This document shows, piece by piece, positions 1 through 56,348 of a DNA stretch of 56,348 nucleotides (the first letter of the stretch is position 1; the number at the start of each line of letters is the position of its first letter). Made by a program: the position numbers and the translations under genes. Location: positions 1-56,348 of the IMG/VR virus record IMGVR_UViG_3300025151_000042; one strand, 5' to 3'. This DNA comes from a virus. Under the pieces are notes generated by a model. The model ran no database searches. It saw nothing but the letters and a program-made list of their open reading frames with translations, and was not told where the DNA came from.

Positions 1-14
1 AGGCTGATTTGTAT

Positions 15-563
15 ATGCAGTACCCAAACTGGTTACTATACGAAGAAATACTAGATAAAGAAACCTGTGAAAGATGGATAGAAGCAGGTAAGTTAGTAGA
101 GCCACAAGAGGCATCTACTTTTAACAAAGATGACAGTCATAGAAAAACACAAATCCGATGGCTACAAAACGAAGGTGTCTATCAGGAAATGCATGATACT
201 TTTAAGAAAATTGCTTTAGATGCAAATCAATATTTCCAAACCACAATAACCTATTTGCCACCGTTGCAGTTTACAGAATATGCTGATGTCGGACATAAAT
301 ACGATATGCACCACGATGTCAACTATAATAGACAAGATGGATTCCATAGAAAACTTAGTATTGTCGTACAACTAACTGACCCTAGCGAATATGAAGGTGG
401 TATATTAACTTTCTCTCATACAGAAAATCCTGACCCCGAAGCATTAATCAAACAAGGCTCGATAATTGTTTTCTATTCTTACCTAGAACATGGCGTAAGT
501 CCGATAACAAAAGGTTCAAGAACTAGTCTTGTTGGGTGGTTTGAAGGACCACGTTGGAGATAA
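15..563 (+). CDS. 2-oxoglutarate/Fe(II)-dependent oxygenase, prolyl-4-hydroxylase-like
   Basis: Predicted non-heme iron dioxygenase that hydroxylates a protein or other substrate using 2-oxoglutarate and O2. The double-stranded beta-helix signature is complete: HxD at H99/D101, distal H159 and the 2-oxoglutarate-binding R169 near the C-terminus (numbered from the ATG at 15). The ATG at 15 is preferred to an in-frame TTG at 9. At 182 residues it is the bare catalytic domain, as in many marine phages. The substrate is unknown. It lies upstream of the virion genes and may be preceded by related genes outside the window. Confidence 0.85.
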   Translation: MQYPNWLLYEEILDKETCERWIEAGKLVEPQEASTFNKDDSHRKTQIRWLQNEGVYQEMHDTFKKIALDANQYFQTTITYLPPLQFTEYADVGHKYDMHHDVNYNRQDGFHRKLSIVVQLTDPSEYEGGILTFSHTENPDPEALIKQGSIIVFYSYLEHGVSPITKGSRTSLVGWFEGPRWR

Positions 564-593
564 TTTAACTAACGTAAAAGACTAGTTAATATC

Positions 594-938
594 ATGAGCG
601 AAAGCACTAGCGTAGCATATATTATTTCCTTAATAATAATTCTTGGTATGATAGGTCCTTCGTTCAATTTAGAGTCTTTAGAAAGAGACGGTGTTGTTAC
701 TTGTAACAATGTTACTGGTAAAGTTATAGAAAAAGAAGCACCCGTTACTATTGTAGTACAAGTAAATGATAGTGTGGGTAATTACGTAAAAACTTATGAT
801 GTGTTTGTAAGTCCTAAAGCCTTCGCTAATTATAGTATTGGTGATACTCATATAGAACCTATTTGTACAGTAACCGATTATGAATACTACAAAGAAATCA
901 TAGATATGTTGCTAGAAAGTGGTATTCTAGGAGAGTAA
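594..938 (+). CDS. Small secreted or membrane-anchored protein of unknown function
   Basis: 114 residues. A hydrophobic stretch near residues 8-25 looks like a signal peptide or N-terminal anchor. The rest is a polar, beta-rich domain with two cysteines (in VTCNN and PICTV) that could form a disulphide, which suits an extracytoplasmic location. No family recognised. It lies between the oxygenase and a run of small membrane proteins, so an envelope, lysis or virion-surface role is possible but not shown. Confidence 0.6.
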   Translation: MSESTSVAYIISLIIILGMIGPSFNLESLERDGVVTCNNVTGKVIEKEAPVTIVVQVNDSVGNYVKTYDVFVSPKAFANYSIGDTHIEPICTVTDYEYYKEIIDMLLESGILGE

Positions 939-971
939 CCTTTTAAGTAGGTTTTATGTATTGGTTGTATT

Positions 972-1145
972 ATGGCTGCCGTGAGGAAGGGGAAGATTGT
1001 TTATAGTCCTCCTGAAAAATCATACACCAATGTAAACATTGAAGAAACACTTCATGGGTTCAAGTTGTATCGAGTAGGTGCGACTAGACCGTTTAGTGTC
1101 ATTCCTTTCTCAGCCGTAAAACAAATAATATATGAGCGTGAATAA
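972..1145 (+). CDS. Small basic protein, 57 residues
   Basis: Begins ATG GCT GCC GTG and ends TAA at 1143-1145, overlapping the next gene's start by 14 bases, which suggests translational coupling. The protein has a basic N-terminus and no cysteines or membrane segment. No family recognised. Position and overlap are the main evidence that it is real. Confidence 0.5.
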   Translation: MAAVRKGKIVYSPPEKSYTNVNIEETLHGFKLYRVGATRPFSVIPFSAVKQIIYERE

Positions 1146-1533
1146 AATGACTAACAATACAACAGCCGAGACTTGCTTAAATGCATTGAATGAAACAGTA
1201 GACTGCATACCCCTAGAATCATCATCTTTACTTGGTGATATAGAGATAATCTTACTAGCGTTAGTAGGATTAGCGGGAATAGGAGTATGGCTTTACAAAA
1301 AGTTCTTAGTACTAAATGCTGACGGTAAAATAACTCTTGATGAGATTATTGATAACGTAGATGAGGTAAAAGAAAAACTTGTAGAAGCAAAAGCAGAATT
1401 AAAAACTCTAGACGAAACTCTTGAGTCCCGTAATGTTACTGAATTAAAGGCTATGCTAAAAGAAAAGGGACTTGCTGTTAGCGGTAAGAAATCAGACCTA
1501 ATTGCTCGATTGAAGGCGAGTATGGATGAATGA
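1132..1533 (+). CDS. Membrane protein with C-terminal SAP-like motif
   Basis: 133 residues. One transmembrane helix at about 37-58 is followed by an acidic/basic coiled coil (about 70-105). The C-terminal helix-extended-loop-helix (about 102-130, containing ELKAMLKEKG and a following GKKSDLIARL) matches the SAP pattern used to bind DNA. A SAP motif on a membrane-anchored protein is unusual; it could tether DNA to the membrane or act in the virion. It overlaps the next gene by 8 bases. The SAP assignment rests on visual pattern. Confidence 0.6.
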   Translation: MSVNKMTNNTTAETCLNALNETVDCIPLESSSLLGDIEIILLALVGLAGIGVWLYKKFLVLNADGKITLDEIIDNVDEVKEKLVEAKAELKTLDETLESRNVTELKAMLKEKGLAVSGKKSDLIARLKASMDE

Positions 1534-1771
1534 AGATAGCGTTATTAGTATAAGATTAGATAATTTAGAAGAAACTGGAAAAAGACATGAAAGACTTATT
1601 GAACAACTAGTTCAGTCTAACATGGATATGAAAACAGGTCTTGCACAAGTGGCTACTGAATTAGAGGTTACTAATGGTCTTATTGCATCCTATATGTCAA
1701 ACACTCAAAAGATTACATTGGCATTAATAGCAATAGTGGCAGGGGCTATGGGTCTATCAACGCAGATGTGA
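1526..1771 (+). CDS. Holin-like small membrane protein
   Basis: 81 residues: an N-terminal amphipathic coiled coil (about 5-50, with IRLDNLEE and HERLIEQL) and one C-terminal transmembrane segment (about 62-79). The layout resembles XhlA-type phage membrane proteins. It starts inside the preceding gene and is followed after 4 bases by a second protein of similar layout, so the two may be a paired lysis or membrane module. The function is inferred only from topology. Confidence 0.5.
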   Translation: MNEDSVISIRLDNLEETGKRHERLIEQLVQSNMDMKTGLAQVATELEVTNGLIASYMSNTQKITLALIAIVAGAMGLSTQM

Positions 1772-1775
1772 TATT

Positions 1776-1937
1776 ATGAATCAACAAGAATGGCATATAT
1801 GGTGTAGAGACGTTACACAAAGATTAGCAAACCTTGAAAAGACACTAAAAGCGTATAACAAAATGCAGAAGCGTATGCTTTTTGTGATAATAACAGGAAC
1901 GGTGTTAAGTAATGGTCTATTATTGTACTTCAAGTGA
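1776..1937 (+). CDS. Second holin-like membrane protein, 53 residues
   Basis: ATG at 1776, TGA at 1935-1937, overlapping the next gene by 26 bases. An N-terminal helical heptad region (QRLANLEKTLKAYNKM) leads to a basic patch and one transmembrane helix (about 34-52) at the C-terminus. It has the same coiled-coil-then-anchor design as its upstream neighbour. No enzyme motif. Confidence 0.5.
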   Translation: MNQQEWHIWCRDVTQRLANLEKTLKAYNKMQKRMLFVIITGTVLSNGLLLYFK

Positions 1938-2445
1938 TGTTGGTATGAGGCTTGGGCTAAACTCAGCCCAACGCACACAAGCAGCATCTAAGTTAACTCT
2001 TGCTATACGCAGGGCTACAATAGATATAGACCAAGTTTTTAGAGACTACGGTAGAAATGTACCTAGCAAATCTATAGCAGACACTACACTTAACGGTGCG
2101 GTAAGTGCGGGTGCTACTACTATTACTTTGACTAGTTCTGCTTCTTTTACTACAACAGGTAATGGAAACGTAGATGGTGATTCTTTTGCGTGGACAGGTA
2201 AAGACTCTGATAATTCTAACATACTAACGGGTGTTAGTGGTATTAGTGCAGACCACGCTACAGGCGTTACTGTTCAAGCGGGAGAGTTTGCTCACGTTCT
2301 TAGAGAAATATGTGCCGATATTGCAGCAGCCTACTATATGGAAGATGAGGGTACATTTCAAGAAAACTCTATGAGAGGTGGAGTGTTGAGAGAAAGAGGT
2401 ACATTTAACCTAACTAGACTAGCCCACTTGGGTAGTGTAGATTAG
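1912..2445 (+). CDS. Head-tail connector/adaptor-like protein with inserted beta domain
   Basis: 177 residues, first in a run of neck and tail genes. The N-terminal helical part (1-55) and C-terminal helix (about 125-150, AHVLREICADIAAAYYME) fit the helical connectors that sit under the portal. Between them, residues 58-122 form a threonine/glycine-rich beta module ending in WTGK...LTGVSG. The same module recurs in the tail tube and the giant hub protein of this virus. Assignment is by gene order and helix layout. Confidence 0.55.
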   Translation: MVYYCTSSDVGMRLGLNSAQRTQAASKLTLAIRRATIDIDQVFRDYGRNVPSKSIADTTLNGAVSAGATTITLTSSASFTTTGNGNVDGDSFAWTGKDSDNSNILTGVSGISADHATGVTVQAGEFAHVLREICADIAAAYYMEDEGTFQENSMRGGVLRERGTFNLTRLAHLGSVD

Positions 2446-2453
2446 GTGAGAAC

Positions 2454-3119
2454 ATGAAGGGATTTACAAAAGTACCTTATATGCATGCAGGGTTTCCTAA
2501 AATAGATGCGGTAGGTAGATTTAGACAAAATGTAGTAGAACAACTAGATACCCAACAAGAAGTACTCGACAAAGAAGTAAAAGATATGAAAAAATATCTT
2601 GGAAAACATAGTATAAGAACACCAACTAATAAATTAAAAACTAGTCGCAACACTAAAAGTCCTTTAACCTTTGATGCTTATTTAGATAAAAGCGGTTATG
2701 ATAGTGCATTTCGTTTTATCAATAAAGAAATTAAAATGAAAATGGTCGAGGCTTTAGAGGCCGCATTAACTGATGCTAGTTTTAAGACTATTGACGAAGT
2801 TGTAAATATGCGTAGGGCATTCAAAGGTAAACATTCTTCCTCAGTAAGAGTAAAAAGAGATTTATATGATGTAATCGGTAATTCTTTATGGTGGGGTAGA
2901 CAGGAAGGTCAACAAAAAAACCAATTTATCTCTTTTAATGCGGGTTCTTATGACGATTCTCAATCGTATAATGAAGTACCTACGGGCGTTACTGGTAGTA
3001 GGGGTGCTAATCTAACTGAGTTGACGGCAGAAGGTACAGGTAGTTTTAGAATAGACTCACACCCTCTAGGTGGAACAAAAAGATTAGTTAATCACTTAAA
3101 GAATGCAAGAGGTGGTTAA
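2454..3119 (+). CDS. Probable neck/tail-joining protein (HK97 gp10-like by position)
   Basis: 221 residues, mostly charged and helical, with no membrane segment. It lies between the connector-like gene and the tail terminator, where HK97-type viruses place the gp10/minor tail gene. The last residues overlap an alternative start of the next gene. Sequence alone does not give the family; the call depends on synteny. Confidence 0.4.
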   Translation: MKGFTKVPYMHAGFPKIDAVGRFRQNVVEQLDTQQEVLDKEVKDMKKYLGKHSIRTPTNKLKTSRNTKSPLTFDAYLDKSGYDSAFRFINKEIKMKMVEALEAALTDASFKTIDEVVNMRRAFKGKHSSSVRVKRDLYDVIGNSLWWGRQEGQQKNQFISFNAGSYDDSQSYNEVPTGVTGSRGANLTELTAEGTGSFRIDSHPLGGTKRLVNHLKNARGG

Positions 3120-3120
3120 T

Positions 3121-4182
3121 ATGGGTATAGCAACAAAAACACAATATTGGAATAGTAGGATGACGGGTTCAGACCCTACTGCATTAACTGGTACATTTAA
3201 TGATAGTTGGACTGCTGCCGGTAGTGGTTCAGCATCCGGTGGTGATTGGATAATTACTAACGGAACATATAGTATTACACCGGAAGCAGGTGGCTCTTAC
3301 ACCTTAGTTGCTGCTTTTGAATATACTACCGCACCTAGTACTAATACTGTTCTTATGACCTTAGATAATGGTACTCATAAAGTAGAGGTAAAATCAACAG
3401 GTAATAATACATCATTAAGTTTAGTAGGTGCTAGTACTGTTACTGTTAGTGATTTAGACATTAAAAAAGAAGAAGAGAAACCAGTTACTTTAATCTTAAG
3501 ACTAACTTTAGAGGCAGGTGGGGCAGCAAAACTTTACACACACGAAATAGTTAACGACTTTACTGGCGCAGTTGCCTATTATAGCGTCACAGGAGCGTCT
3601 GGAAGCAGCGCATCGGTTAGTTGGGGTAATACTAGCGGCAGCGTAAAATGGTCGGCTGTATATTACTCTAAGTTCGGTGCATTTACACCCGAAGAATTAC
3701 TAATATCTGACTTCGCGCAAGATACTTTGGCTAGAATGGGTCTTGGTATAGTACAGCAATTAAAAGATAGTACTAGGATGTATCTAAAAACACAAGTACC
3801 GGACTCATCAATAATATATGGTTATGATATATCTTCGCAAATGCTTAACAGAATACCTGTACCGAGCATACACGTTTTAATATCTGAGTTAAACTCGCCT
3901 AATTTTGAGTCATTAGGTGGTGCAAAAATAACACAAGAGTACGATGTTAGGGTATTTATTACTGTTAGGGGTACTAATTATGAAGATGCTTACCGAGCAG
4001 GACTTAATATTATGGGAGAAGTATTCGATGAATTATACACAAATACTGGGGTACAAGCCACAACAGACAGTATTATTTCATACGATGCTAAACTAGATTC
4101 AAAAATGGATGATGACGAGACTGTTTGTGTTCATGTATTAACCCTTACTTATATGAGAAGAATAGATATGAGACACCGATAA
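3121..4182 (+). CDS. Tail terminator-like protein with N-terminal lectin-like domain
   Basis: The ATG at 3121 follows the upstream TAA by one base (TAA-T-ATG) and has AGAGGTGG upstream; an in-frame ATG at 3103 is less likely. Residues about 5-195 are a beta-rich LamG/concanavalin-like domain (WTAAGSG, TLDNGTHKVEV). Residues about 200-350 form a compact alpha/beta domain (VPSIHVLISEL, YDVRVFITVRG) followed by a conserved-looking C-terminal strand, as in tail completion proteins that cap the tail tube. A fused lectin-like domain is unusual for a terminator. Gene order supports the tail assignment. Confidence 0.5.
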   Translation: MGIATKTQYWNSRMTGSDPTALTGTFNDSWTAAGSGSASGGDWIITNGTYSITPEAGGSYTLVAAFEYTTAPSTNTVLMTLDNGTHKVEVKSTGNNTSLSLVGASTVTVSDLDIKKEEEKPVTLILRLTLEAGGAAKLYTHEIVNDFTGAVAYYSVTGASGSSASVSWGNTSGSVKWSAVYYSKFGAFTPEELLISDFAQDTLARMGLGIVQQLKDSTRMYLKTQVPDSSIIYGYDISSQMLNRIPVPSIHVLISELNSPNFESLGGAKITQEYDVRVFITVRGTNYEDAYRAGLNIMGEVFDELYTNTGVQATTDSIISYDAKLDSKMDDDETVCVHVLTLTYMRRIDMRHR

Positions 4183-4234
4183 TAATATTGATAAGGCAGT
4201 CAATCCCTCGACACACTATACTAGGGGCATTTAT

Positions 4235-5446
4235 ATGGTAGAGTTCTTAAATAGATATGTTGGAATGAAGAAAGAAGCGACGTATGGTACAGTAGCAACA
4301 GGTGCTATAACTACGTTTGAACACGGAGAAGTTGATGATGAATCATTTGCTACAAGAATGGATTTGTTGACAAGACAAGACATGAGTAGAGCAATTGTTA
4401 GTAAATCTGTAACAGGTACAGAATATTCAGAAGGTGGTTTTAGTATGGCTCTGCAAATTGATGATTTTACAGGAAATGTTTTAGCGGCATTTTTCCCTAA
4501 TACAAGTTATTCAAGTCCAACACATACTTTTGAAGAACCAAGCACAAGTTCACACTCTTACAATTCATACACTTTTACAGTAGGTAGGGAAGATAGAGAG
4601 ATAACTTACAAAGGAATGGTAGCAAACACATTATCGGTAACAGCAAACGTAGGAGAATACGTTATGATGAGTGCTGATTTCGTAGGCCAAAGAGAAGTAG
4701 TTAGAACGGTGGCTTCTAATTATTCTAGTGGTGCTACATCTTTAGTATTATCAGCAGGGCAAGGAGCAGGGCTGCACACATCGGGTACAGGTTTTGCAGA
4801 CGGTAATGCTATTACTTGGTCTAACTTAAGCACAGACACATTAACAGTAGCAGACATAGGAACAGACGTAAGCGCAGGTTCAGTAGTGGAGATTAATCCA
4901 CAAACAGTTACTTTCGCAGGAGACGCAGTTGACGCTCTTTACTTTGCTAACGGTTCAGTAAACTTTGACGATGGAACAGGCACAGCACCGGCAGCATCAG
5001 CAAGTGTTAAATCAGTTGATTTCCAAATAAACCTAAATCCCGATACAGATAACGCATACGCAATAGGAGACAGTACATACGGTAGCCAACCAAAAATGCA
5101 GCGAAGAGAAATCACAGGAACAGTTGAGTTTAACAAAGTTGTGTACTTAGACCAAACACTAGATGAGCCGGATTATTCAGCATTAGTTTCATCAGATGGA
5201 TTAGATTATTCAGACGCAGCAGCAGACCCAACAATGGTACTAAAGTTTACCGATGAAGCGGGTACAAACCACATTACCTTTAACTTCTATCACATTAGAT
5301 GGGAAACACCTACTGCTAACGTAAGCGGAAGAGATACAAATACAATGAGTGTTGGTTTCGTAGCACTATATGATGCAACAGGAAGTGGCGCAGATAAGGC
5401 TATGAATGTAACAATGCGTGGCTCTGATAAAACGTCTGCATACTAA
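4235..5446 (+). CDS. Major tail tube protein
   Basis: 403 residues, beta-rich, no membrane segment, immediately upstream of the tail chaperone genes as in siphovirus-type tails. The N-terminal half (GMKKEATYGTVATGAITTFE) and the C-terminal part resemble long tail-tube proteins. A threonine/serine-rich beta module at about 160-220 is related to those in the connector and hub. It is preceded by a 52-base spacer, so it may have its own promoter, as expected for an abundant protein. Confidence 0.7.
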   Translation: MVEFLNRYVGMKKEATYGTVATGAITTFEHGEVDDESFATRMDLLTRQDMSRAIVSKSVTGTEYSEGGFSMALQIDDFTGNVLAAFFPNTSYSSPTHTFEEPSTSSHSYNSYTFTVGREDREITYKGMVANTLSVTANVGEYVMMSADFVGQREVVRTVASNYSSGATSLVLSAGQGAGLHTSGTGFADGNAITWSNLSTDTLTVADIGTDVSAGSVVEINPQTVTFAGDAVDALYFANGSVNFDDGTGTAPAASASVKSVDFQINLNPDTDNAYAIGDSTYGSQPKMQRREITGTVEFNKVVYLDQTLDEPDYSALVSSDGLDYSDAAADPTMVLKFTDEAGTNHITFNFYHIRWETPTANVSGRDTNTMSVGFVALYDATGSGADKAMNVTMRGSDKTSAY

Positions 5447-5455
5447 GGTGATTAA

Positions 5456-5659
5456 ATGAAAGATTTTATAGATTCATTAAATAGAGATATACCGGAACAC
5501 ATGATGGAAACACTTTTATCTATGACTGATAAAAGAAAGGTTATGAAGTATTGTAAACAATACCCAATGTTAAAAGTAAAACCTAAAGTTGTTAAAAAGG
5601 TAGAAGAAAAACCTAAACCTAAAGTTTCTTTACCCGTAAAAGAAAAGAAAGAAGAGTAA
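5456..5659 (+). CDS. Small lysine-rich protein next to tail tube gene
   Basis: 67 residues. The N-terminal half is helical (MMETLLSMTDKRKVMKYCKQ). The C-terminal half is a lysine/proline tail (KPKVVKKVEEKPKPKVS) that is probably disordered. It starts 9 bases after the tail tube stop with GGTGATTAA upstream. It may be a tail-assembly accessory or a SAP-like nucleic-acid-binding peptide; no family recognised. Confidence 0.5.
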   Translation: MKDFIDSLNRDIPEHMMETLLSMTDKRKVMKYCKQYPMLKVKPKVVKKVEEKPKPKVSLPVKEKKEE

Positions 5660-5715
5660 TTCTTTATTAAAGGAATACGTCTTACAACAACTAGCGAGAG
5701 CGAGAGTGTGGTATT

Positions 5716-6057
5716 ATGCCAGTAATGAAAAAAGAAATAGAGTTAGAAGATGGAACAAAGATTTGGGTTAGACAAGCATCCGGTATGGAAAAGTTGGCAG
5801 TAACTACTGCACAAGGTAAAGCGTTTAGAAAAATGCGCCACGCAGGTGAACCGGAAAATTGGACAGACGAACAAAACCAAGAGTTTACGGATTTAGTTGA
5901 GGAATATGGTGGTAGCGTTACCACACAAATGAAAGAGTGGATTCCTAATTGTATATTAGATGAAGGTATTGACATCAACACATTAACCTCAGACGAATTA
6001 TTAACAATATTATACTTTGTAAGAGGGGATGAACAGGATGGCGCTATCCCTTTGTAG
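5716..6057 (+). CDS. Tail assembly chaperone, G-type (pre-frameshift product)
   Basis: 113 residues, between tail tube and tape measure, where long-tailed viruses encode the tail assembly chaperone G and its frameshifted G-T form. It ends with ATC CCT TTG TAG; the last two sense codons form the slippery heptamer C CCT TTG at 6048-6054. A -1 slip enters the frame of the next ORF and gives a fusion of about 215 residues. The product is expected to coat and hold the tape measure protein during tail assembly. The function rests on position plus the slip site. Confidence 0.75.
   Translation: MPVMKKEIELEDGTKIWVRQASGMEKLAVTTAQGKAFRKMRHAGEPENWTDEQNQEFTDLVEEYGGSVTTQMKEWIPNCILDEGIDINTLTSDELLTILYFVRGDEQDGAIPL
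6048..6054 (+). other. Candidate -1 ribosomal frameshift site (CCCTTTG)
   Basis: The heptamer has the X XXY YYZ form in the G-gene frame (C CCT TTG) and is followed directly by the in-frame TAG at 6055-6057. The -1 frame is open from 6033 through 6362. After slipping, translation would read V-D-F-I-R-V-A-P-S-L-C and then continue into the next ORF. Confidence 0.75.
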
Positions 6058-6086
6058 ACTTTATTAGAGTAGCCCCCTCTCTATGT

Positions 6087-6362
6087 ATGGCCTTTAAGGG
6101 GGTTTTACCCTCTGATTTATGGTTAAAATATAACGTAAAGGGCGGTAGGTATTTACTAGAATTAGATTTGTTAATAGCGGCAGAAATAAATGATAAAATA
6201 TCAGATGTGTCAACCGAAGCAAGCAAGAAAAATGCTATGGGTGCTGTCGCTAGACGTGACCAAAGAAGGGAAAAACGCAAACTATTATCAAACAACAACG
6301 ACCTACTTAATATATTGAGAGATAGCGGAGTGCCTGTTGAGGGCAAGAGTAGAGAGGATTAA
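6087..6362 (+). CDS. Tail assembly chaperone, T-type extension (reached by frameshift)
   Basis: 91 residues from its first ATG, but the frame is open from 6033 and the ATG at 6087 lacks a clear ribosome binding site, so it is best read as the C-terminal part of a G-T fusion made at 6048-6054. It is helical and charged (RYLLELDLLIAAEINDKI), with a basic C-terminal tail, like T domains that contact the tape measure protein. The stop at 6360-6362 is one base before the tape measure start. Confidence 0.7.
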   Translation: MAFKGVLPSDLWLKYNVKGGRYLLELDLLIAAEINDKISDVSTEASKKNAMGAVARRDQRREKRKLLSNNNDLLNILRDSGVPVEGKSRED

Positions 6363-6363
6363 A

Positions 6364-9300
6364 ATGATAGAAAGTACATTTTTGCCTTATCTAACTACTA
6401 TATTTCCAATAGTATGTGCTATTACTTTACTAGTTCTACGTGCCGGTGCGTCTAGGGTTTTCTTCGACATTGTGGGTACTTTCCAAGCAGATAGATTAAT
6501 TCAAGATGCTAAAGCGTCAAAGGCAGTTTTTGAGGCTTTATACTTAGATACTTTTACGGGTATTCAAGAAGCAGGGCAAGAAGTAGGTGATATGTTTACT
6601 GATATGTTAGACGTTGTTATTCCTATAACAGAAGAAATAGAAGAAGCAAGAATACAATTGGAAAAGTTTTTAGATGCGCCCGCAAGTCAAATGGGAGAAT
6701 TGGCCGATGATATTCAAGATATAGGTCTTGAGTTTGGTTTTGCTGCTGACGCTGCTATGGAAGCCGGCGCTAAAATGGCTCAATTGTCCGGTGTTTTAGG
6801 TACTGCTTCTTTACCTATTGGTACAGAAGTAGGTATGATGTTTGGTCTTATATCCGGTATGGAAACCGACGTAGCCATGCAAAGACTAATTAACTTACAA
6901 CAACAGACTAAGTTTATGACAGAAAATATTACAGAAGAGATGAGCGAAAGAGAAAAAGCAAATCAAATACGTAGAGATTCTATACGGGTGTTAGACCAAC
7001 TTAACACCGTCGAAAATAGGTCGGTTGCTACGATGGAGCAAATTACTTTCGTTATGAATCAATTCGCGTCACAGGCTGAGTTGACTAACGAAAGCATAGC
7101 AAGTATGGCTGCATTATCCGCTACACTTATTGAAGCAGGTGAAGAACAAGGTAAGGGTGGTCGTGCTTTGCGTATGATGTACGCTAGGCTTGGTGCTGAT
7201 ATTAACGGTTCAAGAAAAGCAGTTGAAGATTTAGGTATTGCTGTTGCTGATAACGAAGGAAACATGAGGGCGCTTTCAGATGTTCTTGTTGACCTAGCAG
7301 CCGCTTATCATACAATGTCCGGTGAAGAACAAACTGCTTTGGCTCAAACAGTAGCGGGTAACAGACATTATACTCGACTGATTAAATTATTAGAAAACGT
7401 AGATAGGGTAAAAGAACTAGAGTTTGAAGCAACAATCGCTATGTTCCCTGCTATGGATGAAATAGACAGAAGAAGGGACACAGAATTATTTAAGTTACAG
7501 AAAGCGCAATCAGAATACAAAAACTATACTGGGTTGATAGGTGAAGAGTTACTACCTGTTTTAACATCTGTAACTAAAAAACAAACTGAGTTTACAAAGT
7601 CTCTATTAAGTTTTATAGATACTCCTGTTATCGGAGATATGTTAAAAGGAACAATAGGACTTGTTAAAACAATGCAAGCGTTTGCCGGACCTGCTGCCAC
7701 AATGTTATTATCTTTAGCAAATATAAACGTGGCTTTACAGACACAAGCCGCAATTTCTAGGGCTTTGAACGGAGAGCAAATTGCTAGATTAGATGGTGAT
7801 GCCGCAACCGGCAAAGGTTTAATTAATGAAATTGCTTTACGAAAACAACTTAGTAGGCAACTACAAGTTGAGGAAATACTAAAAAAGAGAGCAAGACGTG
7901 ACGAATTAAACGCTGGAAAACTAATAAATAAAACAATGGTTAAACAAGCAGAAGCGGCTTTAGAGAAAAATATTGGTAAACTAAGAGAAGAAAAAATAGA
8001 ACACGATAAAATACGTGTTCTTCTTGGTATTAAAATTACTCAGTTTGACAGATTAAATGGTCAAAAGGAACGTACTGCCGCAGAAACAAGAAGGTTAAAA
8101 AAATTAGAAGGAGAGATAGTAACACTAAATAAACAAAACGTAACTTCCGAAAGAAGAAAACTTGAATTAAAAAGGGCGCAAGAACCTCTAGAAGCAAAAA
8201 TATTTGCGTTTAAGGAAAAAGAAGCAAGAAGAAGTGCGTATTTTGCTGAGTTGGAAGTATTAAAAATTAAAAATAAGTCAAAAGAAATGTTAAATATGGT
8301 GGCCGCAGTAGGTTCAATAGGTACTCTCTTTATGATGCTTCCTGATAAAATGATACCATTTATTGATAAACAAGAGCAAATGAAATATGGTATGATGTTA
8401 AATGCTGCCGCTTTTGGTATGCAAACTATTGCTATGGTTAAAAACTCAATCGCTGCTGCGGCAAATGCGGCAAGCACAGTAGTTTTAACAAAGGCACAAA
8501 TAGCCGAAGGAATTGCTTTAGGTTTTACTACTCAAGAAATTGCTGAACAGTCGGGGATGACTCTTGCTTTAGTAGAAGCACAAGTAGGCGCAACGGCCTC
8601 TACTACTGCTTTAACAGCAGCGCAAGCGAATTATGCTGCATCAATAGCCCCTACTGGCGTAATGGCAAGAATAGGTGCGTTTGCAGCAGCAATACCCAAA
8701 CCCGTACAAATTATGTTAGCAGTAGGGGCTATTGCACTTCTAGCAAAAGGTTTTAGCAAACTTAAAAAAAGTACAAAGGATGCAGAGAAATCATTATCAG
8801 ATTTTAATAAAGTTTCACTAGATACTGAAATGGTAATGGAGTTTGTAAAAGATAATGATTTAGATATAAATGAAGCATTAAAAGAAAGGACTAGGATTTA
8901 TGAAACAATAAAGGATTCAGAAGATGAGATTTTACAATCAAAGGCTGAGGGCTTATTAATAGAAATGAAAGCATTAGAAAATGCAAGAAGAATTAAAGCC
9001 TTTAGTGATGAAAGTTTTGATATGACTGTGGCGAAAGATTTGTTTGCGCTACAAAAACAAGAACAAGATTTGTTGAAGGGAGGAAGAGGATTGCCGACAA
9101 GTTTAGGCGACCTTAATGAACGAATTGCTATGTCTCTTGGTTTTAGTGGTAAAGGTTTAGGTGGACCAATTGAACAAACAAGAAAAGAAATAGAGAAGTT
9201 TAAGAATGAATATGTAGATTTGGCGGCATTTATAGATTTGCATAAAATTACCACTTTTGAAGAATTAGAAGTAACTGCTGAAACTTTTGGTACAACTATT

Positions 9301-9600
9301 AGAGAGTTAATGAATAAAGAAGAAGAAGCAGTTATGAATCTAACTACTTCATACTCACTATTAAGTAGTGAAGTTGAGGGCTTTGCTAATACTAGGGAAG
9401 AAATGTTCTATGGGTTTGATAGAAATAATTTGACAGGAGACTTGGTTAGACAGGTTACACAACAAGGGGTTGAAACATTAATTACTAATACGGAATTAAT
9501 AATGACAAATAATTTTAATGGTATAACCGACGTACAAAATATAGTAGATACTATAATTGATGAATTAGAGAGTAGAGGGATAGCGCAGGGTTCGGTGTGA
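6364..9600 (+). CDS. Tail tape measure protein
   Basis: 1078 residues from the ATG at 6364, which has GAGAGGATTAAA upstream; an in-frame upstream ATG at 6337 lies inside the T ORF. The protein sets tail length and is usually ejected with the DNA. An N-terminal hydrophobic segment (about 5-25) precedes a region resembling the TP901 tape-measure core (about 125-340, with MASLSATLIEAGEEQGKGGR and DLAAAYHTMSGEEQTALAQT). Long coiled coils (about 480-640) and alanine-rich hydrophobic helices (about 640-800) follow. If it follows the usual rule of about 1.5 angstrom per residue, the tail would be near 150 nm. Confidence 0.85.
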   Translation: MIESTFLPYLTTIFPIVCAITLLVLRAGASRVFFDIVGTFQADRLIQDAKASKAVFEALYLDTFTGIQEAGQEVGDMFTDMLDVVIPITEEIEEARIQLEKFLDAPASQMGELADDIQDIGLEFGFAADAAMEAGAKMAQLSGVLGTASLPIGTEVGMMFGLISGMETDVAMQRLINLQQQTKFMTENITEEMSEREKANQIRRDSIRVLDQLNTVENRSVATMEQITFVMNQFASQAELTNESIASMAALSATLIEAGEEQGKGGRALRMMYARLGADINGSRKAVEDLGIAVADNEGNMRALSDVLVDLAAAYHTMSGEEQTALAQTVAGNRHYTRLIKLLENVDRVKELEFEATIAMFPAMDEIDRRRDTELFKLQKAQSEYKNYTGLIGEELLPVLTSVTKKQTEFTKSLLSFIDTPVIGDMLKGTIGLVKTMQAFAGPAATMLLSLANINVALQTQAAISRALNGEQIARLDGDAATGKGLINEIALRKQLSRQLQVEEILKKRARRDELNAGKLINKTMVKQAEAALEKNIGKLREEKIEHDKIRVLLGIKITQFDRLNGQKERTAAETRRLKKLEGEIVTLNKQNVTSERRKLELKRAQEPLEAKIFAFKEKEARRSAYFAELEVLKIKNKSKEMLNMVAAVGSIGTLFMMLPDKMIPFIDKQEQMKYGMMLNAAAFGMQTIAMVKNSIAAAANAASTVVLTKAQIAEGIALGFTTQEIAEQSGMTLALVEAQVGATASTTALTAAQANYAASIAPTGVMARIGAFAAAIPKPVQIMLAVGAIALLAKGFSKLKKSTKDAEKSLSDFNKVSLDTEMVMEFVKDNDLDINEALKERTRIYETIKDSEDEILQSKAEGLLIEMKALENARRIKAFSDESFDMTVAKDLFALQKQEQDLLKGGRGLPTSLGDLNERIAMSLGFSGKGLGGPIEQTRKEIEKFKNEYVDLAAFIDLHKITTFEELEVTAETFGTTIRELMNKEEEAVMNLTTSYSLLSSEVEGFANTREEMFYGFDRNNLTGDLVRQVTQQGVETLITNTELIMTNNFNGITDVQNIVDTIIDELESRGIAQGSV

Positions 9601-9604
9601 GTGA

Positions 9605-12600
9605 ATGGTAAGAAGTGTAACAAAAAAATATCAGATATGGCTTGCGGGTTTTTATGATGATTTTAACGGTGCGAGAGCAATACCGGATTACTTACAACTA
9701 CCTTCTGATACATCATACTCAGTAACACTAAGTCATTTTGGAAATCCTATGAATGGCGAGGCTTCTCTTAATCCTCGCTATCGTTGGTCTATTGTAGAAA
9801 GGGAATTAAAGACTAACCACGACGATACACTTTTGGGTACAAACGATGTAAATAGATATTTACGTAACAACGGGGTGTTTGAGTGGTTAAGTAGAGATTC
9901 TAAAAGAAATAGTTATGACGAATGGGAAGGTAGGGTACAACTACAATACCCCGATGGACACGTTGCTAACAGATACAGATTTGGTGGTAGTACATCCGAA
10001 GGAGACGTAGGGTATCAGAGATTTGTTAATGGACACAATACTGCTGCTTCTTACATAGTACCTGTTGGTGCAAACGACGCAACATTTGGTAGAGCAGACA
10101 TGAAAAGATTTGACGCTACAAACTATGCAGCAGAAAACGCAGGGTTTATTTCTACCACAGGAGATTTTGTACAAAGAGCGCACCTTACAGGTTCTTGGAT
10201 GGGAGAAAAAATAACCCAAACCACATCCGAATACAATACTGTTGATGGAGATAATAACCACACAACTTCCCCGTCTAAAGTATTTGCCGAAGTCACTTCT
10301 CCCGCAAAAAAACCCTTTTTATGTGTTCAGACCGTAAGAAAGACCCACGATTCTTCTAGTATTATACCTGCAATTATTTACGATGGACACTTAAACTCAA
10401 GATTAGAAAGAGATACTTTTACCGCAAGAATAGCACTAAGAAGTTTTATCGCAAAAGGTTCAACTGATTGGACTAAAGTAGGAATACAATTTGAAATAGG
10501 TTTTGCTGCTACACAAGCGGGATTATTAAACGATACGGGTTACACAGGTACACCTGAAATAGATTACATCTTAAAATTAAATGATACTAACGAACCACAG
10601 TACGATACTTTGGGATTACTATATGATGGTAGTACGGCGCAAAGTTATACTAACGATAACACTTGGTTAGACATTGACTTTGTTATGAAATATGCAACAG
10701 GTAAATATGATGTTTACTTAAACGGTACTAGAATAGAAACCGACCTTGCTTTGGCTAGTGGTACTAGTGTAACACCTGCAAATCTATATGGCTTTCAAAT
10801 AACTACCAACACAAGACAAGGTTTAGCCGCTAATCAAGGTTATGTTTCTTATCTTATGCTAGATAGAGTAGGTATGGTTAGGTGTCTTACTGACGACATT
10901 ACTACTACTGACGAAGTGCAAATTAAATCTCTAAGAAATAATAGGGGTGTAAACTCAGTAAGTACTTGTAACGTAGTTATAACTGATGATGCGGATAGGA
11001 CAAACGGTAATACTGGGTTACTCGCAACAGATTATGTAGAAAACTTAAAAGATTTATTTGTTACTGATTCTCCTTTAGATTGGGAATTATTAGTGTTTAG
11101 TGATACGAATAGTAGGATAGATAGACCTGTATGGAGAGGTACAGTTAATAGTTTTAAGATAAATCAAAATAAAAGAACTAGGGAAATACAATTTAGTGCT
11201 AACGATGGATTGAGATTTTTAGACAATCAAGTGCCACTTTGGGAAATAGGGCAGGAAGGATTAAATGATAACTTAGGTAAAACACCTTATTGGTTGTATG
11301 ATGCACAGGGTTTTAAGGAAATAATGAACTTAGGTGCAACAAAATTAAAATTAACAGGTAGTGATGTTGGGTTTGAAAGAGATAGTAGTTATTTAGAAAC
11401 GTCAACACAAAGAATGCAAAGTAATTCCGGTTTACCTATACAAATGTATAACAATGAAAATCCTATATACGGACCAAATGACATAGAAAATTATTATGAG
11501 GGTGTGGGTATAATAGGTTTTCAAAAAGATACTTCGGGTAATACCTTGGTATATATGAATGATGATTCGCATACTATAACTACTTCTTCAACAGTAAGTA
11601 TATTAGGAACAAAACATAATGCTACTAATATAAGTCCTACCGCAGTCTCAGTAGACAAACTAACTTTAACTTTTGCTTCCGGTGATTTGCCTTTTTCTGC
11701 GGAAACAGCAAAAATAATATACATAGGAAAATATGAGCCACCTACTGAATTAGACCACACGAATTGGCAAATAAGTAATACTTTAACTGATGTTTATAGA
11801 AACTCCACGTATTTTCCCGCTTGGTATAAACACTTAACTCCTAAAAGTGGCCCTTGGTATATGAATGTGTTTTTCGATGCAGACCCTAGTTTAGAAGTTG
11901 GTGATTATTTTTACATTAATCAAGAGGCTATGGATAACTCAACAGCACTTAACTCAGCATATACAGGTAGGCTCAAAGTTAAAAGTGTTAGAAAAATACA
12001 AAGTATTTATACTAATTACTTTACACAACCCGAAAAAGGCGGTACTTACGGGGCTTACATTACCTCACCTACATATATATGGGCGGTACAAACATTTACT
12101 CCATACCCTTCATCTTTAACAGAACATGGTGTTTACACGCCCGAAACTACATTAGATGGCGCACTTTCTTCCGGTGCATCTAGTATCACATTAACTGATG
12201 CTTCTAATTTTGGCACTTCGGGAACAGGAATAATAATAATACCTACTTATTTTAATAACATACCTACTAACCTAGATACATGGGGAACTGTAGATGTAGA
12301 TTATGATGTATTTACTTGGACAGGAAAAAGCAGTAACACTTTAACTGGTGTTAGTGGGGTAGGTGTTTCTCATTTAGATAATGCAGTTGTTTTCCAACAT
12401 TTTCCTAAACCGGCAGATGATTTATTAGTTAATAATGAAAGATTTCAATGGTCTAAAGATACTTCCGCAACAGTAATTGGTACATTTACTGATACAACAG
12501 AACCCATAAAACACAGGGTTATACAGGCTAGGTGGATGAGAGATTTACCTTTATCCTTATGGTTTAAGTATCAATTTGGTATAGTAAAAAAAGACCCTGT

Positions 12601-15600
12601 TAACAATACTATTACAGGTACGGCAAATCAATATGGTTTAATACATCAAGGGGCAGACCAAACCCTAAACTCAAGTACGACTAGTATAAGAGTAACACAA
12701 ACTACATACGATTCAGCCCCAGTTAGCGGTGTTGCTGAATTATGGAAAGCACCAACTACACCTTTGATAACGGCATCTGATAATGTTTATCAAGAAAAGT
12801 TTATTTATACCGGAAAACAAACTACTGGGGGTATTTATTATTTGACAGGTGTTAAGTATATTACAGGTAGTTATACTACATCAGATGCAAGCAGTTCTCC
12901 ACCATATTACTACTTAAAGTTCCAAGACCATAAAGATGATTACAAACACATTTGGTTACTTTGGGCTGACATGAGAAATAACGGACAGGCAAACGCAGAC
13001 GGTGAGTTAAGAAAAGAAAGTTTTGGTTTGCAGTACCCACTAAGAGATAATTATGAATTACAAATGTATTTTGCAGACCAATTTGATGAAAATGGTAACG
13101 TAGATAAGTTTGGTAGCCTTAACATAGGAGAAGATATACATATATGGAATATGGATGCCACTAATGACCCTATTACAAATGGTCCATTTTCTAAACCCGC
13201 AGATTATTCTTCCGGTGTTGTAGTTACTAGTCTAGCAGATGCAAGCGGTAAATTAAAAATACTAACTTCTGACACAGGTACAGTAGCCGTAGGAGATTAC
13301 ATACACCTAACAGGTAGTCTTAATCACGATGGGATGCATAGGGTTGCTACAGGCGGATTGAGTAGTAATACTCATTTTATCACCGAAACTACATATGTTA
13401 GTACTACCTTAAATGCAGGTGGTGGGAAATATTATACCACAACAGGTAGCGATAAGGATTTATCGGTGTACCAAGATTGGGAGGACAAAGGCGGCTCTTT
13501 CTTAGTTATAGATGCTTCGCCTTTCTTTAACCTTAATACTAATGCTAACGGTAGTAAGACGGGGCAGACTTCCGGTGGAAGAACAGACCTAACTGATTAC
13601 GTACAAGAAAGAGAGGGTTTCCCTGCACTAATAGATAATTATTGGGCGGAAGCATTACCTTCTTATCAAACCACAGGTGATATAACATTAGAACATCCGG
13701 CACAGTATAGGCTACTTTCTGATGCTTCATTAGCAAGTGATAATTTACAAAATGGCTACAAAGGATTACCTATTGATGACCCTAGTAAGTTTGATGATAG
13801 CGGGGTAGGAAAAATAATAGAAAGACTAGAAAATACTGATACAGCCGACCCCGAATATTTATTTTTATGGCATAGCAAACTAGATACAAAATACACTTCT
13901 ACAGGTGGTTCACAAATCCAAACTGCGATAGATGGGGGGGCTAACACCCAAGTTCAATACGGTGTAGGTAATACGTTTGTATCTAGTGGATTAAAAGAAG
14001 GTATGTTAATTAATAATATAAGAAGCGGTACTGTTACCCCACAATACATAATTGAAGTTGTATCTGATTTAATCTTAAAGGTAAGTGGCGTTTGGCAAGG
14101 AGGCGATACTTTTGAAGTGCCACCACAATTAGGGAAAGTGTATATAGCACCGTCTGATGACATAACGGTTACTGCTGCTGATGATTTAACTTCTTTAGAG
14201 CAACAAGTTAGAGATTCATTTGCGGCAACAGCCCAAACTTGGGATGATTACGGCTTAACTGGTCTTAGTATAGAAGAGGGGAAGGAAATTGAAGTTCACT
14301 CCACAGTTCATTCAGCATTTATGCTTAGATTATTAATGCACCTAAAAGGTAATATTAAAAATAAAAATAGTGGTACTTTTTGGGAAAGCGATAAGTTTAG
14401 AACACTATGGAATGCTGCAATTATGGACACTTGGTTGCCACCAACAACAGTTAGAAACATTTACGATATTAATAATATACCTATTACTTCTAAGATGAGT
14501 ACCTATAACTCTACTACTAGTAGCGATAGTTACGGTTCGGTAGTTGACAGTAGAGGTAGTACATTTTTAAGTACAATTAAAAAAATACACAACAATAGTG
14601 GTATAGGTACAGAAAATAACCTTAATACTACTTTTTCTTATCTAGTAGGTAAAGATAATAGGTTTGAGTTTAGACCTAAATACAATAGTAATATATCTTT
14701 TACTAGAAATAATATAACTATGAATAATATGGCTGCAAACATTTCTTCACAAGTTACTAATGTTCGTGTGTATTATAACAACGGACAAAGTTTTGTGGAT
14801 TATCCGGCCACAAACCTTACAGACACTACTAGGTGGAAGATATTACAATTCCCTAAAGTAACACAAAGTTTTGAGGCAACAGTTTTGGCTAAAAAAGAAT
14901 ATGACAACTATAAAAAATCTCCCTTAAAAATAAATGTAAGTCCAATTTTAGATGGAAATTACAAAATGATAGAAACAGGTAGGCATGGTTACATAGCAGA
15001 TTCTTATGTTGCTTTAGAAGGTACAGATGATGATTACACTAAAGTGTGTAACTGGACTAGATTAGGTACAGGTGGTGCGTTGTTTAATGGTATGGTAAAC
15101 GCATTAGACGGAAACATGAAAACATCTACTAATTTGTATGCAAGGTATGGTGTAAGTAAAGACGCTACGACAAGTGGCGATATTTCTTGGAATGACAACT
15201 ATTATTGGTATGGTAGTGGTTCAGTATCTAATGCTGTACAAATAGTGCATATACCTAACAACACCCCACTTGTTAGCGATAATCATTCACATCCTATGCG
15301 TATATGGGTAGATTTGAAAAGCGGTCAATCAGGAACAGATATAGACAATGCTGAGTTTACTATACACGTAGCAGATTATTCCTTTTCCGGTGAAACTAGA
15401 ACAGCGACAAGTCAAAGTGCAGCAAGCGTAAATGTAAAACATAGTGGTTTTTATGAGTTGGCTTTACCTTCGACATATAGTGATACAAGCGTAGGTAACA
15501 TGGTAGTTAGTTTTAACGCAGAATATTGTAGGGCTTTATTACGTCATAGATGTGGCGACCCAACAGACGCTAATATCTTAGCACAAGTAGCAACAAACAC

Positions 15601-16726
15601 TAACACAATATTCCCTCTAGGTATGAGAGAATACAGCGAAATGGGTGGATTTAAGACTACTAGAGCAGAATGGTATGCACCTAAGATTCTAATAACAAAA
15701 GACTTGTCTTACACCCCCGCTACTTATGTAACAATGACTGATGCAGGATTAGGTATGGCTACGGCAGAAACTATGGTTATACAAAGAGTTGAGTGGTCTA
15801 TTAGTGCGGGAAGAACAGAAGATGTAAAATTAACATTAGAAAGAAATGAATCAATTGGCGCTCAAGGTATTATTGCTAGATTATACGCACAGAATAATGA
15901 TGATTTACAAGTAGGGCAAGATTTAGGACAACAATCGGGAACAGGAAGTGTATTAGACGGTAATAACGAAGATGTAACAATACCCAATAATCCTAGCAAC
16001 GAAGCATTAGACGATGACACTCAAAAGAAACAAAATGGTACGGAAGATGGTAATGCAGAAGCGACGGATAGTTTTTCTAGGGGTAAAAGAAGTCCTGCAT
16101 TAAGTAGGGGTAGTAGAATGAGTCTACAAAACGATTTCTTATCTGCTAATAGTAAGTTTTCTATATTAGGCCAAGAGAGAATACCAATTACACCTTCTAA
16201 CATGAGAAGTATAGAAGGTATGGATGTTGAAATAACCCCTATATCGGGTAGTGCTGTTGTAACATCAGAAGGATATATTTTTGCTAGTAAGGGATTACAA
16301 GATACTGATGATTCTTCTATAACTAATCAAGAAGTATCTATTGAAACGTCATTCGTAGTACCTAGTGATATAATGAATAATATCTTATCTATACAAGCGT
16401 CATTAAGCAACGGTGGTATCTATAATGATAATAGCGTTGTGGTGTTATACATAACAGCAACTTGTTTAGAGACAAACACTAGTGTTGAACACACAGTAAG
16501 GGTGGGTGGTGGTATAGAAAAGAAAACTATATCTCTAATGCCTACTACTATATTAAATGGTTTAGATACTGTTGGTAATAATATTAAGATAACAATAACT
16601 AGAAAACCAAATGTAGGTAATGATAAATCCACATCATCATTAGTACTACATAATTTAGAAGTAAATATGAGACGAGCCGCAGCCAATACCAAATCTAACT
16701 CTAGTCAATTTTCTACTATCACTTAA
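9605..16726 (+). CDS. Giant tail hub / baseplate-fibre protein
   Basis: 2373 residues, following the tape measure by 4 bases where distal-tail and hub proteins are encoded. The first 130 residues are compact and mixed. A LamG/lectin-like beta domain lies at about 240-430. Residues about 440-540 (a VNSVSTCNVVITDDADRTNG strand, then WELLVFSDTNSR and RPVWRGTVNSFKIN) resemble the baseplate-hub barrel. Two threonine-rich beta modules with WTGK/YTGK...LTGV occur near 849-930 and 1020-1090. A serine-rich linker (about 2110-2180) precedes a C-terminal beta domain. No enzymatic motif was recognised. The single protein may combine distal tail, hub and receptor-binding roles. Its stop overlaps the end of the convergent nuclease gene. 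Confidence 0.75.
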   Translation: MVRSVTKKYQIWLAGFYDDFNGARAIPDYLQLPSDTSYSVTLSHFGNPMNGEASLNPRYRWSIVERELKTNHDDTLLGTNDVNRYLRNNGVFEWLSRDSKRNSYDEWEGRVQLQYPDGHVANRYRFGGSTSEGDVGYQRFVNGHNTAASYIVPVGANDATFGRADMKRFDATNYAAENAGFISTTGDFVQRAHLTGSWMGEKITQTTSEYNTVDGDNNHTTSPSKVFAEVTSPAKKPFLCVQTVRKTHDSSSIIPAIIYDGHLNSRLERDTFTARIALRSFIAKGSTDWTKVGIQFEIGFAATQAGLLNDTGYTGTPEIDYILKLNDTNEPQYDTLGLLYDGSTAQSYTNDNTWLDIDFVMKYATGKYDVYLNGTRIETDLALASGTSVTPANLYGFQITTNTRQGLAANQGYVSYLMLDRVGMVRCLTDDITTTDEVQIKSLRNNRGVNSVSTCNVVITDDADRTNGNTGLLATDYVENLKDLFVTDSPLDWELLVFSDTNSRIDRPVWRGTVNSFKINQNKRTREIQFSANDGLRFLDNQVPLWEIGQEGLNDNLGKTPYWLYDAQGFKEIMNLGATKLKLTGSDVGFERDSSYLETSTQRMQSNSGLPIQMYNNENPIYGPNDIENYYEGVGIIGFQKDTSGNTLVYMNDDSHTITTSSTVSILGTKHNATNISPTAVSVDKLTLTFASGDLPFSAETAKIIYIGKYEPPTELDHTNWQISNTLTDVYRNSTYFPAWYKHLTPKSGPWYMNVFFDADPSLEVGDYFYINQEAMDNSTALNSAYTGRLKVKSVRKIQSIYTNYFTQPEKGGTYGAYITSPTYIWAVQTFTPYPSSLTEHGVYTPETTLDGALSSGASSITLTDASNFGTSGTGIIIIPTYFNNIPTNLDTWGTVDVDYDVFTWTGKSSNTLTGVSGVGVSHLDNAVVFQHFPKPADDLLVNNERFQWSKDTSATVIGTFTDTTEPIKHRVIQARWMRDLPLSLWFKYQFGIVKKDPVNNTITGTANQYGLIHQGADQTLNSSTTSIRVTQTTYDSAPVSGVAELWKAPTTPLITASDNVYQEKFIYTGKQTTGGIYYLTGVKYITGSYTTSDASSSPPYYYLKFQDHKDDYKHIWLLWADMRNNGQANADGELRKESFGLQYPLRDNYELQMYFADQFDENGNVDKFGSLNIGEDIHIWNMDATNDPITNGPFSKPADYSSGVVVTSLADASGKLKILTSDTGTVAVGDYIHLTGSLNHDGMHRVATGGLSSNTHFITETTYVSTTLNAGGGKYYTTTGSDKDLSVYQDWEDKGGSFLVIDASPFFNLNTNANGSKTGQTSGGRTDLTDYVQEREGFPALIDNYWAEALPSYQTTGDITLEHPAQYRLLSDASLASDNLQNGYKGLPIDDPSKFDDSGVGKIIERLENTDTADPEYLFLWHSKLDTKYTSTGGSQIQTAIDGGANTQVQYGVGNTFVSSGLKEGMLINNIRSGTVTPQYIIEVVSDLILKVSGVWQGGDTFEVPPQLGKVYIAPSDDITVTAADDLTSLEQQVRDSFAATAQTWDDYGLTGLSIEEGKEIEVHSTVHSAFMLRLLMHLKGNIKNKNSGTFWESDKFRTLWNAAIMDTWLPPTTVRNIYDINNIPITSKMSTYNSTTSSDSYGSVVDSRGSTFLSTIKKIHNNSGIGTENNLNTTFSYLVGKDNRFEFRPKYNSNISFTRNNITMNNMAANISSQVTNVRVYYNNGQSFVDYPATNLTDTTRWKILQFPKVTQSFEATVLAKKEYDNYKKSPLKINVSPILDGNYKMIETGRHGYIADSYVALEGTDDDYTKVCNWTRLGTGGALFNGMVNALDGNMKTSTNLYARYGVSKDATTSGDISWNDNYYWYGSGSVSNAVQIVHIPNNTPLVSDNHSHPMRIWVDLKSGQSGTDIDNAEFTIHVADYSFSGETRTATSQSAASVNVKHSGFYELALPSTYSDTSVGNMVVSFNAEYCRALLRHRCGDPTDANILAQVATNTNTIFPLGMREYSEMGGFKTTRAEWYAPKILITKDLSYTPATYVTMTDAGLGMATAETMVIQRVEWSISAGRTEDVKLTLERNESIGAQGIIARLYAQNNDDLQVGQDLGQQSGTGSVLDGNNEDVTIPNNPSNEALDDDTQKKQNGTEDGNAEATDSFSRGKRSPALSRGSRMSLQNDFLSANSKFSILGQERIPITPSNMRSIEGMDVEITPISGSAVVTSEGYIFASKGLQDTDDSSITNQEVSIETSFVVPSDIMNNILSIQASLSNGGIYNDNSVVVLYITATCLETNTSVEHTVRVGGGIEKKTISLMPTTILNGLDTVGNNIKITITRKPNVGNDKSTSSLVLHNLEVNMRRAAANTKSNSSQFSTIT

Positions 16727-17426
16727 GTGGTACATCGTCTAGATTATTTCTAAGGGCTAGTATATCTTGCGCTCTTTGTCTGCCTACACCTTTGACAGCC
16801 ATAACTGCTTTTTGTGTAGTCCTAAGTCTTAGTAGTTTAGGTATGCTACCAAACTCTTCTAACAAATCCTTAGCCATAGTAGGTGTTACTCCTTTTACAG
16901 AAGATAAGATTTGGATTCTTGGGTCTAAATCGCTCTTTTTTATGGCTTTTTGTGTATCAGAATCGTGTCTAGAAAAAGCCATTCCTAGTTGGGTATGATT
17001 TACTACTAACCATTCAATAAACTCTTCCATTGTAGCCAGTTCCATATACTTAATTTTAGGGAATCTTTGATGAAATGTCATCTTGAATTGCGTATTTACT
17101 TTTTTCATTCTAGCCATTTCCATAGCAGTTTGTTTTGCTGTCGGCCTACCCCCATGAACATAGGGTTTTAATTTTGTACCGTACACTACTAAGACTGGGT
17201 TTTCGTAGTTGTCTTGTAAATCTCTTAACTGAGATACGATAGTTCTATTCCTACCAATACCAAGAATAGAACGGTATAAATCATTAATCTCTTTGGCTTC
17301 AACGCCCCAATCTCCCATAGCATAATCAGCACTCACCATTCTACATACTTTTACGTTATTTTCACCCATACGCATTAACAACTTATTAACTACTTTAGGG
17401 TTTTCTCTATCATCTACTAGTAACAT
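16719..17426 (-). CDS. XPF/ERCC4-family structure-specific nuclease with HhH domain
   Basis: 235 residues: an N-terminal ERCC4 nuclease domain (D5, D6, R7, E8; GDW 38-40; E43-A-K45; D49) and a C-terminal tandem helix-hairpin-helix (about 175-230, with SSVKGVTPTMA and MAVKGVGRQRA). The family cuts branched DNA such as flaps and stalled forks. The signature ERKxxxD reads E-A-K-x3-D, so arginine is replaced by alanine while the metal ligands remain. It is the last gene of the replication module and overlaps the hub stop by 8 bases. Confidence 0.85.
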   Translation of the reverse strand: MLLVDDRENPKVVNKLLMRMGENNVKVCRMVSADYAMGDWGVEAKEINDLYRSILGIGRNRTIVSQLRDLQDNYENPVLVVYGTKLKPYVHGGRPTAKQTAMEMARMKKVNTQFKMTFHQRFPKIKYMELATMEEFIEWLVVNHTQLGMAFSRHDSDTQKAIKKSDLDPRIQILSSVKGVTPTMAKDLLEEFGSIPKLLRLRTTQKAVMAVKGVGRQRAQDILALRNNLDDVPLK

Positions 17427-17427
17427 C

Positions 17428-17586
17428 TTACCATCCTAATGTATGGTAGACTTCTCCCTCTAATATAATGATATGTGAATTACAACTTCTGCAATACTTT
17501 TCTCTTTCTGTTTTTAGTGTCCAATCGTGCTTACATAAGTTGCAGCATTCCATTTCTTTTTCCGTTAAATTAATTAAGTTCATCAT
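17428..17586 (-). CDS. Zinc-ribbon microprotein, 52 residues
   Basis: Reads MMNLINLTEK..., with cysteines C14, C15 and C18 (CCNLC) and C32/C35 (CRSC), a zinc-ribbon spacing. The stop TAA is one base before the ATG of the XPF-like nuclease (TAA-G-ATG), so the two are translationally coupled. It may be a partner of the nuclease or a transcription-factor-like ribbon; no closer family. Confidence 0.6.
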   Translation of the reverse strand: MMNLINLTEKEMECCNLCKHDWTLKTEREKYCRSCNSHIIILEGEVYHTLGW

Positions 17587-17588
17587 TT

Positions 17589-18596
17589 TTATTCTCTCCT
17601 TGTACCGTCATCTCTCCAACAAGAACCTTTACATCCTACGTTAGTAGATAGCCAAGAACAAGACGGTGGTTGTTCGTGGTCTATGATAGAAAATAATTGC
17701 ATCCTAGACATACTAGGTTTGAAGTCTCTCCACTTTAGTTTTTCGATAAAAGCAACTGCTTCGTCTACTATCTTTCTTTTGTCAGTCATAGACAAAGTTT
17801 TTGGGTCAGCAAAGAGTCTAAGATTTTCTACTAAATGATACCCTAAAGCCAACCTAACAGGGTGTTTAGGGTTTTCGTGAGTCATAGCAGAAGCGATACA
17901 TGGTGGTACGGGTATTTGACCGGAAGAAGTGATTTCTCCGTGAAATACATTAGTGTTTAGTTCTTTAGGTATTGGGTTGTTAGCAATCCATTTTACTATA
18001 TCAAAATCACTATCTACAACTTTACCTCTAAATGGGTCATGTATATTGTAATCTTTGTTGGGTGTAGTAGGAATATCATAATTTAGTGGGTCTTTTACAA
18101 AATCTTCGGTAGGTATATTGACTGCCCATCTACCTCTCTTCGTGTTGTAGGTGTTTGGTATTCTAGTAAGTTTTTGTGGGTGTCCTACACCATCTAATGT
18201 AGGTAAATCCTTAGCCACACTTCTTTCGTACCTATCTATGTGTTTAGCGATACTAGTACCGATTACAGGCCGCTTAAACATTTGGTGTACATGAAAACCC
18301 CTACCTGTAAATACAGTTCTTATATCACCGTCTAGTCGAGATATGAGCGTAGCAACGTCATTCTTTACATCATCCATAGAGCCACCTTCTTCAATGTCAA
18401 AATCCCACCATGCTCTATCCATAATAACACTCTCTACATCGTATTTCCAAGGTCTTGTCGGGTCTTTTCTTTGGAACGCATAGAGGGAAGTGTAACAGGA
18501 TGCTTTTCCGTTTACCTTATCTATGTATTCATCAAAACTTTTACGGGAAAAACATTGTGAACGGCGAAGCCCAATCTCTCTAGGGAATAATAACAT
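17589..18596 (-). CDS. priS: Archaeo-eukaryotic primase, PriS-type with C-terminal Cys4 domain
   Basis: 335 residues. All three catalytic motifs of the archaeo-eukaryotic primase fold are visible: WWDFD (D65, D67), the GRGFHVH motif (H104), and TRIPNTYN (R145). It should synthesise primers for the adjacent family B polymerase. C-terminal to a linker, four cysteines (C233, C313, C322, C326) in PPC...PSC...GCKGSC resemble the 4Fe-4S domain of PriL, suggesting both primase functions in one chain. No separate PriL gene is seen here. The Fe-S interpretation is an inference from spacing. Confidence 0.85.
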   Translation of the reverse strand: MLLFPREIGLRRSQCFSRKSFDEYIDKVNGKASCYTSLYAFQRKDPTRPWKYDVESVIMDRAWWDFDIEEGGSMDDVKNDVATLISRLDGDIRTVFTGRGFHVHQMFKRPVIGTSIAKHIDRYERSVAKDLPTLDGVGHPQKLTRIPNTYNTKRGRWAVNIPTEDFVKDPLNYDIPTTPNKDYNIHDPFRGKVVDSDFDIVKWIANNPIPKELNTNVFHGEITSSGQIPVPPCIASAMTHENPKHPVRLALGYHLVENLRLFADPKTLSMTDKRKIVDEAVAFIEKLKWRDFKPSMSRMQLFSIIDHEQPPSCSWLSTNVGCKGSCWRDDGTRRE

Positions 18597-18599
18597 ATA

Positions 18600-18761
18600 T
18601 CATTCCACCGCAAAAGTATAAGTTGCGCCACACGAACAGGCTAATAACGTCATCAATTCCGGTTTGTGTCCTTCTTGTCCAGTTATTCTCCAAACTTCTT
18701 CTTCGCCTTCCCAAGCATCCATTTCTCCACAAGATTGACATATTATTTCCGGTTTATTCAT
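18600..18761 (-). CDS. Zinc-ribbon microprotein, 53 residues
   Basis: Reads MNKPEIICQSCGEMDAWEGE..., with CxxCG at residues 8-12 and CSCG at 42-45. Its TGA lies three bases before the primase ATG (TGA-TAT-ATG) and its start overlaps the end of the Cas4-like gene by 8 bases. This is a coupled small zinc protein inside the replication operon; function unknown. Confidence 0.6.
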   Translation of the reverse strand: MNKPEIICQSCGEMDAWEGEEEVWRITGQEGHKPELMTLLACSCGATYTFAVE

Positions 18762-19605
18762 CTGTATTCCACTCCTTAATGCCGTTCAATTCTGCCTCAC
18801 AATCTAGTGAAAAATCACACCACATTGGGCAGAAATAATCATTCCAATTCATAGGCCATTGTTGGGAAGTAAGAGACTCAATAGTGTCATATAATGATTC
18901 CTCAAATATTTTATACGACCTTTCTCTAAATGGCTCTAAAAGAGCGAAACCTTTCTCCGCACCAATCCACATAGTTTTACCTCTCTTATTACCTTCCAAT
19001 AATAATTTATCTTCTACGTCATATTCGTAATCGGGACTAATGTATAAGAAGTGAGAGACTTCATCATAATCTAATTTTCTAAGTAATCTTGTATAGTAAA
19101 CTAATTCTTTACGGGTTCTACTTAATTTAGACATAGACATATTACCCGTCTTTAATTCTACTAAAATCAACTGTTTTGTATCGGGATGTCTAAGCACTCC
19201 ATCTATCAAACCAACCCATACAACGGGCTGTCCGTTTAACTCTTCATAAACTTGATGCTTTACTTCTGCCTCTACAACCTCAAAGCCGCCCATATCATAG
19301 GCTATTTGATGCAATAGAAGGTTTAATGAATCAACTCCGTCATCGTCTGCTACGCCTTCTTCTGCTGCCGCTTCCATCAGCACGTCAGCACCGTCTAATA
19401 AACCTCTCTCCATAACATTATGTATGGCGACACCACGAATCATTTCTTCTGTACGCGGTGGGGTAGGTATATCAGCAACATAGCGCCAATAATATTGTCT
19501 AGGACACATATTGTAAGTCATAAAGGATGACTTACTTACTCTTAAGGAAGAATTATTACTTGGTATATATGATGATTCTTTTATTTGTTCTTCACTCGCT
19601 TTCAT
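18754..19605 (-). CDS. Cas4-like PD-(D/E)XK nuclease with Fe-S cluster cysteines
   Basis: 283 residues from the ATG at 19605. Nuclease motifs run in order: H62 (GVAIH), D135 (GLIDG), E150-x-K152 (VELKTG) and YYTRLL as the Q/YxxY-like helix. One cysteine before the nuclease core (C34) and three at the C-terminus (C259, C263, C269) match the 4Fe-4S clasp of Cas4/AddB-type nucleases. Expected activity is ssDNA exonuclease in end processing or recombination. There is no CRISPR array or other cas gene, so a replication/recombination role is more likely. Confidence 0.8.
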   Translation of the reverse strand: MKASEEQIKESSYIPSNNSSLRVSKSSFMTYNMCPRQYYWRYVADIPTPPRTEEMIRGVAIHNVMERGLLDGADVLMEAAAEEGVADDDGVDSLNLLLHQIAYDMGGFEVVEAEVKHQVYEELNGQPVVWVGLIDGVLRHPDTKQLILVELKTGNMSMSKLSRTRKELVYYTRLLRKLDYDEVSHFLYISPDYEYDVEDKLLLEGNKRGKTMWIGAEKGFALLEPFRERSYKIFEESLYDTIESLTSQQWPMNWNDYFCPMWCDFSLDCEAELNGIKEWNTDE

Positions 19606-19879
19606 CGGAAACAACTCCGTTATCCCAATCCTCAAAAGAAGTTTGGCTCTTACCGAACAAATCCGAACCACACATAGGACACATATCTTCTACTGGTATA
19701 TTAGGTAATAATGGCCTCATAATTTCTTCGCCACAAGAATGACAAGAAACTCTATCCATTTTATCTATATCAATCAACAAGTTATACATCATACTTTGTA
19801 ATTTTACTATATCTATACTCATATGTTGTATTATATTGACAGTCTCTCGCATAAACATCTGCACATCATCATCTTTCAT
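19592..19879 (-). CDS. Small zinc-ribbon protein, 95 residues
   Basis: An N-terminal helix (about 1-40) is followed by a zinc ribbon CHSCG (46-50) ... CPMCG (67-71) and an acidic tail. It lies between polymerase and Cas4-like nuclease and overlaps the latter's start by 14 bases. It may be an adaptor for polymerase or nuclease; no family recognised. Confidence 0.6.
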   Translation of the reverse strand: MKDDDVQMFMRETVNIIQHMSIDIVKLQSMMYNLLIDIDKMDRVSCHSCGEEIMRPLLPNIPVEDMCPMCGSDLFGKSQTSFEDWDNGVVSDESE

Positions 19880-19913
19880 ATTTATCTCACCTTATTACTA
19901 CTATTATAAAGTT

Positions 19914-22151
19914 TTATACCCAACCCATGTTTGCCAAACCATTTCTAGCATTTTCTATCGGTTGCGTACTCCACCCTGCCAAATCAAAGTATGGCTTTAT
20001 TTTTTTTATGACAAATCTATCTACCATAACCTTACTACCTATGGTTTCTATTCCCTCTACATCCTTTGGATTGTCAAATGCTATATACTTACCATTTTCA
20101 TTTAAGGTAACTAAAAAGAATGAGCCTTTTCTATATCCTTTTCCTAGATACTCGTTAGCCCATGCCGCACCTGCTGATGAGCCGGACAGTACTTTATACT
20201 GGCTTATATCTCTCTCTAATTTACCCTTCATACATAGGTCTATTGGGTCTGTTTCTCCCTTGATTACTGAATCTACCATAGCAGACAGTCTATCGGTTAC
20301 AGCAGACTCTTGTTCATTAGTTAATATTCCGGTAATAGTATCTAACATAGCCGCCTTCATAACAGGTGGCATTCTACTTTGTTTCATCTCAATACCTTTA
20401 ACGTAAATATTCGGTTCGTGATACTCACCATCAGTCCAAGTAACCATACCTGTGTATCTATTCTTAGCCACCATTATTATGCGAGAACACCACTTCTCAA
20501 ACTCAGTAACAATAGGTTTCATTCTTTCATTAATTAACTCTAATTTTTGTAGACCCTCTTCCGGTGTAGGTATGACGCAGAATACAGAATCAGTATGTCC
20601 ATAAATAACGTCAAACCCTACCCTTTTAGCCTCATCCATAAGTTGTCCTAGAGTCTGCCTAGACGTGTATGTAATAGCAGCCGCTATTTCGGGGTGATAC
20701 ATACCAAACTTAGCATCTCCCGCTACACCATACATAGAAGCAACAAGAGTCTTGGCTGCAAACTGCATACAATCCCACTTCTTTTTCTCATCACCTTCGG
20801 TCATAATCATCTTCATCTTAAACTCACTCCTAAAGCCAGTCATCAATTCCATTTGTCTTACTAGTAATCCTTGTTCTCCCTGTGTGAACTTAGAGCCATT
20901 ACCACAATCTACACCGTTCTCATCTAGCGTGTCCCAACTGATGTTATATTTAGCAGCATTGGAATGATACATGGCTCTTATATCTAAGATACCTACGTTA
21001 TCATATACACCTGCCTCTACCTTTAGAATCTCAGCACCCTCATAATCTACTTTAGCGAATTGAGGTTGCGAAGGTATTTTTCTATCAAACTGTTTATCTC
21101 TTAAAACTAAGTTAGTAAACATCTTAGTGATAAAGGGCGTACTTTTTATCTCACATTGTACGATATGTTGTAGGGCTGTATAGTAATCCAATGCGTTTAC
21201 TGCATCGTCTAACTTAGGTAGTAACCTAACGTCTTGTCTACAATAATGTATGTACAAATCCCTATCTTCATACCAAGATTCGTCGTGTCCTTTTTCTAAC
21301 TCAACTTTCTTTTCCCCTAATATTTCTTCCGCTACGTCGTTTAGTTTGTAAGAAGGTAGTTTTCCATTCTTCATCTCCCATAGTTTAGAAACAGCAAGCA
21401 TCAAGTCTATACAGTTTCTACCCACTATTGGCTGTTCCCAGTCTCCATACTCATACCTTAATCTCCTAAGAGGGGAGAGAGCATAAGAAGGTAGACCACA
21501 GGCTCTAGTACGCTCGACTATCTGCTTTATGTCAGCACCTACTACATACCACCCCGTAATAATATCGGGGTCGCAGTTCTTTAGTATTCTCATAAAATGT
21601 ATAAGCATGGAACGCTCACTAGGGAATCCCATAGCGGGTGTTTCGTACTTGTATTCTCCCAACTCAGAATACGGTACTCCTTCACCATCTTTCAAGTCTC
21701 TATCAGAAAGTGTCTTTTCGACAAACCATACATATTCTTTTCCGGTAAAATTATCATAGGCTACAATTACTCTCATGTGTCCTGTCGTTGGCGACCATTC
21801 ACAATCAAGATACCATGTTCTATGTTTATAGTTAGGTATAGGTTCGTTACCATCGTTAATATAATCACACAGCACTTTATTTGTGTAGGGTATGTTTGCC
21901 TCCCATGTAGAACCTACATAAGACATTTGCCTTACATCGTGTGGTGTAGCACAGTATACTTTAGTCAGAGACTCGCCATACAATCCAGTATAACCTGCCT
22001 CAGTTCTTACTGCCTCTGCAACATATGGTACGTTAGCATCTTCTATGTAACAGTAAGGCCAGTAACCACTAATAGTTTTCTCGTATCTTTTACCATTACT
22101 ATCTCTAGCCCTTATGAGAACATTTCTACCATTGGTTTTTTCTACAATCAT
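19914..22151 (-). CDS. polB: Family B DNA polymerase with proofreading exonuclease
   Basis: 745 residues, the replicative polymerase. Exonuclease motifs: ExoI D116-C-E118, ExoII TGWYVVGAD with D207, ExoIII YCRQD (Y303, D307). Polymerase motif A is D390-IRAMYHS, B is K467-TLVASMYG and C is YGHTDS (D521). Several consensus positions are changed: SLYPS to AMYHS in A, N to A in B, and the first aspartate of DTD to histidine in C. The catalytic D390 and D521 remain, so activity is plausible. It lacks obvious extra domains. Its start overlaps the upstream gene's stop. Confidence 0.95.
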   Translation of the reverse strand: MIVEKTNGRNVLIRARDSNGKRYEKTISGYWPYCYIEDANVPYVAEAVRTEAGYTGLYGESLTKVYCATPHDVRQMSYVGSTWEANIPYTNKVLCDYINDGNEPIPNYKHRTWYLDCEWSPTTGHMRVIVAYDNFTGKEYVWFVEKTLSDRDLKDGEGVPYSELGEYKYETPAMGFPSERSMLIHFMRILKNCDPDIITGWYVVGADIKQIVERTRACGLPSYALSPLRRLRYEYGDWEQPIVGRNCIDLMLAVSKLWEMKNGKLPSYKLNDVAEEILGEKKVELEKGHDESWYEDRDLYIHYCRQDVRLLPKLDDAVNALDYYTALQHIVQCEIKSTPFITKMFTNLVLRDKQFDRKIPSQPQFAKVDYEGAEILKVEAGVYDNVGILDIRAMYHSNAAKYNISWDTLDENGVDCGNGSKFTQGEQGLLVRQMELMTGFRSEFKMKMIMTEGDEKKKWDCMQFAAKTLVASMYGVAGDAKFGMYHPEIAAAITYTSRQTLGQLMDEAKRVGFDVIYGHTDSVFCVIPTPEEGLQKLELINERMKPIVTEFEKWCSRIIMVAKNRYTGMVTWTDGEYHEPNIYVKGIEMKQSRMPPVMKAAMLDTITGILTNEQESAVTDRLSAMVDSVIKGETDPIDLCMKGKLERDISQYKVLSGSSAGAAWANEYLGKGYRKGSFFLVTLNENGKYIAFDNPKDVEGIETIGSKVMVDRFVIKKIKPYFDLAGWSTQPIENARNGLANMGWV

Positions 22152-22294
22152 TCCACATCATGCCTAAACATTTTAAGGTCATTACAATGCTCGCATTCAT
22201 ATATTTCAGCATTTTCTATATGTTCTACAAAAACCCAAGAGAAAGTAGCCCCGCATCTTTCGCAGTTAGGCCAACGCTGTGTGTAATTAACCAT
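22148..22294 (-). CDS. Zinc-finger microprotein, 48 residues
   Basis: Start chosen at 22294 because it follows the upstream TGA by one base (TGA-T-ATG); a longer form from 22333 would overlap. CERCG and CEHCN form a four-cysteine zinc site. Its stop overlaps the polymerase start (ATGA), so it is made together with PolB. Confidence 0.6.
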   Translation of the reverse strand: MVNYTQRWPNCERCGATFSWVFVEHIENAEIYECEHCNDLKMFRHDVE

Positions 22295-22295
22295 A

Positions 22296-22556
22296 TCAAT
22301 CCAACCTTCTAGCCCCTCTACTACGGGTATCAATGTTATGGCGACGTAGCCAGTTATTGATGCACATTGGTGTTACTCCACATTCAATAGCAATAGTTTG
22401 CATATTCTTATTGTGTTTTACATACTGTGCGTGTAGCCACTCATAATCTCTATACAGAGGTTGTGAGTCAGTAGGTATGATAGTAATAGTAACCTCGTAC
22501 CCGTCAATCATTCTTTTGTTTTTCCCTAATTCTAATCCTGTCATTTCTATGTCCAT
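22296..22556 (-). CDS. Small HTH protein
   Basis: 86 residues. The C-terminal half is a helix-turn-helix (HNKNMQTIAIECGVTPMCIN followed by NWLRRHNI), similar to the DNA-binding helices in phage regulators and homing-endonuclease accessory domains. The N-terminal half has no recognisable nuclease motif. It lies between PCNA and the polymerase. A regulator or origin-binding protein is possible. Confidence 0.55.
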   Translation of the reverse strand: MDIEMTGLELGKNKRMIDGYEVTITIIPTDSQPLYRDYEWLHAQYVKHNKNMQTIAIECGVTPMCINNWLRRHNIDTRSRGARRLD

Positions 22557-22560
22557 TCAA

Positions 22561-23367
22561 TCACCCCAAGTTACCTGCTTGGAAAATAAAGTCGCCATCA
22601 CCCAATGTAATTAGCATTCTAATACCCTGTCCTTCGGGTACAAAGTTAAAAAAGTGTATATCAGCCGTTCCTGTCAACTCTTTGAAAACATACTCTAAGC
22701 CGCCATTGTAGTCGGCTTCAAATATATCTTGTGGTTTTGGGTCAATCTGTGAGATAGTTTTACCTTTAAGTTGTTTTCCAACCTCTACACATAAACCATT
22801 TTCGTCAGAAATTATTCTGTATTTGTTATATCTTTGATTATTCATATTGTCGCATCTAAACGCTTCGTATAAGGTAGTGGTATCAATACCCTCCCAAGAT
22901 GCAAACGGCTTTCTTTTAGCACCACTATTGAGCATATATGTTGTATCAGTCAAGTCTATCTTCGTAGCCAACCTAACAGATTTCGCTTCCCACTCTGCTA
23001 CATTAGAAGATGTGTGAGGAAATGCTAGAGCCTTATCAGAAGAAGTCATAGTAGTTTGTTTGTTAGATGATTTTAAGATAATTTTATCTTCTCCAATATC
23101 CAACCTAATAACACCACCATGATATTTCAACGCACCTAAGAATGCCTCTATATCAGATATAGCAAAGTCTCCTTCACCGGAACAAGGTATAGACAACAAA
23201 GTCAATGAAGTAAGGCCATCTTTGACAAGAGAGCAAGCAGTAAGTCTACCACTTGCTGCTCTCATCATTAAAGAATGAACCTGTGGTGTTACTTTTCCCG
23301 AAACATTTTGTTTTCTTTGGGACAAGGTAAGTAACCACGTTAAAGACGTGCCATCAACGGTAATCAT
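22561..23367 (-). CDS. pcn: PCNA-like sliding clamp
   Basis: 268 residues, close to the archaeal PCNA length. The two-fold alternation of beta strands and alpha helices and segments such as LDIGEDKIIL, KIDLTDTTYML and YVFKELTGTADI fit the clamp fold, and neighbours are polymerase, RFC and primase. It should form the ring that tethers PolB. Divergence from cellular PCNA is large, so the call relies on both pattern and context. Confidence 0.75.
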   Translation of the reverse strand: MITVDGTSLTWLLTLSQRKQNVSGKVTPQVHSLMMRAASGRLTACSLVKDGLTSLTLLSIPCSGEGDFAISDIEAFLGALKYHGGVIRLDIGEDKIILKSSNKQTTMTSSDKALAFPHTSSNVAEWEAKSVRLATKIDLTDTTYMLNSGAKRKPFASWEGIDTTTLYEAFRCDNMNNQRYNKYRIISDENGLCVEVGKQLKGKTISQIDPKPQDIFEADYNGGLEYVFKELTGTADIHFFNFVPEGQGIRMLITLGDGDFIFQAGNLG

Positions 23368-23371
23368 ATAA

Positions 23372-24316
23372 TCACTCCATAAACGGTAGACCTAACCACT
23401 CTACGTTACCATTGGAAACTTTTAGAATGTCGTGCTTTGTACCCACCATTTCTATGTTGTTACCTTTCATTTCTTCTATGGTAGCACGTACAACCCATTC
23501 ACCTTCGTTGAGTGTTCTATCACCCTCAACACCGGAAGCAGGGTCAGCCTTCTTCATGTATCGGTTTAGGAAAACTTGTTGTGAGAACTTACGCATAGTA
23601 CCCTTTTCCCATTCCGGTCTAAAACCAACAGTCATTAGTACCTTTTTACCTGTACCGTCATCCATATATTGTTGTACTGCCTTGAGATGGAAAGTAAAGT
23701 AAACTTTAGCCACGTTAAGACTGTGTAATCTAGTCAGAACATTTCTGTAAAGCCTGTTTCTCTCTCGCCATTCTTTTTGGTTAAAAGTACCATCTTCTGT
23801 TTCAATGACACCACGACTTAGTAATGATGCTCTCATAGCGTGTTCACACCATTTCAAGAATGTAGAACCACCATCAAAGATGACACCACCTACTGAGTCG
23901 GGGTCATTCTTAACTTTCTCAGCAAGTATATTAACATACCAAGATGTCTTGTCAAGTAGAGCCTTGTAATCTACGTTGTTATCCGCATCAAAGATAGAAT
24001 CGTCAGTCTCGTCATGTAATGGTAACACAACTATATTAGTTGCGTTAGGAAATACATGGTCTACGGTAGACTTTGCAGAGTTATCTATGTCAAAAATATA
24101 GATTGTTTTACCTGCTGCTATTTCTTTAGTTAGGCAAGAGAGAGCCAAACCTGTTTTAGCCGTGTTTTCATGACCTACAAAGGCCGCACGATGTGTTATG
24201 GCCTGTATAGTATTGTTCTCAAACAGATTCTTGTAATAAGATTCATCGAATCTATTTACAGGTTCAGCAGTCTTTGGTGTAGTCGTAGGTTTTGCTTGTG
24301 TTCCCCATGCGCTCAT
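23372..24316 (-). CDS. RecA/RadA-like (Sak4-type) ATPase
   Basis: 314 residues. A P-loop at 48-55 (GHENTAKT) is followed by an early acidic strand (IYIFDIDN) and a Walker B strand (GGVIFDG). This matches the single RecA-core ATPases found in phage recombination and replication modules. The N-terminal 35 residues look disordered. It could promote single-strand annealing or act as recombination mediator. It sits between GroEL and PCNA. Confidence 0.7.
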   Translation of the reverse strand: MSAWGTQAKPTTTPKTAEPVNRFDESYYKNLFENNTIQAITHRAAFVGHENTAKTGLALSCLTKEIAAGKTIYIFDIDNSAKSTVDHVFPNATNIVVLPLHDETDDSIFDADNNVDYKALLDKTSWYVNILAEKVKNDPDSVGGVIFDGGSTFLKWCEHAMRASLLSRGVIETEDGTFNQKEWRERNRLYRNVLTRLHSLNVAKVYFTFHLKAVQQYMDDGTGKKVLMTVGFRPEWEKGTMRKFSQQVFLNRYMKKADPASGVEGDRTLNEGEWVVRATIEEMKGNNIEMVGTKHDILKVSNGNVEWLGLPFME

Positions 24317-24340
24317 ATATATTCCTCTGATGTATTAGGG

Positions 24341-25885
24341 TTATAAACTTTCAGTTAATATCGCTGCATCAGTCATAAGAAGTAATGCTGCCACGCTAAC
24401 CGCAGATTCTAAACTGTTAATTGTAACCTGTACAGGGTCAATAACTCCATCATTAAATGCGTTTCTAACCTCAGTAGTTTTACCACAAATATATTGTTTG
24501 TACGTATGTATAGGTATCTCGCCCGTATTATTACCTGCATTCTGTATTATTGCAGTTATAGGTGCTAATAATCCAAGATTAAATAACTTCTTAATATGGT
24601 AATCAACATCTTCGGGGTGTTGTGACAATTTCATTCTAGCAAAGTATAGTGCTGAACCACCACCTGCGACCACGCCACTATCCATAGCCAAACGACAGGC
24701 GTTTACTGCATCATCTACACGTTCCTTTCTTTCTAGTTGTTCGACTTCTGATTTACCACCGACATATATTTTAGATATGCCGTTAGTCAATCTTGATATA
24801 CGATTGTTATAGTATTGTTGCATCCAATCATTAGTTGCTTCATCTTCATAACAGGCCAAAGAATCTAAGTGTTCGTTTAATTCATCGGACGGCTCTCCAC
24901 TCGATGTTATAATAGTAGTCAAAGCAGAAGATTGTATTTTCTCACAAGAGCCAACATCAAATGACGTTAGTTTCGTGATAGATTCTCCTAGAGAAGTCTT
25001 AAACAAATTACTCTTAGTAACTAATGCTATATCTTCTAACCATGCTTGTTGTTCTTCCGGCATACCCGAAGGTTTGACTAACAACGCACTTATTTTACCT
25101 TGTGCTATGTTGACTAAAAGATTCTGTAACGCTTGATGATTAAAGTCAGCACAGAATATAGCAATAGGTTTGTTGTCTTTGACTGCTAACTCTAAAGCAG
25201 GTATCAAAGCATTGAATGTCTCTATCCTTTCAGTAGTAACTACAACCATAGGGTTATCTAAGATGCATCTAGCCTTCGGACTGTTAATCATAATGTTGTG
25301 TGCGTAACCCGCTAAAACTTCTAATCCTTGCACATCTTCCGTGTATGTTTCATAAGTAGGACTTTTTTCTATCGTAATAGTACCCTTACTGCCTGTCTTA
25401 TTGATAACTTCTGCTATCATTTTACCTAATTCGGGGTCATTGTTAGCAGCAATAGTAGCCACATCTTCGATAGAAAAGTCATCGGTCTTGATGTCATTAA
25501 GATAATCTATTGTCTCTTCTAAGTAATAACCCAAAGCATCTCTTATAACAATAGGACTAACGCCCTGTTCTATTAAGGAAAGAGAACCATTACACAAAGC
25601 CTGTGCTATCAATGTAGCAGTAGTAGTACCATCACCCGATTTTTCCTGTGCTTCTGATGCGACCTCTTTAAGAAGGTCTATACCCATTTGTACATAGGGG
25701 TCTTTATCATTGATAGCCCTAGCAACAGTAACACCGTCGTTGAGAATGACAGGCATACCCGCAGGGTTTTGTATGATAACTGTTCTAGCATTTACACCTA
25801 GAGTACCTTTGACTGCGTTAGCAACCTTGTTTACACCTTTGAGTAATTTGACCTTAGCATCCATTCCTGTTAATATTGTTTCCAT
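24341..25885 (-). CDS. groEL: Group I chaperonin GroEL (Hsp60)
   Basis: 514 residues. Diagnostic GroEL segments are present: N-terminal NAVKGTLG, D50-GVTVA, GDGTTTATLIAQAL (84 onward), and VDDAVNACRLAMDSGVVAGG, so all three ATPase aspartates (GroEL D52, D87, D398) are retained. The insertion pattern is bacterial-type Hsp60, not the archaeal thermosome, and the C-terminal Gly-Gly-Met tail is absent. It is next to a GroES-like gene. The pair probably folds virus proteins such as the capsid protein, as T4 gp31 with host GroEL does. Confidence 0.95.
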   Translation of the reverse strand: METILTGMDAKVKLLKGVNKVANAVKGTLGVNARTVIIQNPAGMPVILNDGVTVARAINDKDPYVQMGIDLLKEVASEAQEKSGDGTTTATLIAQALCNGSLSLIEQGVSPIVIRDALGYYLEETIDYLNDIKTDDFSIEDVATIAANNDPELGKMIAEVINKTGSKGTITIEKSPTYETYTEDVQGLEVLAGYAHNIMINSPKARCILDNPMVVVTTERIETFNALIPALELAVKDNKPIAIFCADFNHQALQNLLVNIAQGKISALLVKPSGMPEEQQAWLEDIALVTKSNLFKTSLGESITKLTSFDVGSCEKIQSSALTTIITSSGEPSDELNEHLDSLACYEDEATNDWMQQYYNNRISRLTNGISKIYVGGKSEVEQLERKERVDDAVNACRLAMDSGVVAGGGSALYFARMKLSQHPEDVDYHIKKLFNLGLLAPITAIIQNAGNNTGEIPIHTYKQYICGKTTEVRNAFNDGVIDPVQVTINSLESAVSVAALLLMTDAAILTESL

Positions 25886-25894
25886 AAAAATACC

Positions 25895-26179
25895 TCACAA
25901 AAAGTCCGGTTCTTCACCGTAGTATTCTTCTCCACCTATATAGTAAGGCACTTCTTCACCATCAAATGCTAATATAGCACTATGGTGTAGACACACTCTA
26001 CCATCATCTAGAGTCATTTCTATACTATCGCCATTGAATAGTACGGTGTCTCCGACCCCTATTGCTAGGGGTACTAGAGAACCAATACTATCTACGACAT
26101 ATTCTTTTGCGGTAATAAGACCTGTGGTACTTATTGTCTCAGCCATCTTTAGGATAACGTATTCTCCTACAGCCTTCAT
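25895..26179 (-). CDS. groES: GroES-like co-chaperonin (Cpn10)
   Basis: 94 residues from the ATG at 26179, which overlaps the preceding stop as ATGA; an in-frame ATG at 26188 is also possible. The protein starts MKAVGEYVILK, has a mobile-loop-like glycine/threonine region, then VGDTVLF and HHSAILA in the positions of GroES VGDIVIF and EDILA. The acidic C-terminal tail (EEYYGEEPDF) is not typical. It should cap the adjacent GroEL. Confidence 0.85.
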   Translation of the reverse strand: MKAVGEYVILKMAETISTTGLITAKEYVVDSIGSLVPLAIGVGDTVLFNGDSIEMTLDDGRVCLHHSAILAFDGEEVPYYIGGEEYYGEEPDFL

Positions 26180-27345
26180 TGTTCCCACCCATCGTTTTCA
26201 ACGACAGGCTCTACCATTTGAGGAATAGCGTCGAAAGCATACCAACCATTGACTGATAGCCTATCTTCACCTTCTCTACTTCTCCAAGCCCCACCTAGTA
26301 GTAGCATCTTTGTTCCTACTGCAAAGTCAATTTCTTCATCACAATATACATCAACTGTACCTGCCATAGAAGTAATATCTGTATCAGCACATACTAGGAT
26401 GTAACCGCCATTGTCTCTTGGGTCTATGTGTATTACCTCAGTAATAACAGCACAGTTTCTATCCCACCAACCTTCTTGACCGTTGAAGGTATCGTAGTAA
26501 GTACCTAAACCTGCGAGGTTAGGTAGAAGATTTTCATTACCAATCAAATCACCAATAATATCAGTAGGTGAACCACTAAACAGATTAGCCAAAGAAGCAT
26601 CAGTAGTTGGTACTGAGACATCAGCATTTAGGTAACATCTATCATTATTACCACCCTTCATAGGAATAGTTAACGGAGTAAATGTAGGGAACTGCCTATC
26701 AGCAGCAGCACCATTACCACTTACTTTAAGTATTTTTAAGGAATCATTAGTTCCTTGTTTACGGCCATAGAACAATGATGTTCTTTCTCTCTCATCTTGA
26801 GGGCGAGCCGCACCGTATTTGAAGTTAGCATCACCGGATGGGAATGTCGGGTTGTTTTTATCCCACACTACATAGAAATGTGTGTTACCATCTAGTCTCA
26901 TTGTGTGTTTTGGTAGAGAAGATACGTCAGACTCAGTACCAATACCGAACATTTCTGCCGCAAGTCTTGTGTATGTACCGTCATTGTTATCTTCAAAGAC
27001 AACAACTGCCCCACTATCAATCAGTACTTGACGTACATCATCAGTAGCAGTCATAAGTTGATTCTTCATCTTATTGTATAGGATTTTACCCCATTCTTTA
27101 GGGCGTGGTACAGAGATAAACATACCTTCGTAGACATCCGAGCCTGTTCTTTTTAGTCTAGCAGTTTCAGAAGAGATTTGGCGACCTGCGACTCTTAGTG
27201 CAAGTACGGCACAATCTTCATCAGAGCGACCTGCATTTTTCCATGCAGCCCCCTGCTCTACAAGGACTGTATCAGCCCTCTCTTGCACCATCTCCGGTGC
27301 GACGTTCAATGTTTTAGCAATATTTTCAAGCATCTGATTTGACAT
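26176..27345 (-). CDS. Candidate replication protein A-like ssDNA-binding protein
   Basis: 389 residues. An N-terminal helical part (about 1-65) precedes a larger beta-rich region. The segment at about 295-380 (VITEVIHIDPRDNGGYILVC, then VDVYCDEEIDFAVGTKMLLL) has the strand order of an OB fold. It is flanked by RFC and GroES/GroEL and no other SSB/RPA is visible, so ssDNA binding is the best guess. No zinc finger is apparent. A divergent structural or primase-associated role cannot be excluded. Confidence 0.45.
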   Translation of the reverse strand: MSNQMLENIAKTLNVAPEMVQERADTVLVEQGAAWKNAGRSDEDCAVLALRVAGRQISSETARLKRTGSDVYEGMFISVPRPKEWGKILYNKMKNQLMTATDDVRQVLIDSGAVVVFEDNNDGTYTRLAAEMFGIGTESDVSSLPKHTMRLDGNTHFYVVWDKNNPTFPSGDANFKYGAARPQDERERTSLFYGRKQGTNDSLKILKVSGNGAAADRQFPTFTPLTIPMKGGNNDRCYLNADVSVPTTDASLANLFSGSPTDIIGDLIGNENLLPNLAGLGTYYDTFNGQEGWWDRNCAVITEVIHIDPRDNGGYILVCADTDITSMAGTVDVYCDEEIDFAVGTKMLLLGGAWRSREGEDRLSVNGWYAFDAIPQMVEPVVENDGWEQ

Positions 27346-27385
27346 CTTTAATACCTCAGTTATTTTATCGTGTCCATTAATACGG

Positions 27386-28264
27386 TTATAAAGAATGCGG
27401 TTGCATTAGCATTCTTAAGAAATTACCCTTAACAATATCTTCGTCAACACCGCTAATTAAATCTCTTTCGGCTGTTATAGCCGCATCAATGACTGTCATT
27501 TTGCCTTCGCTACTAGCGTCGGACTCTATTGCGTAATCAAATACGCTTCTTATGGTCTGCCTTACATCGTTCTTACCAAAGAACTTGACGGCATTCTTGA
27601 AATCTTTCTCTCTGAAACATAGAGTCAATAGAAACTTACTATCAAACTCTTTTACCGTTAAACTATGTACGAATGCTTTTCCTTTCTCTTCACCTAAAGA
27701 ATCGTAAGCCTGTAAAGCATTGATAGCATTTCTCAAATCACCACTATGTGCTTCACAAATCATACGAAGATGTGCCTCTGTTATAATCACATTTTCGGCT
27801 ACAACAATCTGTTGTAGTCTCTTGTACATTTCATTTATCTCTATCGGCCTAAACTCTAATGTCCTACATCTTGAACGTAAGTAAGGACTTACTTTTTCGA
27901 TATTATTACAAGTAAGAATAAAGTAACCCTGTGCATTCTCTATCACACCTTTCAAAGCCCCCTGTGCTTCCGGTGTCAATTGGTCTGCTTCGTCTAACAA
28001 GATGTATTGATTATAGTTACCGGAACGTGTCAAGGGTAACAACTCTTCTTCTACAAATGCTATACCTCTAGTATTCTTGGAAGAAGCATTGAATATATGT
28101 AAGGGGAAGCCCCTTTCGTTGGCGATAACGTGAGCATAAGTAGTTTTACCGACACCTGCTTCCTTACTGTGCAATAGAAGGTGTTGGTCTAAATTAGAGA
28201 AATTGTTGTTAGCGACCATTTCATCGAATGTAGTAGGTCTGTATTTAGTAGCCCATGTTACCAT
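27386..28264 (-). CDS. rfcS: Replication factor C small subunit (clamp loader ATPase)
   Basis: 292 residues of an AAA+ clamp loader. The Walker A is AGVGKTT (K40), Walker B ILLDEAD (91-94), and the RFC-box SRC arginine-finger motif is at 131-133. A C-terminal helical collar follows. It should load the viral PCNA. Only one RFC-type gene is seen, so it may form a homomer or use a host large subunit. It is slightly shorter than cellular RfcS (about 320). Confidence 0.92.
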   Translation of the reverse strand: MVTWATKYRPTTFDEMVANNNFSNLDQHLLLHSKEAGVGKTTYAHVIANERGFPLHIFNASSKNTRGIAFVEEELLPLTRSGNYNQYILLDEADQLTPEAQGALKGVIENAQGYFILTCNNIEKVSPYLRSRCRTLEFRPIEINEMYKRLQQIVVAENVIITEAHLRMICEAHSGDLRNAINALQAYDSLGEEKGKAFVHSLTVKEFDSKFLLTLCFREKDFKNAVKFFGKNDVRQTIRSVFDYAIESDASSEGKMTVIDAAITAERDLISGVDEDIVKGNFLRMLMQPHSL

Positions 28265-28297
28265 GAGAAAAACTGTGTTGTATTAGGGTTATAAACA

Positions 28298-28645
28298 TTA
28301 TCTGTTTAATGACTCTAACAGGAATGCGTTGGCTGCATCGAACAAATGTAGAATCTCACCATGACTACTTCTACCCATCATCTCACCGTGAAACTTCTCA
28401 GTATCTAGTGCTATAACCATACCCATCATTATACCCTTTAGATATTCGGGTGTCAATCTTTCTGCAATCACGTCATCCATTTCCTCATCTTCATCGGGGT
28501 CTGTAAAGTAATCTAATACTGTTCTGATAAAATTACTTTCGGAAATGTGGGCGGGAGAGAGTAAATACGATAGGTCGTAATTATGGTGGGTATGATACAT
28601 GGCTGACAGAATGCTACTAATATCCTCTCGCATCATCTCCCCCAT
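28298..28645 (-). CDS. Unknown helical protein, 115 residues
   Basis: Acidic and helical, with methionine-rich termini and a DPDEDEEMDD cluster in the middle. No cysteine pattern or membrane segment. It precedes RFC by 33 bases in the same operon. No family recognised. Confidence 0.55.
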   Translation of the reverse strand: MGEMMREDISSILSAMYHTHHNYDLSYLLSPAHISESNFIRTVLDYFTDPDEDEEMDDVIAERLTPEYLKGIMMGMVIALDTEKFHGEMMGRSSHGEILHLFDAANAFLLESLNR

Positions 28646-28667
28646 GTATATCTACCTCATTAGTGTG

Positions 28668-29069
28668 TTATGAATTATTCCTAACACAATGTAGACAAAC
28701 CTTTGAATCCGGTGGAAAAACCCTTATCCTTCCACACGTACATTGTTCGGCTTGTCTCCTTTGTGTTGGTGTCATCACGGTAGGAGTACGGCTATAAACT
28801 ATATCCTCTTCTGCCTTAATTAAGTCTCTATTTATGTCATAAATAAGATGGCTAGCCTTTAGACCGACAGCATTCTCTACTTTCTCAGAGCCGACAGCAA
28901 CAATCTGAGGATTCTTAGATAAAAGAGCCGATAAACTATGGGGTGAAGGTACTGCCCTAACATTCTTATCACTAGACAGCCTTTGTGCAACTGCTTCTTT
29001 AGTCATAGCCCCATGTTTCCATAGGATGTCTACGATAAGCCGACGAACCCGTCGGTTGTTTGCACTCAT
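28668..29069 (-). CDS. Winged-helix protein with C-terminal zinc ribbon
   Basis: 133 residues. A winged helix at about 8-75 (IVDILWKHGAMTKEAVAQRL, then LSALLSKNPQIVAVG) leads to a C-terminal zinc ribbon CTCG...CLHC (about 109-128). One of at least five small winged-helix proteins of similar design in this leftward block. Likely a DNA-binding regulator of viral or host transcription. Confidence 0.65.
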   Translation of the reverse strand: MSANNRRVRRLIVDILWKHGAMTKEAVAQRLSSDKNVRAVPSPHSLSALLSKNPQIVAVGSEKVENAVGLKASHLIYDINRDLIKAEEDIVYSRTPTVMTPTQRRQAEQCTCGRIRVFPPDSKVCLHCVRNNS

Positions 29070-29096
29070 GTATAAATGTTATCACTATGGTTCTTA

Positions 29097-29297
29097 TTAA
29101 TGGTTTCCCATATCCGACCAAAAAACACTATTTGCTAGGTAATTGGTTGCGTCAACCTCAGAATCTTCCGTTTTGTAATTTGATTTATTTTTATCTTCAA
29201 AACATTCGATACCTGTTACATCTAGACCTATTACATCTTTAATAAAAAGATGAAAAAAATAAAAAAGAATGAAAAATACTACTATCTCTAAACCCAT
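29097..29297 (-). CDS. Small membrane protein, 66 residues
   Basis: The N-terminal transmembrane helix (about 3-20, IVVFFILFYFFHLF) is followed by an acidic soluble tail. Its ATG overlaps the preceding stop. It resembles the small single-pass proteins common in viral early regions. Function unknown. Confidence 0.5.
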   Translation of the reverse strand: MGLEIVVFFILFYFFHLFIKDVIGLDVTGIECFEDKNKSNYKTEDSEVDATNYLANSVFWSDMGNH

Positions 29298-29917
29298 TCC
29301 TCACTCACCTTCTTACGTTTACGTAAGTGGTTGGCTACGGTTATAGAGTTGTCCTTTATATACTCCCAATGTTCATCATCATGTTCAAAAATGTCCGGTC
29401 TTTCTTTTTCCTTAGTTTTCTTTTTAGGCCAATTGACTCTCATATTTTTAGGTTTAATCTTGTAAGTCAGTAAAGCCCTAGAATACTTTTCCGGTAATAC
29501 TTTGTATGTTTTCGCTAGACTACGCCACACTTCTATGTCTACATCGTTTTGTTTTAAGAAAGCAATAACTAATGGTAAAGGTGTGTCTTGCATAACCTTG
29601 CTCACTCTTTTTCTATCGCTCCATGTGAGTAAAGATTTGATAGAGCCGAAGTAATTATCCTTAGATTTTATGAGCAACTTATCGTCAACTACTACTAAAT
29701 CTTCTATCTTCTTAGTTACTCTAGGTGCTTTTTCGGTAACAATAACTAATCTGTTTTGTATGACAGGACTCCATTGTTCAACTTCTTTTACCCCAAACTT
29801 ATCCGTATGCAATATGTAAGTGATATTAGCATTCGTGGGAGCAGTATCTAGTTTACCATACATAACAAGATAATCTCCTGTCATAAATGGCGTAGCGTCT
29901 TTTGTAAAAATTATCAT
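29288..29917 (-). CDS. Unknown protein with clamp-loader-like position
   Basis: 209 residues from the first ATG (an in-frame TTG lies at 29935). The first half alternates strands and helices (ITYILHTDKFG, RLVIVTEKAPR, DLVVVDDKLLI). A helical middle (about 100-150) and a lysine-rich C-terminal tail follow. The layout faintly resembles DNA polymerase III delta-type or RFC collar domains, but no motif proves it. It lies in the replication operon. Confidence 0.5.
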   Translation of the reverse strand: MIIFTKDATPFMTGDYLVMYGKLDTAPTNANITYILHTDKFGVKEVEQWSPVIQNRLVIVTEKAPRVTKKIEDLVVVDDKLLIKSKDNYFGSIKSLLTWSDRKRVSKVMQDTPLPLVIAFLKQNDVDIEVWRSLAKTYKVLPEKYSRALLTYKIKPKNMRVNWPKKKTKEKERPDIFEHDDEHWEYIKDNSITVANHLRKRKKVSEEWV

Positions 29918-29940
29918 TGTTGTACCCCGTTTCAATTTTT

Positions 29941-30225
29941 TTAGTCAATTTTTCTGTATTCGTCTTTATAAAGATTAACAAATGGGTCATTACCATATAT
30001 GTAATTGTTTACTCTATCCATTTGTGTTGGAGATAGCCCCCATACATCACCTATCACATTCTTGGCTACTTTGTATTCGGCATGATACCACACTATACCA
30101 TGACTAGTTATGTAGGCACTAATACCATCTTCGGCCATAGCCTCGATAAGATTAGGTATTTCTTTTTTCTCTAAAGTACGATTAATCATCATGCGTGTAG
30201 GTTTGTTACGCCACTTCTTACTCAT
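29941..30225 (-). CDS. Unknown protein, 94 residues
   Basis: Basic N-terminus, then a mixed alpha/beta domain (IPNLIEAMAEDGISAYITSH). Coupled to the upstream gene by a 4-base overlap. No motif recognised. Confidence 0.5.
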   Translation of the reverse strand: MSKKWRNKPTRMMINRTLEKKEIPNLIEAMAEDGISAYITSHGIVWYHAEYKVAKNVIGDVWGLSPTQMDRVNNYIYGNDPFVNLYKDEYRKID

Positions 30226-30407
30226 GTCATCAACGCTCCAAACATTACTAGATTTACTATTGTACTAACAATAAACCCTATCATATACTTTTGTCTTAAG
30301 TTTACTTCTTTCTGCCACGCATTGTAAAACCAACTTGTAGTAGTTACAACATCTTTATCTTGTATTACTCTTTCTCCGTAAACTAACTTACCCCATATAT
30401 CTTTCAT
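30222..30407 (-). CDS. Small tail-anchored membrane protein, 61 residues
   Basis: One C-terminal transmembrane helix (about 42-60, MIGFIVSTIVNLVMFGALM) after a soluble charged region. It overlaps both neighbours by 4 bases. Function unknown. Confidence 0.5.
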   Translation of the reverse strand: MKDIWGKLVYGERVIQDKDVVTTTSWFYNAWQKEVNLRQKYMIGFIVSTIVNLVMFGALMT

Positions 30408-31030
30408 TCTTTAATCACCTCCTTATATTCTACATCTATAACAGGTGCGGATAAAGCATTAAGTTTCTTTTCCACACTATCTAACAATAAGTGGTCGTGT
30501 CCTAGAACATCCACTAATATTCTACTAACATCGGACATTTGCATTTGGGCTAAAAGTAACTGAGAATCTACACCAATTTCTTTCTTCAACTGTCCAACTA
30601 GTTTTAAGGAAGTATTAGCCTGTCCTATCAATCTTGCCGCATCTGCTACGAACTCACTAGTAATGCCACCTTCTGCTTCTTTTCTTATCTCTAATTCATC
30701 TAGATAAGATTGAATCCTCTTCACTATATCTTCTGCCGCATCTAGGGTGTTGATAGACTGAGAACGTGCCTCTTCTACGTGTTTAGCCTCTGATGGGTCA
30801 TATTCCATATGGTAGTCCATATGATGCATGACTGTACCATCCGGCCAATTATATTTACCTTCAAGATACGCAGGTGAAGAATCTCCTGTATGTACATCTA
30901 ATTCCATTTCCTTTCTGTTTTTATGTTGACAGAAATCACAATCGCCTTCTAGTACCCAACGTAATACTTCTATCGCAAAAGCATCTTGTTCGTTATGTAA
31001 TCTCATTTCTATTTCTCTTTTACTTTTCAT
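30404..31030 (-). CDS. Zinc-site protein with long coiled coil, terminase-small-like
   Basis: 208 residues. CDFCQHKNRKEME (C31, C34) with a nearby cluster MHHMDYH suggests a metal-bound N-terminal DNA-binding domain. A long helical region (about 85-180, DAAEDIVKRIQSYLDELEIR) could oligomerise. This zinc domain plus coiled coil resembles some phage terminase small subunits or DNA-packaging regulators, but the gene lies far from the terminase, so a replication role is equally possible. Confidence 0.5.
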   Translation of the reverse strand: MKSKREIEMRLHNEQDAFAIEVLRWVLEGDCDFCQHKNRKEMELDVHTGDSSPAYLEGKYNWPDGTVMHHMDYHMEYDPSEAKHVEEARSQSINTLDAAEDIVKRIQSYLDELEIRKEAEGGITSEFVADAARLIGQANTSLKLVGQLKKEIGVDSQLLLAQMQMSDVSRILVDVLGHDHLLLDSVEKKLNALSAPVIDVEYKEVIKE

Positions 31031-31397
31031 CTTTATCCCTCTGTGACGGTCTTGTCGGTCTTGATTTATTTTCTACTGATTGGTCTGTATAGTCATAAGA
31101 CGGGTCGCAATCAAAATACTCTTCATAGTCTTGTAACTGACAAGAGTATGTTCTAGGTTTAGTATCGTATTTTTTTATGATAGGGTGTCTATTCATCCTA
31201 CTTTCTAATGCTCTTAGAGATATTGACCTAGCACTTAATCTATACAATTTACCGCTTTTGTATGTCATATGTTCGTAACATTCAGCAGCAGTACGTGGAG
31301 TACTTTTACCTAAAAGATACCTAGCAGCACATTTCATAGAATCGTTTTGTTTACTCATTGTTCTTTTACTTAATCTTCCCTTCAATTCTCTATGCAT
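31020..31397 (-). CDS. Small winged-helix protein
   Basis: 125 residues from the ATG at 31397, overlapping the MCM-like stop by 8 bases. The central part (CAARYLLGKSTPRTAAECYE, then LYRLSARSISLRALESRMNR) has the winged-helix layout shared with four other small proteins here. The acidic C-terminal tail is probably disordered. Likely DNA-binding regulator. Confidence 0.55.
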   Translation of the reverse strand: MHRELKGRLSKRTMSKQNDSMKCAARYLLGKSTPRTAAECYEHMTYKSGKLYRLSARSISLRALESRMNRHPIIKKYDTKPRTYSCQLQDYEEYFDCDPSYDYTDQSVENKSRPTRPSQRDKDEK

Positions 31398-32745
31398 TTT
31401 TACGTACCCCCCAATCAATATTTTCTACACTTTCACTAACATTACCGAACCGACAAATAACACCCTTTCGACCACGCCTTTTTACAGCAGGTTCATGTTC
31501 GGTGTACCATGTCTGAGACTCAAGATTTTCTATCAACCATCTCTTTGCCGACTGATAATCTCCGTTAGTAATCATTCTAGAAATCTCCTTCAACAATTGA
31601 CTCTTAGGTATATCCTTCATCCAAAATGCCGACCTTATCAAGTCTAGGTCTGCATCCATTACTGTCCTTCTCATGTTTAGTGATTGATTTAGTATTTCCC
31701 TTAAAGTATCATCAAGCCTAATAATCAATGGTTCTCCACCACGATATTCCGGCTGCATCATAGCATATCCAATACACATTCTACGGAATAAATCTGCCTC
31801 AAAAGAACGTACATCGGGTCTATCTATCCACTCCATAATATCATCCTCGAATAATATTCCTGTCGGTGGATTAGCGACTGCCGTTTCTATCCTGTGCCTA
31901 ATCCATGCACGAATCTCCATGTTAAGATTAGCCAATTCTGCCCTCTCTTCTGTCTGCATATTTGCTTGACGATGCTGTGCTATTTTATAGGCTCTTTCTT
32001 TCTCCGGTGTCATCTCTATATCTATGATAAAGAAACGTCTATCAAGACCACTATCTAACTCAAATCTAGCAGGTTGTGTACCTGCCCATATAGAGTATCT
32101 AGTTGTGTAATTGACCCAACCATTTCTCATAGCCTTTTGTACTCTACCATTATCTAGTGAGGTAAGCAACTGATTCTTCATGTCTAGGCTGTGGTCTTTT
32201 TTAGATGCATCAGACATAGAAGAAAACTCTTCAAAGCCTAAGAAGCCGCCACACATTTCTCTAGCGATTGGTCGCCCTGCTATGTTACCTTCTTCATCTA
32301 CCGAGCCAAACATACCCGCCTCAGTAATAGAGTTAGCACCCATCATTGTCCTAACACCTTGCCCTAAATCTTGATTACTATTGTATAGTAGTCCTGTACC
32401 CTCGGCTAAGAACATAAGAATCAATACAGATTTACCCGAACCTTTTTGTCCTCTCATCAATATGTGAATACGTGTATCGGGCAACTGAGACATAGGGGTA
32501 TAGAATGGCATATTGTCATGTCTAAGAGGACAGTTTTCTATAACGAAATCACCATCCTCTTCATTTACTAATGGACTATCGGGGTCAAAATCACAACGGC
32601 TACATTTATTTAAGGTATTAAAAAGATGACCACCTACACTACATAGAAAGATAGGTATTTTATCTTCTACATCTACGAAGTAATTTCTACGTGCAAACTC
32701 TATTGTCTTTTCAAAGACATTAAACCTCCTTATTTGTGTACTCAT
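31390..32745 (-). CDS. MCM-like AAA+ helicase
   Basis: 451 residues. Walker A is GQKGSGKS (99-106), Walker B is GFLGFEEF (E172/E173), followed by an MCM-like stretch (LDNGRVQKAMRNGWVNYTTR, then AGTQPARFE and LDRRF) corresponding to the presensor hairpin, sensor and arginine finger. Cysteines C48, C51 and C72 may bind zinc. The C-terminal part is helical with a winged-helix-like end. Cellular MCM is about 650-700 residues; here most of the N-terminal OB region is missing. Best candidate for the replicative helicase. Confidence 0.7.
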   Translation of the reverse strand: MSTQIRRFNVFEKTIEFARRNYFVDVEDKIPIFLCSVGGHLFNTLNKCSRCDFDPDSPLVNEEDGDFVIENCPLRHDNMPFYTPMSQLPDTRIHILMRGQKGSGKSVLILMFLAEGTGLLYNSNQDLGQGVRTMMGANSITEAGMFGSVDEEGNIAGRPIAREMCGGFLGFEEFSSMSDASKKDHSLDMKNQLLTSLDNGRVQKAMRNGWVNYTTRYSIWAGTQPARFELDSGLDRRFFIIDIEMTPEKERAYKIAQHRQANMQTEERAELANLNMEIRAWIRHRIETAVANPPTGILFEDDIMEWIDRPDVRSFEADLFRRMCIGYAMMQPEYRGGEPLIIRLDDTLREILNQSLNMRRTVMDADLDLIRSAFWMKDIPKSQLLKEISRMITNGDYQSAKRWLIENLESQTWYTEHEPAVKRRGRKGVICRFGNVSESVENIDWGVRKNA

Positions 32746-33525
32746 TTACTCACCTGCTGTATGTCCTTCTATATCTAATAGTGCCTCTTCAACCTGTAAC
32801 ATATAGTTAGGGTCAATATTGAGGAAGTGTGTCTCGGATAAAAACTTTACTAATGCATCTACGGATTTAGTATTGACAAAAGTACTTTTTGTATTACTAC
32901 AAACTATTAGGTAATTACCTTTATTTTTATCGGAAAAGTTTTCAAAGACTTCAGAAAACATCCACGATGGCGGAGGCATTATCAATTGCCTGTTAGTAGA
33001 TTCTCCACTATTCACGAAAAATGCTTTTTCTGTTTTTCTACCGTAATCATAAACTAACACATCATCATCGGGTATTTGTAACATATCTTCATACAGATAT
33101 TCTTGCATGATATTTGTAGTAAGGTATGACATCTCATCTACTCCTAGTTTATTTAACGCTAAAACTATATCTCTCATCACAGGATAGTTATACAACCACG
33201 CCTTAGTTTTATCTTGGCTGACAACATAAGTATGAGACATACGAAGAATGAAATATCTTCTACCTACATTGTTGTATAATTCATACATTCTCCATTCGGG
33301 AAAACTTGGGTTAGGTACACTATTCATTGGCTCTACATTATGTAGTTTGGAAAATATCTTACATACAGGTTTTTCTTCACCTACTAATCCACTACACGCC
33401 ACGAAAGACGCAAAGCCTTGTTCTCCTTGAAAATACACTAATAGAGACGTAGGCTCTACTGTTACATTTTTTAACCATACTAAATCTGTATCGCCCATTT
33501 GTTGTACTATTTTTTCACTCATCAT
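32746..33525 (-). CDS. Unknown replication-operon protein, 259 residues
   Basis: A mixed alpha/beta protein directly before, and nearly touching, the MCM-like gene. Segments such as TSLLVYFQGEQGFASFVACS and a central LALNKLGVDEMSYLTTN recall PAC2-type proteasome-assembly chaperones, but the match is weak. A helicase accessory is an alternative. No catalytic motif visible. Confidence 0.45.
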   Translation of the reverse strand: MMSEKIVQQMGDTDLVWLKNVTVEPTSLLVYFQGEQGFASFVACSGLVGEEKPVCKIFSKLHNVEPMNSVPNPSFPEWRMYELYNNVGRRYFILRMSHTYVVSQDKTKAWLYNYPVMRDIVLALNKLGVDEMSYLTTNIMQEYLYEDMLQIPDDDVLVYDYGRKTEKAFFVNSGESTNRQLIMPPPSWMFSEVFENFSDKNKGNYLIVCSNTKSTFVNTKSVDALVKFLSETHFLNIDPNYMLQVEEALLDIEGHTAGE

Positions 33526-33898
33526 TGTTCATCCTCTCCTGTACTACATCTCTCAAGAACTTGGGAAATCTATGTAGTTGTTTTTTCGATAAAATTACTT
33601 TATCTACTACTGTCTCGATAGGTCTTACATCCCATACTGATATAATATTATTAGCCGAAGTATATTGGTGTGGTATGTCACCCATCTTTTCAAAAAGTAT
33701 GCTTCTACTCAATACTGCTGCCGCCCTTATACAAGAAATGGTATCTTTAGCCTTCATACCTCTCTTATTCATTCTATCATTATACCAATCAGTTATTTCT
33801 CTTGTATTTTTTTGTCCGTGTTCGCTGACATACTTGTAGACCTCAGTTTGAAATCTCTTGTTCAACGCCCCACTTCTCTTACTAGTCCTGTTACTCAT
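33515..33898 (-). CDS. Small winged-helix protein
   Basis: 127 residues. N-terminal helices (FQTEVYKYVSEHGQKNTREI), a second helix with basic residues and a beta wing match the paralogous winged-helix set of this block, particularly the protein at 36966-37379: both end in LRDVVQERM / LREAYEKCK helices. First gene left of the AT-rich gap, so its product is the closest candidate to bind there. Confidence 0.6.
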   Translation of the reverse strand: MSNRTSKRSGALNKRFQTEVYKYVSEHGQKNTREITDWYNDRMNKRGMKAKDTISCIRAAAVLSRSILFEKMGDIPHQYTSANNIISVWDVRPIETVVDKVILSKKQLHRFPKFLRDVVQERMNNDE

Positions 33899-34116
33899 AT
33901 TTTTTCCACTCCTGTATTACGGTTTTAATTATTTTCTTTTGTTATGTTGTCTACAAAAATAATAAAACGCTGTACTGAAAGCCTATTATTTATTTTTTTT
34001 ATTTCTTCTATAATGTTTTAGAGACTAACCTAATACCATACATACTATTGAAGAAATTAAAAAATTAAAAAATAATAGAGCAGTAACACGTTTTATTTTT
34101 TTTGTACACCTCCTAA
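33899..34116 (-). promoter_or_regulatory. AT-rich intergenic gap flanked by inverted repeats
   Basis: 218 bases without a gene inside an otherwise overlapping operon. AATAAAACGCTGTACTG at 33961-33977 is an inverted near-copy of CAGTAACACGTTTTATT at 34081-34097. Between them lie TTTTTTATTTCTTCTATAAT (from 33993) and long A/T runs. The same elements occur at 53605-53873. It may be a replication origin, a promoter region, or both. Confidence 0.55.
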
Positions 34117-34920
34117 TTATTGAAAAATTAATAAATAATTCTCATATTCTAGTCTATTTCTATCTGCAAAATCTATACTATTTGCTCTTGCTTTTGTAAA
34201 TGGTTGTTCGGGTAGTTCTTTTACGTTAATATTATCCATAGCATCTAAATGTTTTTCTACCTCATCATGGAATATCTCTAGTGGTACTAGATGTGTCCAA
34301 AATGATAGCATAGAAGTACGTAGAGGCTGAATAAACCCATCACCTAACTCATATCTACCGACAATGTAAGTACGCTGTGTAGCACACACTATTTCTATCG
34401 TTTTTTTACCGTTAATATAAACAAGTGTGGGGTACATTTTACCATCTATCTTACTCATTCTCATGTATGAATCCCAATCGGGAGGTTTGTGCATGATATA
34501 AGCAGGTAATTGCTCGTATAATTCCACAAGATATTTACTTTTACTATCCCATGCTCCATCATCAATGCCATGTATAACACCGGAAGTAACCCACACACCA
34601 AAAAATGTATCGGGATAATCTTGTATGAATGATGATACTAAATCGTAGAAATCTATTTCGCCATCTATGGATAAAGAGAGCCAATGATTACAATCTAAAA
34701 ATGATACTTCATTATCCATAGACATAATAAATCTTGAGAAAATACTTGTATCAAGTATAGCAAAATCTTTATCAAGATATTTATCCCTTAAAAGTATTGT
34801 AGGTTTTTTGTAGAATGATTTACCCTTTCTACTTCCCTCACTTACTCTAGTATAGGGCATTGCCTCTACTAATTCTAAGTGTTTTACTTTTATGATAAAA
34901 TAATCATTCTTCTGACTCAT
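34117..34920 (-). CDS. Unknown protein, 267 residues
   Basis: Start taken at the ATG at 34920, preceded by GAGAGGATGCAGT; a longer form from 34947 is possible. Alpha/beta with acidic segments and repeated tryptophans (HWLSLSIDGEIDFYDLV, FFGVWVTSGVIHG). No motif or membrane segment recognised. It is the first gene on the far side of the AT-rich gap. Confidence 0.55.
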   Translation of the reverse strand: MSQKNDYFIIKVKHLELVEAMPYTRVSEGSRKGKSFYKKPTILLRDKYLDKDFAILDTSIFSRFIMSMDNEVSFLDCNHWLSLSIDGEIDFYDLVSSFIQDYPDTFFGVWVTSGVIHGIDDGAWDSKSKYLVELYEQLPAYIMHKPPDWDSYMRMSKIDGKMYPTLVYINGKKTIEIVCATQRTYIVGRYELGDGFIQPLRTSMLSFWTHLVPLEIFHDEVEKHLDAMDNINVKELPEQPFTKARANSIDFADRNRLEYENYLLIFQ

Positions 34921-35155
34921 ACTGCATCCTCTCAACATGAACAGCATTTGCCTTACTCATAAGACTTCTAAACTCATCAGTTACTTTCTTTGGTGTCTTT
35001 TTACCCCACGAACCTATACTCATGTACTTACGCATATCACTAATCAAAATACGATACTCTTGAATCCTATCATCATCAGTCATATTTTCTCTTCTAAGTT
35101 TTTCAGCCTCTTCTGCTGCTTTCTTTTCCGCTAAAACTTCGCTGTACTTTCTCAT
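34904..35155 (-). CDS. Small coiled-coil protein, 83 residues
   Basis: The N-terminal half is a charged coiled coil (YSEVLAEKKAAEEAEKLRRE). The C-terminal half is basic and helical. Overlaps both neighbours. Function unknown. Confidence 0.5.
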   Translation of the reverse strand: MRKYSEVLAEKKAAEEAEKLRRENMTDDDRIQEYRILISDMRKYMSIGSWGKKTPKKVTDEFRSLMSKANAVHVERMQYESEE

Positions 35156-35355
35156 CTATTACGCCTCTCTTTTAATGTGTATCTCTCTTCCAAAATGCGT
35201 TCTATCTCCCATATCGCTCTATTACTTTTAGACCATTCTCCATCATCGAATACATCCGTTTCTCTATACAGTTTGTATAGTGCATCCTTAGCATTTTCTA
35301 ATTCAGTCAATGCCTCTTCTATCCACCATCTAATATCATTCTCTTCTTCACTCAT
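35152..35355 (-). CDS. Small acidic helical protein, 67 residues
   Basis: Highly charged, helix-rich (DIRWWIEEALTELENAKDAL). It overlaps the upstream and downstream genes by 4 bases each. No family recognised. Confidence 0.5.
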   Translation of the reverse strand: MSEEENDIRWWIEEALTELENAKDALYKLYRETDVFDDGEWSKSNRAIWEIERILEERYTLKERRNR

Positions 35356-35618
35356 ATTTCTGCCCCCTCATCATCGTAAATATATGTGTTCACTCTGTAT
35401 GATGTACAACCTGCTGTGTGTCTACTACCCATGAATACCGTGTGTCCATTTTTGATAACTTTAACATTCTTCATTCCTTTTAAGATATTACTAACTGCTT
35501 TAGCATTACTTACTTTTCTCATATTAATACTATGATATATTTCTTCTGCTGTCATTGGCTCGCCTTTTTCTCGCAAAGTATCGCTAATCGCCTGTCTAGT
35601 TCTCGCGTGTCTCTTCAT
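35352..35618 (-). CDS. Small winged-helix protein, 88 residues
   Basis: Start chosen at 35618 because it follows the upstream TAA by one base (TAA-T-ATG). The fold pattern is clear: basic helix (ARTRQAISDTLREKGEPMTA), second helix, recognition helix (SNAKAVSNILKGMK) and wing (VKVIKNGHTVF). Member of the local winged-helix set; probably binds DNA. Confidence 0.6.
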   Translation of the reverse strand: MKRHARTRQAISDTLREKGEPMTAEEIYHSINMRKVSNAKAVSNILKGMKNVKVIKNGHTVFMGSRHTAGCTSYRVNTYIYDDEGAEI

Positions 35619-35619
35619 A

Positions 35620-35883
35620 TTACTCCGACTCCGTTTCATCACTTAAAGGGTTCGCTTCATCGAGATAAAGATATAATTCACCACCAATGTTGACACTATG
35701 GAAATGTAATACGTCAATAATTTTTTGTGTGTATATTACACCATCCATCAATTCTTCTTTGAGATGTTGTAGCCATTGAAGTAAAGATAGGTCATCCCTA
35801 TCCATTGTAGTACCGTATTTGGCCTCGCCTTTTTTAGCACGTTCTCTAATCTCAGCAATTACTTTTTCCTCAATACTACTCAT
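35620..35883 (-). CDS. MazG-like nucleotide pyrophosphohydrolase-type protein
   Basis: 87 residues from the ATG at 35883. The sequence EIRERAKKGEAKYGTTMDR followed by LQWLQHLKEELMDGVIYTQK matches the helical core of phage MazG-like/dATP-diphosphohydrolase-like proteins, with conserved glutamates and aspartate (EELMD) for metal binding. It could sanitise nucleotide pools. It shares its N-terminal coding sequence (MSSIEEK) with the unrelated gene at 36381. Confidence 0.55.
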   Translation of the reverse strand: MSSIEEKVIAEIRERAKKGEAKYGTTMDRDDLSLLQWLQHLKEELMDGVIYTQKIIDVLHFHSVNIGGELYLYLDEANPLSDETESE

Positions 35884-35975
35884 CAGAACCAACCTCCACA
35901 TTTACCACAAATACTTGGGTACATAGGTTTTTTACCATTACTTTTACCGCAAATACATTCATTCTCAACATTCAT
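35883..35975 (-). CDS. Zinc microprotein, 30 residues
   Basis: Reads MNVENECICG...ICGKCGGWF. CxC and CxxC pairs make a four-cysteine zinc site in a 30-residue chain. Its TGA overlaps the next gene's ATG by one base (TGATG) and its ATG overlaps the preceding stop, which argues it is translated. Confidence 0.5.
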   Translation of the reverse strand: MNVENECICGKSNGKKPMYPSICGKCGGWF

Positions 35976-36106
35976 TATTCTTCACCATTCCATTCTTTTA
36001 AAGCATTCATTATATCTATAATGTCATCACCATTAAGCGGCTCTTGATAATTTACATACCATATATACTTGCATATATCTGCTAATTCATCGTCTGCAAA
36101 TCTCAT
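35975..36106 (-). CDS. Small acidic protein, 43 residues
   Basis: Reads MRFADDELADICKYIWYVNY..., acidic and helical. Stop and start overlap neighbours (TAATG downstream, ATGA-type upstream), consistent with a real coupled gene. No family. Confidence 0.5.
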   Translation of the reverse strand: MRFADDELADICKYIWYVNYQEPLNGDDIIDIMNALKEWNGEE

Positions 36107-36384
36107 TGTTCATCACCTTCCGTTGGTAGTATCATATTGATTATGTCTCGACCATTAGGTACTGTATGCACCTCTTCATGTGGCGACTCTATTAGATAGA
36201 GATTTGCTATTGTATTTACATCCCAATCTAGTATGTTAAAAATAGTACCGGACTTTAGATGTACATCTAAAGAACCATAAGTCTCTCTTTCGACTATTGC
36301 CGCAATCTCTCTTCTGTCAATTTTTACTTTTCCGGTAGTACAAACTAATGTATCTGACCAATATTCTCTTTTTAATTCACTCAT
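36103..36384 (-). CDS. Small beta-rich protein, 93 residues
   Basis: Start at 36384 overlaps the upstream stop as ATGA; a TTG at 36399 is less likely. Beta strands dominate (GKVKIDRREIAAIVERETYG, then HLKSGTIFNILDW), resembling small barrel or SH3-like folds. No motif. Confidence 0.5.
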   Translation of the reverse strand: MSELKREYWSDTLVCTTGKVKIDRREIAAIVERETYGSLDVHLKSGTIFNILDWDVNTIANLYLIESPHEEVHTVPNGRDIINMILPTEGDEQ

Positions 36385-36719
36385 GGTACATCTCTCCAAA
36401 GCGTTTCGCGACCTACAAGGTTATGCCAATTACCTTTTTTATCTTGTACCATAATACCACTAGGCCACTTTGTATCTAAGTTATCGTAGGCATCAGATAC
36501 ACACGATGTTACATCTTTTTCTATCATACTACCATCATCTAATTCTACATATAATCTTCCGTATTTAACCCACCATTGTTTTACTTTACTTTCGGCAAAT
36601 GGGTTTGTATCATCATCTTCAAATACCTCTTCCAAATCTATACAACAATGTCCTTCATATGTTAATTCTATCTGTCTTATATCTTGATTATAAATTGCTT
36701 TTTCCTCAATACTACTCAT
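36381..36719 (-). CDS. Unknown acidic protein, 112 residues
   Basis: Acidic protein with aromatic clusters (KQWWVKYGRLYVELDDGSMI). The first eight codons (MSSIEEKA) are nearly identical to those of the gene at 35620, although the rest is unrelated. The upstream stop TAG is directly adjacent to its ATG. Confidence 0.5.
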   Translation of the reverse strand: MSSIEEKAIYNQDIRQIELTYEGHCCIDLEEVFEDDDTNPFAESKVKQWWVKYGRLYVELDDGSMIEKDVTSCVSDAYDNLDTKWPSGIMVQDKKGNWHNLVGRETLWRDVP

Positions 36720-36887
36720 CTAAACCAACTCCCATTCAAAACCACAATCTATGTCCACATAATCATGTGGGTTTTCTCTTACATAATCCATGTAATCTTC
36801 AATACTTTGGTGCATCAAATCATCAATCTCAATCTCTATTTCTTCTTCAATTTCTACTTTTACTTTTACCTTTATTGTTTCAACCAT
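36720..36887 (-). CDS. Small acidic protein, 55 residues
   Basis: Begins MVETIKVKVKVEIEEEIEIE, an alternating charged beta-type segment, then a helix with EDYMDYVRENP. Very acidic, DNA-mimic-like in composition. Its stop abuts the next ATG. Function unknown. Confidence 0.45.
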   Translation of the reverse strand: MVETIKVKVKVEIEEEIEIEIDDLMHQSIEDYMDYVRENPHDYVDIDCGFEWELV

Positions 36888-36976
36888 TCTTCTTCAACTC
36901 CTCTGTTTGCCTTACGGACTTTGTATTTCATATTGTATCTATATTGTCTTGCTTTATTCTGTGCTTTACTCGGCAT
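36872..36976 (-). CDS. Basic microprotein, 34 residues
   Basis: Reads MPSKAQNKARQYRYNMKYKV..., strongly basic with an acidic end (EEEW). It overlaps the next start by 14 bases and the preceding winged-helix gene by 11. May bind nucleic acid. The small size limits confidence. Confidence 0.4.
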   Translation of the reverse strand: MPSKAQNKARQYRYNMKYKVRKANRGVEEEWLKQ

Positions 36977-37379
36977 TCTTATTCACCTCTAATCTATCCG
37001 ACGTGTCCTCGGTATATATACTTTCTGCTTTACACTTCTCGTATGCTTCTCTAAGAACTCTTGGAAAATGTTTTGGGTCGGTCTGCATATGAGTTAATGA
37101 CGCTAATTTTCTTGCTACCTCATCAACATCTCTAATATTATATTTGTAAATCTTACTCTTGTTAGGGTATCTACCGAAACTTTCTTTTTCCCTAAAGAAA
37201 AGTCTGTTTTTAGATAACTTTTGAGCCAATTCTTTGTTGCTACAAAGACCTGTTTTTTTTACGCTTAAATCATGTTTCATATATGCCTCAATCAAATCTT
37301 TGGTAGACTGCATTCCATTTTTCTGTATGTAATCATAACAGAAATCTAGCATTTTTACTCTTGCTCTCCTACTACCCAT
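36966..37379 (-). CDS. Small winged-helix protein, 137 residues
   Basis: The N-terminal winged helix (LDFCYDYIQKNGMQSTKDLI, then ELAQKLSKNRLFF) and the wing (KSKIYKYNIRDVDE) resemble the protein at 33515-33898 in order and length. A C-terminal helix contains FPRVLREAYEKC. Likely DNA-binding paralog. Confidence 0.6.
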   Translation of the reverse strand: MGSRRARVKMLDFCYDYIQKNGMQSTKDLIEAYMKHDLSVKKTGLCSNKELAQKLSKNRLFFREKESFGRYPNKSKIYKYNIRDVDEVARKLASLTHMQTDPKHFPRVLREAYEKCKAESIYTEDTSDRLEVNKNAE

Positions 37380-37568
37380 TTATTCTTCCCACCCTAAATG
37401 TAAATCGTCTAGCATATTCTCAAGACATATGGTATGTTGTTGTGTTTGGCTACATGTGTAGCATCGTATGGTAACAAGTACATCTTCACTATCATTGATA
37501 ACCTCAAAGTCATCAATGTAGACATTATCGTGTAAACATACTTTATTGTATATCCATCTTCTATTCAT
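37380..37568 (-). CDS. Small zinc-finger-like protein, 62 residues
   Basis: Cysteines and histidines at C11-L-H13, C36-x2-C39, H45 and C48 could bind zinc. The first codons (MNRRW) and preceding bases duplicate those of the gene at 37565. Starts within the upstream stop (ATGA). Confidence 0.5.
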   Translation of the reverse strand: MNRRWIYNKVCLHDNVYIDDFEVINDSEDVLVTIRCYTCSQTQQHTICLENMLDDLHLGWEE

Positions 37569-37723
37569 TCTTCATCATCCTCACTTACTTTTACGGGTAA
37601 TGTACCTTCATACAGAATACCATTTACCTTTATCTTAACATACAATTTATATCCACTAATTCCCGCACCTTGAAGATGATAATCTAATATCTTAGTTTCT
37701 GTATCTCTCCATCTTCTATTCAT
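37565..37723 (-). CDS. Small beta-rich protein, 52 residues
   Basis: Reads MNRRWRDTETKILDYHLQGA..., ending SEDDEE. Beta-rich (YKLYVKIKVNGILYEG). The start and end sequences match those of adjacent genes: N-terminus like 37380, C-terminal acidic tail like 37720. Overlaps both neighbours by 4 bases. Confidence 0.5.
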   Translation of the reverse strand: MNRRWRDTETKILDYHLQGAGISGYKLYVKIKVNGILYEGTLPVKVSEDDEE

Positions 37724-38010
37724 TCTTCCTCATCCTCACTTAATATACCTCTAGATTCACTTCGCCAATCAATATTTTTACCGCGTACTCTCTTATCTCC
37801 ACATACCGTTAATGTAGGTAAATGATTTACTCTGAAAGCCCTGCTATCATCTATACCTAAGTTAATTTTATCCTTAAAGAATAAATTAATACAACTTATA
37901 TTACCGTCAGAATCCATTACATGAATCTTCAATAAATGCGGTAATTTTTCATTGGCTGCTGCTATTCTTATTTCCTTAATGCCGTGTGCATTCAAGTCCA
38001 CTCCGTTCAT
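37720..38010 (-). CDS. Unknown protein, 96 residues
   Basis: Alpha/beta with a basic centre (CGDKRVRGKNIDWR) and an acidic tail (SEDEEE). No motif recognised. It is the first gene after the hairpin-bearing spacer at 38011-38149. Confidence 0.5.
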   Translation of the reverse strand: MNGVDLNAHGIKEIRIAAANEKLPHLLKIHVMDSDGNISCINLFFKDKINLGIDDSRAFRVNHLPTLTVCGDKRVRGKNIDWRSESRGILSEDEEE

Positions 38011-38149
38011 GTTTGTCGCTCCTGTTCTTTACTTATAGTCTTATGGGTGTAGCATTCTCCTTTTTTTGTGGGGGAGGTACGGCTTTTTGTGAAAAAGGAG
38101 GAAAAAACAGCCGCCCTCCCGCCTTGAGTTTTATTTAAGAAAAAACTAC
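38011..38149 (-). other. Spacer with strong inverted repeat
   Basis: On the plus strand GGGAGG-TA-CGGCT (about 38080-38092) can pair with AGCCG-C-CCTCCC (about 38110-38121) around an A/T-rich loop with its own short repeat. It lies between a 25-residue membrane peptide and the next gene of a leftward operon. Terminator, processing site or regulatory RNA are all possible. Confidence 0.5.
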
Positions 38150-38227
38150 TCATAGGAATACCCCTACAAATATACATATTATTGATAATACTATTAAGGT
38201 AATAGTTTGTGTGAAATCTTCGTCCAT
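38150..38227 (-). CDS. Single-helix membrane microprotein, 25 residues
   Basis: Reads MDEDFTQTITLIVLSIICIF and five more residues: a short acidic start and one transmembrane helix. Its ATG overlaps the upstream stop by one base (TGATG), the same coupling as its neighbours. This favours it over a 77-codon ORF in another frame that runs through the hairpin. Confidence 0.5.
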   Translation of the reverse strand: MDEDFTQTITLIVLSIICIFVGVFL

Positions 38228-38490
38228 CATTCCTCTTCATCTCCTAATTGTGTTGTTGTATACCAATCAACCCATTCTAAATGTTCTGTAACTGTATCAT
38301 CATCTATACAGGCTATACAACAACAATCATAATCATGACTTGTTACATTTAACATTACAATAACATTACCATTTTGGTCTACTCCTTCTGACCAAACATT
38401 TTTATTTTTTAGGTCAAAGATTTCTTCATATGGATTATTACTTTTACCATAAATAAAACCTTGATTGTAAAACATATCCGGCATCTTCAT
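38227..38490 (-). CDS. Unknown acidic protein, 87 residues
   Basis: Contains CCCIAC (three adjacent cysteines) and acidic patches; beta-rich start (NGNVIVMLNVTSHDYD). Coupled at both ends. No family recognised. Confidence 0.5.
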   Translation of the reverse strand: MKMPDMFYNQGFIYGKSNNPYEEIFDLKNKNVWSEGVDQNGNVIVMLNVTSHDYDCCCIACIDDDTVTEHLEWVDWYTTTQLGDEEE

Positions 38491-38723
38491 TCTTCATCAT
38501 CTCCTATTGGTGGGTCGAGAATTAACTCTATTGAGTTTTCTCCATCATAAACAATACCAACTACTTTACTATCGGAAATGTTTTCGACTCTTTCTATTGC
38601 TTGTTTTAATTGTGGACATCTAACATAATATCCGCTACTTCTTGCGGCATTTACTTTTACGTCAATAAAAACTCTCTCTTCAACTATACCATTACAATTC
38701 CACTCTTCTTCTTCTCCAATCAT
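38487..38723 (-). CDS. Unknown small protein, 78 residues
   Basis: Beta-rich and acidic (ERVFIDVKVNAARSSGYYVR). Its stop overlaps the next start by 4 bases. It ends GDDEE, a tail shared in style with several neighbours. No family. Confidence 0.5.
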   Translation of the reverse strand: MIGEEEEWNCNGIVEERVFIDVKVNAARSSGYYVRCPQLKQAIERVENISDSKVVGIVYDGENSIELILDPPIGDDEE

Positions 38724-38724
38724 A

Positions 38725-39276
38725 TTATTCTAACCCCACATATTTGTAACTTTGCCACCAATGAGGTACACTACGGCCATCCCATCGAGCAAACTCTTTA
38801 CTATGATAATAACGCCTGTAAGCGGCTACTGCTGCCTCGGCATCAGCATGATAAATAATCTCTTCACCGTCTACATTTTCCGGTCTATACTCATCGGGCA
38901 TAGCAAGAGCGAAATATGTAAGGTCGCCTTCGGGAATTAGTTTTCCCATAAAATAAAGATGGCGAATACCTGCTTCACAAAAATGTATTTTGTTATACTT
39001 GTTTGTATATTCTTTACATATCTCTAGGGCATGTCTTACAGTCCAAATATAGTTGGCTCTACTATCACCTACCCATCGAGTACAAGGATGATTATGGTAG
39101 CCACCTTTGAGGGGTGTACCTTTTTTAGTAAGTGGCATCATGTCGGGCGTTGCACCGTGTCTAATGACACTACTACCTAGCATTTGTAACATCTCTACAC
39201 ACATCTTAGGTAGATGTTTATTGCAGTAATCTCTTGCTGCTAATTCGGGGTTTTCGTTTAGTACAAATATGTTCAT
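38725..39276 (-). CDS. Pyrimidine-dimer-glycosylase-like (Pyr_excise-type) phage protein
   Basis: 183 residues. MNIFVLNENPELAARDYCNK, then LPKMCVEMLQML and HPCTRWVGDSRANY...LEICKEYTNKY...KIHFCE match the pattern of a protein widespread in marine phages and related to the Pyr_excise family. The C-terminal half has AEAAVAAYRRYYHSKEFARW, the usual ending. It may repair or process DNA; glycosylase activity is not demonstrated. Confidence 0.6.
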   Translation of the reverse strand: MNIFVLNENPELAARDYCNKHLPKMCVEMLQMLGSSVIRHGATPDMMPLTKKGTPLKGGYHNHPCTRWVGDSRANYIWTVRHALEICKEYTNKYNKIHFCEAGIRHLYFMGKLIPEGDLTYFALAMPDEYRPENVDGEEIIYHADAEAAVAAYRRYYHSKEFARWDGRSVPHWWQSYKYVGLE

Positions 39277-39277
39277 G

Positions 39278-39502
39278 TTACTCCGACCCCGCCTTTACTA
39301 TTAACCTTTTCTCTTGTCGAATCTCTTCTAATTCTTCTAACATTTTTCTAGTATGTAGTAAAAATGTATTCCACGTATTTTCATCATGAATACTACTTTT
39401 ACCTAAAACATAACTATAATAATTATCAGAAATTATTTTATCTTTTAATTGTCCCCAAAATAATATATCATCTATAGTTTCTTTTTCCTTAATAATACTC
39501 AT
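39278..39502 (-). CDS. Small helical protein, 74 residues
   Basis: N-terminus MSIIKEKE resembles the MSSIEEK leader of two other genes. Helical with a C-terminal coiled coil (TRKMLEELEEIRQEKRLIV). Its 3' coding sequence plus the following start region is nearly repeated at 40258-40285. Confidence 0.5.
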   Translation of the reverse strand: MSIIKEKETIDDILFWGQLKDKIISDNYYSYVLGKSSIHDENTWNTFLLHTRKMLEELEEIRQEKRLIVKAGSE

Positions 39503-39660
39503 TCAATCACCTCTACAAAATCATTCAATATTGTCACTATTGCTTTTTGTTGTTTATCTGTTGTTTGTCGTTCATAACGATAATGTTGTAATATACCCCA
39601 CATCATATGATAATCTACTTCGCTAATTACTTGCCCTGTTGATTTACTTCTATAACTCAT
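39499..39660 (-). CDS. Small helical protein, 53 residues
   Basis: Reads MSYRSKSTGQVISEVDYHMM..., mostly helical. Overlaps its downstream neighbour as ATGA and its start lies inside the upstream stop. Function unknown. Confidence 0.5.
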   Translation of the reverse strand: MSYRSKSTGQVISEVDYHMMWGILQHYRYERQTTDKQQKAIVTILNDFVEVIE

Positions 39661-39827
39661 ACAATCACCTCGACACATCCTTCCTCTTTAAAACTTCCTA
39701 CTCCACATTCTCTATTGTGTTTCTCGACCCACCACTTTATATCTTTAAGATAAAAGAAACTACTTAGTTCTCCACATTCGGGACAGGTCAAAAATCTTTT
39801 TTTGTACCTCAATAGTTCAATCTTCAT
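39657..39827 (-). CDS. Zinc-finger microprotein, 56 residues
   Basis: Reads MKIELLRYKKRFLTCPECGE... with C15/C18, H37, C41 and C51, a plausible zinc-finger set. Coupled to both neighbours. Probably a small nucleic-acid- or protein-binding factor. Confidence 0.55.
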   Translation of the reverse strand: MKIELLRYKKRFLTCPECGELSSFFYLKDIKWWVEKHNRECGVGSFKEEGCVEVIV

Positions 39828-40151
39828 CTAAAAATCCCTCACTAGTATTGAATCATCATCTAAAACGATGTGGTAAGTGTTATCTTCTAGGTACTCGATT
39901 GTTTCCTCTTGAGTAATACTACTCTCGCCTAAGTAAGCATCTCTTACTTCATATATACCACCCATGTATTGAGTCCACTCGCAGCAAATACCTACAACAT
40001 CTAATTCATAATTTTCTAATTCATCATAATAATCGAATAAAGCCACTATTGCTTTTTCGGTAAAATTACCATGCGTCTCACTAGTTTTCAATCGCCCGTA
40101 TTTTCTAAATGCGTCTATCATTCCGTATTTTCCTATTCTTGTGTATATCAT
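39828..40151 (-). CDS. Conserved phage-type protein of unknown function, 107 residues
   Basis: Start at 40151 overlaps the upstream stop as ATGA. The segment AIVALFDYYDELENYELDVV followed by GICCEWTQY is characteristic of a small protein common in tailed phages (alanine-leucine-phenylalanine helix, then a strand with ICCE). Molecular function is not known. Confidence 0.55.
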   Translation of the reverse strand: MIYTRIGKYGMIDAFRKYGRLKTSETHGNFTEKAIVALFDYYDELENYELDVVGICCEWTQYMGGIYEVRDAYLGESSITQEETIEYLEDNTYHIVLDDDSILVRDF

Positions 40152-40255
40152 TCTTCTTCTCCCCCTGTAAATCTTTTTCCGCATAACCTACAATTGTGTT
40201 CACCTAAAACTCTAGGGCAGCCGGATTCTTTGCATGACATTTTATTGTATCTCAT
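40148..40255 (-). CDS. Zinc microprotein, 35 residues
   Basis: Reads MRYNKMSCKESGCPRVLGEH..., with C8, C13, C22 and C25 forming a zinc site. Its ribbon resembles C-terminal tails of larger zinc proteins. Upstream lies a repeat of the 3' end of the gene at 39278, containing a GGAG ribosome binding site. Confidence 0.5.
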   Translation of the reverse strand: MRYNKMSCKESGCPRVLGEHNCRLCGKRFTGGEEE

Positions 40256-40309
40256 GGTACTCCGACTCCGACTTTACTATTAAGGTTATTGTATTGTAAC
40301 TCTCATTTT

Positions 40310-40514
40310 GTTGGCTTATCCGACTTGTTAATGCTTTATGATTTATACGAGAGCCGTCTACCATGTATTACCATGTCGGTTCGTTGCATATCGGTTACGG
40401 TTTTGGGCTACCACCGTTTATGTAGCCTCGCCAACTTATTCCTGTTGGTCGGCATGGGTGCGAATTACCCAACATTAGGATGTCCTACGCTGACATCACC
40501 GACAGGAATGAGTT
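40310..40514 (+). ncRNA. Candidate structured RNA (three-way junction on + strand)
   Basis: A 17-bp helix joins 40433-40449 to 40498-40514 with two G-U pairs that exist only in plus-strand RNA (minus would give A-C mismatches). Inside are two hairpins with 7-base loops: 40455-40459/40467-40471 and 40479-40484/40492-40497. Upstream, GTTGGC (40310) can pair with GCCAAC (40430-40435), enclosing GGCTAC/GTAGCC (40406-40411/40422-40427) and CCGAC/GTCGG. The outer upstream helix competes with the 17-bp helix for three bases. The region lies downstream of the DUF932 gene and has no credible protein ORF. Confidence 0.55.
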
Positions 40515-40527
40515 ACTTTTACCGTAT

Positions 40528-41505
40528 TTATAGGTACTCTCCTACTAAGGACTCCCATGCCTTAGATTTCATTCTTGAGCCTGTACCAATGATTGCCGAT
40601 TCGACTCTCTTGTCGTTTTGTTTCTCACCTTTGCGGTCATATGTCCACTCATGGTCTAGGTAGTAAGTTACTGTATTGAAAGCAGCGAAAGCACTAGAAC
40701 CGTTACCGTTGTGGTTGTTGGTAGGATGTGCCTCTACTTCTAGTAATCTCTCTAATGTGTTATTACCTCTTGTAGTCAATCCTAGAGGGTTAGTTGCATC
40801 AACTAACTCTTCATTTTGTTTTATCCCAAAAGTATCTAGGTAGAAAGAAACTCTATCTTCTTGAGTCATCTCAATGTTGACTAATTCTTGTGCATCTAAT
40901 ACGAATTGTTGGTTGAGCATATCTACAACTTTCAATGCCTCTACTAATTCAGCAACTCTTTCTTCTTGCTTTGCTGAGTGGCGTATTACTAATTTCTTAG
41001 GGTCGATACCTGCTCTCTTGATACCCGCCATTAGATGGCTGAATTGGTTAGAGCATCCAATAATTACGTTGCTAGGAATTACTCTAATTCCACCGCTACC
41101 GTCATGTGTATTTGTAAGGTAAATGTATTGGTCTACATCATCCCATCCACTAATTGTAAATCCTTCCGGCAATTTGAAAGAAGCGAATAATTTCTCTCCT
41201 TCACCAATCATACCTATCTTATCCCAGTCAATTTCTCCACGTTCTACTAATTCGTTAGCAATGCCTAATAGCCTATCATTCTGCATTGGTACATACGTTT
41301 TACCGACAACACCTAGTGTTGTGTCGTTATCTGTTCTAAAGACTCGATTAAACTTAGACCTAATCGGTTTACCTTTAGAGGTATATAGTGGCTCAATAGC
41401 CACATCGAAGTTAAGTCCGGCGTTAGCCAAGACTTCTTCGGCAGTCGTTCCTTGTGCGTCATTTCCAAATCGGGCAATTGCCCCTAATGTGTTTTTCATA
41501 CTCAT
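40528..41505 (-). CDS. DUF932 (LGT/plasmid-like) protein
   Basis: 325 residues. FRTDNDTTLGVVGKTYVPMQ and the following NDRLLGIANELV, YIYLTNTHDGSG with a basic C-terminal half, and WTYDRKGEKQNDKRVESAII match the DUF932/TIGR03299 family of phage and plasmid proteins. The biochemical role is unknown; it often accompanies anti-restriction or replication genes. It is preceded by a ribosome binding site in the coupled upstream gene (GGAGGACAATAAAATG). Confidence 0.85.
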   Translation of the reverse strand: MSMKNTLGAIARFGNDAQGTTAEEVLANAGLNFDVAIEPLYTSKGKPIRSKFNRVFRTDNDTTLGVVGKTYVPMQNDRLLGIANELVERGEIDWDKIGMIGEGEKLFASFKLPEGFTISGWDDVDQYIYLTNTHDGSGGIRVIPSNVIIGCSNQFSHLMAGIKRAGIDPKKLVIRHSAKQEERVAELVEALKVVDMLNQQFVLDAQELVNIEMTQEDRVSFYLDTFGIKQNEELVDATNPLGLTTRGNNTLERLLEVEAHPTNNHNGNGSSAFAAFNTVTYYLDHEWTYDRKGEKQNDKRVESAIIGTGSRMKSKAWESLVGEYL

Positions 41506-41506
41506 T

Positions 41507-41632
41507 TTATTGTCCTCCCTTCTTGTTGGGTGAATTGTGGGACAGGGCTTCTACTATTAAACCTGTCGTTGTATATTTCTCCTTAGCATAGTTAGTTTTA
41601 GCCTTAATTAAAGGTGCATTTGGGTCGTACAT
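41507..41632 (-). CDS. Small basic protein, 41 residues
   Basis: Reads MYDPNAPLIKAKTNYAKEKY..., ending NKKGGQ. Its last codons carry the ribosome binding site of the DUF932 gene, and its TAA is one base before that ATG. It may mainly serve translational coupling. Confidence 0.45.
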   Translation of the reverse strand: MYDPNAPLIKAKTNYAKEKYTTTGLIVEALSHNSPNKKGGQ

Positions 41633-41636
41633 CTAT

Positions 41637-41888
41637 TCACTCCCCATTCCTTGCATATGATACATATGTAAACCATCGACCATCAGTCATCTTTACAGCC
41701 CTTGCTCTCCTATTCTCAAGAGTTCTCTGAAAGTATGCTTCATTCATAGCCATAGCCTTCCCTTTAGGGCTTGCTTCATATCCATTCACAGCATAGTAAA
41801 CTATGTCGTTAAAATCTAAATCCTTAGCGTGTTGAGTCCAAGAACCATCTCGGCTCTGTTCGTAGTAATAGGTGCGGTCATCGTTCAT
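41637..41888 (-). CDS. Unknown small protein, 83 residues
   Basis: Start at 41888 follows the upstream TAG by one base; a longer frame from 41930 would overlap it. Aromatic- and arginine-rich (MNDDRTYYYEQSRDGSW; ENRRARAVKMTDGRWFTYVS). Resembles small phage DNA- or RNA-interacting proteins, with no firm family. Confidence 0.45.
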   Translation of the reverse strand: MNDDRTYYYEQSRDGSWTQHAKDLDFNDIVYYAVNGYEASPKGKAMAMNEAYFQRTLENRRARAVKMTDGRWFTYVSYARNGE

Positions 41889-41889
41889 T

Positions 41890-42024
41890 CTAAAACCACT
41901 TCCATAAAACATAACTAAAACAGTTGTCATATTCTTTACTAGATATGACTCCTTGTCCCATCAAACGATGGTACTTCTTCGTGTCGTTTACAAATCCTGT
42001 TACTGAGGGGTGTTCGCTGCTCAT
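41890..42024 (-). CDS. Small protein at the head of the leftward block, 44 residues
   Basis: MSSEHPSVTGFVNDTKKYHR..., a charged first half with aromatic end (CFSYVLWKWF). The longer ORF from 42129 starts within likely regulatory sequence. Probably the first gene of the leftward operon. Confidence 0.4.
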   Translation of the reverse strand: MSSEHPSVTGFVNDTKKYHRLMGQGVISSKEYDNCFSYVLWKWF

Positions 42025-42404
42025 TAAACTGTGAGACGAGGGTACAGTACTTATACTTATGGGAAAACCAACCTCAATTGATGGGGTTATTATTATGATT
42101 AAAATAAGTCGCCTATGTGAATACCGCATAAGACCTCAATTGAAGCCTCTGAGGGAATATATACATAAAAAGATTACTATCTAAGCATCAGAGTCGCCAA
42201 AAGGTAAAATCGCTGATTGACTTGGGCGTATAATAGAGATGGAATCGCATTTACTTTAATCATAAAACAAAACTACCTTTACGATTATTCAATAAAATAC
42301 CACAATTAAATACCACAATTAGAAAGAGAGATGACCTGTTCGCAAAGATTATAAACCCCCATCCCGTCTTAGACACATATTATAATCGGGATAGCGGATG
42401 TTTA

Positions 42405-42446
42405 AGAGTCCACCCCGTGTCTGAGATGAGATGTCGGTATATATAC
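42405..42446 (+). promoter_or_regulatory. Promoter copy 1 (upstream element plus TATA)
   Basis: AGAGTCCACCCCGTGTC then TGAGATGAGATG, TCG and the palindromic TATA-like GTATATATAC. The upstream element is repeated at 42576-42605 before TTATAAT. Such a palindromic TATA could bind TBP in either direction. Confidence 0.55.
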
Positions 42447-42507
42447 TTTGTTATATTACAATCACAAATTAAGTGAGACTGCTACACCCATAAGTATATA
42501 AGCGGTT

Positions 42508-42558
42508 TTGGATTTGGATTTTAGGCACGTTTTTTGTTTTTGTATGTGTACACTTGTG
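42508..42558 (+). repeat. Intergenic spacer repeat, degenerate copy
   Basis: TTGGATTTGGATTTT at 42508-42522, a T-rich stretch, then a degenerate ACACTTGTGT palindrome. First member of a family that recurs between genes up to 47987. Confidence 0.7.
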
Positions 42559-42575
42559 TGTGTGATTCGGATTTT

Positions 42576-42617
42576 AGAAGTCCAGCCCGCTTTTGAGATG
42601 AGATGGGGGCTTATAAT
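42576..42617 (+). promoter_or_regulatory. Promoter copy 2 (upstream element plus TTATAAT)
   Basis: AGAAGTCCAGCCCGCTTT then TGAGATGAGATG (42594-42605), followed by GGGGGC and TTATAAT. It repeats the layout at 42405-42446, and may drive the first gene of the array from about 110 bases upstream. Confidence 0.5.
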
Positions 42618-42730
42618 CTTTTGGATTTTGGATTCTCGGATTTTTTTGGATTTTCTTTTTTTTATGATTTTTTGATGGATTTCCGAAGTAATTTCAAGGT
42701 ATTATATAAAATAGAAAACTTCTTAAGGGG

Positions 42731-43249
42731 ATGCTTCTTAGAGGGGTCGTGGAGATAGACGGCACATATTTAATGCATAATAACAAACGCGTCTCGTTTA
42801 CCGAGGGGTTTCAAGTGGGGGTCTACTTAGAACGACCTACATTCTTCTTATTTCAAGAAGTTCAGGCATATGTCATCAGATTGATGGACATTGACGACCA
42901 AATTGAAGTCATTGGAAATATATTCAGCATGGCAGAATATGAAATCATGAACTCGATTCAATCCGGCCACCCAATATATGAGGATTTGAAAATGACAGCA
43001 TCACAATTTGACGATATGTGGGCAGTAAGTAGAAATGCAATTGACCTTAATAATTTCCTTCCTACCGTGTTCGGATGGTCAGACAGAATAAATATATTCG
43101 GTGGAATATGGGAAGATGATGAAGGACAGATTCACGTTGATGCTTCAACATGGGTTCAAGATTTAGACGAGGCTCTAGCACTAGCAAAGAAATATAATCA
43201 ACTATCAATATTTGATTGGTCAACGGGGGTATGCATAGACGTAAATTAA
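42731..43249 (+). CDS. Unknown acidic protein, 172 residues (array gene 1)
   Basis: Starts after AAGGGG. Acidic alpha/beta protein with repeated tryptophans (FDDMWAVSRNAIDLNNF; FGWSDRINIFGGIWED). No motif, signal or membrane segment recognised. It is followed at once by a strong hairpin and the spacer repeat, and is the largest soluble protein of the array. Confidence 0.65.
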   Translation: MLLRGVVEIDGTYLMHNNKRVSFTEGFQVGVYLERPTFFLFQEVQAYVIRLMDIDDQIEVIGNIFSMAEYEIMNSIQSGHPIYEDLKMTASQFDDMWAVSRNAIDLNNFLPTVFGWSDRINIFGGIWEDDEGQIHVDASTWVQDLDEALALAKKYNQLSIFDWSTGVCIDVN

Positions 43250-43263
43250 AGAAAAAAATAAAC

Positions 43264-43283
43264 GGGGGGGCTTCGGCCTCCCC
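43264..43283 (+). terminator. Hairpin with UUCG loop after array gene 1
   Basis: Eight base pairs (GGGGGGGC against GCCTCCCC) closed by a TTCG loop, followed by A-rich then T-rich sequence. Likely transcription terminator or 3' end stabiliser. Confidence 0.7.
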
Positions 43284-43294
43284 AAAAAATAATT

Positions 43295-43340
43295 TTGGAT
43301 TTGGATTCAGAGCGTACGCTTTGTCTTTTGTATATATACA
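43295..43340 (+). repeat. Intergenic spacer repeat
   Basis: TTGGATTTGGATTC (43295-43308), a pyrimidine-rich stretch and ACACATGTGT as the palindrome. Followed by several more GGATTT units and T runs to about 43440. Confidence 0.75.
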
Positions 43341-43467
43341 CATGTGTGTGATTTTGGATTTCGGATTTTAGATTCTTTTTGCATTTTTTGATTTTGAACT
43401 TTTTTGGATTTTTGGATTTTTAACTTTTTTGCTTTTTTTGCCCTGACTTTAGCCGGAAAAATAAATG

Positions 43468-43498
43468 TGAGATGAGGTGAACAATAAGTATATATACC
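43468..43498 (+). promoter_or_regulatory. Promoter of the three-gene unit
   Basis: TGAGATGAGGTG (43468-43479) followed by AAGTATATATACC (43486-43498), about 20-30 bases before the start at 43518, a usual archaeal TATA spacing for leader-poor mRNA. Confidence 0.6.
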
Positions 43499-43517
43499 GG
43501 CATGCAGTCCGAGGTAT

Positions 43518-43679
43518 ATGAGCGAAGAAATAACCGGCTTAGAAAACCTACGTGAATTATACGTAGATGAATATAGAGGCATGACAAGAGATGAGTTGAT
43601 TGATGAAATCCAAAGACTGAAAAATAAATTGGGAAGGATTTGTAATAAACATGAATTATGGGAAGAGTGGCCTTTATGA
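43518..43679 (+). CDS. Small helical protein, 53 residues
   Basis: Reads MSEEITGLENLRELYVDEYR..., a charged coiled-coil type sequence ending EEWPL. It overlaps the next gene (ATGA). Function unknown; first of a three-gene unit. Confidence 0.5.
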   Translation: MSEEITGLENLRELYVDEYRGMTRDELIDEIQRLKNKLGRICNKHELWEEWPL

Positions 43680-43783
43680 AAACAAGAGTTATGAAAATTA
43701 ATGGACAAGATGTATTTATGGATAGGATAGATATGGATATTGAGATAAGAAGGATTAAAAAATTATTAGAGGTGATTGAATGA
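43676..43783 (+). CDS. Microprotein, 35 residues
   Basis: Reads MKTRVMKINGQDVFMDRIDM..., with a C-terminal amphipathic helix (EIRRIKKLLEVIE). ATGA overlaps at both ends support translation. Confidence 0.45.
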   Translation: MKTRVMKINGQDVFMDRIDMDIEIRRIKKLLEVIE

Positions 43784-44076
43784 GTATGTCAAGAAGTGAT
43801 TACGAAATGATAGTTGAATGCCTAACATCAGTACCTAAAGATAGTATATTAGATAAAAATACCCAACATTTTTATTATCATATTGTTAGTAATTTTATAC
43901 AACATTTATCAGCCGATAATAATAGATTTGATAGAAATAAGTTTTTAGATGCTTTAGATGATAATGGATGGAATAGAATAGATAGATGGAACTTACCTAT
44001 CTATCAGAGAGAAAGATTAAACAGAACTGTTGATAGTTGTTTTAGAGCATTACAGAGGAGAGAGGAAGAGGAATAA
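43780..44076 (+). CDS. Unknown protein, 98 residues
   Basis: Helical, with acidic C-terminal tail (REEEE) like other array proteins. RFDRNKFLDALDDNGWNRID gives a possible EF-like acidic loop, but calcium binding is not proved. No family. Confidence 0.55.
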   Translation: MSMSRSDYEMIVECLTSVPKDSILDKNTQHFYYHIVSNFIQHLSADNNRFDRNKFLDALDDNGWNRIDRWNLPIYQRERLNRTVDSCFRALQRREEEE

Positions 44077-44087
44077 GTATATATACT
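44076..44087 (+). promoter_or_regulatory. Palindromic TATA box
   Basis: AGTATATATACT, perfectly palindromic, lies about 70-85 bases before the ATG at 44160. The leader between contains GC-rich short hairpins (CCCGGCGGG, GCCGAACGGC). Confidence 0.6.
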
Positions 44088-44159
44088 AAAACCTATACGT
44101 ATGTGTGTCCGCACCCGGCGGGCAGCCGAACGGCAACACAAAATTAAGGAGACAAAAAT

Positions 44160-44246
44160 ATGATAAAAATACTGAATGACAATAAAATAAATACAGAATG
44201 TACTTGTAAAAAACCTACAAAAGAACATTTTATTTGTAAGGAATAG
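44160..44246 (+). CDS. Zinc microprotein, 28 residues
   Basis: Reads MIKILNDNKINTECTCKKPT and eight more residues, with C14, C16, H23 and C26 as potential zinc ligands. Preceded by AAGGAGAC. The strong ribosome binding site and own TATA box support expression despite the small size. Confidence 0.45.
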   Translation: MIKILNDNKINTECTCKKPTKEHFICKE

Positions 44247-44267
44247 AACTAGAGAGGCGGAGGAATA

Positions 44268-44279
44268 AGTATATATACT
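44268..44279 (+). promoter_or_regulatory. Palindromic TATA box
   Basis: AGTATATATACT then GAACCCTGCTAGC and GGAGGTACAAAGA before the ATG at 44314, about 35-45 bases downstream. Confidence 0.65.
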
Positions 44280-44313
44280 GAACCCTGCTAGCATTAATCG
44301 GAGGTACAAAGAA

Positions 44314-44505
44314 ATGAGTGATACAAAAAAAATAATTACGCTTGATATAGAGCCAAGATGGATTGATTTAGCACCATACTTTATTGACTTGTTAGAGGAC
44401 AATAGAGCAGATGAAAAAGCAAAAGAATTGGCAAGAAGTAATATCATGCAAATGGCAAAAGCATTGACACATTTTAGAAGAATACAAAAACAAGAAGAAG
44501 AATAA
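44314..44505 (+). CDS. Small helical protein, 63 residues
   Basis: Acidic start then a long helix (DLLEDNRADEKAKELARSNI) and a KQEEE tail. The ribosome binding site GGAGGTACAAAGA is shared with the gene at 44762. No family. Confidence 0.55.
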   Translation: MSDTKKIITLDIEPRWIDLAPYFIDLLEDNRADEKAKELARSNIMQMAKALTHFRRIQKQEEE

Positions 44506-44528
44506 TTAAGTTGCCACCATATTATGTT

Positions 44529-44557
44529 GAGGTGGGGTTGCTGCAACAGCCCCCCTC
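44529..44557 (+). terminator. Hairpin after gene at 44314
   Basis: GAGG-GGGG-TTG pairs with CAG-CCCC-CCTC with a single bulged T, followed by TTTTTCATTATTC. Likely terminator. Confidence 0.65.
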
Positions 44558-44574
44558 TTCATATTTGGGTTTTT

Positions 44575-44614
44575 CATTATTCTTTTTTCTTTCTTAATAC
44601 TACACACTAGTGTT
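44575..44614 (+). repeat. Intergenic spacer repeat, partial
   Basis: Pyrimidine tract (ATTCTTTTTTCTTTC) and the perfect ACACTAGTGT palindrome (44604-44613). The GGATTT portion is missing here. Confidence 0.7.
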
Positions 44615-44671
44615 CCCCCTTCGGCTTATCCTAATCATACTCAACGTACCACAGTAAGCCTATAAAGGTTG

Positions 44672-44704
44672 CGTTCTACGAACCTCTTCATCATATCAAG
44701 ATTG
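44672..44704 (+). repeat. 33-base direct repeat, copy 1
   Basis: CGTTCTACGAACCTCTTCAT followed by a two-base difference and TATCAAGATTG. Matches 45131-45163 at 31 of 33 positions. It contains GTTC-TAC-GAAC, an operator-like inverted repeat. Confidence 0.75.
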
Positions 44705-44715
44705 CTTAACCGAAG

Positions 44716-44727
44716 GGTATATATACT
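44716..44727 (+). promoter_or_regulatory. TATA box
   Basis: GGTATATATACT 12 bases after the direct repeat and about 35-45 bases before the ATG at 44762. Followed by GACCCCTAGTAGC, similar to the leader at 44280. Confidence 0.65.
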
Positions 44728-44761
44728 GACCCCTAGTAGCATCAAATGGAGGTACAAAGAC

Positions 44762-44950
44762 ATGGAATATGGTAAGGTAATTGAAGTCCTAAAATACAGA
44801 CATGATAATGGGTTGTTAGAAAGCGACCTAGATTTCATAGTTGGGGCTATGGCTGTTCTTGATGAACTAGATATAGAAGTCCCTGTATTATGGCAAGTAA
44901 ATGCTATGTGTGGTCGTTTAGACCGATTGTATATAGAAGAAGAAGAATGA
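44762..44950 (+). CDS. Small helical acidic protein, 62 residues
   Basis: The ATG at 44762 has GGAGGTACAAAGAC upstream and is preferred to an in-frame start at 44669 that lies inside the direct repeat region. MEYGKVIEVLKYRHDNGLLE, then hydrophobic helix (FIVGAMAVLDELDIEVPVL) and IEEEE tail. Function unknown. Confidence 0.6.
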   Translation: MEYGKVIEVLKYRHDNGLLESDLDFIVGAMAVLDELDIEVPVLWQVNAMCGRLDRLYIEEEE

Positions 44951-44974
44951 ACTCAAAATAAATGAGACGCAAAA

Positions 44975-44999
44975 ACTAGGGGGGTATATACCCCCTAGT
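44975..44999 (+). terminator. Hairpin after gene at 44762
   Basis: ACTAGGGGG and CCCCCTAGT form nine perfect pairs around GTATATA, followed by A then T-rich sequence. Confidence 0.75.
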
Positions 45000-45007
45000 A
45001 TAAAAAA

Positions 45008-45060
45008 TTGGATTTGGATTTTGGAATTACTTTTTGTTTTCTTTTTTTTACACACTAGGG
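45008..45060 (+). repeat. Intergenic spacer repeat
   Basis: TTGGATTTGGATTTT (45008-45022), GGAATTA, CTTTTTG and polypyrimidine, then ACACACTAGG, where the right half of the palindrome is lost. Confidence 0.75.
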
Positions 45061-45130
45061 AGAATGTTACTAGTCCCCCTAAATAGGCCATCGGGGGGCT
45101 ATGATATGAGATGTACGCTTATAGTCTTTT

Positions 45131-45163
45131 CGTTCTACGAACCTCTTCATATTATCAAGATTG
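45131..45163 (+). repeat. 33-base direct repeat, copy 2
   Basis: Second copy of CGTTCTACGAACCTCTTCAT...TATCAAGATTG. Preceded by ATGAGATG and CTTATAGTC, similar to the other upstream promoter elements. Confidence 0.75.
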
Positions 45164-45201
45164 TACTATCAAAAGCCTTAAGTACTATCATCATGTCCGT
45201 C

Positions 45202-45223
45202 AAATTGTAGAGATACGGGAGGT
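45202..45223 (+). repeat. 22-base leader repeat, copy 1
   Basis: AAATTGTAGAGATACGGGAG and GT: the leader with ribosome binding site before the gene at 45232. Identical to 46318-46339. Confidence 0.7.
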
Positions 45224-45231
45224 TAAAAAAC

Positions 45232-45483
45232 ATGGTTGATTACGTAGATAATTGTCAAATGTACTGGGGAATCATCACTTACAAAAGTGGTATTACCGAG
45301 GCCATTATAGCAACATCGGAAGAAGCATATTATGGATATGAGTTGTTCTACGAAGGAAGTAGAGTATCTATGCCTAATTATGGCTATCTAGACAGTCTAA
45401 TTGACTTCGATACTGAAATGCTATCAGAGATAAATTATGCAAGAGAAGAAGAAGATAGACAGAAAAAAGAAATGCAAGAGTAA
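45232..45483 (+). CDS. Unknown acidic protein, 83 residues
   Basis: Beta-rich N-terminal part (CQMYWGIITYKSGITEAIIA) and a charged helical end. GGGAGGT precedes the start. Resembles small beta-barrel phage proteins in composition; no family. Confidence 0.6.
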   Translation: MVDYVDNCQMYWGIITYKSGITEAIIATSEEAYYGYELFYEGSRVSMPNYGYLDSLIDFDTEMLSEINYAREEEDRQKKEMQE

Positions 45484-45508
45484 AATATTCTTGACAGAAT
45501 GACATAAA

Positions 45509-45535
45509 ACCCCTGCCTCTATATGGGGCAGGGGT
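45509..45535 (+). terminator. Hairpin after gene at 45232
   Basis: ACCCCTGCC and GGCAGGGGT pair perfectly (nine pairs), with a nine-base loop, followed by AAAAAATAA. Confidence 0.75.
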
Positions 45536-45545
45536 CAAAAAATAA

Positions 45546-45599
45546 TTGGATTTGGATTTCGACTGACTTTTCTTTTTTTGTAAAATACACACTAGTGTT
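45546..45599 (+). repeat. Intergenic spacer repeat
   Basis: TTGGATTTGGATTTC, GACTGA, CTTTTCTTTTTTTG and the perfect ACACTAGTGT palindrome at 45589-45598. Confidence 0.8.
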
Positions 45600-45608
45600 T
45601 AATAATAA

Positions 45609-45650
45609 TTGGATTTGGATTCTAATAGGCTTTTTCTTTTTCTTTTTTTC
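45609..45650 (+). repeat. Intergenic spacer repeat, second tandem copy
   Basis: TTGGATTTGGATTC at 45609-45622 then CTAATAGG and CTTTTTCTTTTTC, without palindrome. Immediately follows the previous copy, so the spacer is partly duplicated. Confidence 0.75.
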
Positions 45651-45772
45651 TTGAACTTCTTGATTAGATATATGATAATATTAAGAGAAAAATAAGAGAA
45701 TGTCACTTCTATACCTTTAAGTAGTATGAAAAATTGGCATCAATTGTGAAAAAAACACGGAAGGGGGGTGAA

Positions 45773-46117
45773 ATGAAATTGACAAGTGAAAAAACTGATT
45801 TGGAAATTGATGTTAGTATTCAAAAGCAAATTAAGTATATCAAAGAAAATAGGCAAGATGGTTTGCCTACTTTCGATGACATCTTTGTTGTTACTAGATA
45901 CCTAGACCATAGATACAGAAACAGGTTGGCTCTCAACTTTATGTGGTTGATAGAAGATGCCGGCTATGGAGACTCTGTTGAAAGAGAACTATGTAATCTA
46001 GTGGTTAACTATGGTAGGGATGAAACAGACCTCAAAGCAAGGCTTTGGGAGATGAACTTTGGTACATATGCCAAAATGCATTCCTATAATGGTTGGCCTT
46101 TGATGAAACATCGGTAA
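45773..46117 (+). CDS. Unknown protein, 114 residues
   Basis: The ATG at 45773 has GGGGGGTGAA upstream; an in-frame TTG at 45734 is less likely. Charged start, helical middle (YLDHRYRNRLALNFMWLIED) and C-terminal LKARLWEMNFG. No family recognised. Confidence 0.6.
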   Translation: MKLTSEKTDLEIDVSIQKQIKYIKENRQDGLPTFDDIFVVTRYLDHRYRNRLALNFMWLIEDAGYGDSVERELCNLVVNYGRDETDLKARLWEMNFGTYAKMHSYNGWPLMKHR

Positions 46118-46161
46118 TCATCAGAGATGGTCTTACACATCTCAACGTCGGATGACAAAAA

Positions 46162-46187
46162 AGTCGGGGGGGAAATCTCCCCCGACT
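46162..46187 (+). terminator. Hairpin after gene at 45773
   Basis: AGTCGGGGGG and TCCCCCGACT pair over ten positions (one G-U), followed by AAAAAAAATTGG. Confidence 0.75.
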
Positions 46188-46195
46188 AAAAAAAA

Positions 46196-46250
46196 TTGGA
46201 TTTGGATTTTGGGATTGCTTTTCTTTTTTATTTTTTTACACACTAGTGTT
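46196..46250 (+). repeat. Intergenic spacer repeat
   Basis: TTGGATTTGGATTTT, GGGATTG, polypyrimidine and the perfect ACACTAGTGT palindrome at 46240-46249. Confidence 0.8.
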
Positions 46251-46291
46251 AATTATGATAGACAAAATGATGGAAATCTCACAAACAAAAG

Positions 46292-46339
46292 GGTTATATA
46301 CTGACACTAGTTCCGATAAATTGTAGAGATACGGGAGGT
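46292..46339 (+). promoter_or_regulatory. TATA box and 22-base leader repeat
   Basis: GGTTATATACTG (46292-46303), ACACTAGTTCC, then AAATTGTAGAGATACGGGAG and GT (46318-46339), identical to the leader at 45202. Drives the gene at 46348. Confidence 0.65.
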
Positions 46340-46347
46340 AAAAACAT

Positions 46348-46635
46348 ATGGACATTGAAACAAAACTGAAAAACTTGTTAATATCAAAAAGAAATCTTGA
46401 TAATATGACTAAAACACAAAATGAAGATTTAGAAGAAGATGCATTCAGATTATATCATGATATTGGCAATGAACTAAATGATTTAGTAATGGAAGCACTA
46501 GCAACAATATTCAATAATTATTATGATGTTTTAGTAAGTGATACATTCAGACCACATTATGATTCACATGCATTTTATGGTAATCATGTTGACGTAGATG
46601 AAATGATTGAAATATTAATTAATTATTGGAAATAA
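46348..46635 (+). CDS. Unknown acidic helical protein, 95 residues
   Basis: Helical and acidic (NEDLEEDAFRLYHDIGNELN) with a histidine-rich end (RPHYDSHAFYGNHVD). Histidines could bind metal. No family recognised. Confidence 0.6.
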   Translation: MDIETKLKNLLISKRNLDNMTKTQNEDLEEDAFRLYHDIGNELNDLVMEALATIFNNYYDVLVSDTFRPHYDSHAFYGNHVDVDEMIEILINYWK

Positions 46636-46663
46636 ATCATTAATTCAAGGAATTACATAAAAT

Positions 46664-46694
46664 CCTTTGGGAATCCGATTTGGATTCTCAAAGG
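46664..46694 (+). terminator. Hairpin fused to spacer element
   Basis: CCTTTGGGAATCC and GGATTCTCAAAGG form a 13-pair stem; the GATTTGGATTC of the spacer repeat is part of the loop and stem. Followed by CTTTTTTTG. Confidence 0.75.
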
Positions 46695-46726
46695 GCATCT
46701 TTTTTTGTCAAAAACACACTAGTGTT
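46677..46726 (+). repeat. Intergenic spacer repeat
   Basis: GATTTGGATTC (within the hairpin), CTTTTTTTG and the perfect ACACTAGTGT palindrome at 46716-46725, followed by further GGATTTTTGGATTT units to about 46765. Confidence 0.75.
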
Positions 46727-46857
46727 TAATAATTGGATTTTTGGATTTTGGATTTTGCATCCTTTTCTTTTTTTCTTTTTTTCTTCTTAGGGGCGCAGGA
46801 TTGATGCTAGATTTGCTAGGCAGCAGGTTTATATTCTGATATGGTGTCTCAAGCATC

Positions 46858-47868
46858 ATGGAGATGCTATTCATAGTAATGGTCTTAGCGAGTATGATGC
46901 TCGTTAGACTTCCAAAAGATGATGCCGAACAGAAAAATGAAATGATACCAACAAACTTTGAGAGTAATTTCAAAGTTGGTATCGCAAATGCAATAGATGA
47001 AGATATTGAACGAGTGCAAAAACAACTTCAAGAGTTAGTTGAGTTATGTGCTGCTGAGACATGGCGAAGAAATGCCATAAAATACGCAGAACATAACAAA
47101 CTCTTCCTTGAGACTCACTCAAAGTTAATTGGGTTGATGAAGAAGGCTTATGAGTTATACCATGAGATATTTACCTGTATTACTGATGAAGGTTGGACTA
47201 TCGACAACGGTTACGATACATGGCTTAACTCATACATTGAGTGGATTAATGAAAGGAATGCCTCGGTCATGGATGGTACTTGTTACGCAAATAATACTGT
47301 AAGTAGGAAGGACTTTCGTAAGTTGGTTGGTGCAAGACATGACCCCGATGAATTGGTCGAATCCTTTTGGGGAACACATGAGTTGATGCAACATCTCTTT
47401 GATAACATAGCGTTAACTGCGAGACAATCAAGAAGGTATCTAAACTCTTGTTATACTAATTATGAAAATATTGGCAATTGGATATGTGAAGAATCTCATA
47501 AGATAATAACTCATCCTTTACTTATCTCAGATAAGAGTAAGATACAGCCTTATAATTTACCTCATGCGGGTTCTTGCACTAATTGTAGTGATTATGACGG
47601 CGTACCTTCACCCACCTTGAAAGAGACTCACTATGAACCATCATGGCAGGAATATAGGGGGGCTATAGTACATCCTTCATATCATGTCTTGACTTGTGTT
47701 AGGTGTGGTAATGAAAGTGATGGAGATAAAGCAGGTCATTTTATTGATGGTGTAGACTTCAATGGTCAATCAATGTATGCAGGTATGACAACTCATGAAG
47801 TTGCTATGATGTGTACGTGCCATGATGACCCGCACGATTGTTATCCGTGCAATTCAGAATATTATTGA
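46858..47868 (+). CDS. Membrane-anchored or secreted cysteine-rich protein
   Basis: 336 residues, the largest array gene. A hydrophobic N-terminus (MEMLFIVMVLASMMLV) forms a signal or anchor. The middle is helical (about 55-215). The C-terminal third holds CTNC, CVRC, and CTCHDDPHDCYPC, enough for two zinc sites or disulphides. This could be a surface or lysis-related factor or a host-directed effector. No family recognised. Confidence 0.65.
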   Translation: MEMLFIVMVLASMMLVRLPKDDAEQKNEMIPTNFESNFKVGIANAIDEDIERVQKQLQELVELCAAETWRRNAIKYAEHNKLFLETHSKLIGLMKKAYELYHEIFTCITDEGWTIDNGYDTWLNSYIEWINERNASVMDGTCYANNTVSRKDFRKLVGARHDPDELVESFWGTHELMQHLFDNIALTARQSRRYLNSCYTNYENIGNWICEESHKIITHPLLISDKSKIQPYNLPHAGSCTNCSDYDGVPSPTLKETHYEPSWQEYRGAIVHPSYHVLTCVRCGNESDGDKAGHFIDGVDFNGQSMYAGMTTHEVAMMCTCHDDPHDCYPCNSEYY

Positions 47869-47882
47869 GACGTAAAAACGGC

Positions 47883-47913
47883 GAGGGGTCGCCCGCCTTG
47901 CGGGTGGCCTCTC
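47883..47913 (+). terminator. Hairpin after gene at 46858
   Basis: GAGGGGTCGCCCGC and GCGGGTGGCCTCTC form a stem of about 14 pairs (with G-U) and a three-base loop. Confidence 0.75.
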
Positions 47914-47934
47914 CCTTATATACCTATCGAATAT

Positions 47935-47987
47935 TTGGATTTGGATTTTAACCGTCTTTCTTTTTTTTGGATTTACACACTAGTGTT
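47935..47987 (+). repeat. Intergenic spacer repeat
   Basis: TTGGATTTGGATTTT, AACCGT, CTTTCTTTTTTTTGG and the perfect ACACTAGTGT palindrome at 47977-47986; followed by more GGATTTTTGGATTTTGGATT units to about 48060. Confidence 0.8.
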
Positions 47988-48187
47988 TTATTATTAGGAT
48001 TTGCATTTTAGATTCTTTTTGGATTTTTGGATTTTGGATTCTTTTCTCTTTTTCTTTTTTCTAGGATAGGATTAACCAGTAAAATAAACAAATAAAAAAA
48101 AATGTTACGGCTACGCTTAAAATTAAGTTTAGTATATAAAGTTAATGCTCAACCACCCCACAACTATATAAGGGAAACACCCTATGT

Positions 48188-48226
48188 ACCGGGTAACAGT
48201 AAGTGGTTACGATGGTAACCCGTGTA
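48188..48226 (+). promoter_or_regulatory. Leader with mutually exclusive hairpins
   Basis: Segment GTAAC (48193-48197) can pair with GTTAC (48206-48210), or GGTTAC (48205-48210) can pair with GTAACC (48215-48220). Lies 45-75 bases before the gene at 48267, and could be an attenuator-type switch. Structure is inferred by eye. Confidence 0.4.
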
Positions 48227-48266
48227 ATAAGAGAAACGTAAAGAAAAAAAAAGGAGACATGAAAAA

Positions 48267-48404
48267 ATGAAAAAGTTGATTGAAAGCCTAATAAGAGAGA
48301 TTGAAGAAAAAAAGAAAAAGCCCAGAGAGACAGTTGAATTAAAATGCGACTGTCCAGACGATTATCATAGCGGTTGTATAACTGTTATAGACGGTAATTA
48401 TTAA
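48267..48404 (+). CDS. Small zinc-type protein, 45 residues
   Basis: Reads MKKLIESLIREIEEKKKKPR..., a basic/acidic helix, then C27, C29, H34 and C37 as possible zinc ligands. AAAGGAGACATG precedes; an upstream ATG opens a three-codon ORF (M-K-K-stop) just before the real start, which could tune translation. Confidence 0.5.
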   Translation: MKKLIESLIREIEEKKKKPRETVELKCDCPDDYHSGCITVIDGNY

Positions 48405-48432
48405 GAAGGTTGGGGGGAAAAATCCCCCCTTC
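48405..48432 (+). terminator. Hairpin after gene at 48267
   Basis: GAAG...GGGGGG and CCCCCC...CTTC form a stem with a small bulge, at the end of the rightward array. Confidence 0.65.
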
Positions 48433-48449
48433 CATCTTATTCAGGGCCG

Positions 48450-48483
48450 CCCCATGAGATGTCTGCCGACATCCCATGAGGGG
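48450..48483. terminator. Hairpin between convergent units
   Basis: CCCC...GATGTC pairs with GACATC...GGGG, in a gap between the rightward array and the leftward gene ending at 48509. Could terminate both. Confidence 0.55.
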
Positions 48484-48508
48484 TTTACGTTTGTTCTAAC
48501 TTATACAT

Positions 48509-48871
48509 TTATCTGTGACCATTTACGATTACATCATGTATAAGTGTTATCTGTCTGAATAATTCATCCCTATTTCCTTTGATACCGAAGTATTTCTTTA
48601 CCTCAGAAACCTTCCAATGTCTATGAGGTTTCATACCTATGGTCCAAAGGGATAAATCTCTTTTAGAACATATAAGATTGAATACCGCATGTCCGGTAGG
48701 ATTACCGTTAACAGTAAATATATCTTCACCACTCTCAAACCTTTGTCCTTCTTCACCGTATGTTTGCATGAAGGGGGATTCCCACATTTTATCAGTAAAT
48801 TGACTTACTGTAGGAAAGTATGAAGGGTTCTCTCTTACAAGTTCTCTCATATCAGAAATTATCTCATTCAT
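48509..48871 (-). CDS. Unknown protein, 120 residues
   Basis: Alpha/beta protein, with aromatic motifs (LSLWTIGMKPHRHWKVSEVK) and a C-terminal helix. No cysteines in a zinc pattern. It has its own preceding hairpin-delimited unit. No family recognised. Confidence 0.55.
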   Translation of the reverse strand: MNEIISDMRELVRENPSYFPTVSQFTDKMWESPFMQTYGEEGQRFESGEDIFTVNGNPTGHAVFNLICSKRDLSLWTIGMKPHRHWKVSEVKKYFGIKGNRDELFRQITLIHDVIVNGHR

Positions 48872-48924
48872 TAATTATCATCTCCTTTATTATAATTATA
48901 TATCTTATTTATTAAGAGTGAGGC

Positions 48925-48944
48925 GGTAGTGTTGCAGCACTACC
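48925..48944 (-). terminator. Hairpin downstream of gene at 49024
   Basis: GGTAGTG and CACTACC pair perfectly with a six-base loop in the spacer between the genes at 49024 and 48871, leftward direction. Confidence 0.6.
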
Positions 48945-49023
48945 CCCCCACAATTTTATGTTATTCCGTCTGATTATAAACGAAGGGGTAAGACGGTTAC
49001 TAAGTAACCCCCTAAACCGTCAT

Positions 49024-49281
49024 TTAATCACAGTAAACTAGTGAATCTTGATTACACTCATCACAATCAGCATCATACAATGTTGGTTCAATTTCTTCAC
49101 CAAAATTGTAAGGTGCATCAGTAAGGGCAAGACATACTGAACAAACATTGAGTTTGTCTAGTATTGTATCTTCATCATCATACTGCGTACATACATACAT
49201 AGCAGTTATATCAGATGGTGTAATCTTATACACATCGTTTAATACTTTGTTTCCTTTAATTAATTCATTTCTTCTACTCAT
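49024..49281 (-). CDS. Small zinc-type protein, 85 residues
   Basis: Basic start (MSRRNELIKG), then CSVC (47-50) and CDEC...C at the C-terminus. Acidic middle. Likely zinc-binding; function unknown. AGGAGA upstream. Confidence 0.55.
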   Translation of the reverse strand: MSRRNELIKGNKVLNDVYKITPSDITAMYVCTQYDDEDTILDKLNVCSVCLALTDAPYNFGEEIEPTLYDADCDECNQDSLVYCD

Positions 49282-49319
49282 AATTATAAGTCTCCTTTTA
49301 ATTTAGTGTTAGGTTAAAA

Positions 49320-49345
49320 CTAGGGAGGCGTTGCCGCCCCCCTAG
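49320..49345 (-). terminator. Hairpin downstream of gene at 49418
   Basis: CTAGGGAGGCG and CGCCCCCCTAG form a stem with short internal mismatch around TTGC. Separates the leftward units. Confidence 0.6.
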
Positions 49346-49417
49346 AGTTTTATGTATTTCCGTCAGACTATGATTTATTCTAGAGTCCAAAACTCTAAAA
49401 CAGTTCCGTTTTCATCA

Positions 49418-49597
49418 TCAATTATTTGCATGATTAGAACGTCGTTCATTTATCATAGCCTCCAATCTATCATAGTAAATGTGAGTGCATTCATCAGAAC
49501 AGAATGGAACAAAACCACAACCTCTCACGACTTTGCAGGTTTTCCAATCAGCCCTTTCCGGCTCTCTACATACTACGCATTTGTATGTCCTTGTCAT
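49418..49597 (-). CDS. Zinc-finger protein, 59 residues
   Basis: Reads MTRTYKCVVCREPERADWKT... with C7/C10, C21, C27 and CSDEC (33-37) plus H39, a treble-clef-type zinc pattern (CxxC...FCSDxC) common in small phage proteins. Followed by a very short overlapping ORF (18 codons). Confidence 0.6.
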   Translation of the reverse strand: MTRTYKCVVCREPERADWKTCKVVRGCGFVPFCSDECTHIYYDRLEAMINERRSNHANN

Positions 49598-49686
49598 ATT
49601 ATCACCATATTAAAAAGTGCAGCCATTTGTAGCATTACTCTCACCGGCTGCTAGTGAGTGCTTCCGTCATAGATACTTAGTTTATC

Positions 49687-49818
49687 TTAATCTGTATCTA
49701 TTCTATCAACTTGAGATGTTTCATAATCAATTAAATATTTGAGAGGCGTGTCCCAAAGTCTACCAATTACTTCATCTAAGTCTATATCCACATAAAAATG
49801 TACTCTTATTTCTGTCAT
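49687..49818 (-). CDS. Small acidic protein, 43 residues
   Basis: Reads MTEIRVHFYVDIDLDEVIGR..., a strand followed by a helix. AAGGTGGTAATTTT precedes the start. Function unknown. Confidence 0.5.
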   Translation of the reverse strand: MTEIRVHFYVDIDLDEVIGRLWDTPLKYLIDYETSQVDRIDTD

Positions 49819-49845
49819 AAAATTACCACCTTTTATCAGTCTTGT

Positions 49846-49917
49846 TTATAGATGCGTTCCGAGACGGTCAATCCACATCTCACCTAGTTCTAGGGTTTGT
49901 ACTTCTGAAAGTGTCAT
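49846..49917 (-). CDS. Microprotein, 23 residues
   Basis: Reads MTLSEVQTLELGEMWIDRLG and three more residues. A strong GGAGGTGATT lies 12 bases upstream within a small hairpin. First gene of its leftward unit. Could be a leader peptide. Confidence 0.35.
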   Translation of the reverse strand: MTLSEVQTLELGEMWIDRLGTHL

Positions 49918-50160
49918 AAGTGATTTTTAATCACCTCCGTTTCATTTTCTATTTTTCGACTTGGGTTTTTTCAACCAGCGTCTAATTTATGGCTATCACC
50001 ACAAATCTTGCTGTCTATTGACAGCCCGCCTTCACTAATCCGGCTCCCCTCGCACCGAGGGATATATATGCGTCACTATACTAGTACTTAAGGCTTTTCA
50101 TCCAAAAATCTCACGATATACGTACCTATACCCGCCTAGCACCTCGAACAATTTTTTACA
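49918..50160. promoter_or_regulatory. Regulatory spacer with TATA and hairpins
   Basis: About 240 bases without a gene. Contains CTGTC-TATT-GACAG (about 50011-50024), CCCTCG...CGAGGG (about 50048-50061) and, on the minus strand, CATATATATCCC (about 50058-50070) as a TATA candidate for the leftward small genes. The right end holds long T/A runs after the gene at 50181. Confidence 0.5.
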
Positions 50161-50180
50161 ATTTTTTTCAAAAAAAATAT

Positions 50181-50504
50181 TTATAATTTTTTTCGCCAAA
50201 ACCTTGTTCTTCTGCCCATGACGGTTTTATACTTATCTTCCATGTCGTGTGTGATTTTACGCATATATTTGTGAACTCCACAAGAATGTAATTGTGTCCA
50301 ACGGGCCGGAACGACCTCGTTAACTTTCCAAAGTACCTCTTCTTGGCTACGCCATTCATCGAAGAAATCCCCGTTTGCTAAATCTTGTAATCTATCCAAA
50401 TAAATTGTTTTCTTTTTCTTTGGTCCGAATACTGTTCTATCCGTTTCGCTTTTGTCGCTTATAATGCATCCTCTCTTAGTATAACTACCTGATAACTTTC
50501 TCAT
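50181..50504 (-). CDS. Basic protein downstream of terminase, 107 residues
   Basis: Very basic (KKKKTIYLDRLQDLA; GRRTRFWRKKL), helical with tryptophans. It overlaps the terminase stop by 4 bases. It may be a packaging partner such as a terminase small subunit or nuclease accessory, though small subunits usually precede the large one. No motif. Confidence 0.5.
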   Translation of the reverse strand: MRKLSGSYTKRGCIISDKSETDRTVFGPKKKKTIYLDRLQDLANGDFFDEWRSQEEVLWKVNEVVPARWTQLHSCGVHKYMRKITHDMEDKYKTVMGRRTRFWRKKL

Positions 50505-52009
50505 AATCTTCTTCTCTCCATTACTCTACCACCTATGCCTGTATTAGAGGACCTATTAATCTTGGGTTTACCACCCATCCATTCTCCACCACTCATAGTT
50601 TTCATAACTACTGGCATATCGGGAATCTTATATGTGAATTGGTCTATTGCATGTGCAAAGGCCATTACTGCGTCATTGTGAATACCTAAGTCCACTATGA
50701 CTCCATCACGCCATGCGTGAAGTTTCAGTTCTTCTAGGATAATCTCTACCATCCTTCTAGTCTCATCATTTCCATATGGGAATACTATCATCTCCCTCTC
50801 AAACCAAACCCTAAGTCTGTTTAGCAATCCTTGTTTGAGTGTTCTGTTACCCACCTTACTAGGTCTATAATCTACTACCGCACCTTTTTGTGCAAGCAAA
50901 CTTTCATACATTTGTTGGAAACCTACATCTTCTACTGCTACCGCGCAATTGCCATATCTCTTAGACCATTCAATCAACATATCCGCTTGCTTATCCGGTG
51001 GGAAATCATTACGTCTCCACATATTTACAAAGTGAATAAATCCTTGTTCATCTTGTCTCAATACAACCATAACGCTGTAATCTTTACCAAGACCGTGTGC
51101 AGGGTCAAAACCTATCACATATCTGTTGTTCTGTAACTTATCAGTCTGTATAATGTGTTCCATGTTAAGGTTTTTACGAATCAGATTGTTAGGATATACT
51201 GCTGCGTCGTCATCAACAACCCTACATAGGTATTCCTGTGAAAACTCTAAATCACCAATAGCATCTTTTTGTTCTAACAAGAACTTTACGCTACGATATT
51301 CCGGCCAAAGTGCTTTAGGTTCAATTTCACCATCACTACTTTTCCATTCATCATAGTTTACTATACTACTCCAAACGCCACTTTTCCAAGCATTTTTGTT
51401 TAGCATTTCTGTGTGGTACAAATCTGTCATAGACATAGGCGTACCAACCACATAAAAAGATGACCCCGGACTCAACATCGGTGTGATAGCCTTTCTAAAC
51501 CATTGTTGTAAAGTGTGTGGGTTCATCTCATCAGAATCTACTAACACATCATCGAATGCAACACAGGCCGGATGTTCACCACGAATAGCAGAACCTACTG
51601 ATGTAGCCATAATCCATGCACCATTGGTAAAATGTATTTCTGTTTTGTTCCCTTTCTTGGGGTCTAGATACCTAGACAACTGAGGGTGTTGTTTCATATC
51701 CTCTCTAATCTCTTGTAATCTTCTAATAGCAGTATCTTTACTAGCAGAAATCAACCAACAAGTAAACGGTTTGCCATTCCCTTTCTTCTCAAACAAACAT
51801 TGATGTAATAGTTTTACCCTAAGAGTAGTTGATTTACTATGGTCGCGAGGTGCAATAACACAAACACGATGTACTTCCGAGCCTTTTCTATCTCCGTACA
51901 TATCCATCCATTCCCCTATGTGTTCGCCCCAAGTATATCCTAACCATTGGTAGAAATACTTGATGTCTTTACGACTACGCTCCATAGAAAAATCTTGCAT
52001 AAAACTCAT
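50501..52009 (-). CDS. terL: Terminase large subunit
   Basis: 502 residues from the ATG at 52009, which has AAGGTGATACT upstream. Packaging ATPase: Walker A-like APRDHSKST (53-61) and Walker B VAFDD (D153/D154). RNase H-type nuclease: IGFDPAHGLGKDYSVMVV, VAVEDVGF, and HNDAVMAFAHA supply the catalytic acids. It packages DNA into proheads through the portal encoded at 53874. It is on the opposite strand from the portal, which is less common. Confidence 0.93.
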   Translation of the reverse strand: MSFMQDFSMERSRKDIKYFYQWLGYTWGEHIGEWMDMYGDRKGSEVHRVCVIAPRDHSKSTTLRVKLLHQCLFEKKGNGKPFTCWLISASKDTAIRRLQEIREDMKQHPQLSRYLDPKKGNKTEIHFTNGAWIMATSVGSAIRGEHPACVAFDDVLVDSDEMNPHTLQQWFRKAITPMLSPGSSFYVVGTPMSMTDLYHTEMLNKNAWKSGVWSSIVNYDEWKSSDGEIEPKALWPEYRSVKFLLEQKDAIGDLEFSQEYLCRVVDDDAAVYPNNLIRKNLNMEHIIQTDKLQNNRYVIGFDPAHGLGKDYSVMVVLRQDEQGFIHFVNMWRRNDFPPDKQADMLIEWSKRYGNCAVAVEDVGFQQMYESLLAQKGAVVDYRPSKVGNRTLKQGLLNRLRVWFEREMIVFPYGNDETRRMVEIILEELKLHAWRDGVIVDLGIHNDAVMAFAHAIDQFTYKIPDMPVVMKTMSGGEWMGGKPKINRSSNTGIGGRVMERRRL

Positions 52010-52013
52010 AGTA

Positions 52014-52136
52014 TCACCTTGGATGTAAATCTTTTTTACCACAATAAGGACAAATGCCTTCTACCGCTTTTTCCATTTGTATGCGTGGTGCTTCCCAACC
52101 ACAGGACCAACACTTAGCACTAGTCCATCTATTCAT
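52014..52136 (-). CDS. Zinc-ribbon microprotein, 40 residues
   Basis: Reads MNRWTSAKCWSCGWEAPRIQ..., with C9/C12 and C29/C32, a complete zinc ribbon. The ribosome binding site of terL (AAGGTGAT) overlaps its last codons, and its start overlaps the end of the phosphoesterase by 8 bases. Confidence 0.6.
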   Translation of the reverse strand: MNRWTSAKCWSCGWEAPRIQMEKAVEGICPYCGKKDLHPR

Positions 52137-53565
52137 TATGTACCACCGGAGCAAACAAACTACCTATCAAACCATCTTCTTTGTGAATAATATATGCAGA
52201 CAAACCTGCTTTAGCCATGACATATCCGTTACGGCTGTGGTATCTATCTTCGCCCGCCAAACTAGGAAGTTGAATAACTAGACAACCGCCCGCTTCGCGC
52301 ATTTGTTGATGATGTAAATGTCCATGAAACCAAAGTTTATGTTCAGTTACACCCCAAGCCTTTCTTTGTTCGTGAGCCATCAAAGCATTTAGTTTGTTCA
52401 TAACTTTACCGTCGCCATGAGTAAACCCAATTAGGTTATTACCATAGGTAACGTATTGCCTAATTTCGGGAGAAACTACTACATTCACATCATCAGAATC
52501 TTTGTAGTAAGCATCAAGATACATCATCAACATAATACTTGTGTGTCTATCGTGATTTCCACCCATAAATATCAATTCTACCTCAGAAACAGTACGTAAT
52601 AAATCAATGTGCTGTCTAGCAAGGTCGCAACCTTCCATCAAAATCTGTGCAGGTGTAGCAGCCATGTCTTGCGCTGTACCTTTAGTAGTTGTACCCACAT
52701 CATTATCTACATGAAACCAATCACTACCCACACCGACATAAAACTTTTCGGGCGCACTAGGTAGTCTGTTTAACAACTCTTCTGTTTTTGTAAGAACCCT
52801 GTGTCTTGCTTCTTCTAAGTCATATTGTTGTCCGACTTCATCAACCCAACCATATTTACCAAAATGTAGGTCGGTAGGCGAAAGAACAACAGCAAAATCT
52901 CCTTTAGTTTTACTTTTAGTACGTTTTACGGAAGCCGGTTTCCAGTTTTCTGCAATCTCAAGAAAATCTTTCTTAACTGTCTCGTTAAAGTAGTTATATT
53001 TCATGGCATCTTTCTCAAGTTGTCGCCATTTTTTATGTTCTGCCTTTTTCATAATCTCTATTTTACGCATGGCGAGTATTTCATCAACCAAATCGTCAAC
53101 AGTATTGTTTTCTACTTCTCTATCTGTAAAAGGCTGCATACCATGAGTCCATTTGTTAACCCTAACATATTCGCTAACCCAAGTAGGGGGCATTTCAAAC
53201 TCTCTAGCCATTTCTTCTACTGTTAAGTTGCCACCCGTGTGAGAATAAGCCTTTTTCATAGCCCTATGTTTTTCTCCCTCTACTACATAGAAACCATCTA
53301 ACGCTTCCATAACTACAAGGTACTTATCTGCTGCCTCATCATAATATACTTTAGTATGATTGGTTTCGACATTGTGATATTCTTCTGTTTTCTTGAAAGG
53401 GTCATTACCTTCCTTCATCCATCTCTGAATACTACATCTCCACGCATTTTTTGTACGCTTTGGTTCTATTTCGTGTAGAAACTCAGCAAACTCACTAATA
53501 TTAGTGAAACTTCTATCTTTGGCAAACTTTTCAATTAGGTCTTTACCCCCATGCACCCTTCGCAT
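52129..53565 (-). CDS. Calcineurin-like metallophosphoesterase with HTH N-terminus
   Basis: 478 residues from the ATG at 53565. The C-terminal half has the metallophosphoesterase motifs DLH (in SPTDLHFGK), GSDWFH, GGNHDR, FTHGDG and FHGHLHH. The N-terminal half is helical with an HTH-like segment (TVEEMAREFEMPPTWVSEYV). The architecture suggests DNA-targeted phosphodiesterase, possibly working with terminase in genome processing. Upstream of terL in the same operon. Confidence 0.85.
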   Translation of the reverse strand: MRRVHGGKDLIEKFAKDRSFTNISEFAEFLHEIEPKRTKNAWRCSIQRWMKEGNDPFKKTEEYHNVETNHTKVYYDEAADKYLVVMEALDGFYVVEGEKHRAMKKAYSHTGGNLTVEEMAREFEMPPTWVSEYVRVNKWTHGMQPFTDREVENNTVDDLVDEILAMRKIEIMKKAEHKKWRQLEKDAMKYNYFNETVKKDFLEIAENWKPASVKRTKSKTKGDFAVVLSPTDLHFGKYGWVDEVGQQYDLEEARHRVLTKTEELLNRLPSAPEKFYVGVGSDWFHVDNDVGTTTKGTAQDMAATPAQILMEGCDLARQHIDLLRTVSEVELIFMGGNHDRHTSIMLMMYLDAYYKDSDDVNVVVSPEIRQYVTYGNNLIGFTHGDGKVMNKLNALMAHEQRKAWGVTEHKLWFHGHLHHQQMREAGGCLVIQLPSLAGEDRYHSRNGYVMAKAGLSAYIIHKEDGLIGSLFAPVVHNE

Positions 53566-53873
53566 AAACAAGGATAATTTGAAGGGATATATAAGTATTA
53601 GCATAATAATTTCTATTAAGTTGACGTTTTACAAAATAAATAAACCGCTAGACTGCTAGGCTATGTGTAATTATTTTTATTTCTTCTATAATATGTTTGG
53701 TAAACCCCCACCCACTATAATAGTTAACGTAGTTAACTTCTCTACATTAAAGAAAAAAATAAAAAAAAAGAAAAAAATGTCGCAGTAAAGCGTTTTATTC
53801 TTTCAGTAAATCACAAAAACATTAAAAAAAATAAAAACGAACTATTAAACGTCAATTATACTCTCGATATGTT
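53566..53873. promoter_or_regulatory. Divergent AT-rich region with nested inverted repeats
   Basis: About 310 bases. Outer TTGACGTTT (53621-53629) matches AAACGTCAA (53847-53855) in inverted orientation. Inner AAACCGCTAGACTGC (about 53643-53656) faces CGCAGTAAAGCGTTTTATT (53781-53799). Between are TTTTTATTTCTTCTATAATA (from 53675), a GTTAAC-GTA-GTTAAC palindrome (about 53725-53739) and A-rich runs. Shares elements with 33899-34116. It also must hold promoters for the portal and phosphoesterase operons. Confidence 0.6.
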
Positions 53874-55271
53874 ATGGCAGAGCGTAGCAGGTGGAATATA
53901 TTTCGTGGAAACACAAAAAAAGAGAATCCTAACCCAATTATACAAAGAGCAGGTATGATGATAGAACCCTTCAATCAAGTAGCGGGCGTACCCGATATTG
54001 TACGTGATACTGAAAGATTGAGAAAAGACAGTAACCATGACAATGAGTTTGACCTCTATGATAGTATGCTAAAGTTAGACCCCGAACTAAATGGTGCTGT
54101 TCGTGCTGTTTCACTTACGGCTAACAACTATGAGATAAATTATGCCAACGGTAGAAACGCTCAGATAAGAGATGCAATACGTGAGTTAGTAGAAGAGACA
54201 CTTGACTTTGATGATATTATGATTAACGCTATGCGAAGTCTTATGGTTTACGGAAATGACATAAACAAAATAGTCGGTAAACAAGGTGTAGGTATTACTG
54301 ACATACAAAGTTTACCCGTAAAACAAATTACCATAGTTGATGAGAGAGGTGGCTTAGGTTCTTACTTCGTTGCTGACGAAGATAACCCAATCATCAATGC
54401 TAACATATATATGTTAAGAGAAGGTACATCCTACGAACGTGCTATACCAAAAAAAGAAATACTACACGTTAGAATAGATTATCGTTCTAATTGGTTTACT
54501 GATAATAAACTACGTCGTACCTATGGTATATGGGGTGCTAGTAGATTCACATCATTAAAACAACCAATACGCATGAAATATAACAGTATGAACAACAGAG
54601 TTTCTTTAGAGGACTCTATGACAAAACAATTTATTACTATTGACAAATCTGCTATCGAACACATACAAGACCCCGCAGAACAAAACCAAAGACTACAACA
54701 CATTATGGATGAGGTTATATCTCTATTCGAGGGACTGCGAGGCGACCAAATACCTGTCCTTCCTCATTATGTAGAATTACATCACGTAGATGTAGGCAAC
54801 AGTTTACCAAACAACACAGGATTCTTAGACACAATCAATGCTGATATTGCGGCTGTACTACAAGTACCTAGAGTCGCAGCAGGTCAAGAAAAAGGCTCTA
54901 CTTTTGCTGCAACATTCAATGCTAACCTGTGGGCTGTCCAAGCAATTAGCCGTATGCATAGAATACTAAGTGAAGCAGCAAATAAAATATTTATGATGCA
55001 CTTAGACTTATTAGGTATAAAATACCGCAAACAAGATTTACCAACTATTAAGTTCGAGGCTATGGATAGTGAAACACCACTAAACATAATGCAAAGAACA
55101 GTAATGGGTTACAACGCAGGTTTACTTACACTAAATCAATCTTTAGATAATCTTAACTTACCAAGTGCGGGTAGAGAAGGCGACCAAAGAAAAAACATAG
55201 AAACACCAAAAAATGTAGGCGAAGTACCTAGAGAAAATACACAGGATGGTGCGAGCGATAGTATGGAATGA
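53874..55271 (+). CDS. Portal protein
   Basis: 465 residues. The order and content (DLYDSMLKLDPELNGAVRAV; then MRSLMVYGNDINKIVG; IPKKEILHVRIDYRSNWFT; DTINADIAAVLQVPRVAAGQ) match tailed-virus portals, with a wing/stem/crown layout and a disordered C-terminus. It forms the dodecameric vertex through which terminase packages DNA. First gene of the rightward head operon. Confidence 0.85.
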   Translation: MAERSRWNIFRGNTKKENPNPIIQRAGMMIEPFNQVAGVPDIVRDTERLRKDSNHDNEFDLYDSMLKLDPELNGAVRAVSLTANNYEINYANGRNAQIRDAIRELVEETLDFDDIMINAMRSLMVYGNDINKIVGKQGVGITDIQSLPVKQITIVDERGGLGSYFVADEDNPIINANIYMLREGTSYERAIPKKEILHVRIDYRSNWFTDNKLRRTYGIWGASRFTSLKQPIRMKYNSMNNRVSLEDSMTKQFITIDKSAIEHIQDPAEQNQRLQHIMDEVISLFEGLRGDQIPVLPHYVELHHVDVGNSLPNNTGFLDTINADIAAVLQVPRVAAGQEKGSTFAATFNANLWAVQAISRMHRILSEAANKIFMMHLDLLGIKYRKQDLPTIKFEAMDSETPLNIMQRTVMGYNAGLLTLNQSLDNLNLPSAGREGDQRKNIETPKNVGEVPRENTQDGASDSME

Positions 55272-55785
55272 TTATTACTTAGTAATATTCTATGCTTTTT
55301 TATTCTTTTTAGGCTCTTTCATAGGAGTATTAATAAGACATAGGACTGGTGCGAATAACATGGCAAGAATGAAAATGAGTAATCCTAACGAGTATTTGAT
55401 GCTTACTTTTGGACTAGGTGTTGTACTTGCTTGGGTTGTTATTGCCGCTACTGCTTCATACTATAGTATAGTCGAAGAAAGAGACATTACAGACAGTCAA
55501 TTGACAGTTATTGGTTTGCTCGGTGGTCCGGCACTTCTTATCATAACTAGCGTACTTGATTTATTCAAGGGTAAAGAAGGCGCAAAAATTAACATTCTAC
55601 CCGACCAACTAGCAAGCGACGTTACAGCATCGGAAGCAATAGATAATCACACAAGAATGCTCGAAGAACTTAAATTAAAACACGACCTAGATTTAGAAAA
55701 GATGCAAAAACAGCATAATTTAGACATGGAAGCATACCAAATTACAAACAATAAAGTTACCGCAAAGAAAAAAAGTGATGCTTAA
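55246..55785 (+). CDS. Membrane protein in the head operon, 179 residues
   Basis: Three hydrophobic segments (about 10-28, 52-72, 87-105), followed by a charged coiled-coil tail (about 130-165, LEELKLKHDLDLEKMQKQHN). It overlaps the end of the portal gene by 26 bases. Possibly an internal membrane, holin or scaffold-linked protein. No family recognised. Confidence 0.55.
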   Translation: MVRAIVWNDYYLVIFYAFLFFLGSFIGVLIRHRTGANNMARMKMSNPNEYLMLTFGLGVVLAWVVIAATASYYSIVEERDITDSQLTVIGLLGGPALLIITSVLDLFKGKEGAKINILPDQLASDVTASEAIDNHTRMLEELKLKHDLDLEKMQKQHNLDMEAYQITNNKVTAKKKSDA

Positions 55786-55856
55786 TGAATTATAGTATCT
55801 TTTGTGGGTTTTGTGTTATGGGCGATTGCTCAGAATGTCCTGTATCTAAAGATTAG
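55785..55856 (+). CDS. Cys4 microprotein, 23 residues
   Basis: Reads MNYSIFCGFCVMGDCSECPV and three more residues, with C7/C10 and C15/C18 as a compact zinc site. Its ATG overlaps the preceding stop (TAATG). Size makes it uncertain, but the coupling and cysteine spacing are unlikely by chance. Confidence 0.45.
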   Translation: MNYSIFCGFCVMGDCSECPVSKD

Positions 55857-55887
55857 GTTAATAAGACATTCCTAATCTGCAAGAGTT

Positions 55888-56348
55888 ATGTCATGTGGCT
55901 GTGGATGCGGTGGCGAAAAAGTTGCTTATGAAGAATGGGGAGAAGAAGATGTTACTGCGGCAGAATATCAAGGCCGTAAAGTTACTCTTAACAAACCGTT
56001 CCGTACATCAGGTGCTAACAAAAAGTTCGGAGTATATACTAAAAATGATAGTGGGAATGTAGTCTTAGTAAGATTTGGCGACCCCAACATGGAAATCAAA
56101 AGAGATGACCCTGCTAGAAGAAAAGCATTCCGTTCACGACACAACTGTGATAGTCCCGGCCCAAAATGGAAGGCACGTTATTGGTCTTGTAGGCAATGGC
56201 GTGGTGGCAAAAAAGTGGAAGCAGAAGAAGGTTGTGGATGCGGTAACGTAGAAGCAGCAGAGCCTACACCTAGAGATGATGAAACACATGATGAATATAT
56301 GTCTAGATGTCAAGAAGCAGGTTATTCTAAAGATGAATGTATGAAAGC
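55888..56348 (+). CDS. Head morphogenesis-associated protein, partial
   Basis: Open to the window end (about 153 residues seen). Starts MSCGCGCGGEKV, with a C-rich cluster repeated near residue 120 (GCGCG). The central part (RFGDPNMEIKRDDPARRKAF, then RARHNCDSPGPKWKARYWSC-like spacing) matches a domain often found in marine phage head-maturation or capsid-associated proteins. It ends with a repeat-like segment containing SRCQEAGYSKDEC. Probably the N-terminal part of the prohead protease/scaffold; the rest lies outside. Confidence 0.5.
   Translation, partial: MSCGCGCGGEKVAYEEWGEEDVTAAEYQGRKVTLNKPFRTSGANKKFGVYTKNDSGNVVLVRFGDPNMEIKRDDPARRKAFRSRHNCDSPGPKWKARYWSCRQWRGGKKVEAEEGCGCGNVEAAEPTPRDDETHDEYMSRCQEAGYSKDECMK

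Follow-up and report, generated by a model that had tools for sequence, protein, structure and literature searches.

The window covers all 56,348 bases of the IMG/VR virus record IMGVR_UViG_3300025151_000042 and encodes PolB, an AAA ATPase resembling RFC, a chaperonin of the thermosome type, a portal protein, and TerL. From this gene content we take the virus to be a magrovirus, i.e., a virus of the marine group II archaea. The hosts of these viruses are uncultured; they are inferred here, and every copy of the element described below comes from metagenomic contigs. The subject of this work is a gap in a leftward operon, which lies between a DUF932 gene (40528–41505, minus strand; Pfam PF06067, E 2.6e-27), immediately upstream in the sense direction, and a small CxxC-containing ORF (40148–40255, minus strand), downstream of it, which was recognized from its translation and whose end was placed from the sequence; the flanking genes are simple ORF calls. 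The motif TACTATTAA occurs at 40275–40283 and again at 39293–39301, within a 32-bp repeat (91%), with each copy about 20–28 nt ahead of a start codon on the minus strand (at 40255 and 39276, respectively). This is the position expected for the TATA box of leaderless archaeal genes, and it suggests that a new transcription unit may begin just past the element. As for a protein-coding gene over the element itself, a plus-strand ORF of 124 aa could not be recognized as a common feature of the relatives, whose inserts differ in length.

The initial annotation described positions 40310–40514 as a single RNA made from the plus strand, antisense to the operon, and its structural details are confirmed. 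A 17-bp helix (40433–40449 with 40498–40514) is read directly from the letters, and its two non-Watson–Crick positions are U·G on the plus strand and A·C on the minus strand. Within it are two hairpins with 7-base loops, GGGT[GCGAATT]ACCC (40456–40470) and GATGTC[CTACGCT]GACATC (40479–40497); the single-sequence plus-strand fold favors another version of one small hairpin, and the version drawn earlier is kept in a relative, L122, discussed below. The helix GTTGGC (40310–40315)/GCCAAC (40430–40435), which closes a second, upstream domain, is also present, and the bases AAC at 40433–40435 are common to it and to the long helix. On the plus strand the whole segment folds with −69.5 kcal/mol (z −3.88), a value reached by none of 200 shuffled sequences, and on the minus strand with −52.8 kcal/mol (z −1.16). 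Comparison of the window with Rfam gave no match, either at the gathering threshold or at E ≤ 10, and ARAGORN recognizes no tRNA or tmRNA cloverleaf in the region. With no known family to receive it and with compensatory changes present in its homologues, the segment does hold an undescribed conserved structured RNA.

The same segment had been viewed as one RNA with two domains that compete for three bases, and it is better read as two separate tandem cassettes, module 1 (40310–40435) and module 2 (40433–40514), because three other loci (L003, L015, and L016) have module 1 without module 2, and because contig G015 carries them apart, with module 2 following DUF932 and module 1 at another place, upstream of RFC. 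Judged from sequence alone, window positions 40296–40302 could also pair with 40510–40516, thus enclosing both modules and competing with the long helix.

Module 1 lies on the minus strand in the description that follows, with its RNA 5′ end at 40435, and it is recognized by the covariance model of the family with 84.5 bits and E 1.4e-19, the window being one of the model's training sequences. Its core consists of a closing helix P1, a hairpin Pa, a third, extendable helix P2, and invariant junction nucleotides. P1 is formed by GUUGGC (40430–40435), whose outer 3 bp are locus-specific and whose inner GGC is invariant, and by GCCAAC (40310–40315), placed by sequence and covariation. Pa is formed by GGCUAC (40422–40427) and GUAGCC (40406–40411), and across the family 108 of 108 of its cells are paired on the minus strand vs 99 of 108 on the plus strand. 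The strand ACGGU in the Pa loop (40413–40417) pairs with ACCGU in the linker that follows Pa (40397–40401), the latter assigned from the covariation count and the sequence; this is likely an H-type pseudoknot, although less firm than the helices; two of the three counted pairs covary, in what is essentially one event (the short type). P2 begins with AACCGAU (40390–40396, from alignment A1) and returns with GUCGG.UAAG (40315–40324), which is invariant across the columns of 18 sequences and is partly junction, and its tip carries a variable insert (40335–40385) that ranges from a few to more than 100 nt in the relatives. Written 5′ to 3′ on the minus strand, the consensus is GGC-GA-[GRHUAs-loop-sUAGYC]-CNAA-ACCGUAACC...GUCGG-AUAA-GCC. 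In the inserts of L017, L019, and L020, further insertions are bracketed by an imperfect direct repeat of 17 nt, AUAGAUGyAGArCCGUU, and GGUCGGAGAGAGAUUAGAU is common to other module 1 inserts.

The structure is supported by covariation. In the alignment, 93.5% of the cells are paired vs 77.7% after shuffling, 12 pairs show double changes, the cells with double changes number 52 vs 16.8 in the shuffles, and the covariation score is 0.376 vs 0.110, with none of 500 shuffles reaching it. When the partners are slid by 1–3 columns, the paired cells drop to 24–40%, a control that somewhat favors the stated helices, as they were partly read from the same sequences, and that leaves a large margin. RNAalifold recovers P1, Pa, and the CC/GG of P2, and a realignment of the model hits, which is itself fitted to the structure, agrees with the covariation. 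Beyond P1 the flanks are unrelated between sites, yet the two flanks of a copy pair with each other (mean duplex energy −15.6 vs −10.3 kcal/mol, sd 3.4, for swapped flanks), so that each copy sits on its own locus-specific closing stem. Two copies, L020 and L033, show little folding excess. Module 1 is almost certainly a conserved structured RNA family.

Scans with short motifs located module 1 in about 20 further contigs of IMG/VR, giving 18 distinct copies. Among the carriers are magroviruses that share the window's replication genes (G009, G015, G016, G021, and others), contigs of 38–111 kb with divergent PolB/RFC (G005, G008, and G012), and a pair of tailed viruses of the PolA plus DnaG type (G017 and G019). 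The covariance model finds a single copy per contig, except in G009, where the locus L018 has two in tandem; weak additional hits in G009 proved on inspection to be the halves of a single copy split by a long insert, and those in G012 and G013 look the same. Among 84,980 cellular genomes an exact pattern, of a kind that could miss diverged copies, gave 41 chance-like matches, and when these were inspected none was accompanied by the remaining parts of the element. The module 1 consensus was without a match in the phage and plasmid collections; relatives of the portal protein of the window are lacking there too, so that magroviruses seem not to be represented in that collection. A looser motif of the 3′ half gave 86 matches, nearly all of them conserved E. 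coli coding sequence or chance, and no new member; another motif gave 24, of which only the already known members are real. When the other family members were compared with Rfam 15, only two weak, chance-level hits appeared, both for one member.

Regarding the strand, the homologues of module 1 speak against the antisense orientation of the initial annotation, and they are co-oriented with their neighbors wherever the upstream gene was identified. The pair changes in Pa (GC/GU/AU, CG/AU/UG, and CG/GC/UG) are all standard only on the minus strand, and the wobbles of the pseudoknot and of the distal P2 helix favor it as well. Between the two tandem copies of L018, two closing-stem positions have changed from A to G (minus sense), and pairing is kept only on the minus strand. 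The mean folding z of the family is −1.66 on the minus strand vs −1.05 on the plus strand. Wherever the upstream gene could be identified, at about nine independent sites, the element runs in its direction, and usually in that of the downstream gene as well; the argument is limited inside operons, and the probability of such agreement by chance is about 0.002 if both orientations are equally likely. At most sites the element starts 9–51 nt past a stop codon, so that a promoter of its own would hardly fit in the gap. On the other side, the margin for the whole structure is small (93.5% of cells paired on the minus strand vs about 91% on the plus strand), three P1 cells favor the plus strand, and in the window itself module 1 has a stronger fold on the plus strand (z −2.6) than on the minus strand (z −1.0). 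The column pair 50–77 is A·C on the minus strand in 7 of 18 sequences and G·U on the plus strand, and we think that it belongs to the junction and not to a helix. On balance, module 1 is very probably an RNA of the minus strand, sense with the operon and not antisense to it.

Module 2 (40433–40514), with its 17-bp closing stem and two hairpins with 7-nt loops, folds strongly when taken alone (z −5.5 on the plus strand and −2.9 on the minus strand). A BLAST search against the contig sequences used in this comparison returned one relative, at 4922–4987 of L122 on contig G015 (88% over 67 nt), where it again follows directly on a DUF932 gene (38% protein identity). There, the conserved core GTCGG...CCGAC (40448–40503 in the window) is near-identical and both 7-nt-loop hairpins are kept, with a closing stem that is wholly different in sequence but again paired. 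The exact module 2 motif had no match in IMG/VR, its core had none in the phage or plasmid collections, and no copies were found in other module 1 carriers. The wobbles valid only on the plus strand, on which the antisense claim was founded, lie in module 2, whereas its only relative folds slightly better on the minus strand (z −4.4 vs −3.9); the RNA may be made from the minus strand here as well.

The homologues of the adjacent DUF932 gene show that the intergenic region is a patchwork: at this site L003, L005, and L007 have the window's upstream domain, and L004, L006, and L008 have other G/C-rich hairpins. Constant flanks can hold either a short or a long type of core, as in the two copies of L018 and in L003 vs L016, which suggests that the cores of module 1 may be exchanged as cassettes by recombination. 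The L018 copies (1550–1836, contig G009) follow a RadA-like gene, and their near-identical flanks with different cores have the appearance of core swapping. The site after DUF932 appears as a hotspot for hairpin cassettes, with different long G/C-rich hairpins among the magroviruses (L115 14248–14420 on contig G021, L119 4429–4596 on contig G016, L008 4010–4076, L015 10813–10873, and L004 3963–3993) and as many as three consecutive structured units in G021. The tip of the L008 hairpin resembles by eye that of the second G021 hairpin, AGTCTTTT...TGTGTTyGTCATT. Elsewhere on G016 (L119 11144–12367), iterated palindromes of the form (GC)TACAAATTTGTA(GC) form several intergenic hairpins and are possible regulator sites or iterons; these palindromes, which came from a hairpin scan of other contigs, are unrelated.

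The combination of a compact conserved core with variable peripheral stems is one that module 1 has in common with Rfam 15 families in general, such as riboswitches, ribozymes, tRNA, RNase P, and SRP. Like the pistol, twister, hammerhead, and HDV-like ribozymes, it tolerates insertions in its stems and has no association with particular genes, and its H-type pseudoknot beside a helix with an internal loop recalls the layout of pistol. It differs from them in that no small ribozyme of Rfam matches it; to our knowledge, its conserved nucleotides and linker lengths are unlike those of the small self-cleaving classes. Module 2 has in common with purine-type riboswitches a three-way junction with two 7-nt hairpin loops but gives no Rfam hit, and its junction bases are not those known from the purine aptamer. 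The exonuclease-resistant RNAs of RNA viruses likewise place a three-way junction and a loop pseudoknot after a coding sequence; they differ from module 1 in topology, the virus here is a DNA virus, and there is no similarity in sequence or by covariance model. Integron attC sites also form an imperfect hairpin right after stop codons, with a fixed gene orientation and a variable outer stem, but their RYYYAAC/GTTRRRY arrangement is absent here and the wobble pattern indicates RNA. Outside subscription papers, a literature search found no report of a noncoding RNA from a magrovirus or a virus of Poseidoniales, and a paper on magrovirus diversity (PMC10160649) has no mention of a noncoding RNA, hairpin, or intergenic element.

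The genes that flank module 1 are unrelated (DUF932, RadA-like, RFC, methyltransferase, and others without a known function), and no protein is common to all carriers in the pieces examined. A DUF3846 protein (L111 18616–19032) encoded near the element is the only one that a magrovirus was found to have in common with the PolA-type viruses (34% over 79 aa). As the best overall explanation, to which we give an even chance, the gap would hold two cassettes of structured RNA that follow the DUF932 stop codon and are transcribed in the same direction as the leftward operon. Module 1 would then act in cis on the polycistronic viral mRNA, between two cistrons, and it would probably work alone or via a conserved host factor, given that its neighbor genes vary and that the search for a viral protein partner common to the carriers gave none. 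It might, e.g., serve in cleavage/processing or block decay, and in this way uncouple the upstream cistron from the one downstream; we place this mechanism of processing or stability first, as a tentative proposal, and the invariant unpaired bases would argue for a specific recognition or catalytic core more than for a plain stabilizing hairpin.

Two other explanations come next, and we regard both as unlikely. In the first, module 1 would be an orphan riboswitch, whose junction/pseudoknot core binds a small ligand and whose P1 controls downstream translation or elongation, the tandem modules of the window and of L018 resembling tandem aptamers. The conserved unpaired core and the tandem arrangement are in line with it, as are the putative purine-riboswitch-like architecture of module 2, with its three-way junction and two 7-nt loops, and the downstream starts that follow P1 by 15–54 nt at several sites (RFC at 15–27 nt in L025, L032, and L020, methyltransferase at 26 nt in L018, and 46–50 nt in L021 and L017). 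However, the downstream genes are functionally unrelated (RFC, methyltransferase, the small CxxC protein, and unassigned ones), there is a single copy per genome, and no similarity to an Rfam riboswitch. The second would have a viral small RNA released from the mRNA to act in trans, e.g., against a host RNA-binding protein or nuclease, as its decoy or inhibitor, for which position would not matter and one copy per genome would suffice. Essentially single copies at unrelated sites, the lack of a viral partner protein, and the swapping of core types at one site (L003 vs L016, and the two L018 copies) are compatible with this view, but the element is always sense within operons and at several sites starts only 9–17 nt after a stop codon, with little room for a promoter, and a processing step would be required.

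A DNA-level hairpin, i.e., a mobile cassette or a recombination or replication signal whose active form is the folded single strand, is improbable. It would account for the exchange of cassettes within constant flanks, the differing sites in related viruses, the locus-specific stems, and the different hairpins at the DUF932 site in L004, L006, L008, G016, and G021, yet RNA better explains the wobble-compatible changes and the constant orientation relative to genes, neither a transposase nor a target duplication was noted, and the outer repeats do not follow the attC layout, having GTT outside and not inside. Least probable of all is the plus-strand antisense RNA, toward which the window's best single-sequence fold, the module 2 wobbles, and column pair 50–77 point, and against which stand Pa, the pseudoknot, distal P2, the L018 tandem pair, the co-orientation with genes, and the finding of TATA-like boxes upstream on the plus strand in only some copies.

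Returning to the sense, intercistronic cassettes, module 1 is compact and synthesizable, with a smallest core of about 70 nt, and cleavage, ligand binding, and nuclease blocking are directly testable in vitro. If it were catalytic or ligand-binding, module 1 would be a new class of RNA. It is possible, if rather doubtful, that module 1, and perhaps module 2, represent new functional RNA classes, such as a self-cleaving ribozyme or a ligand-binding switch, which would travel as exchangeable intergenic cassettes among the viruses of marine archaea and in at least one tailed virus of the PolA type.
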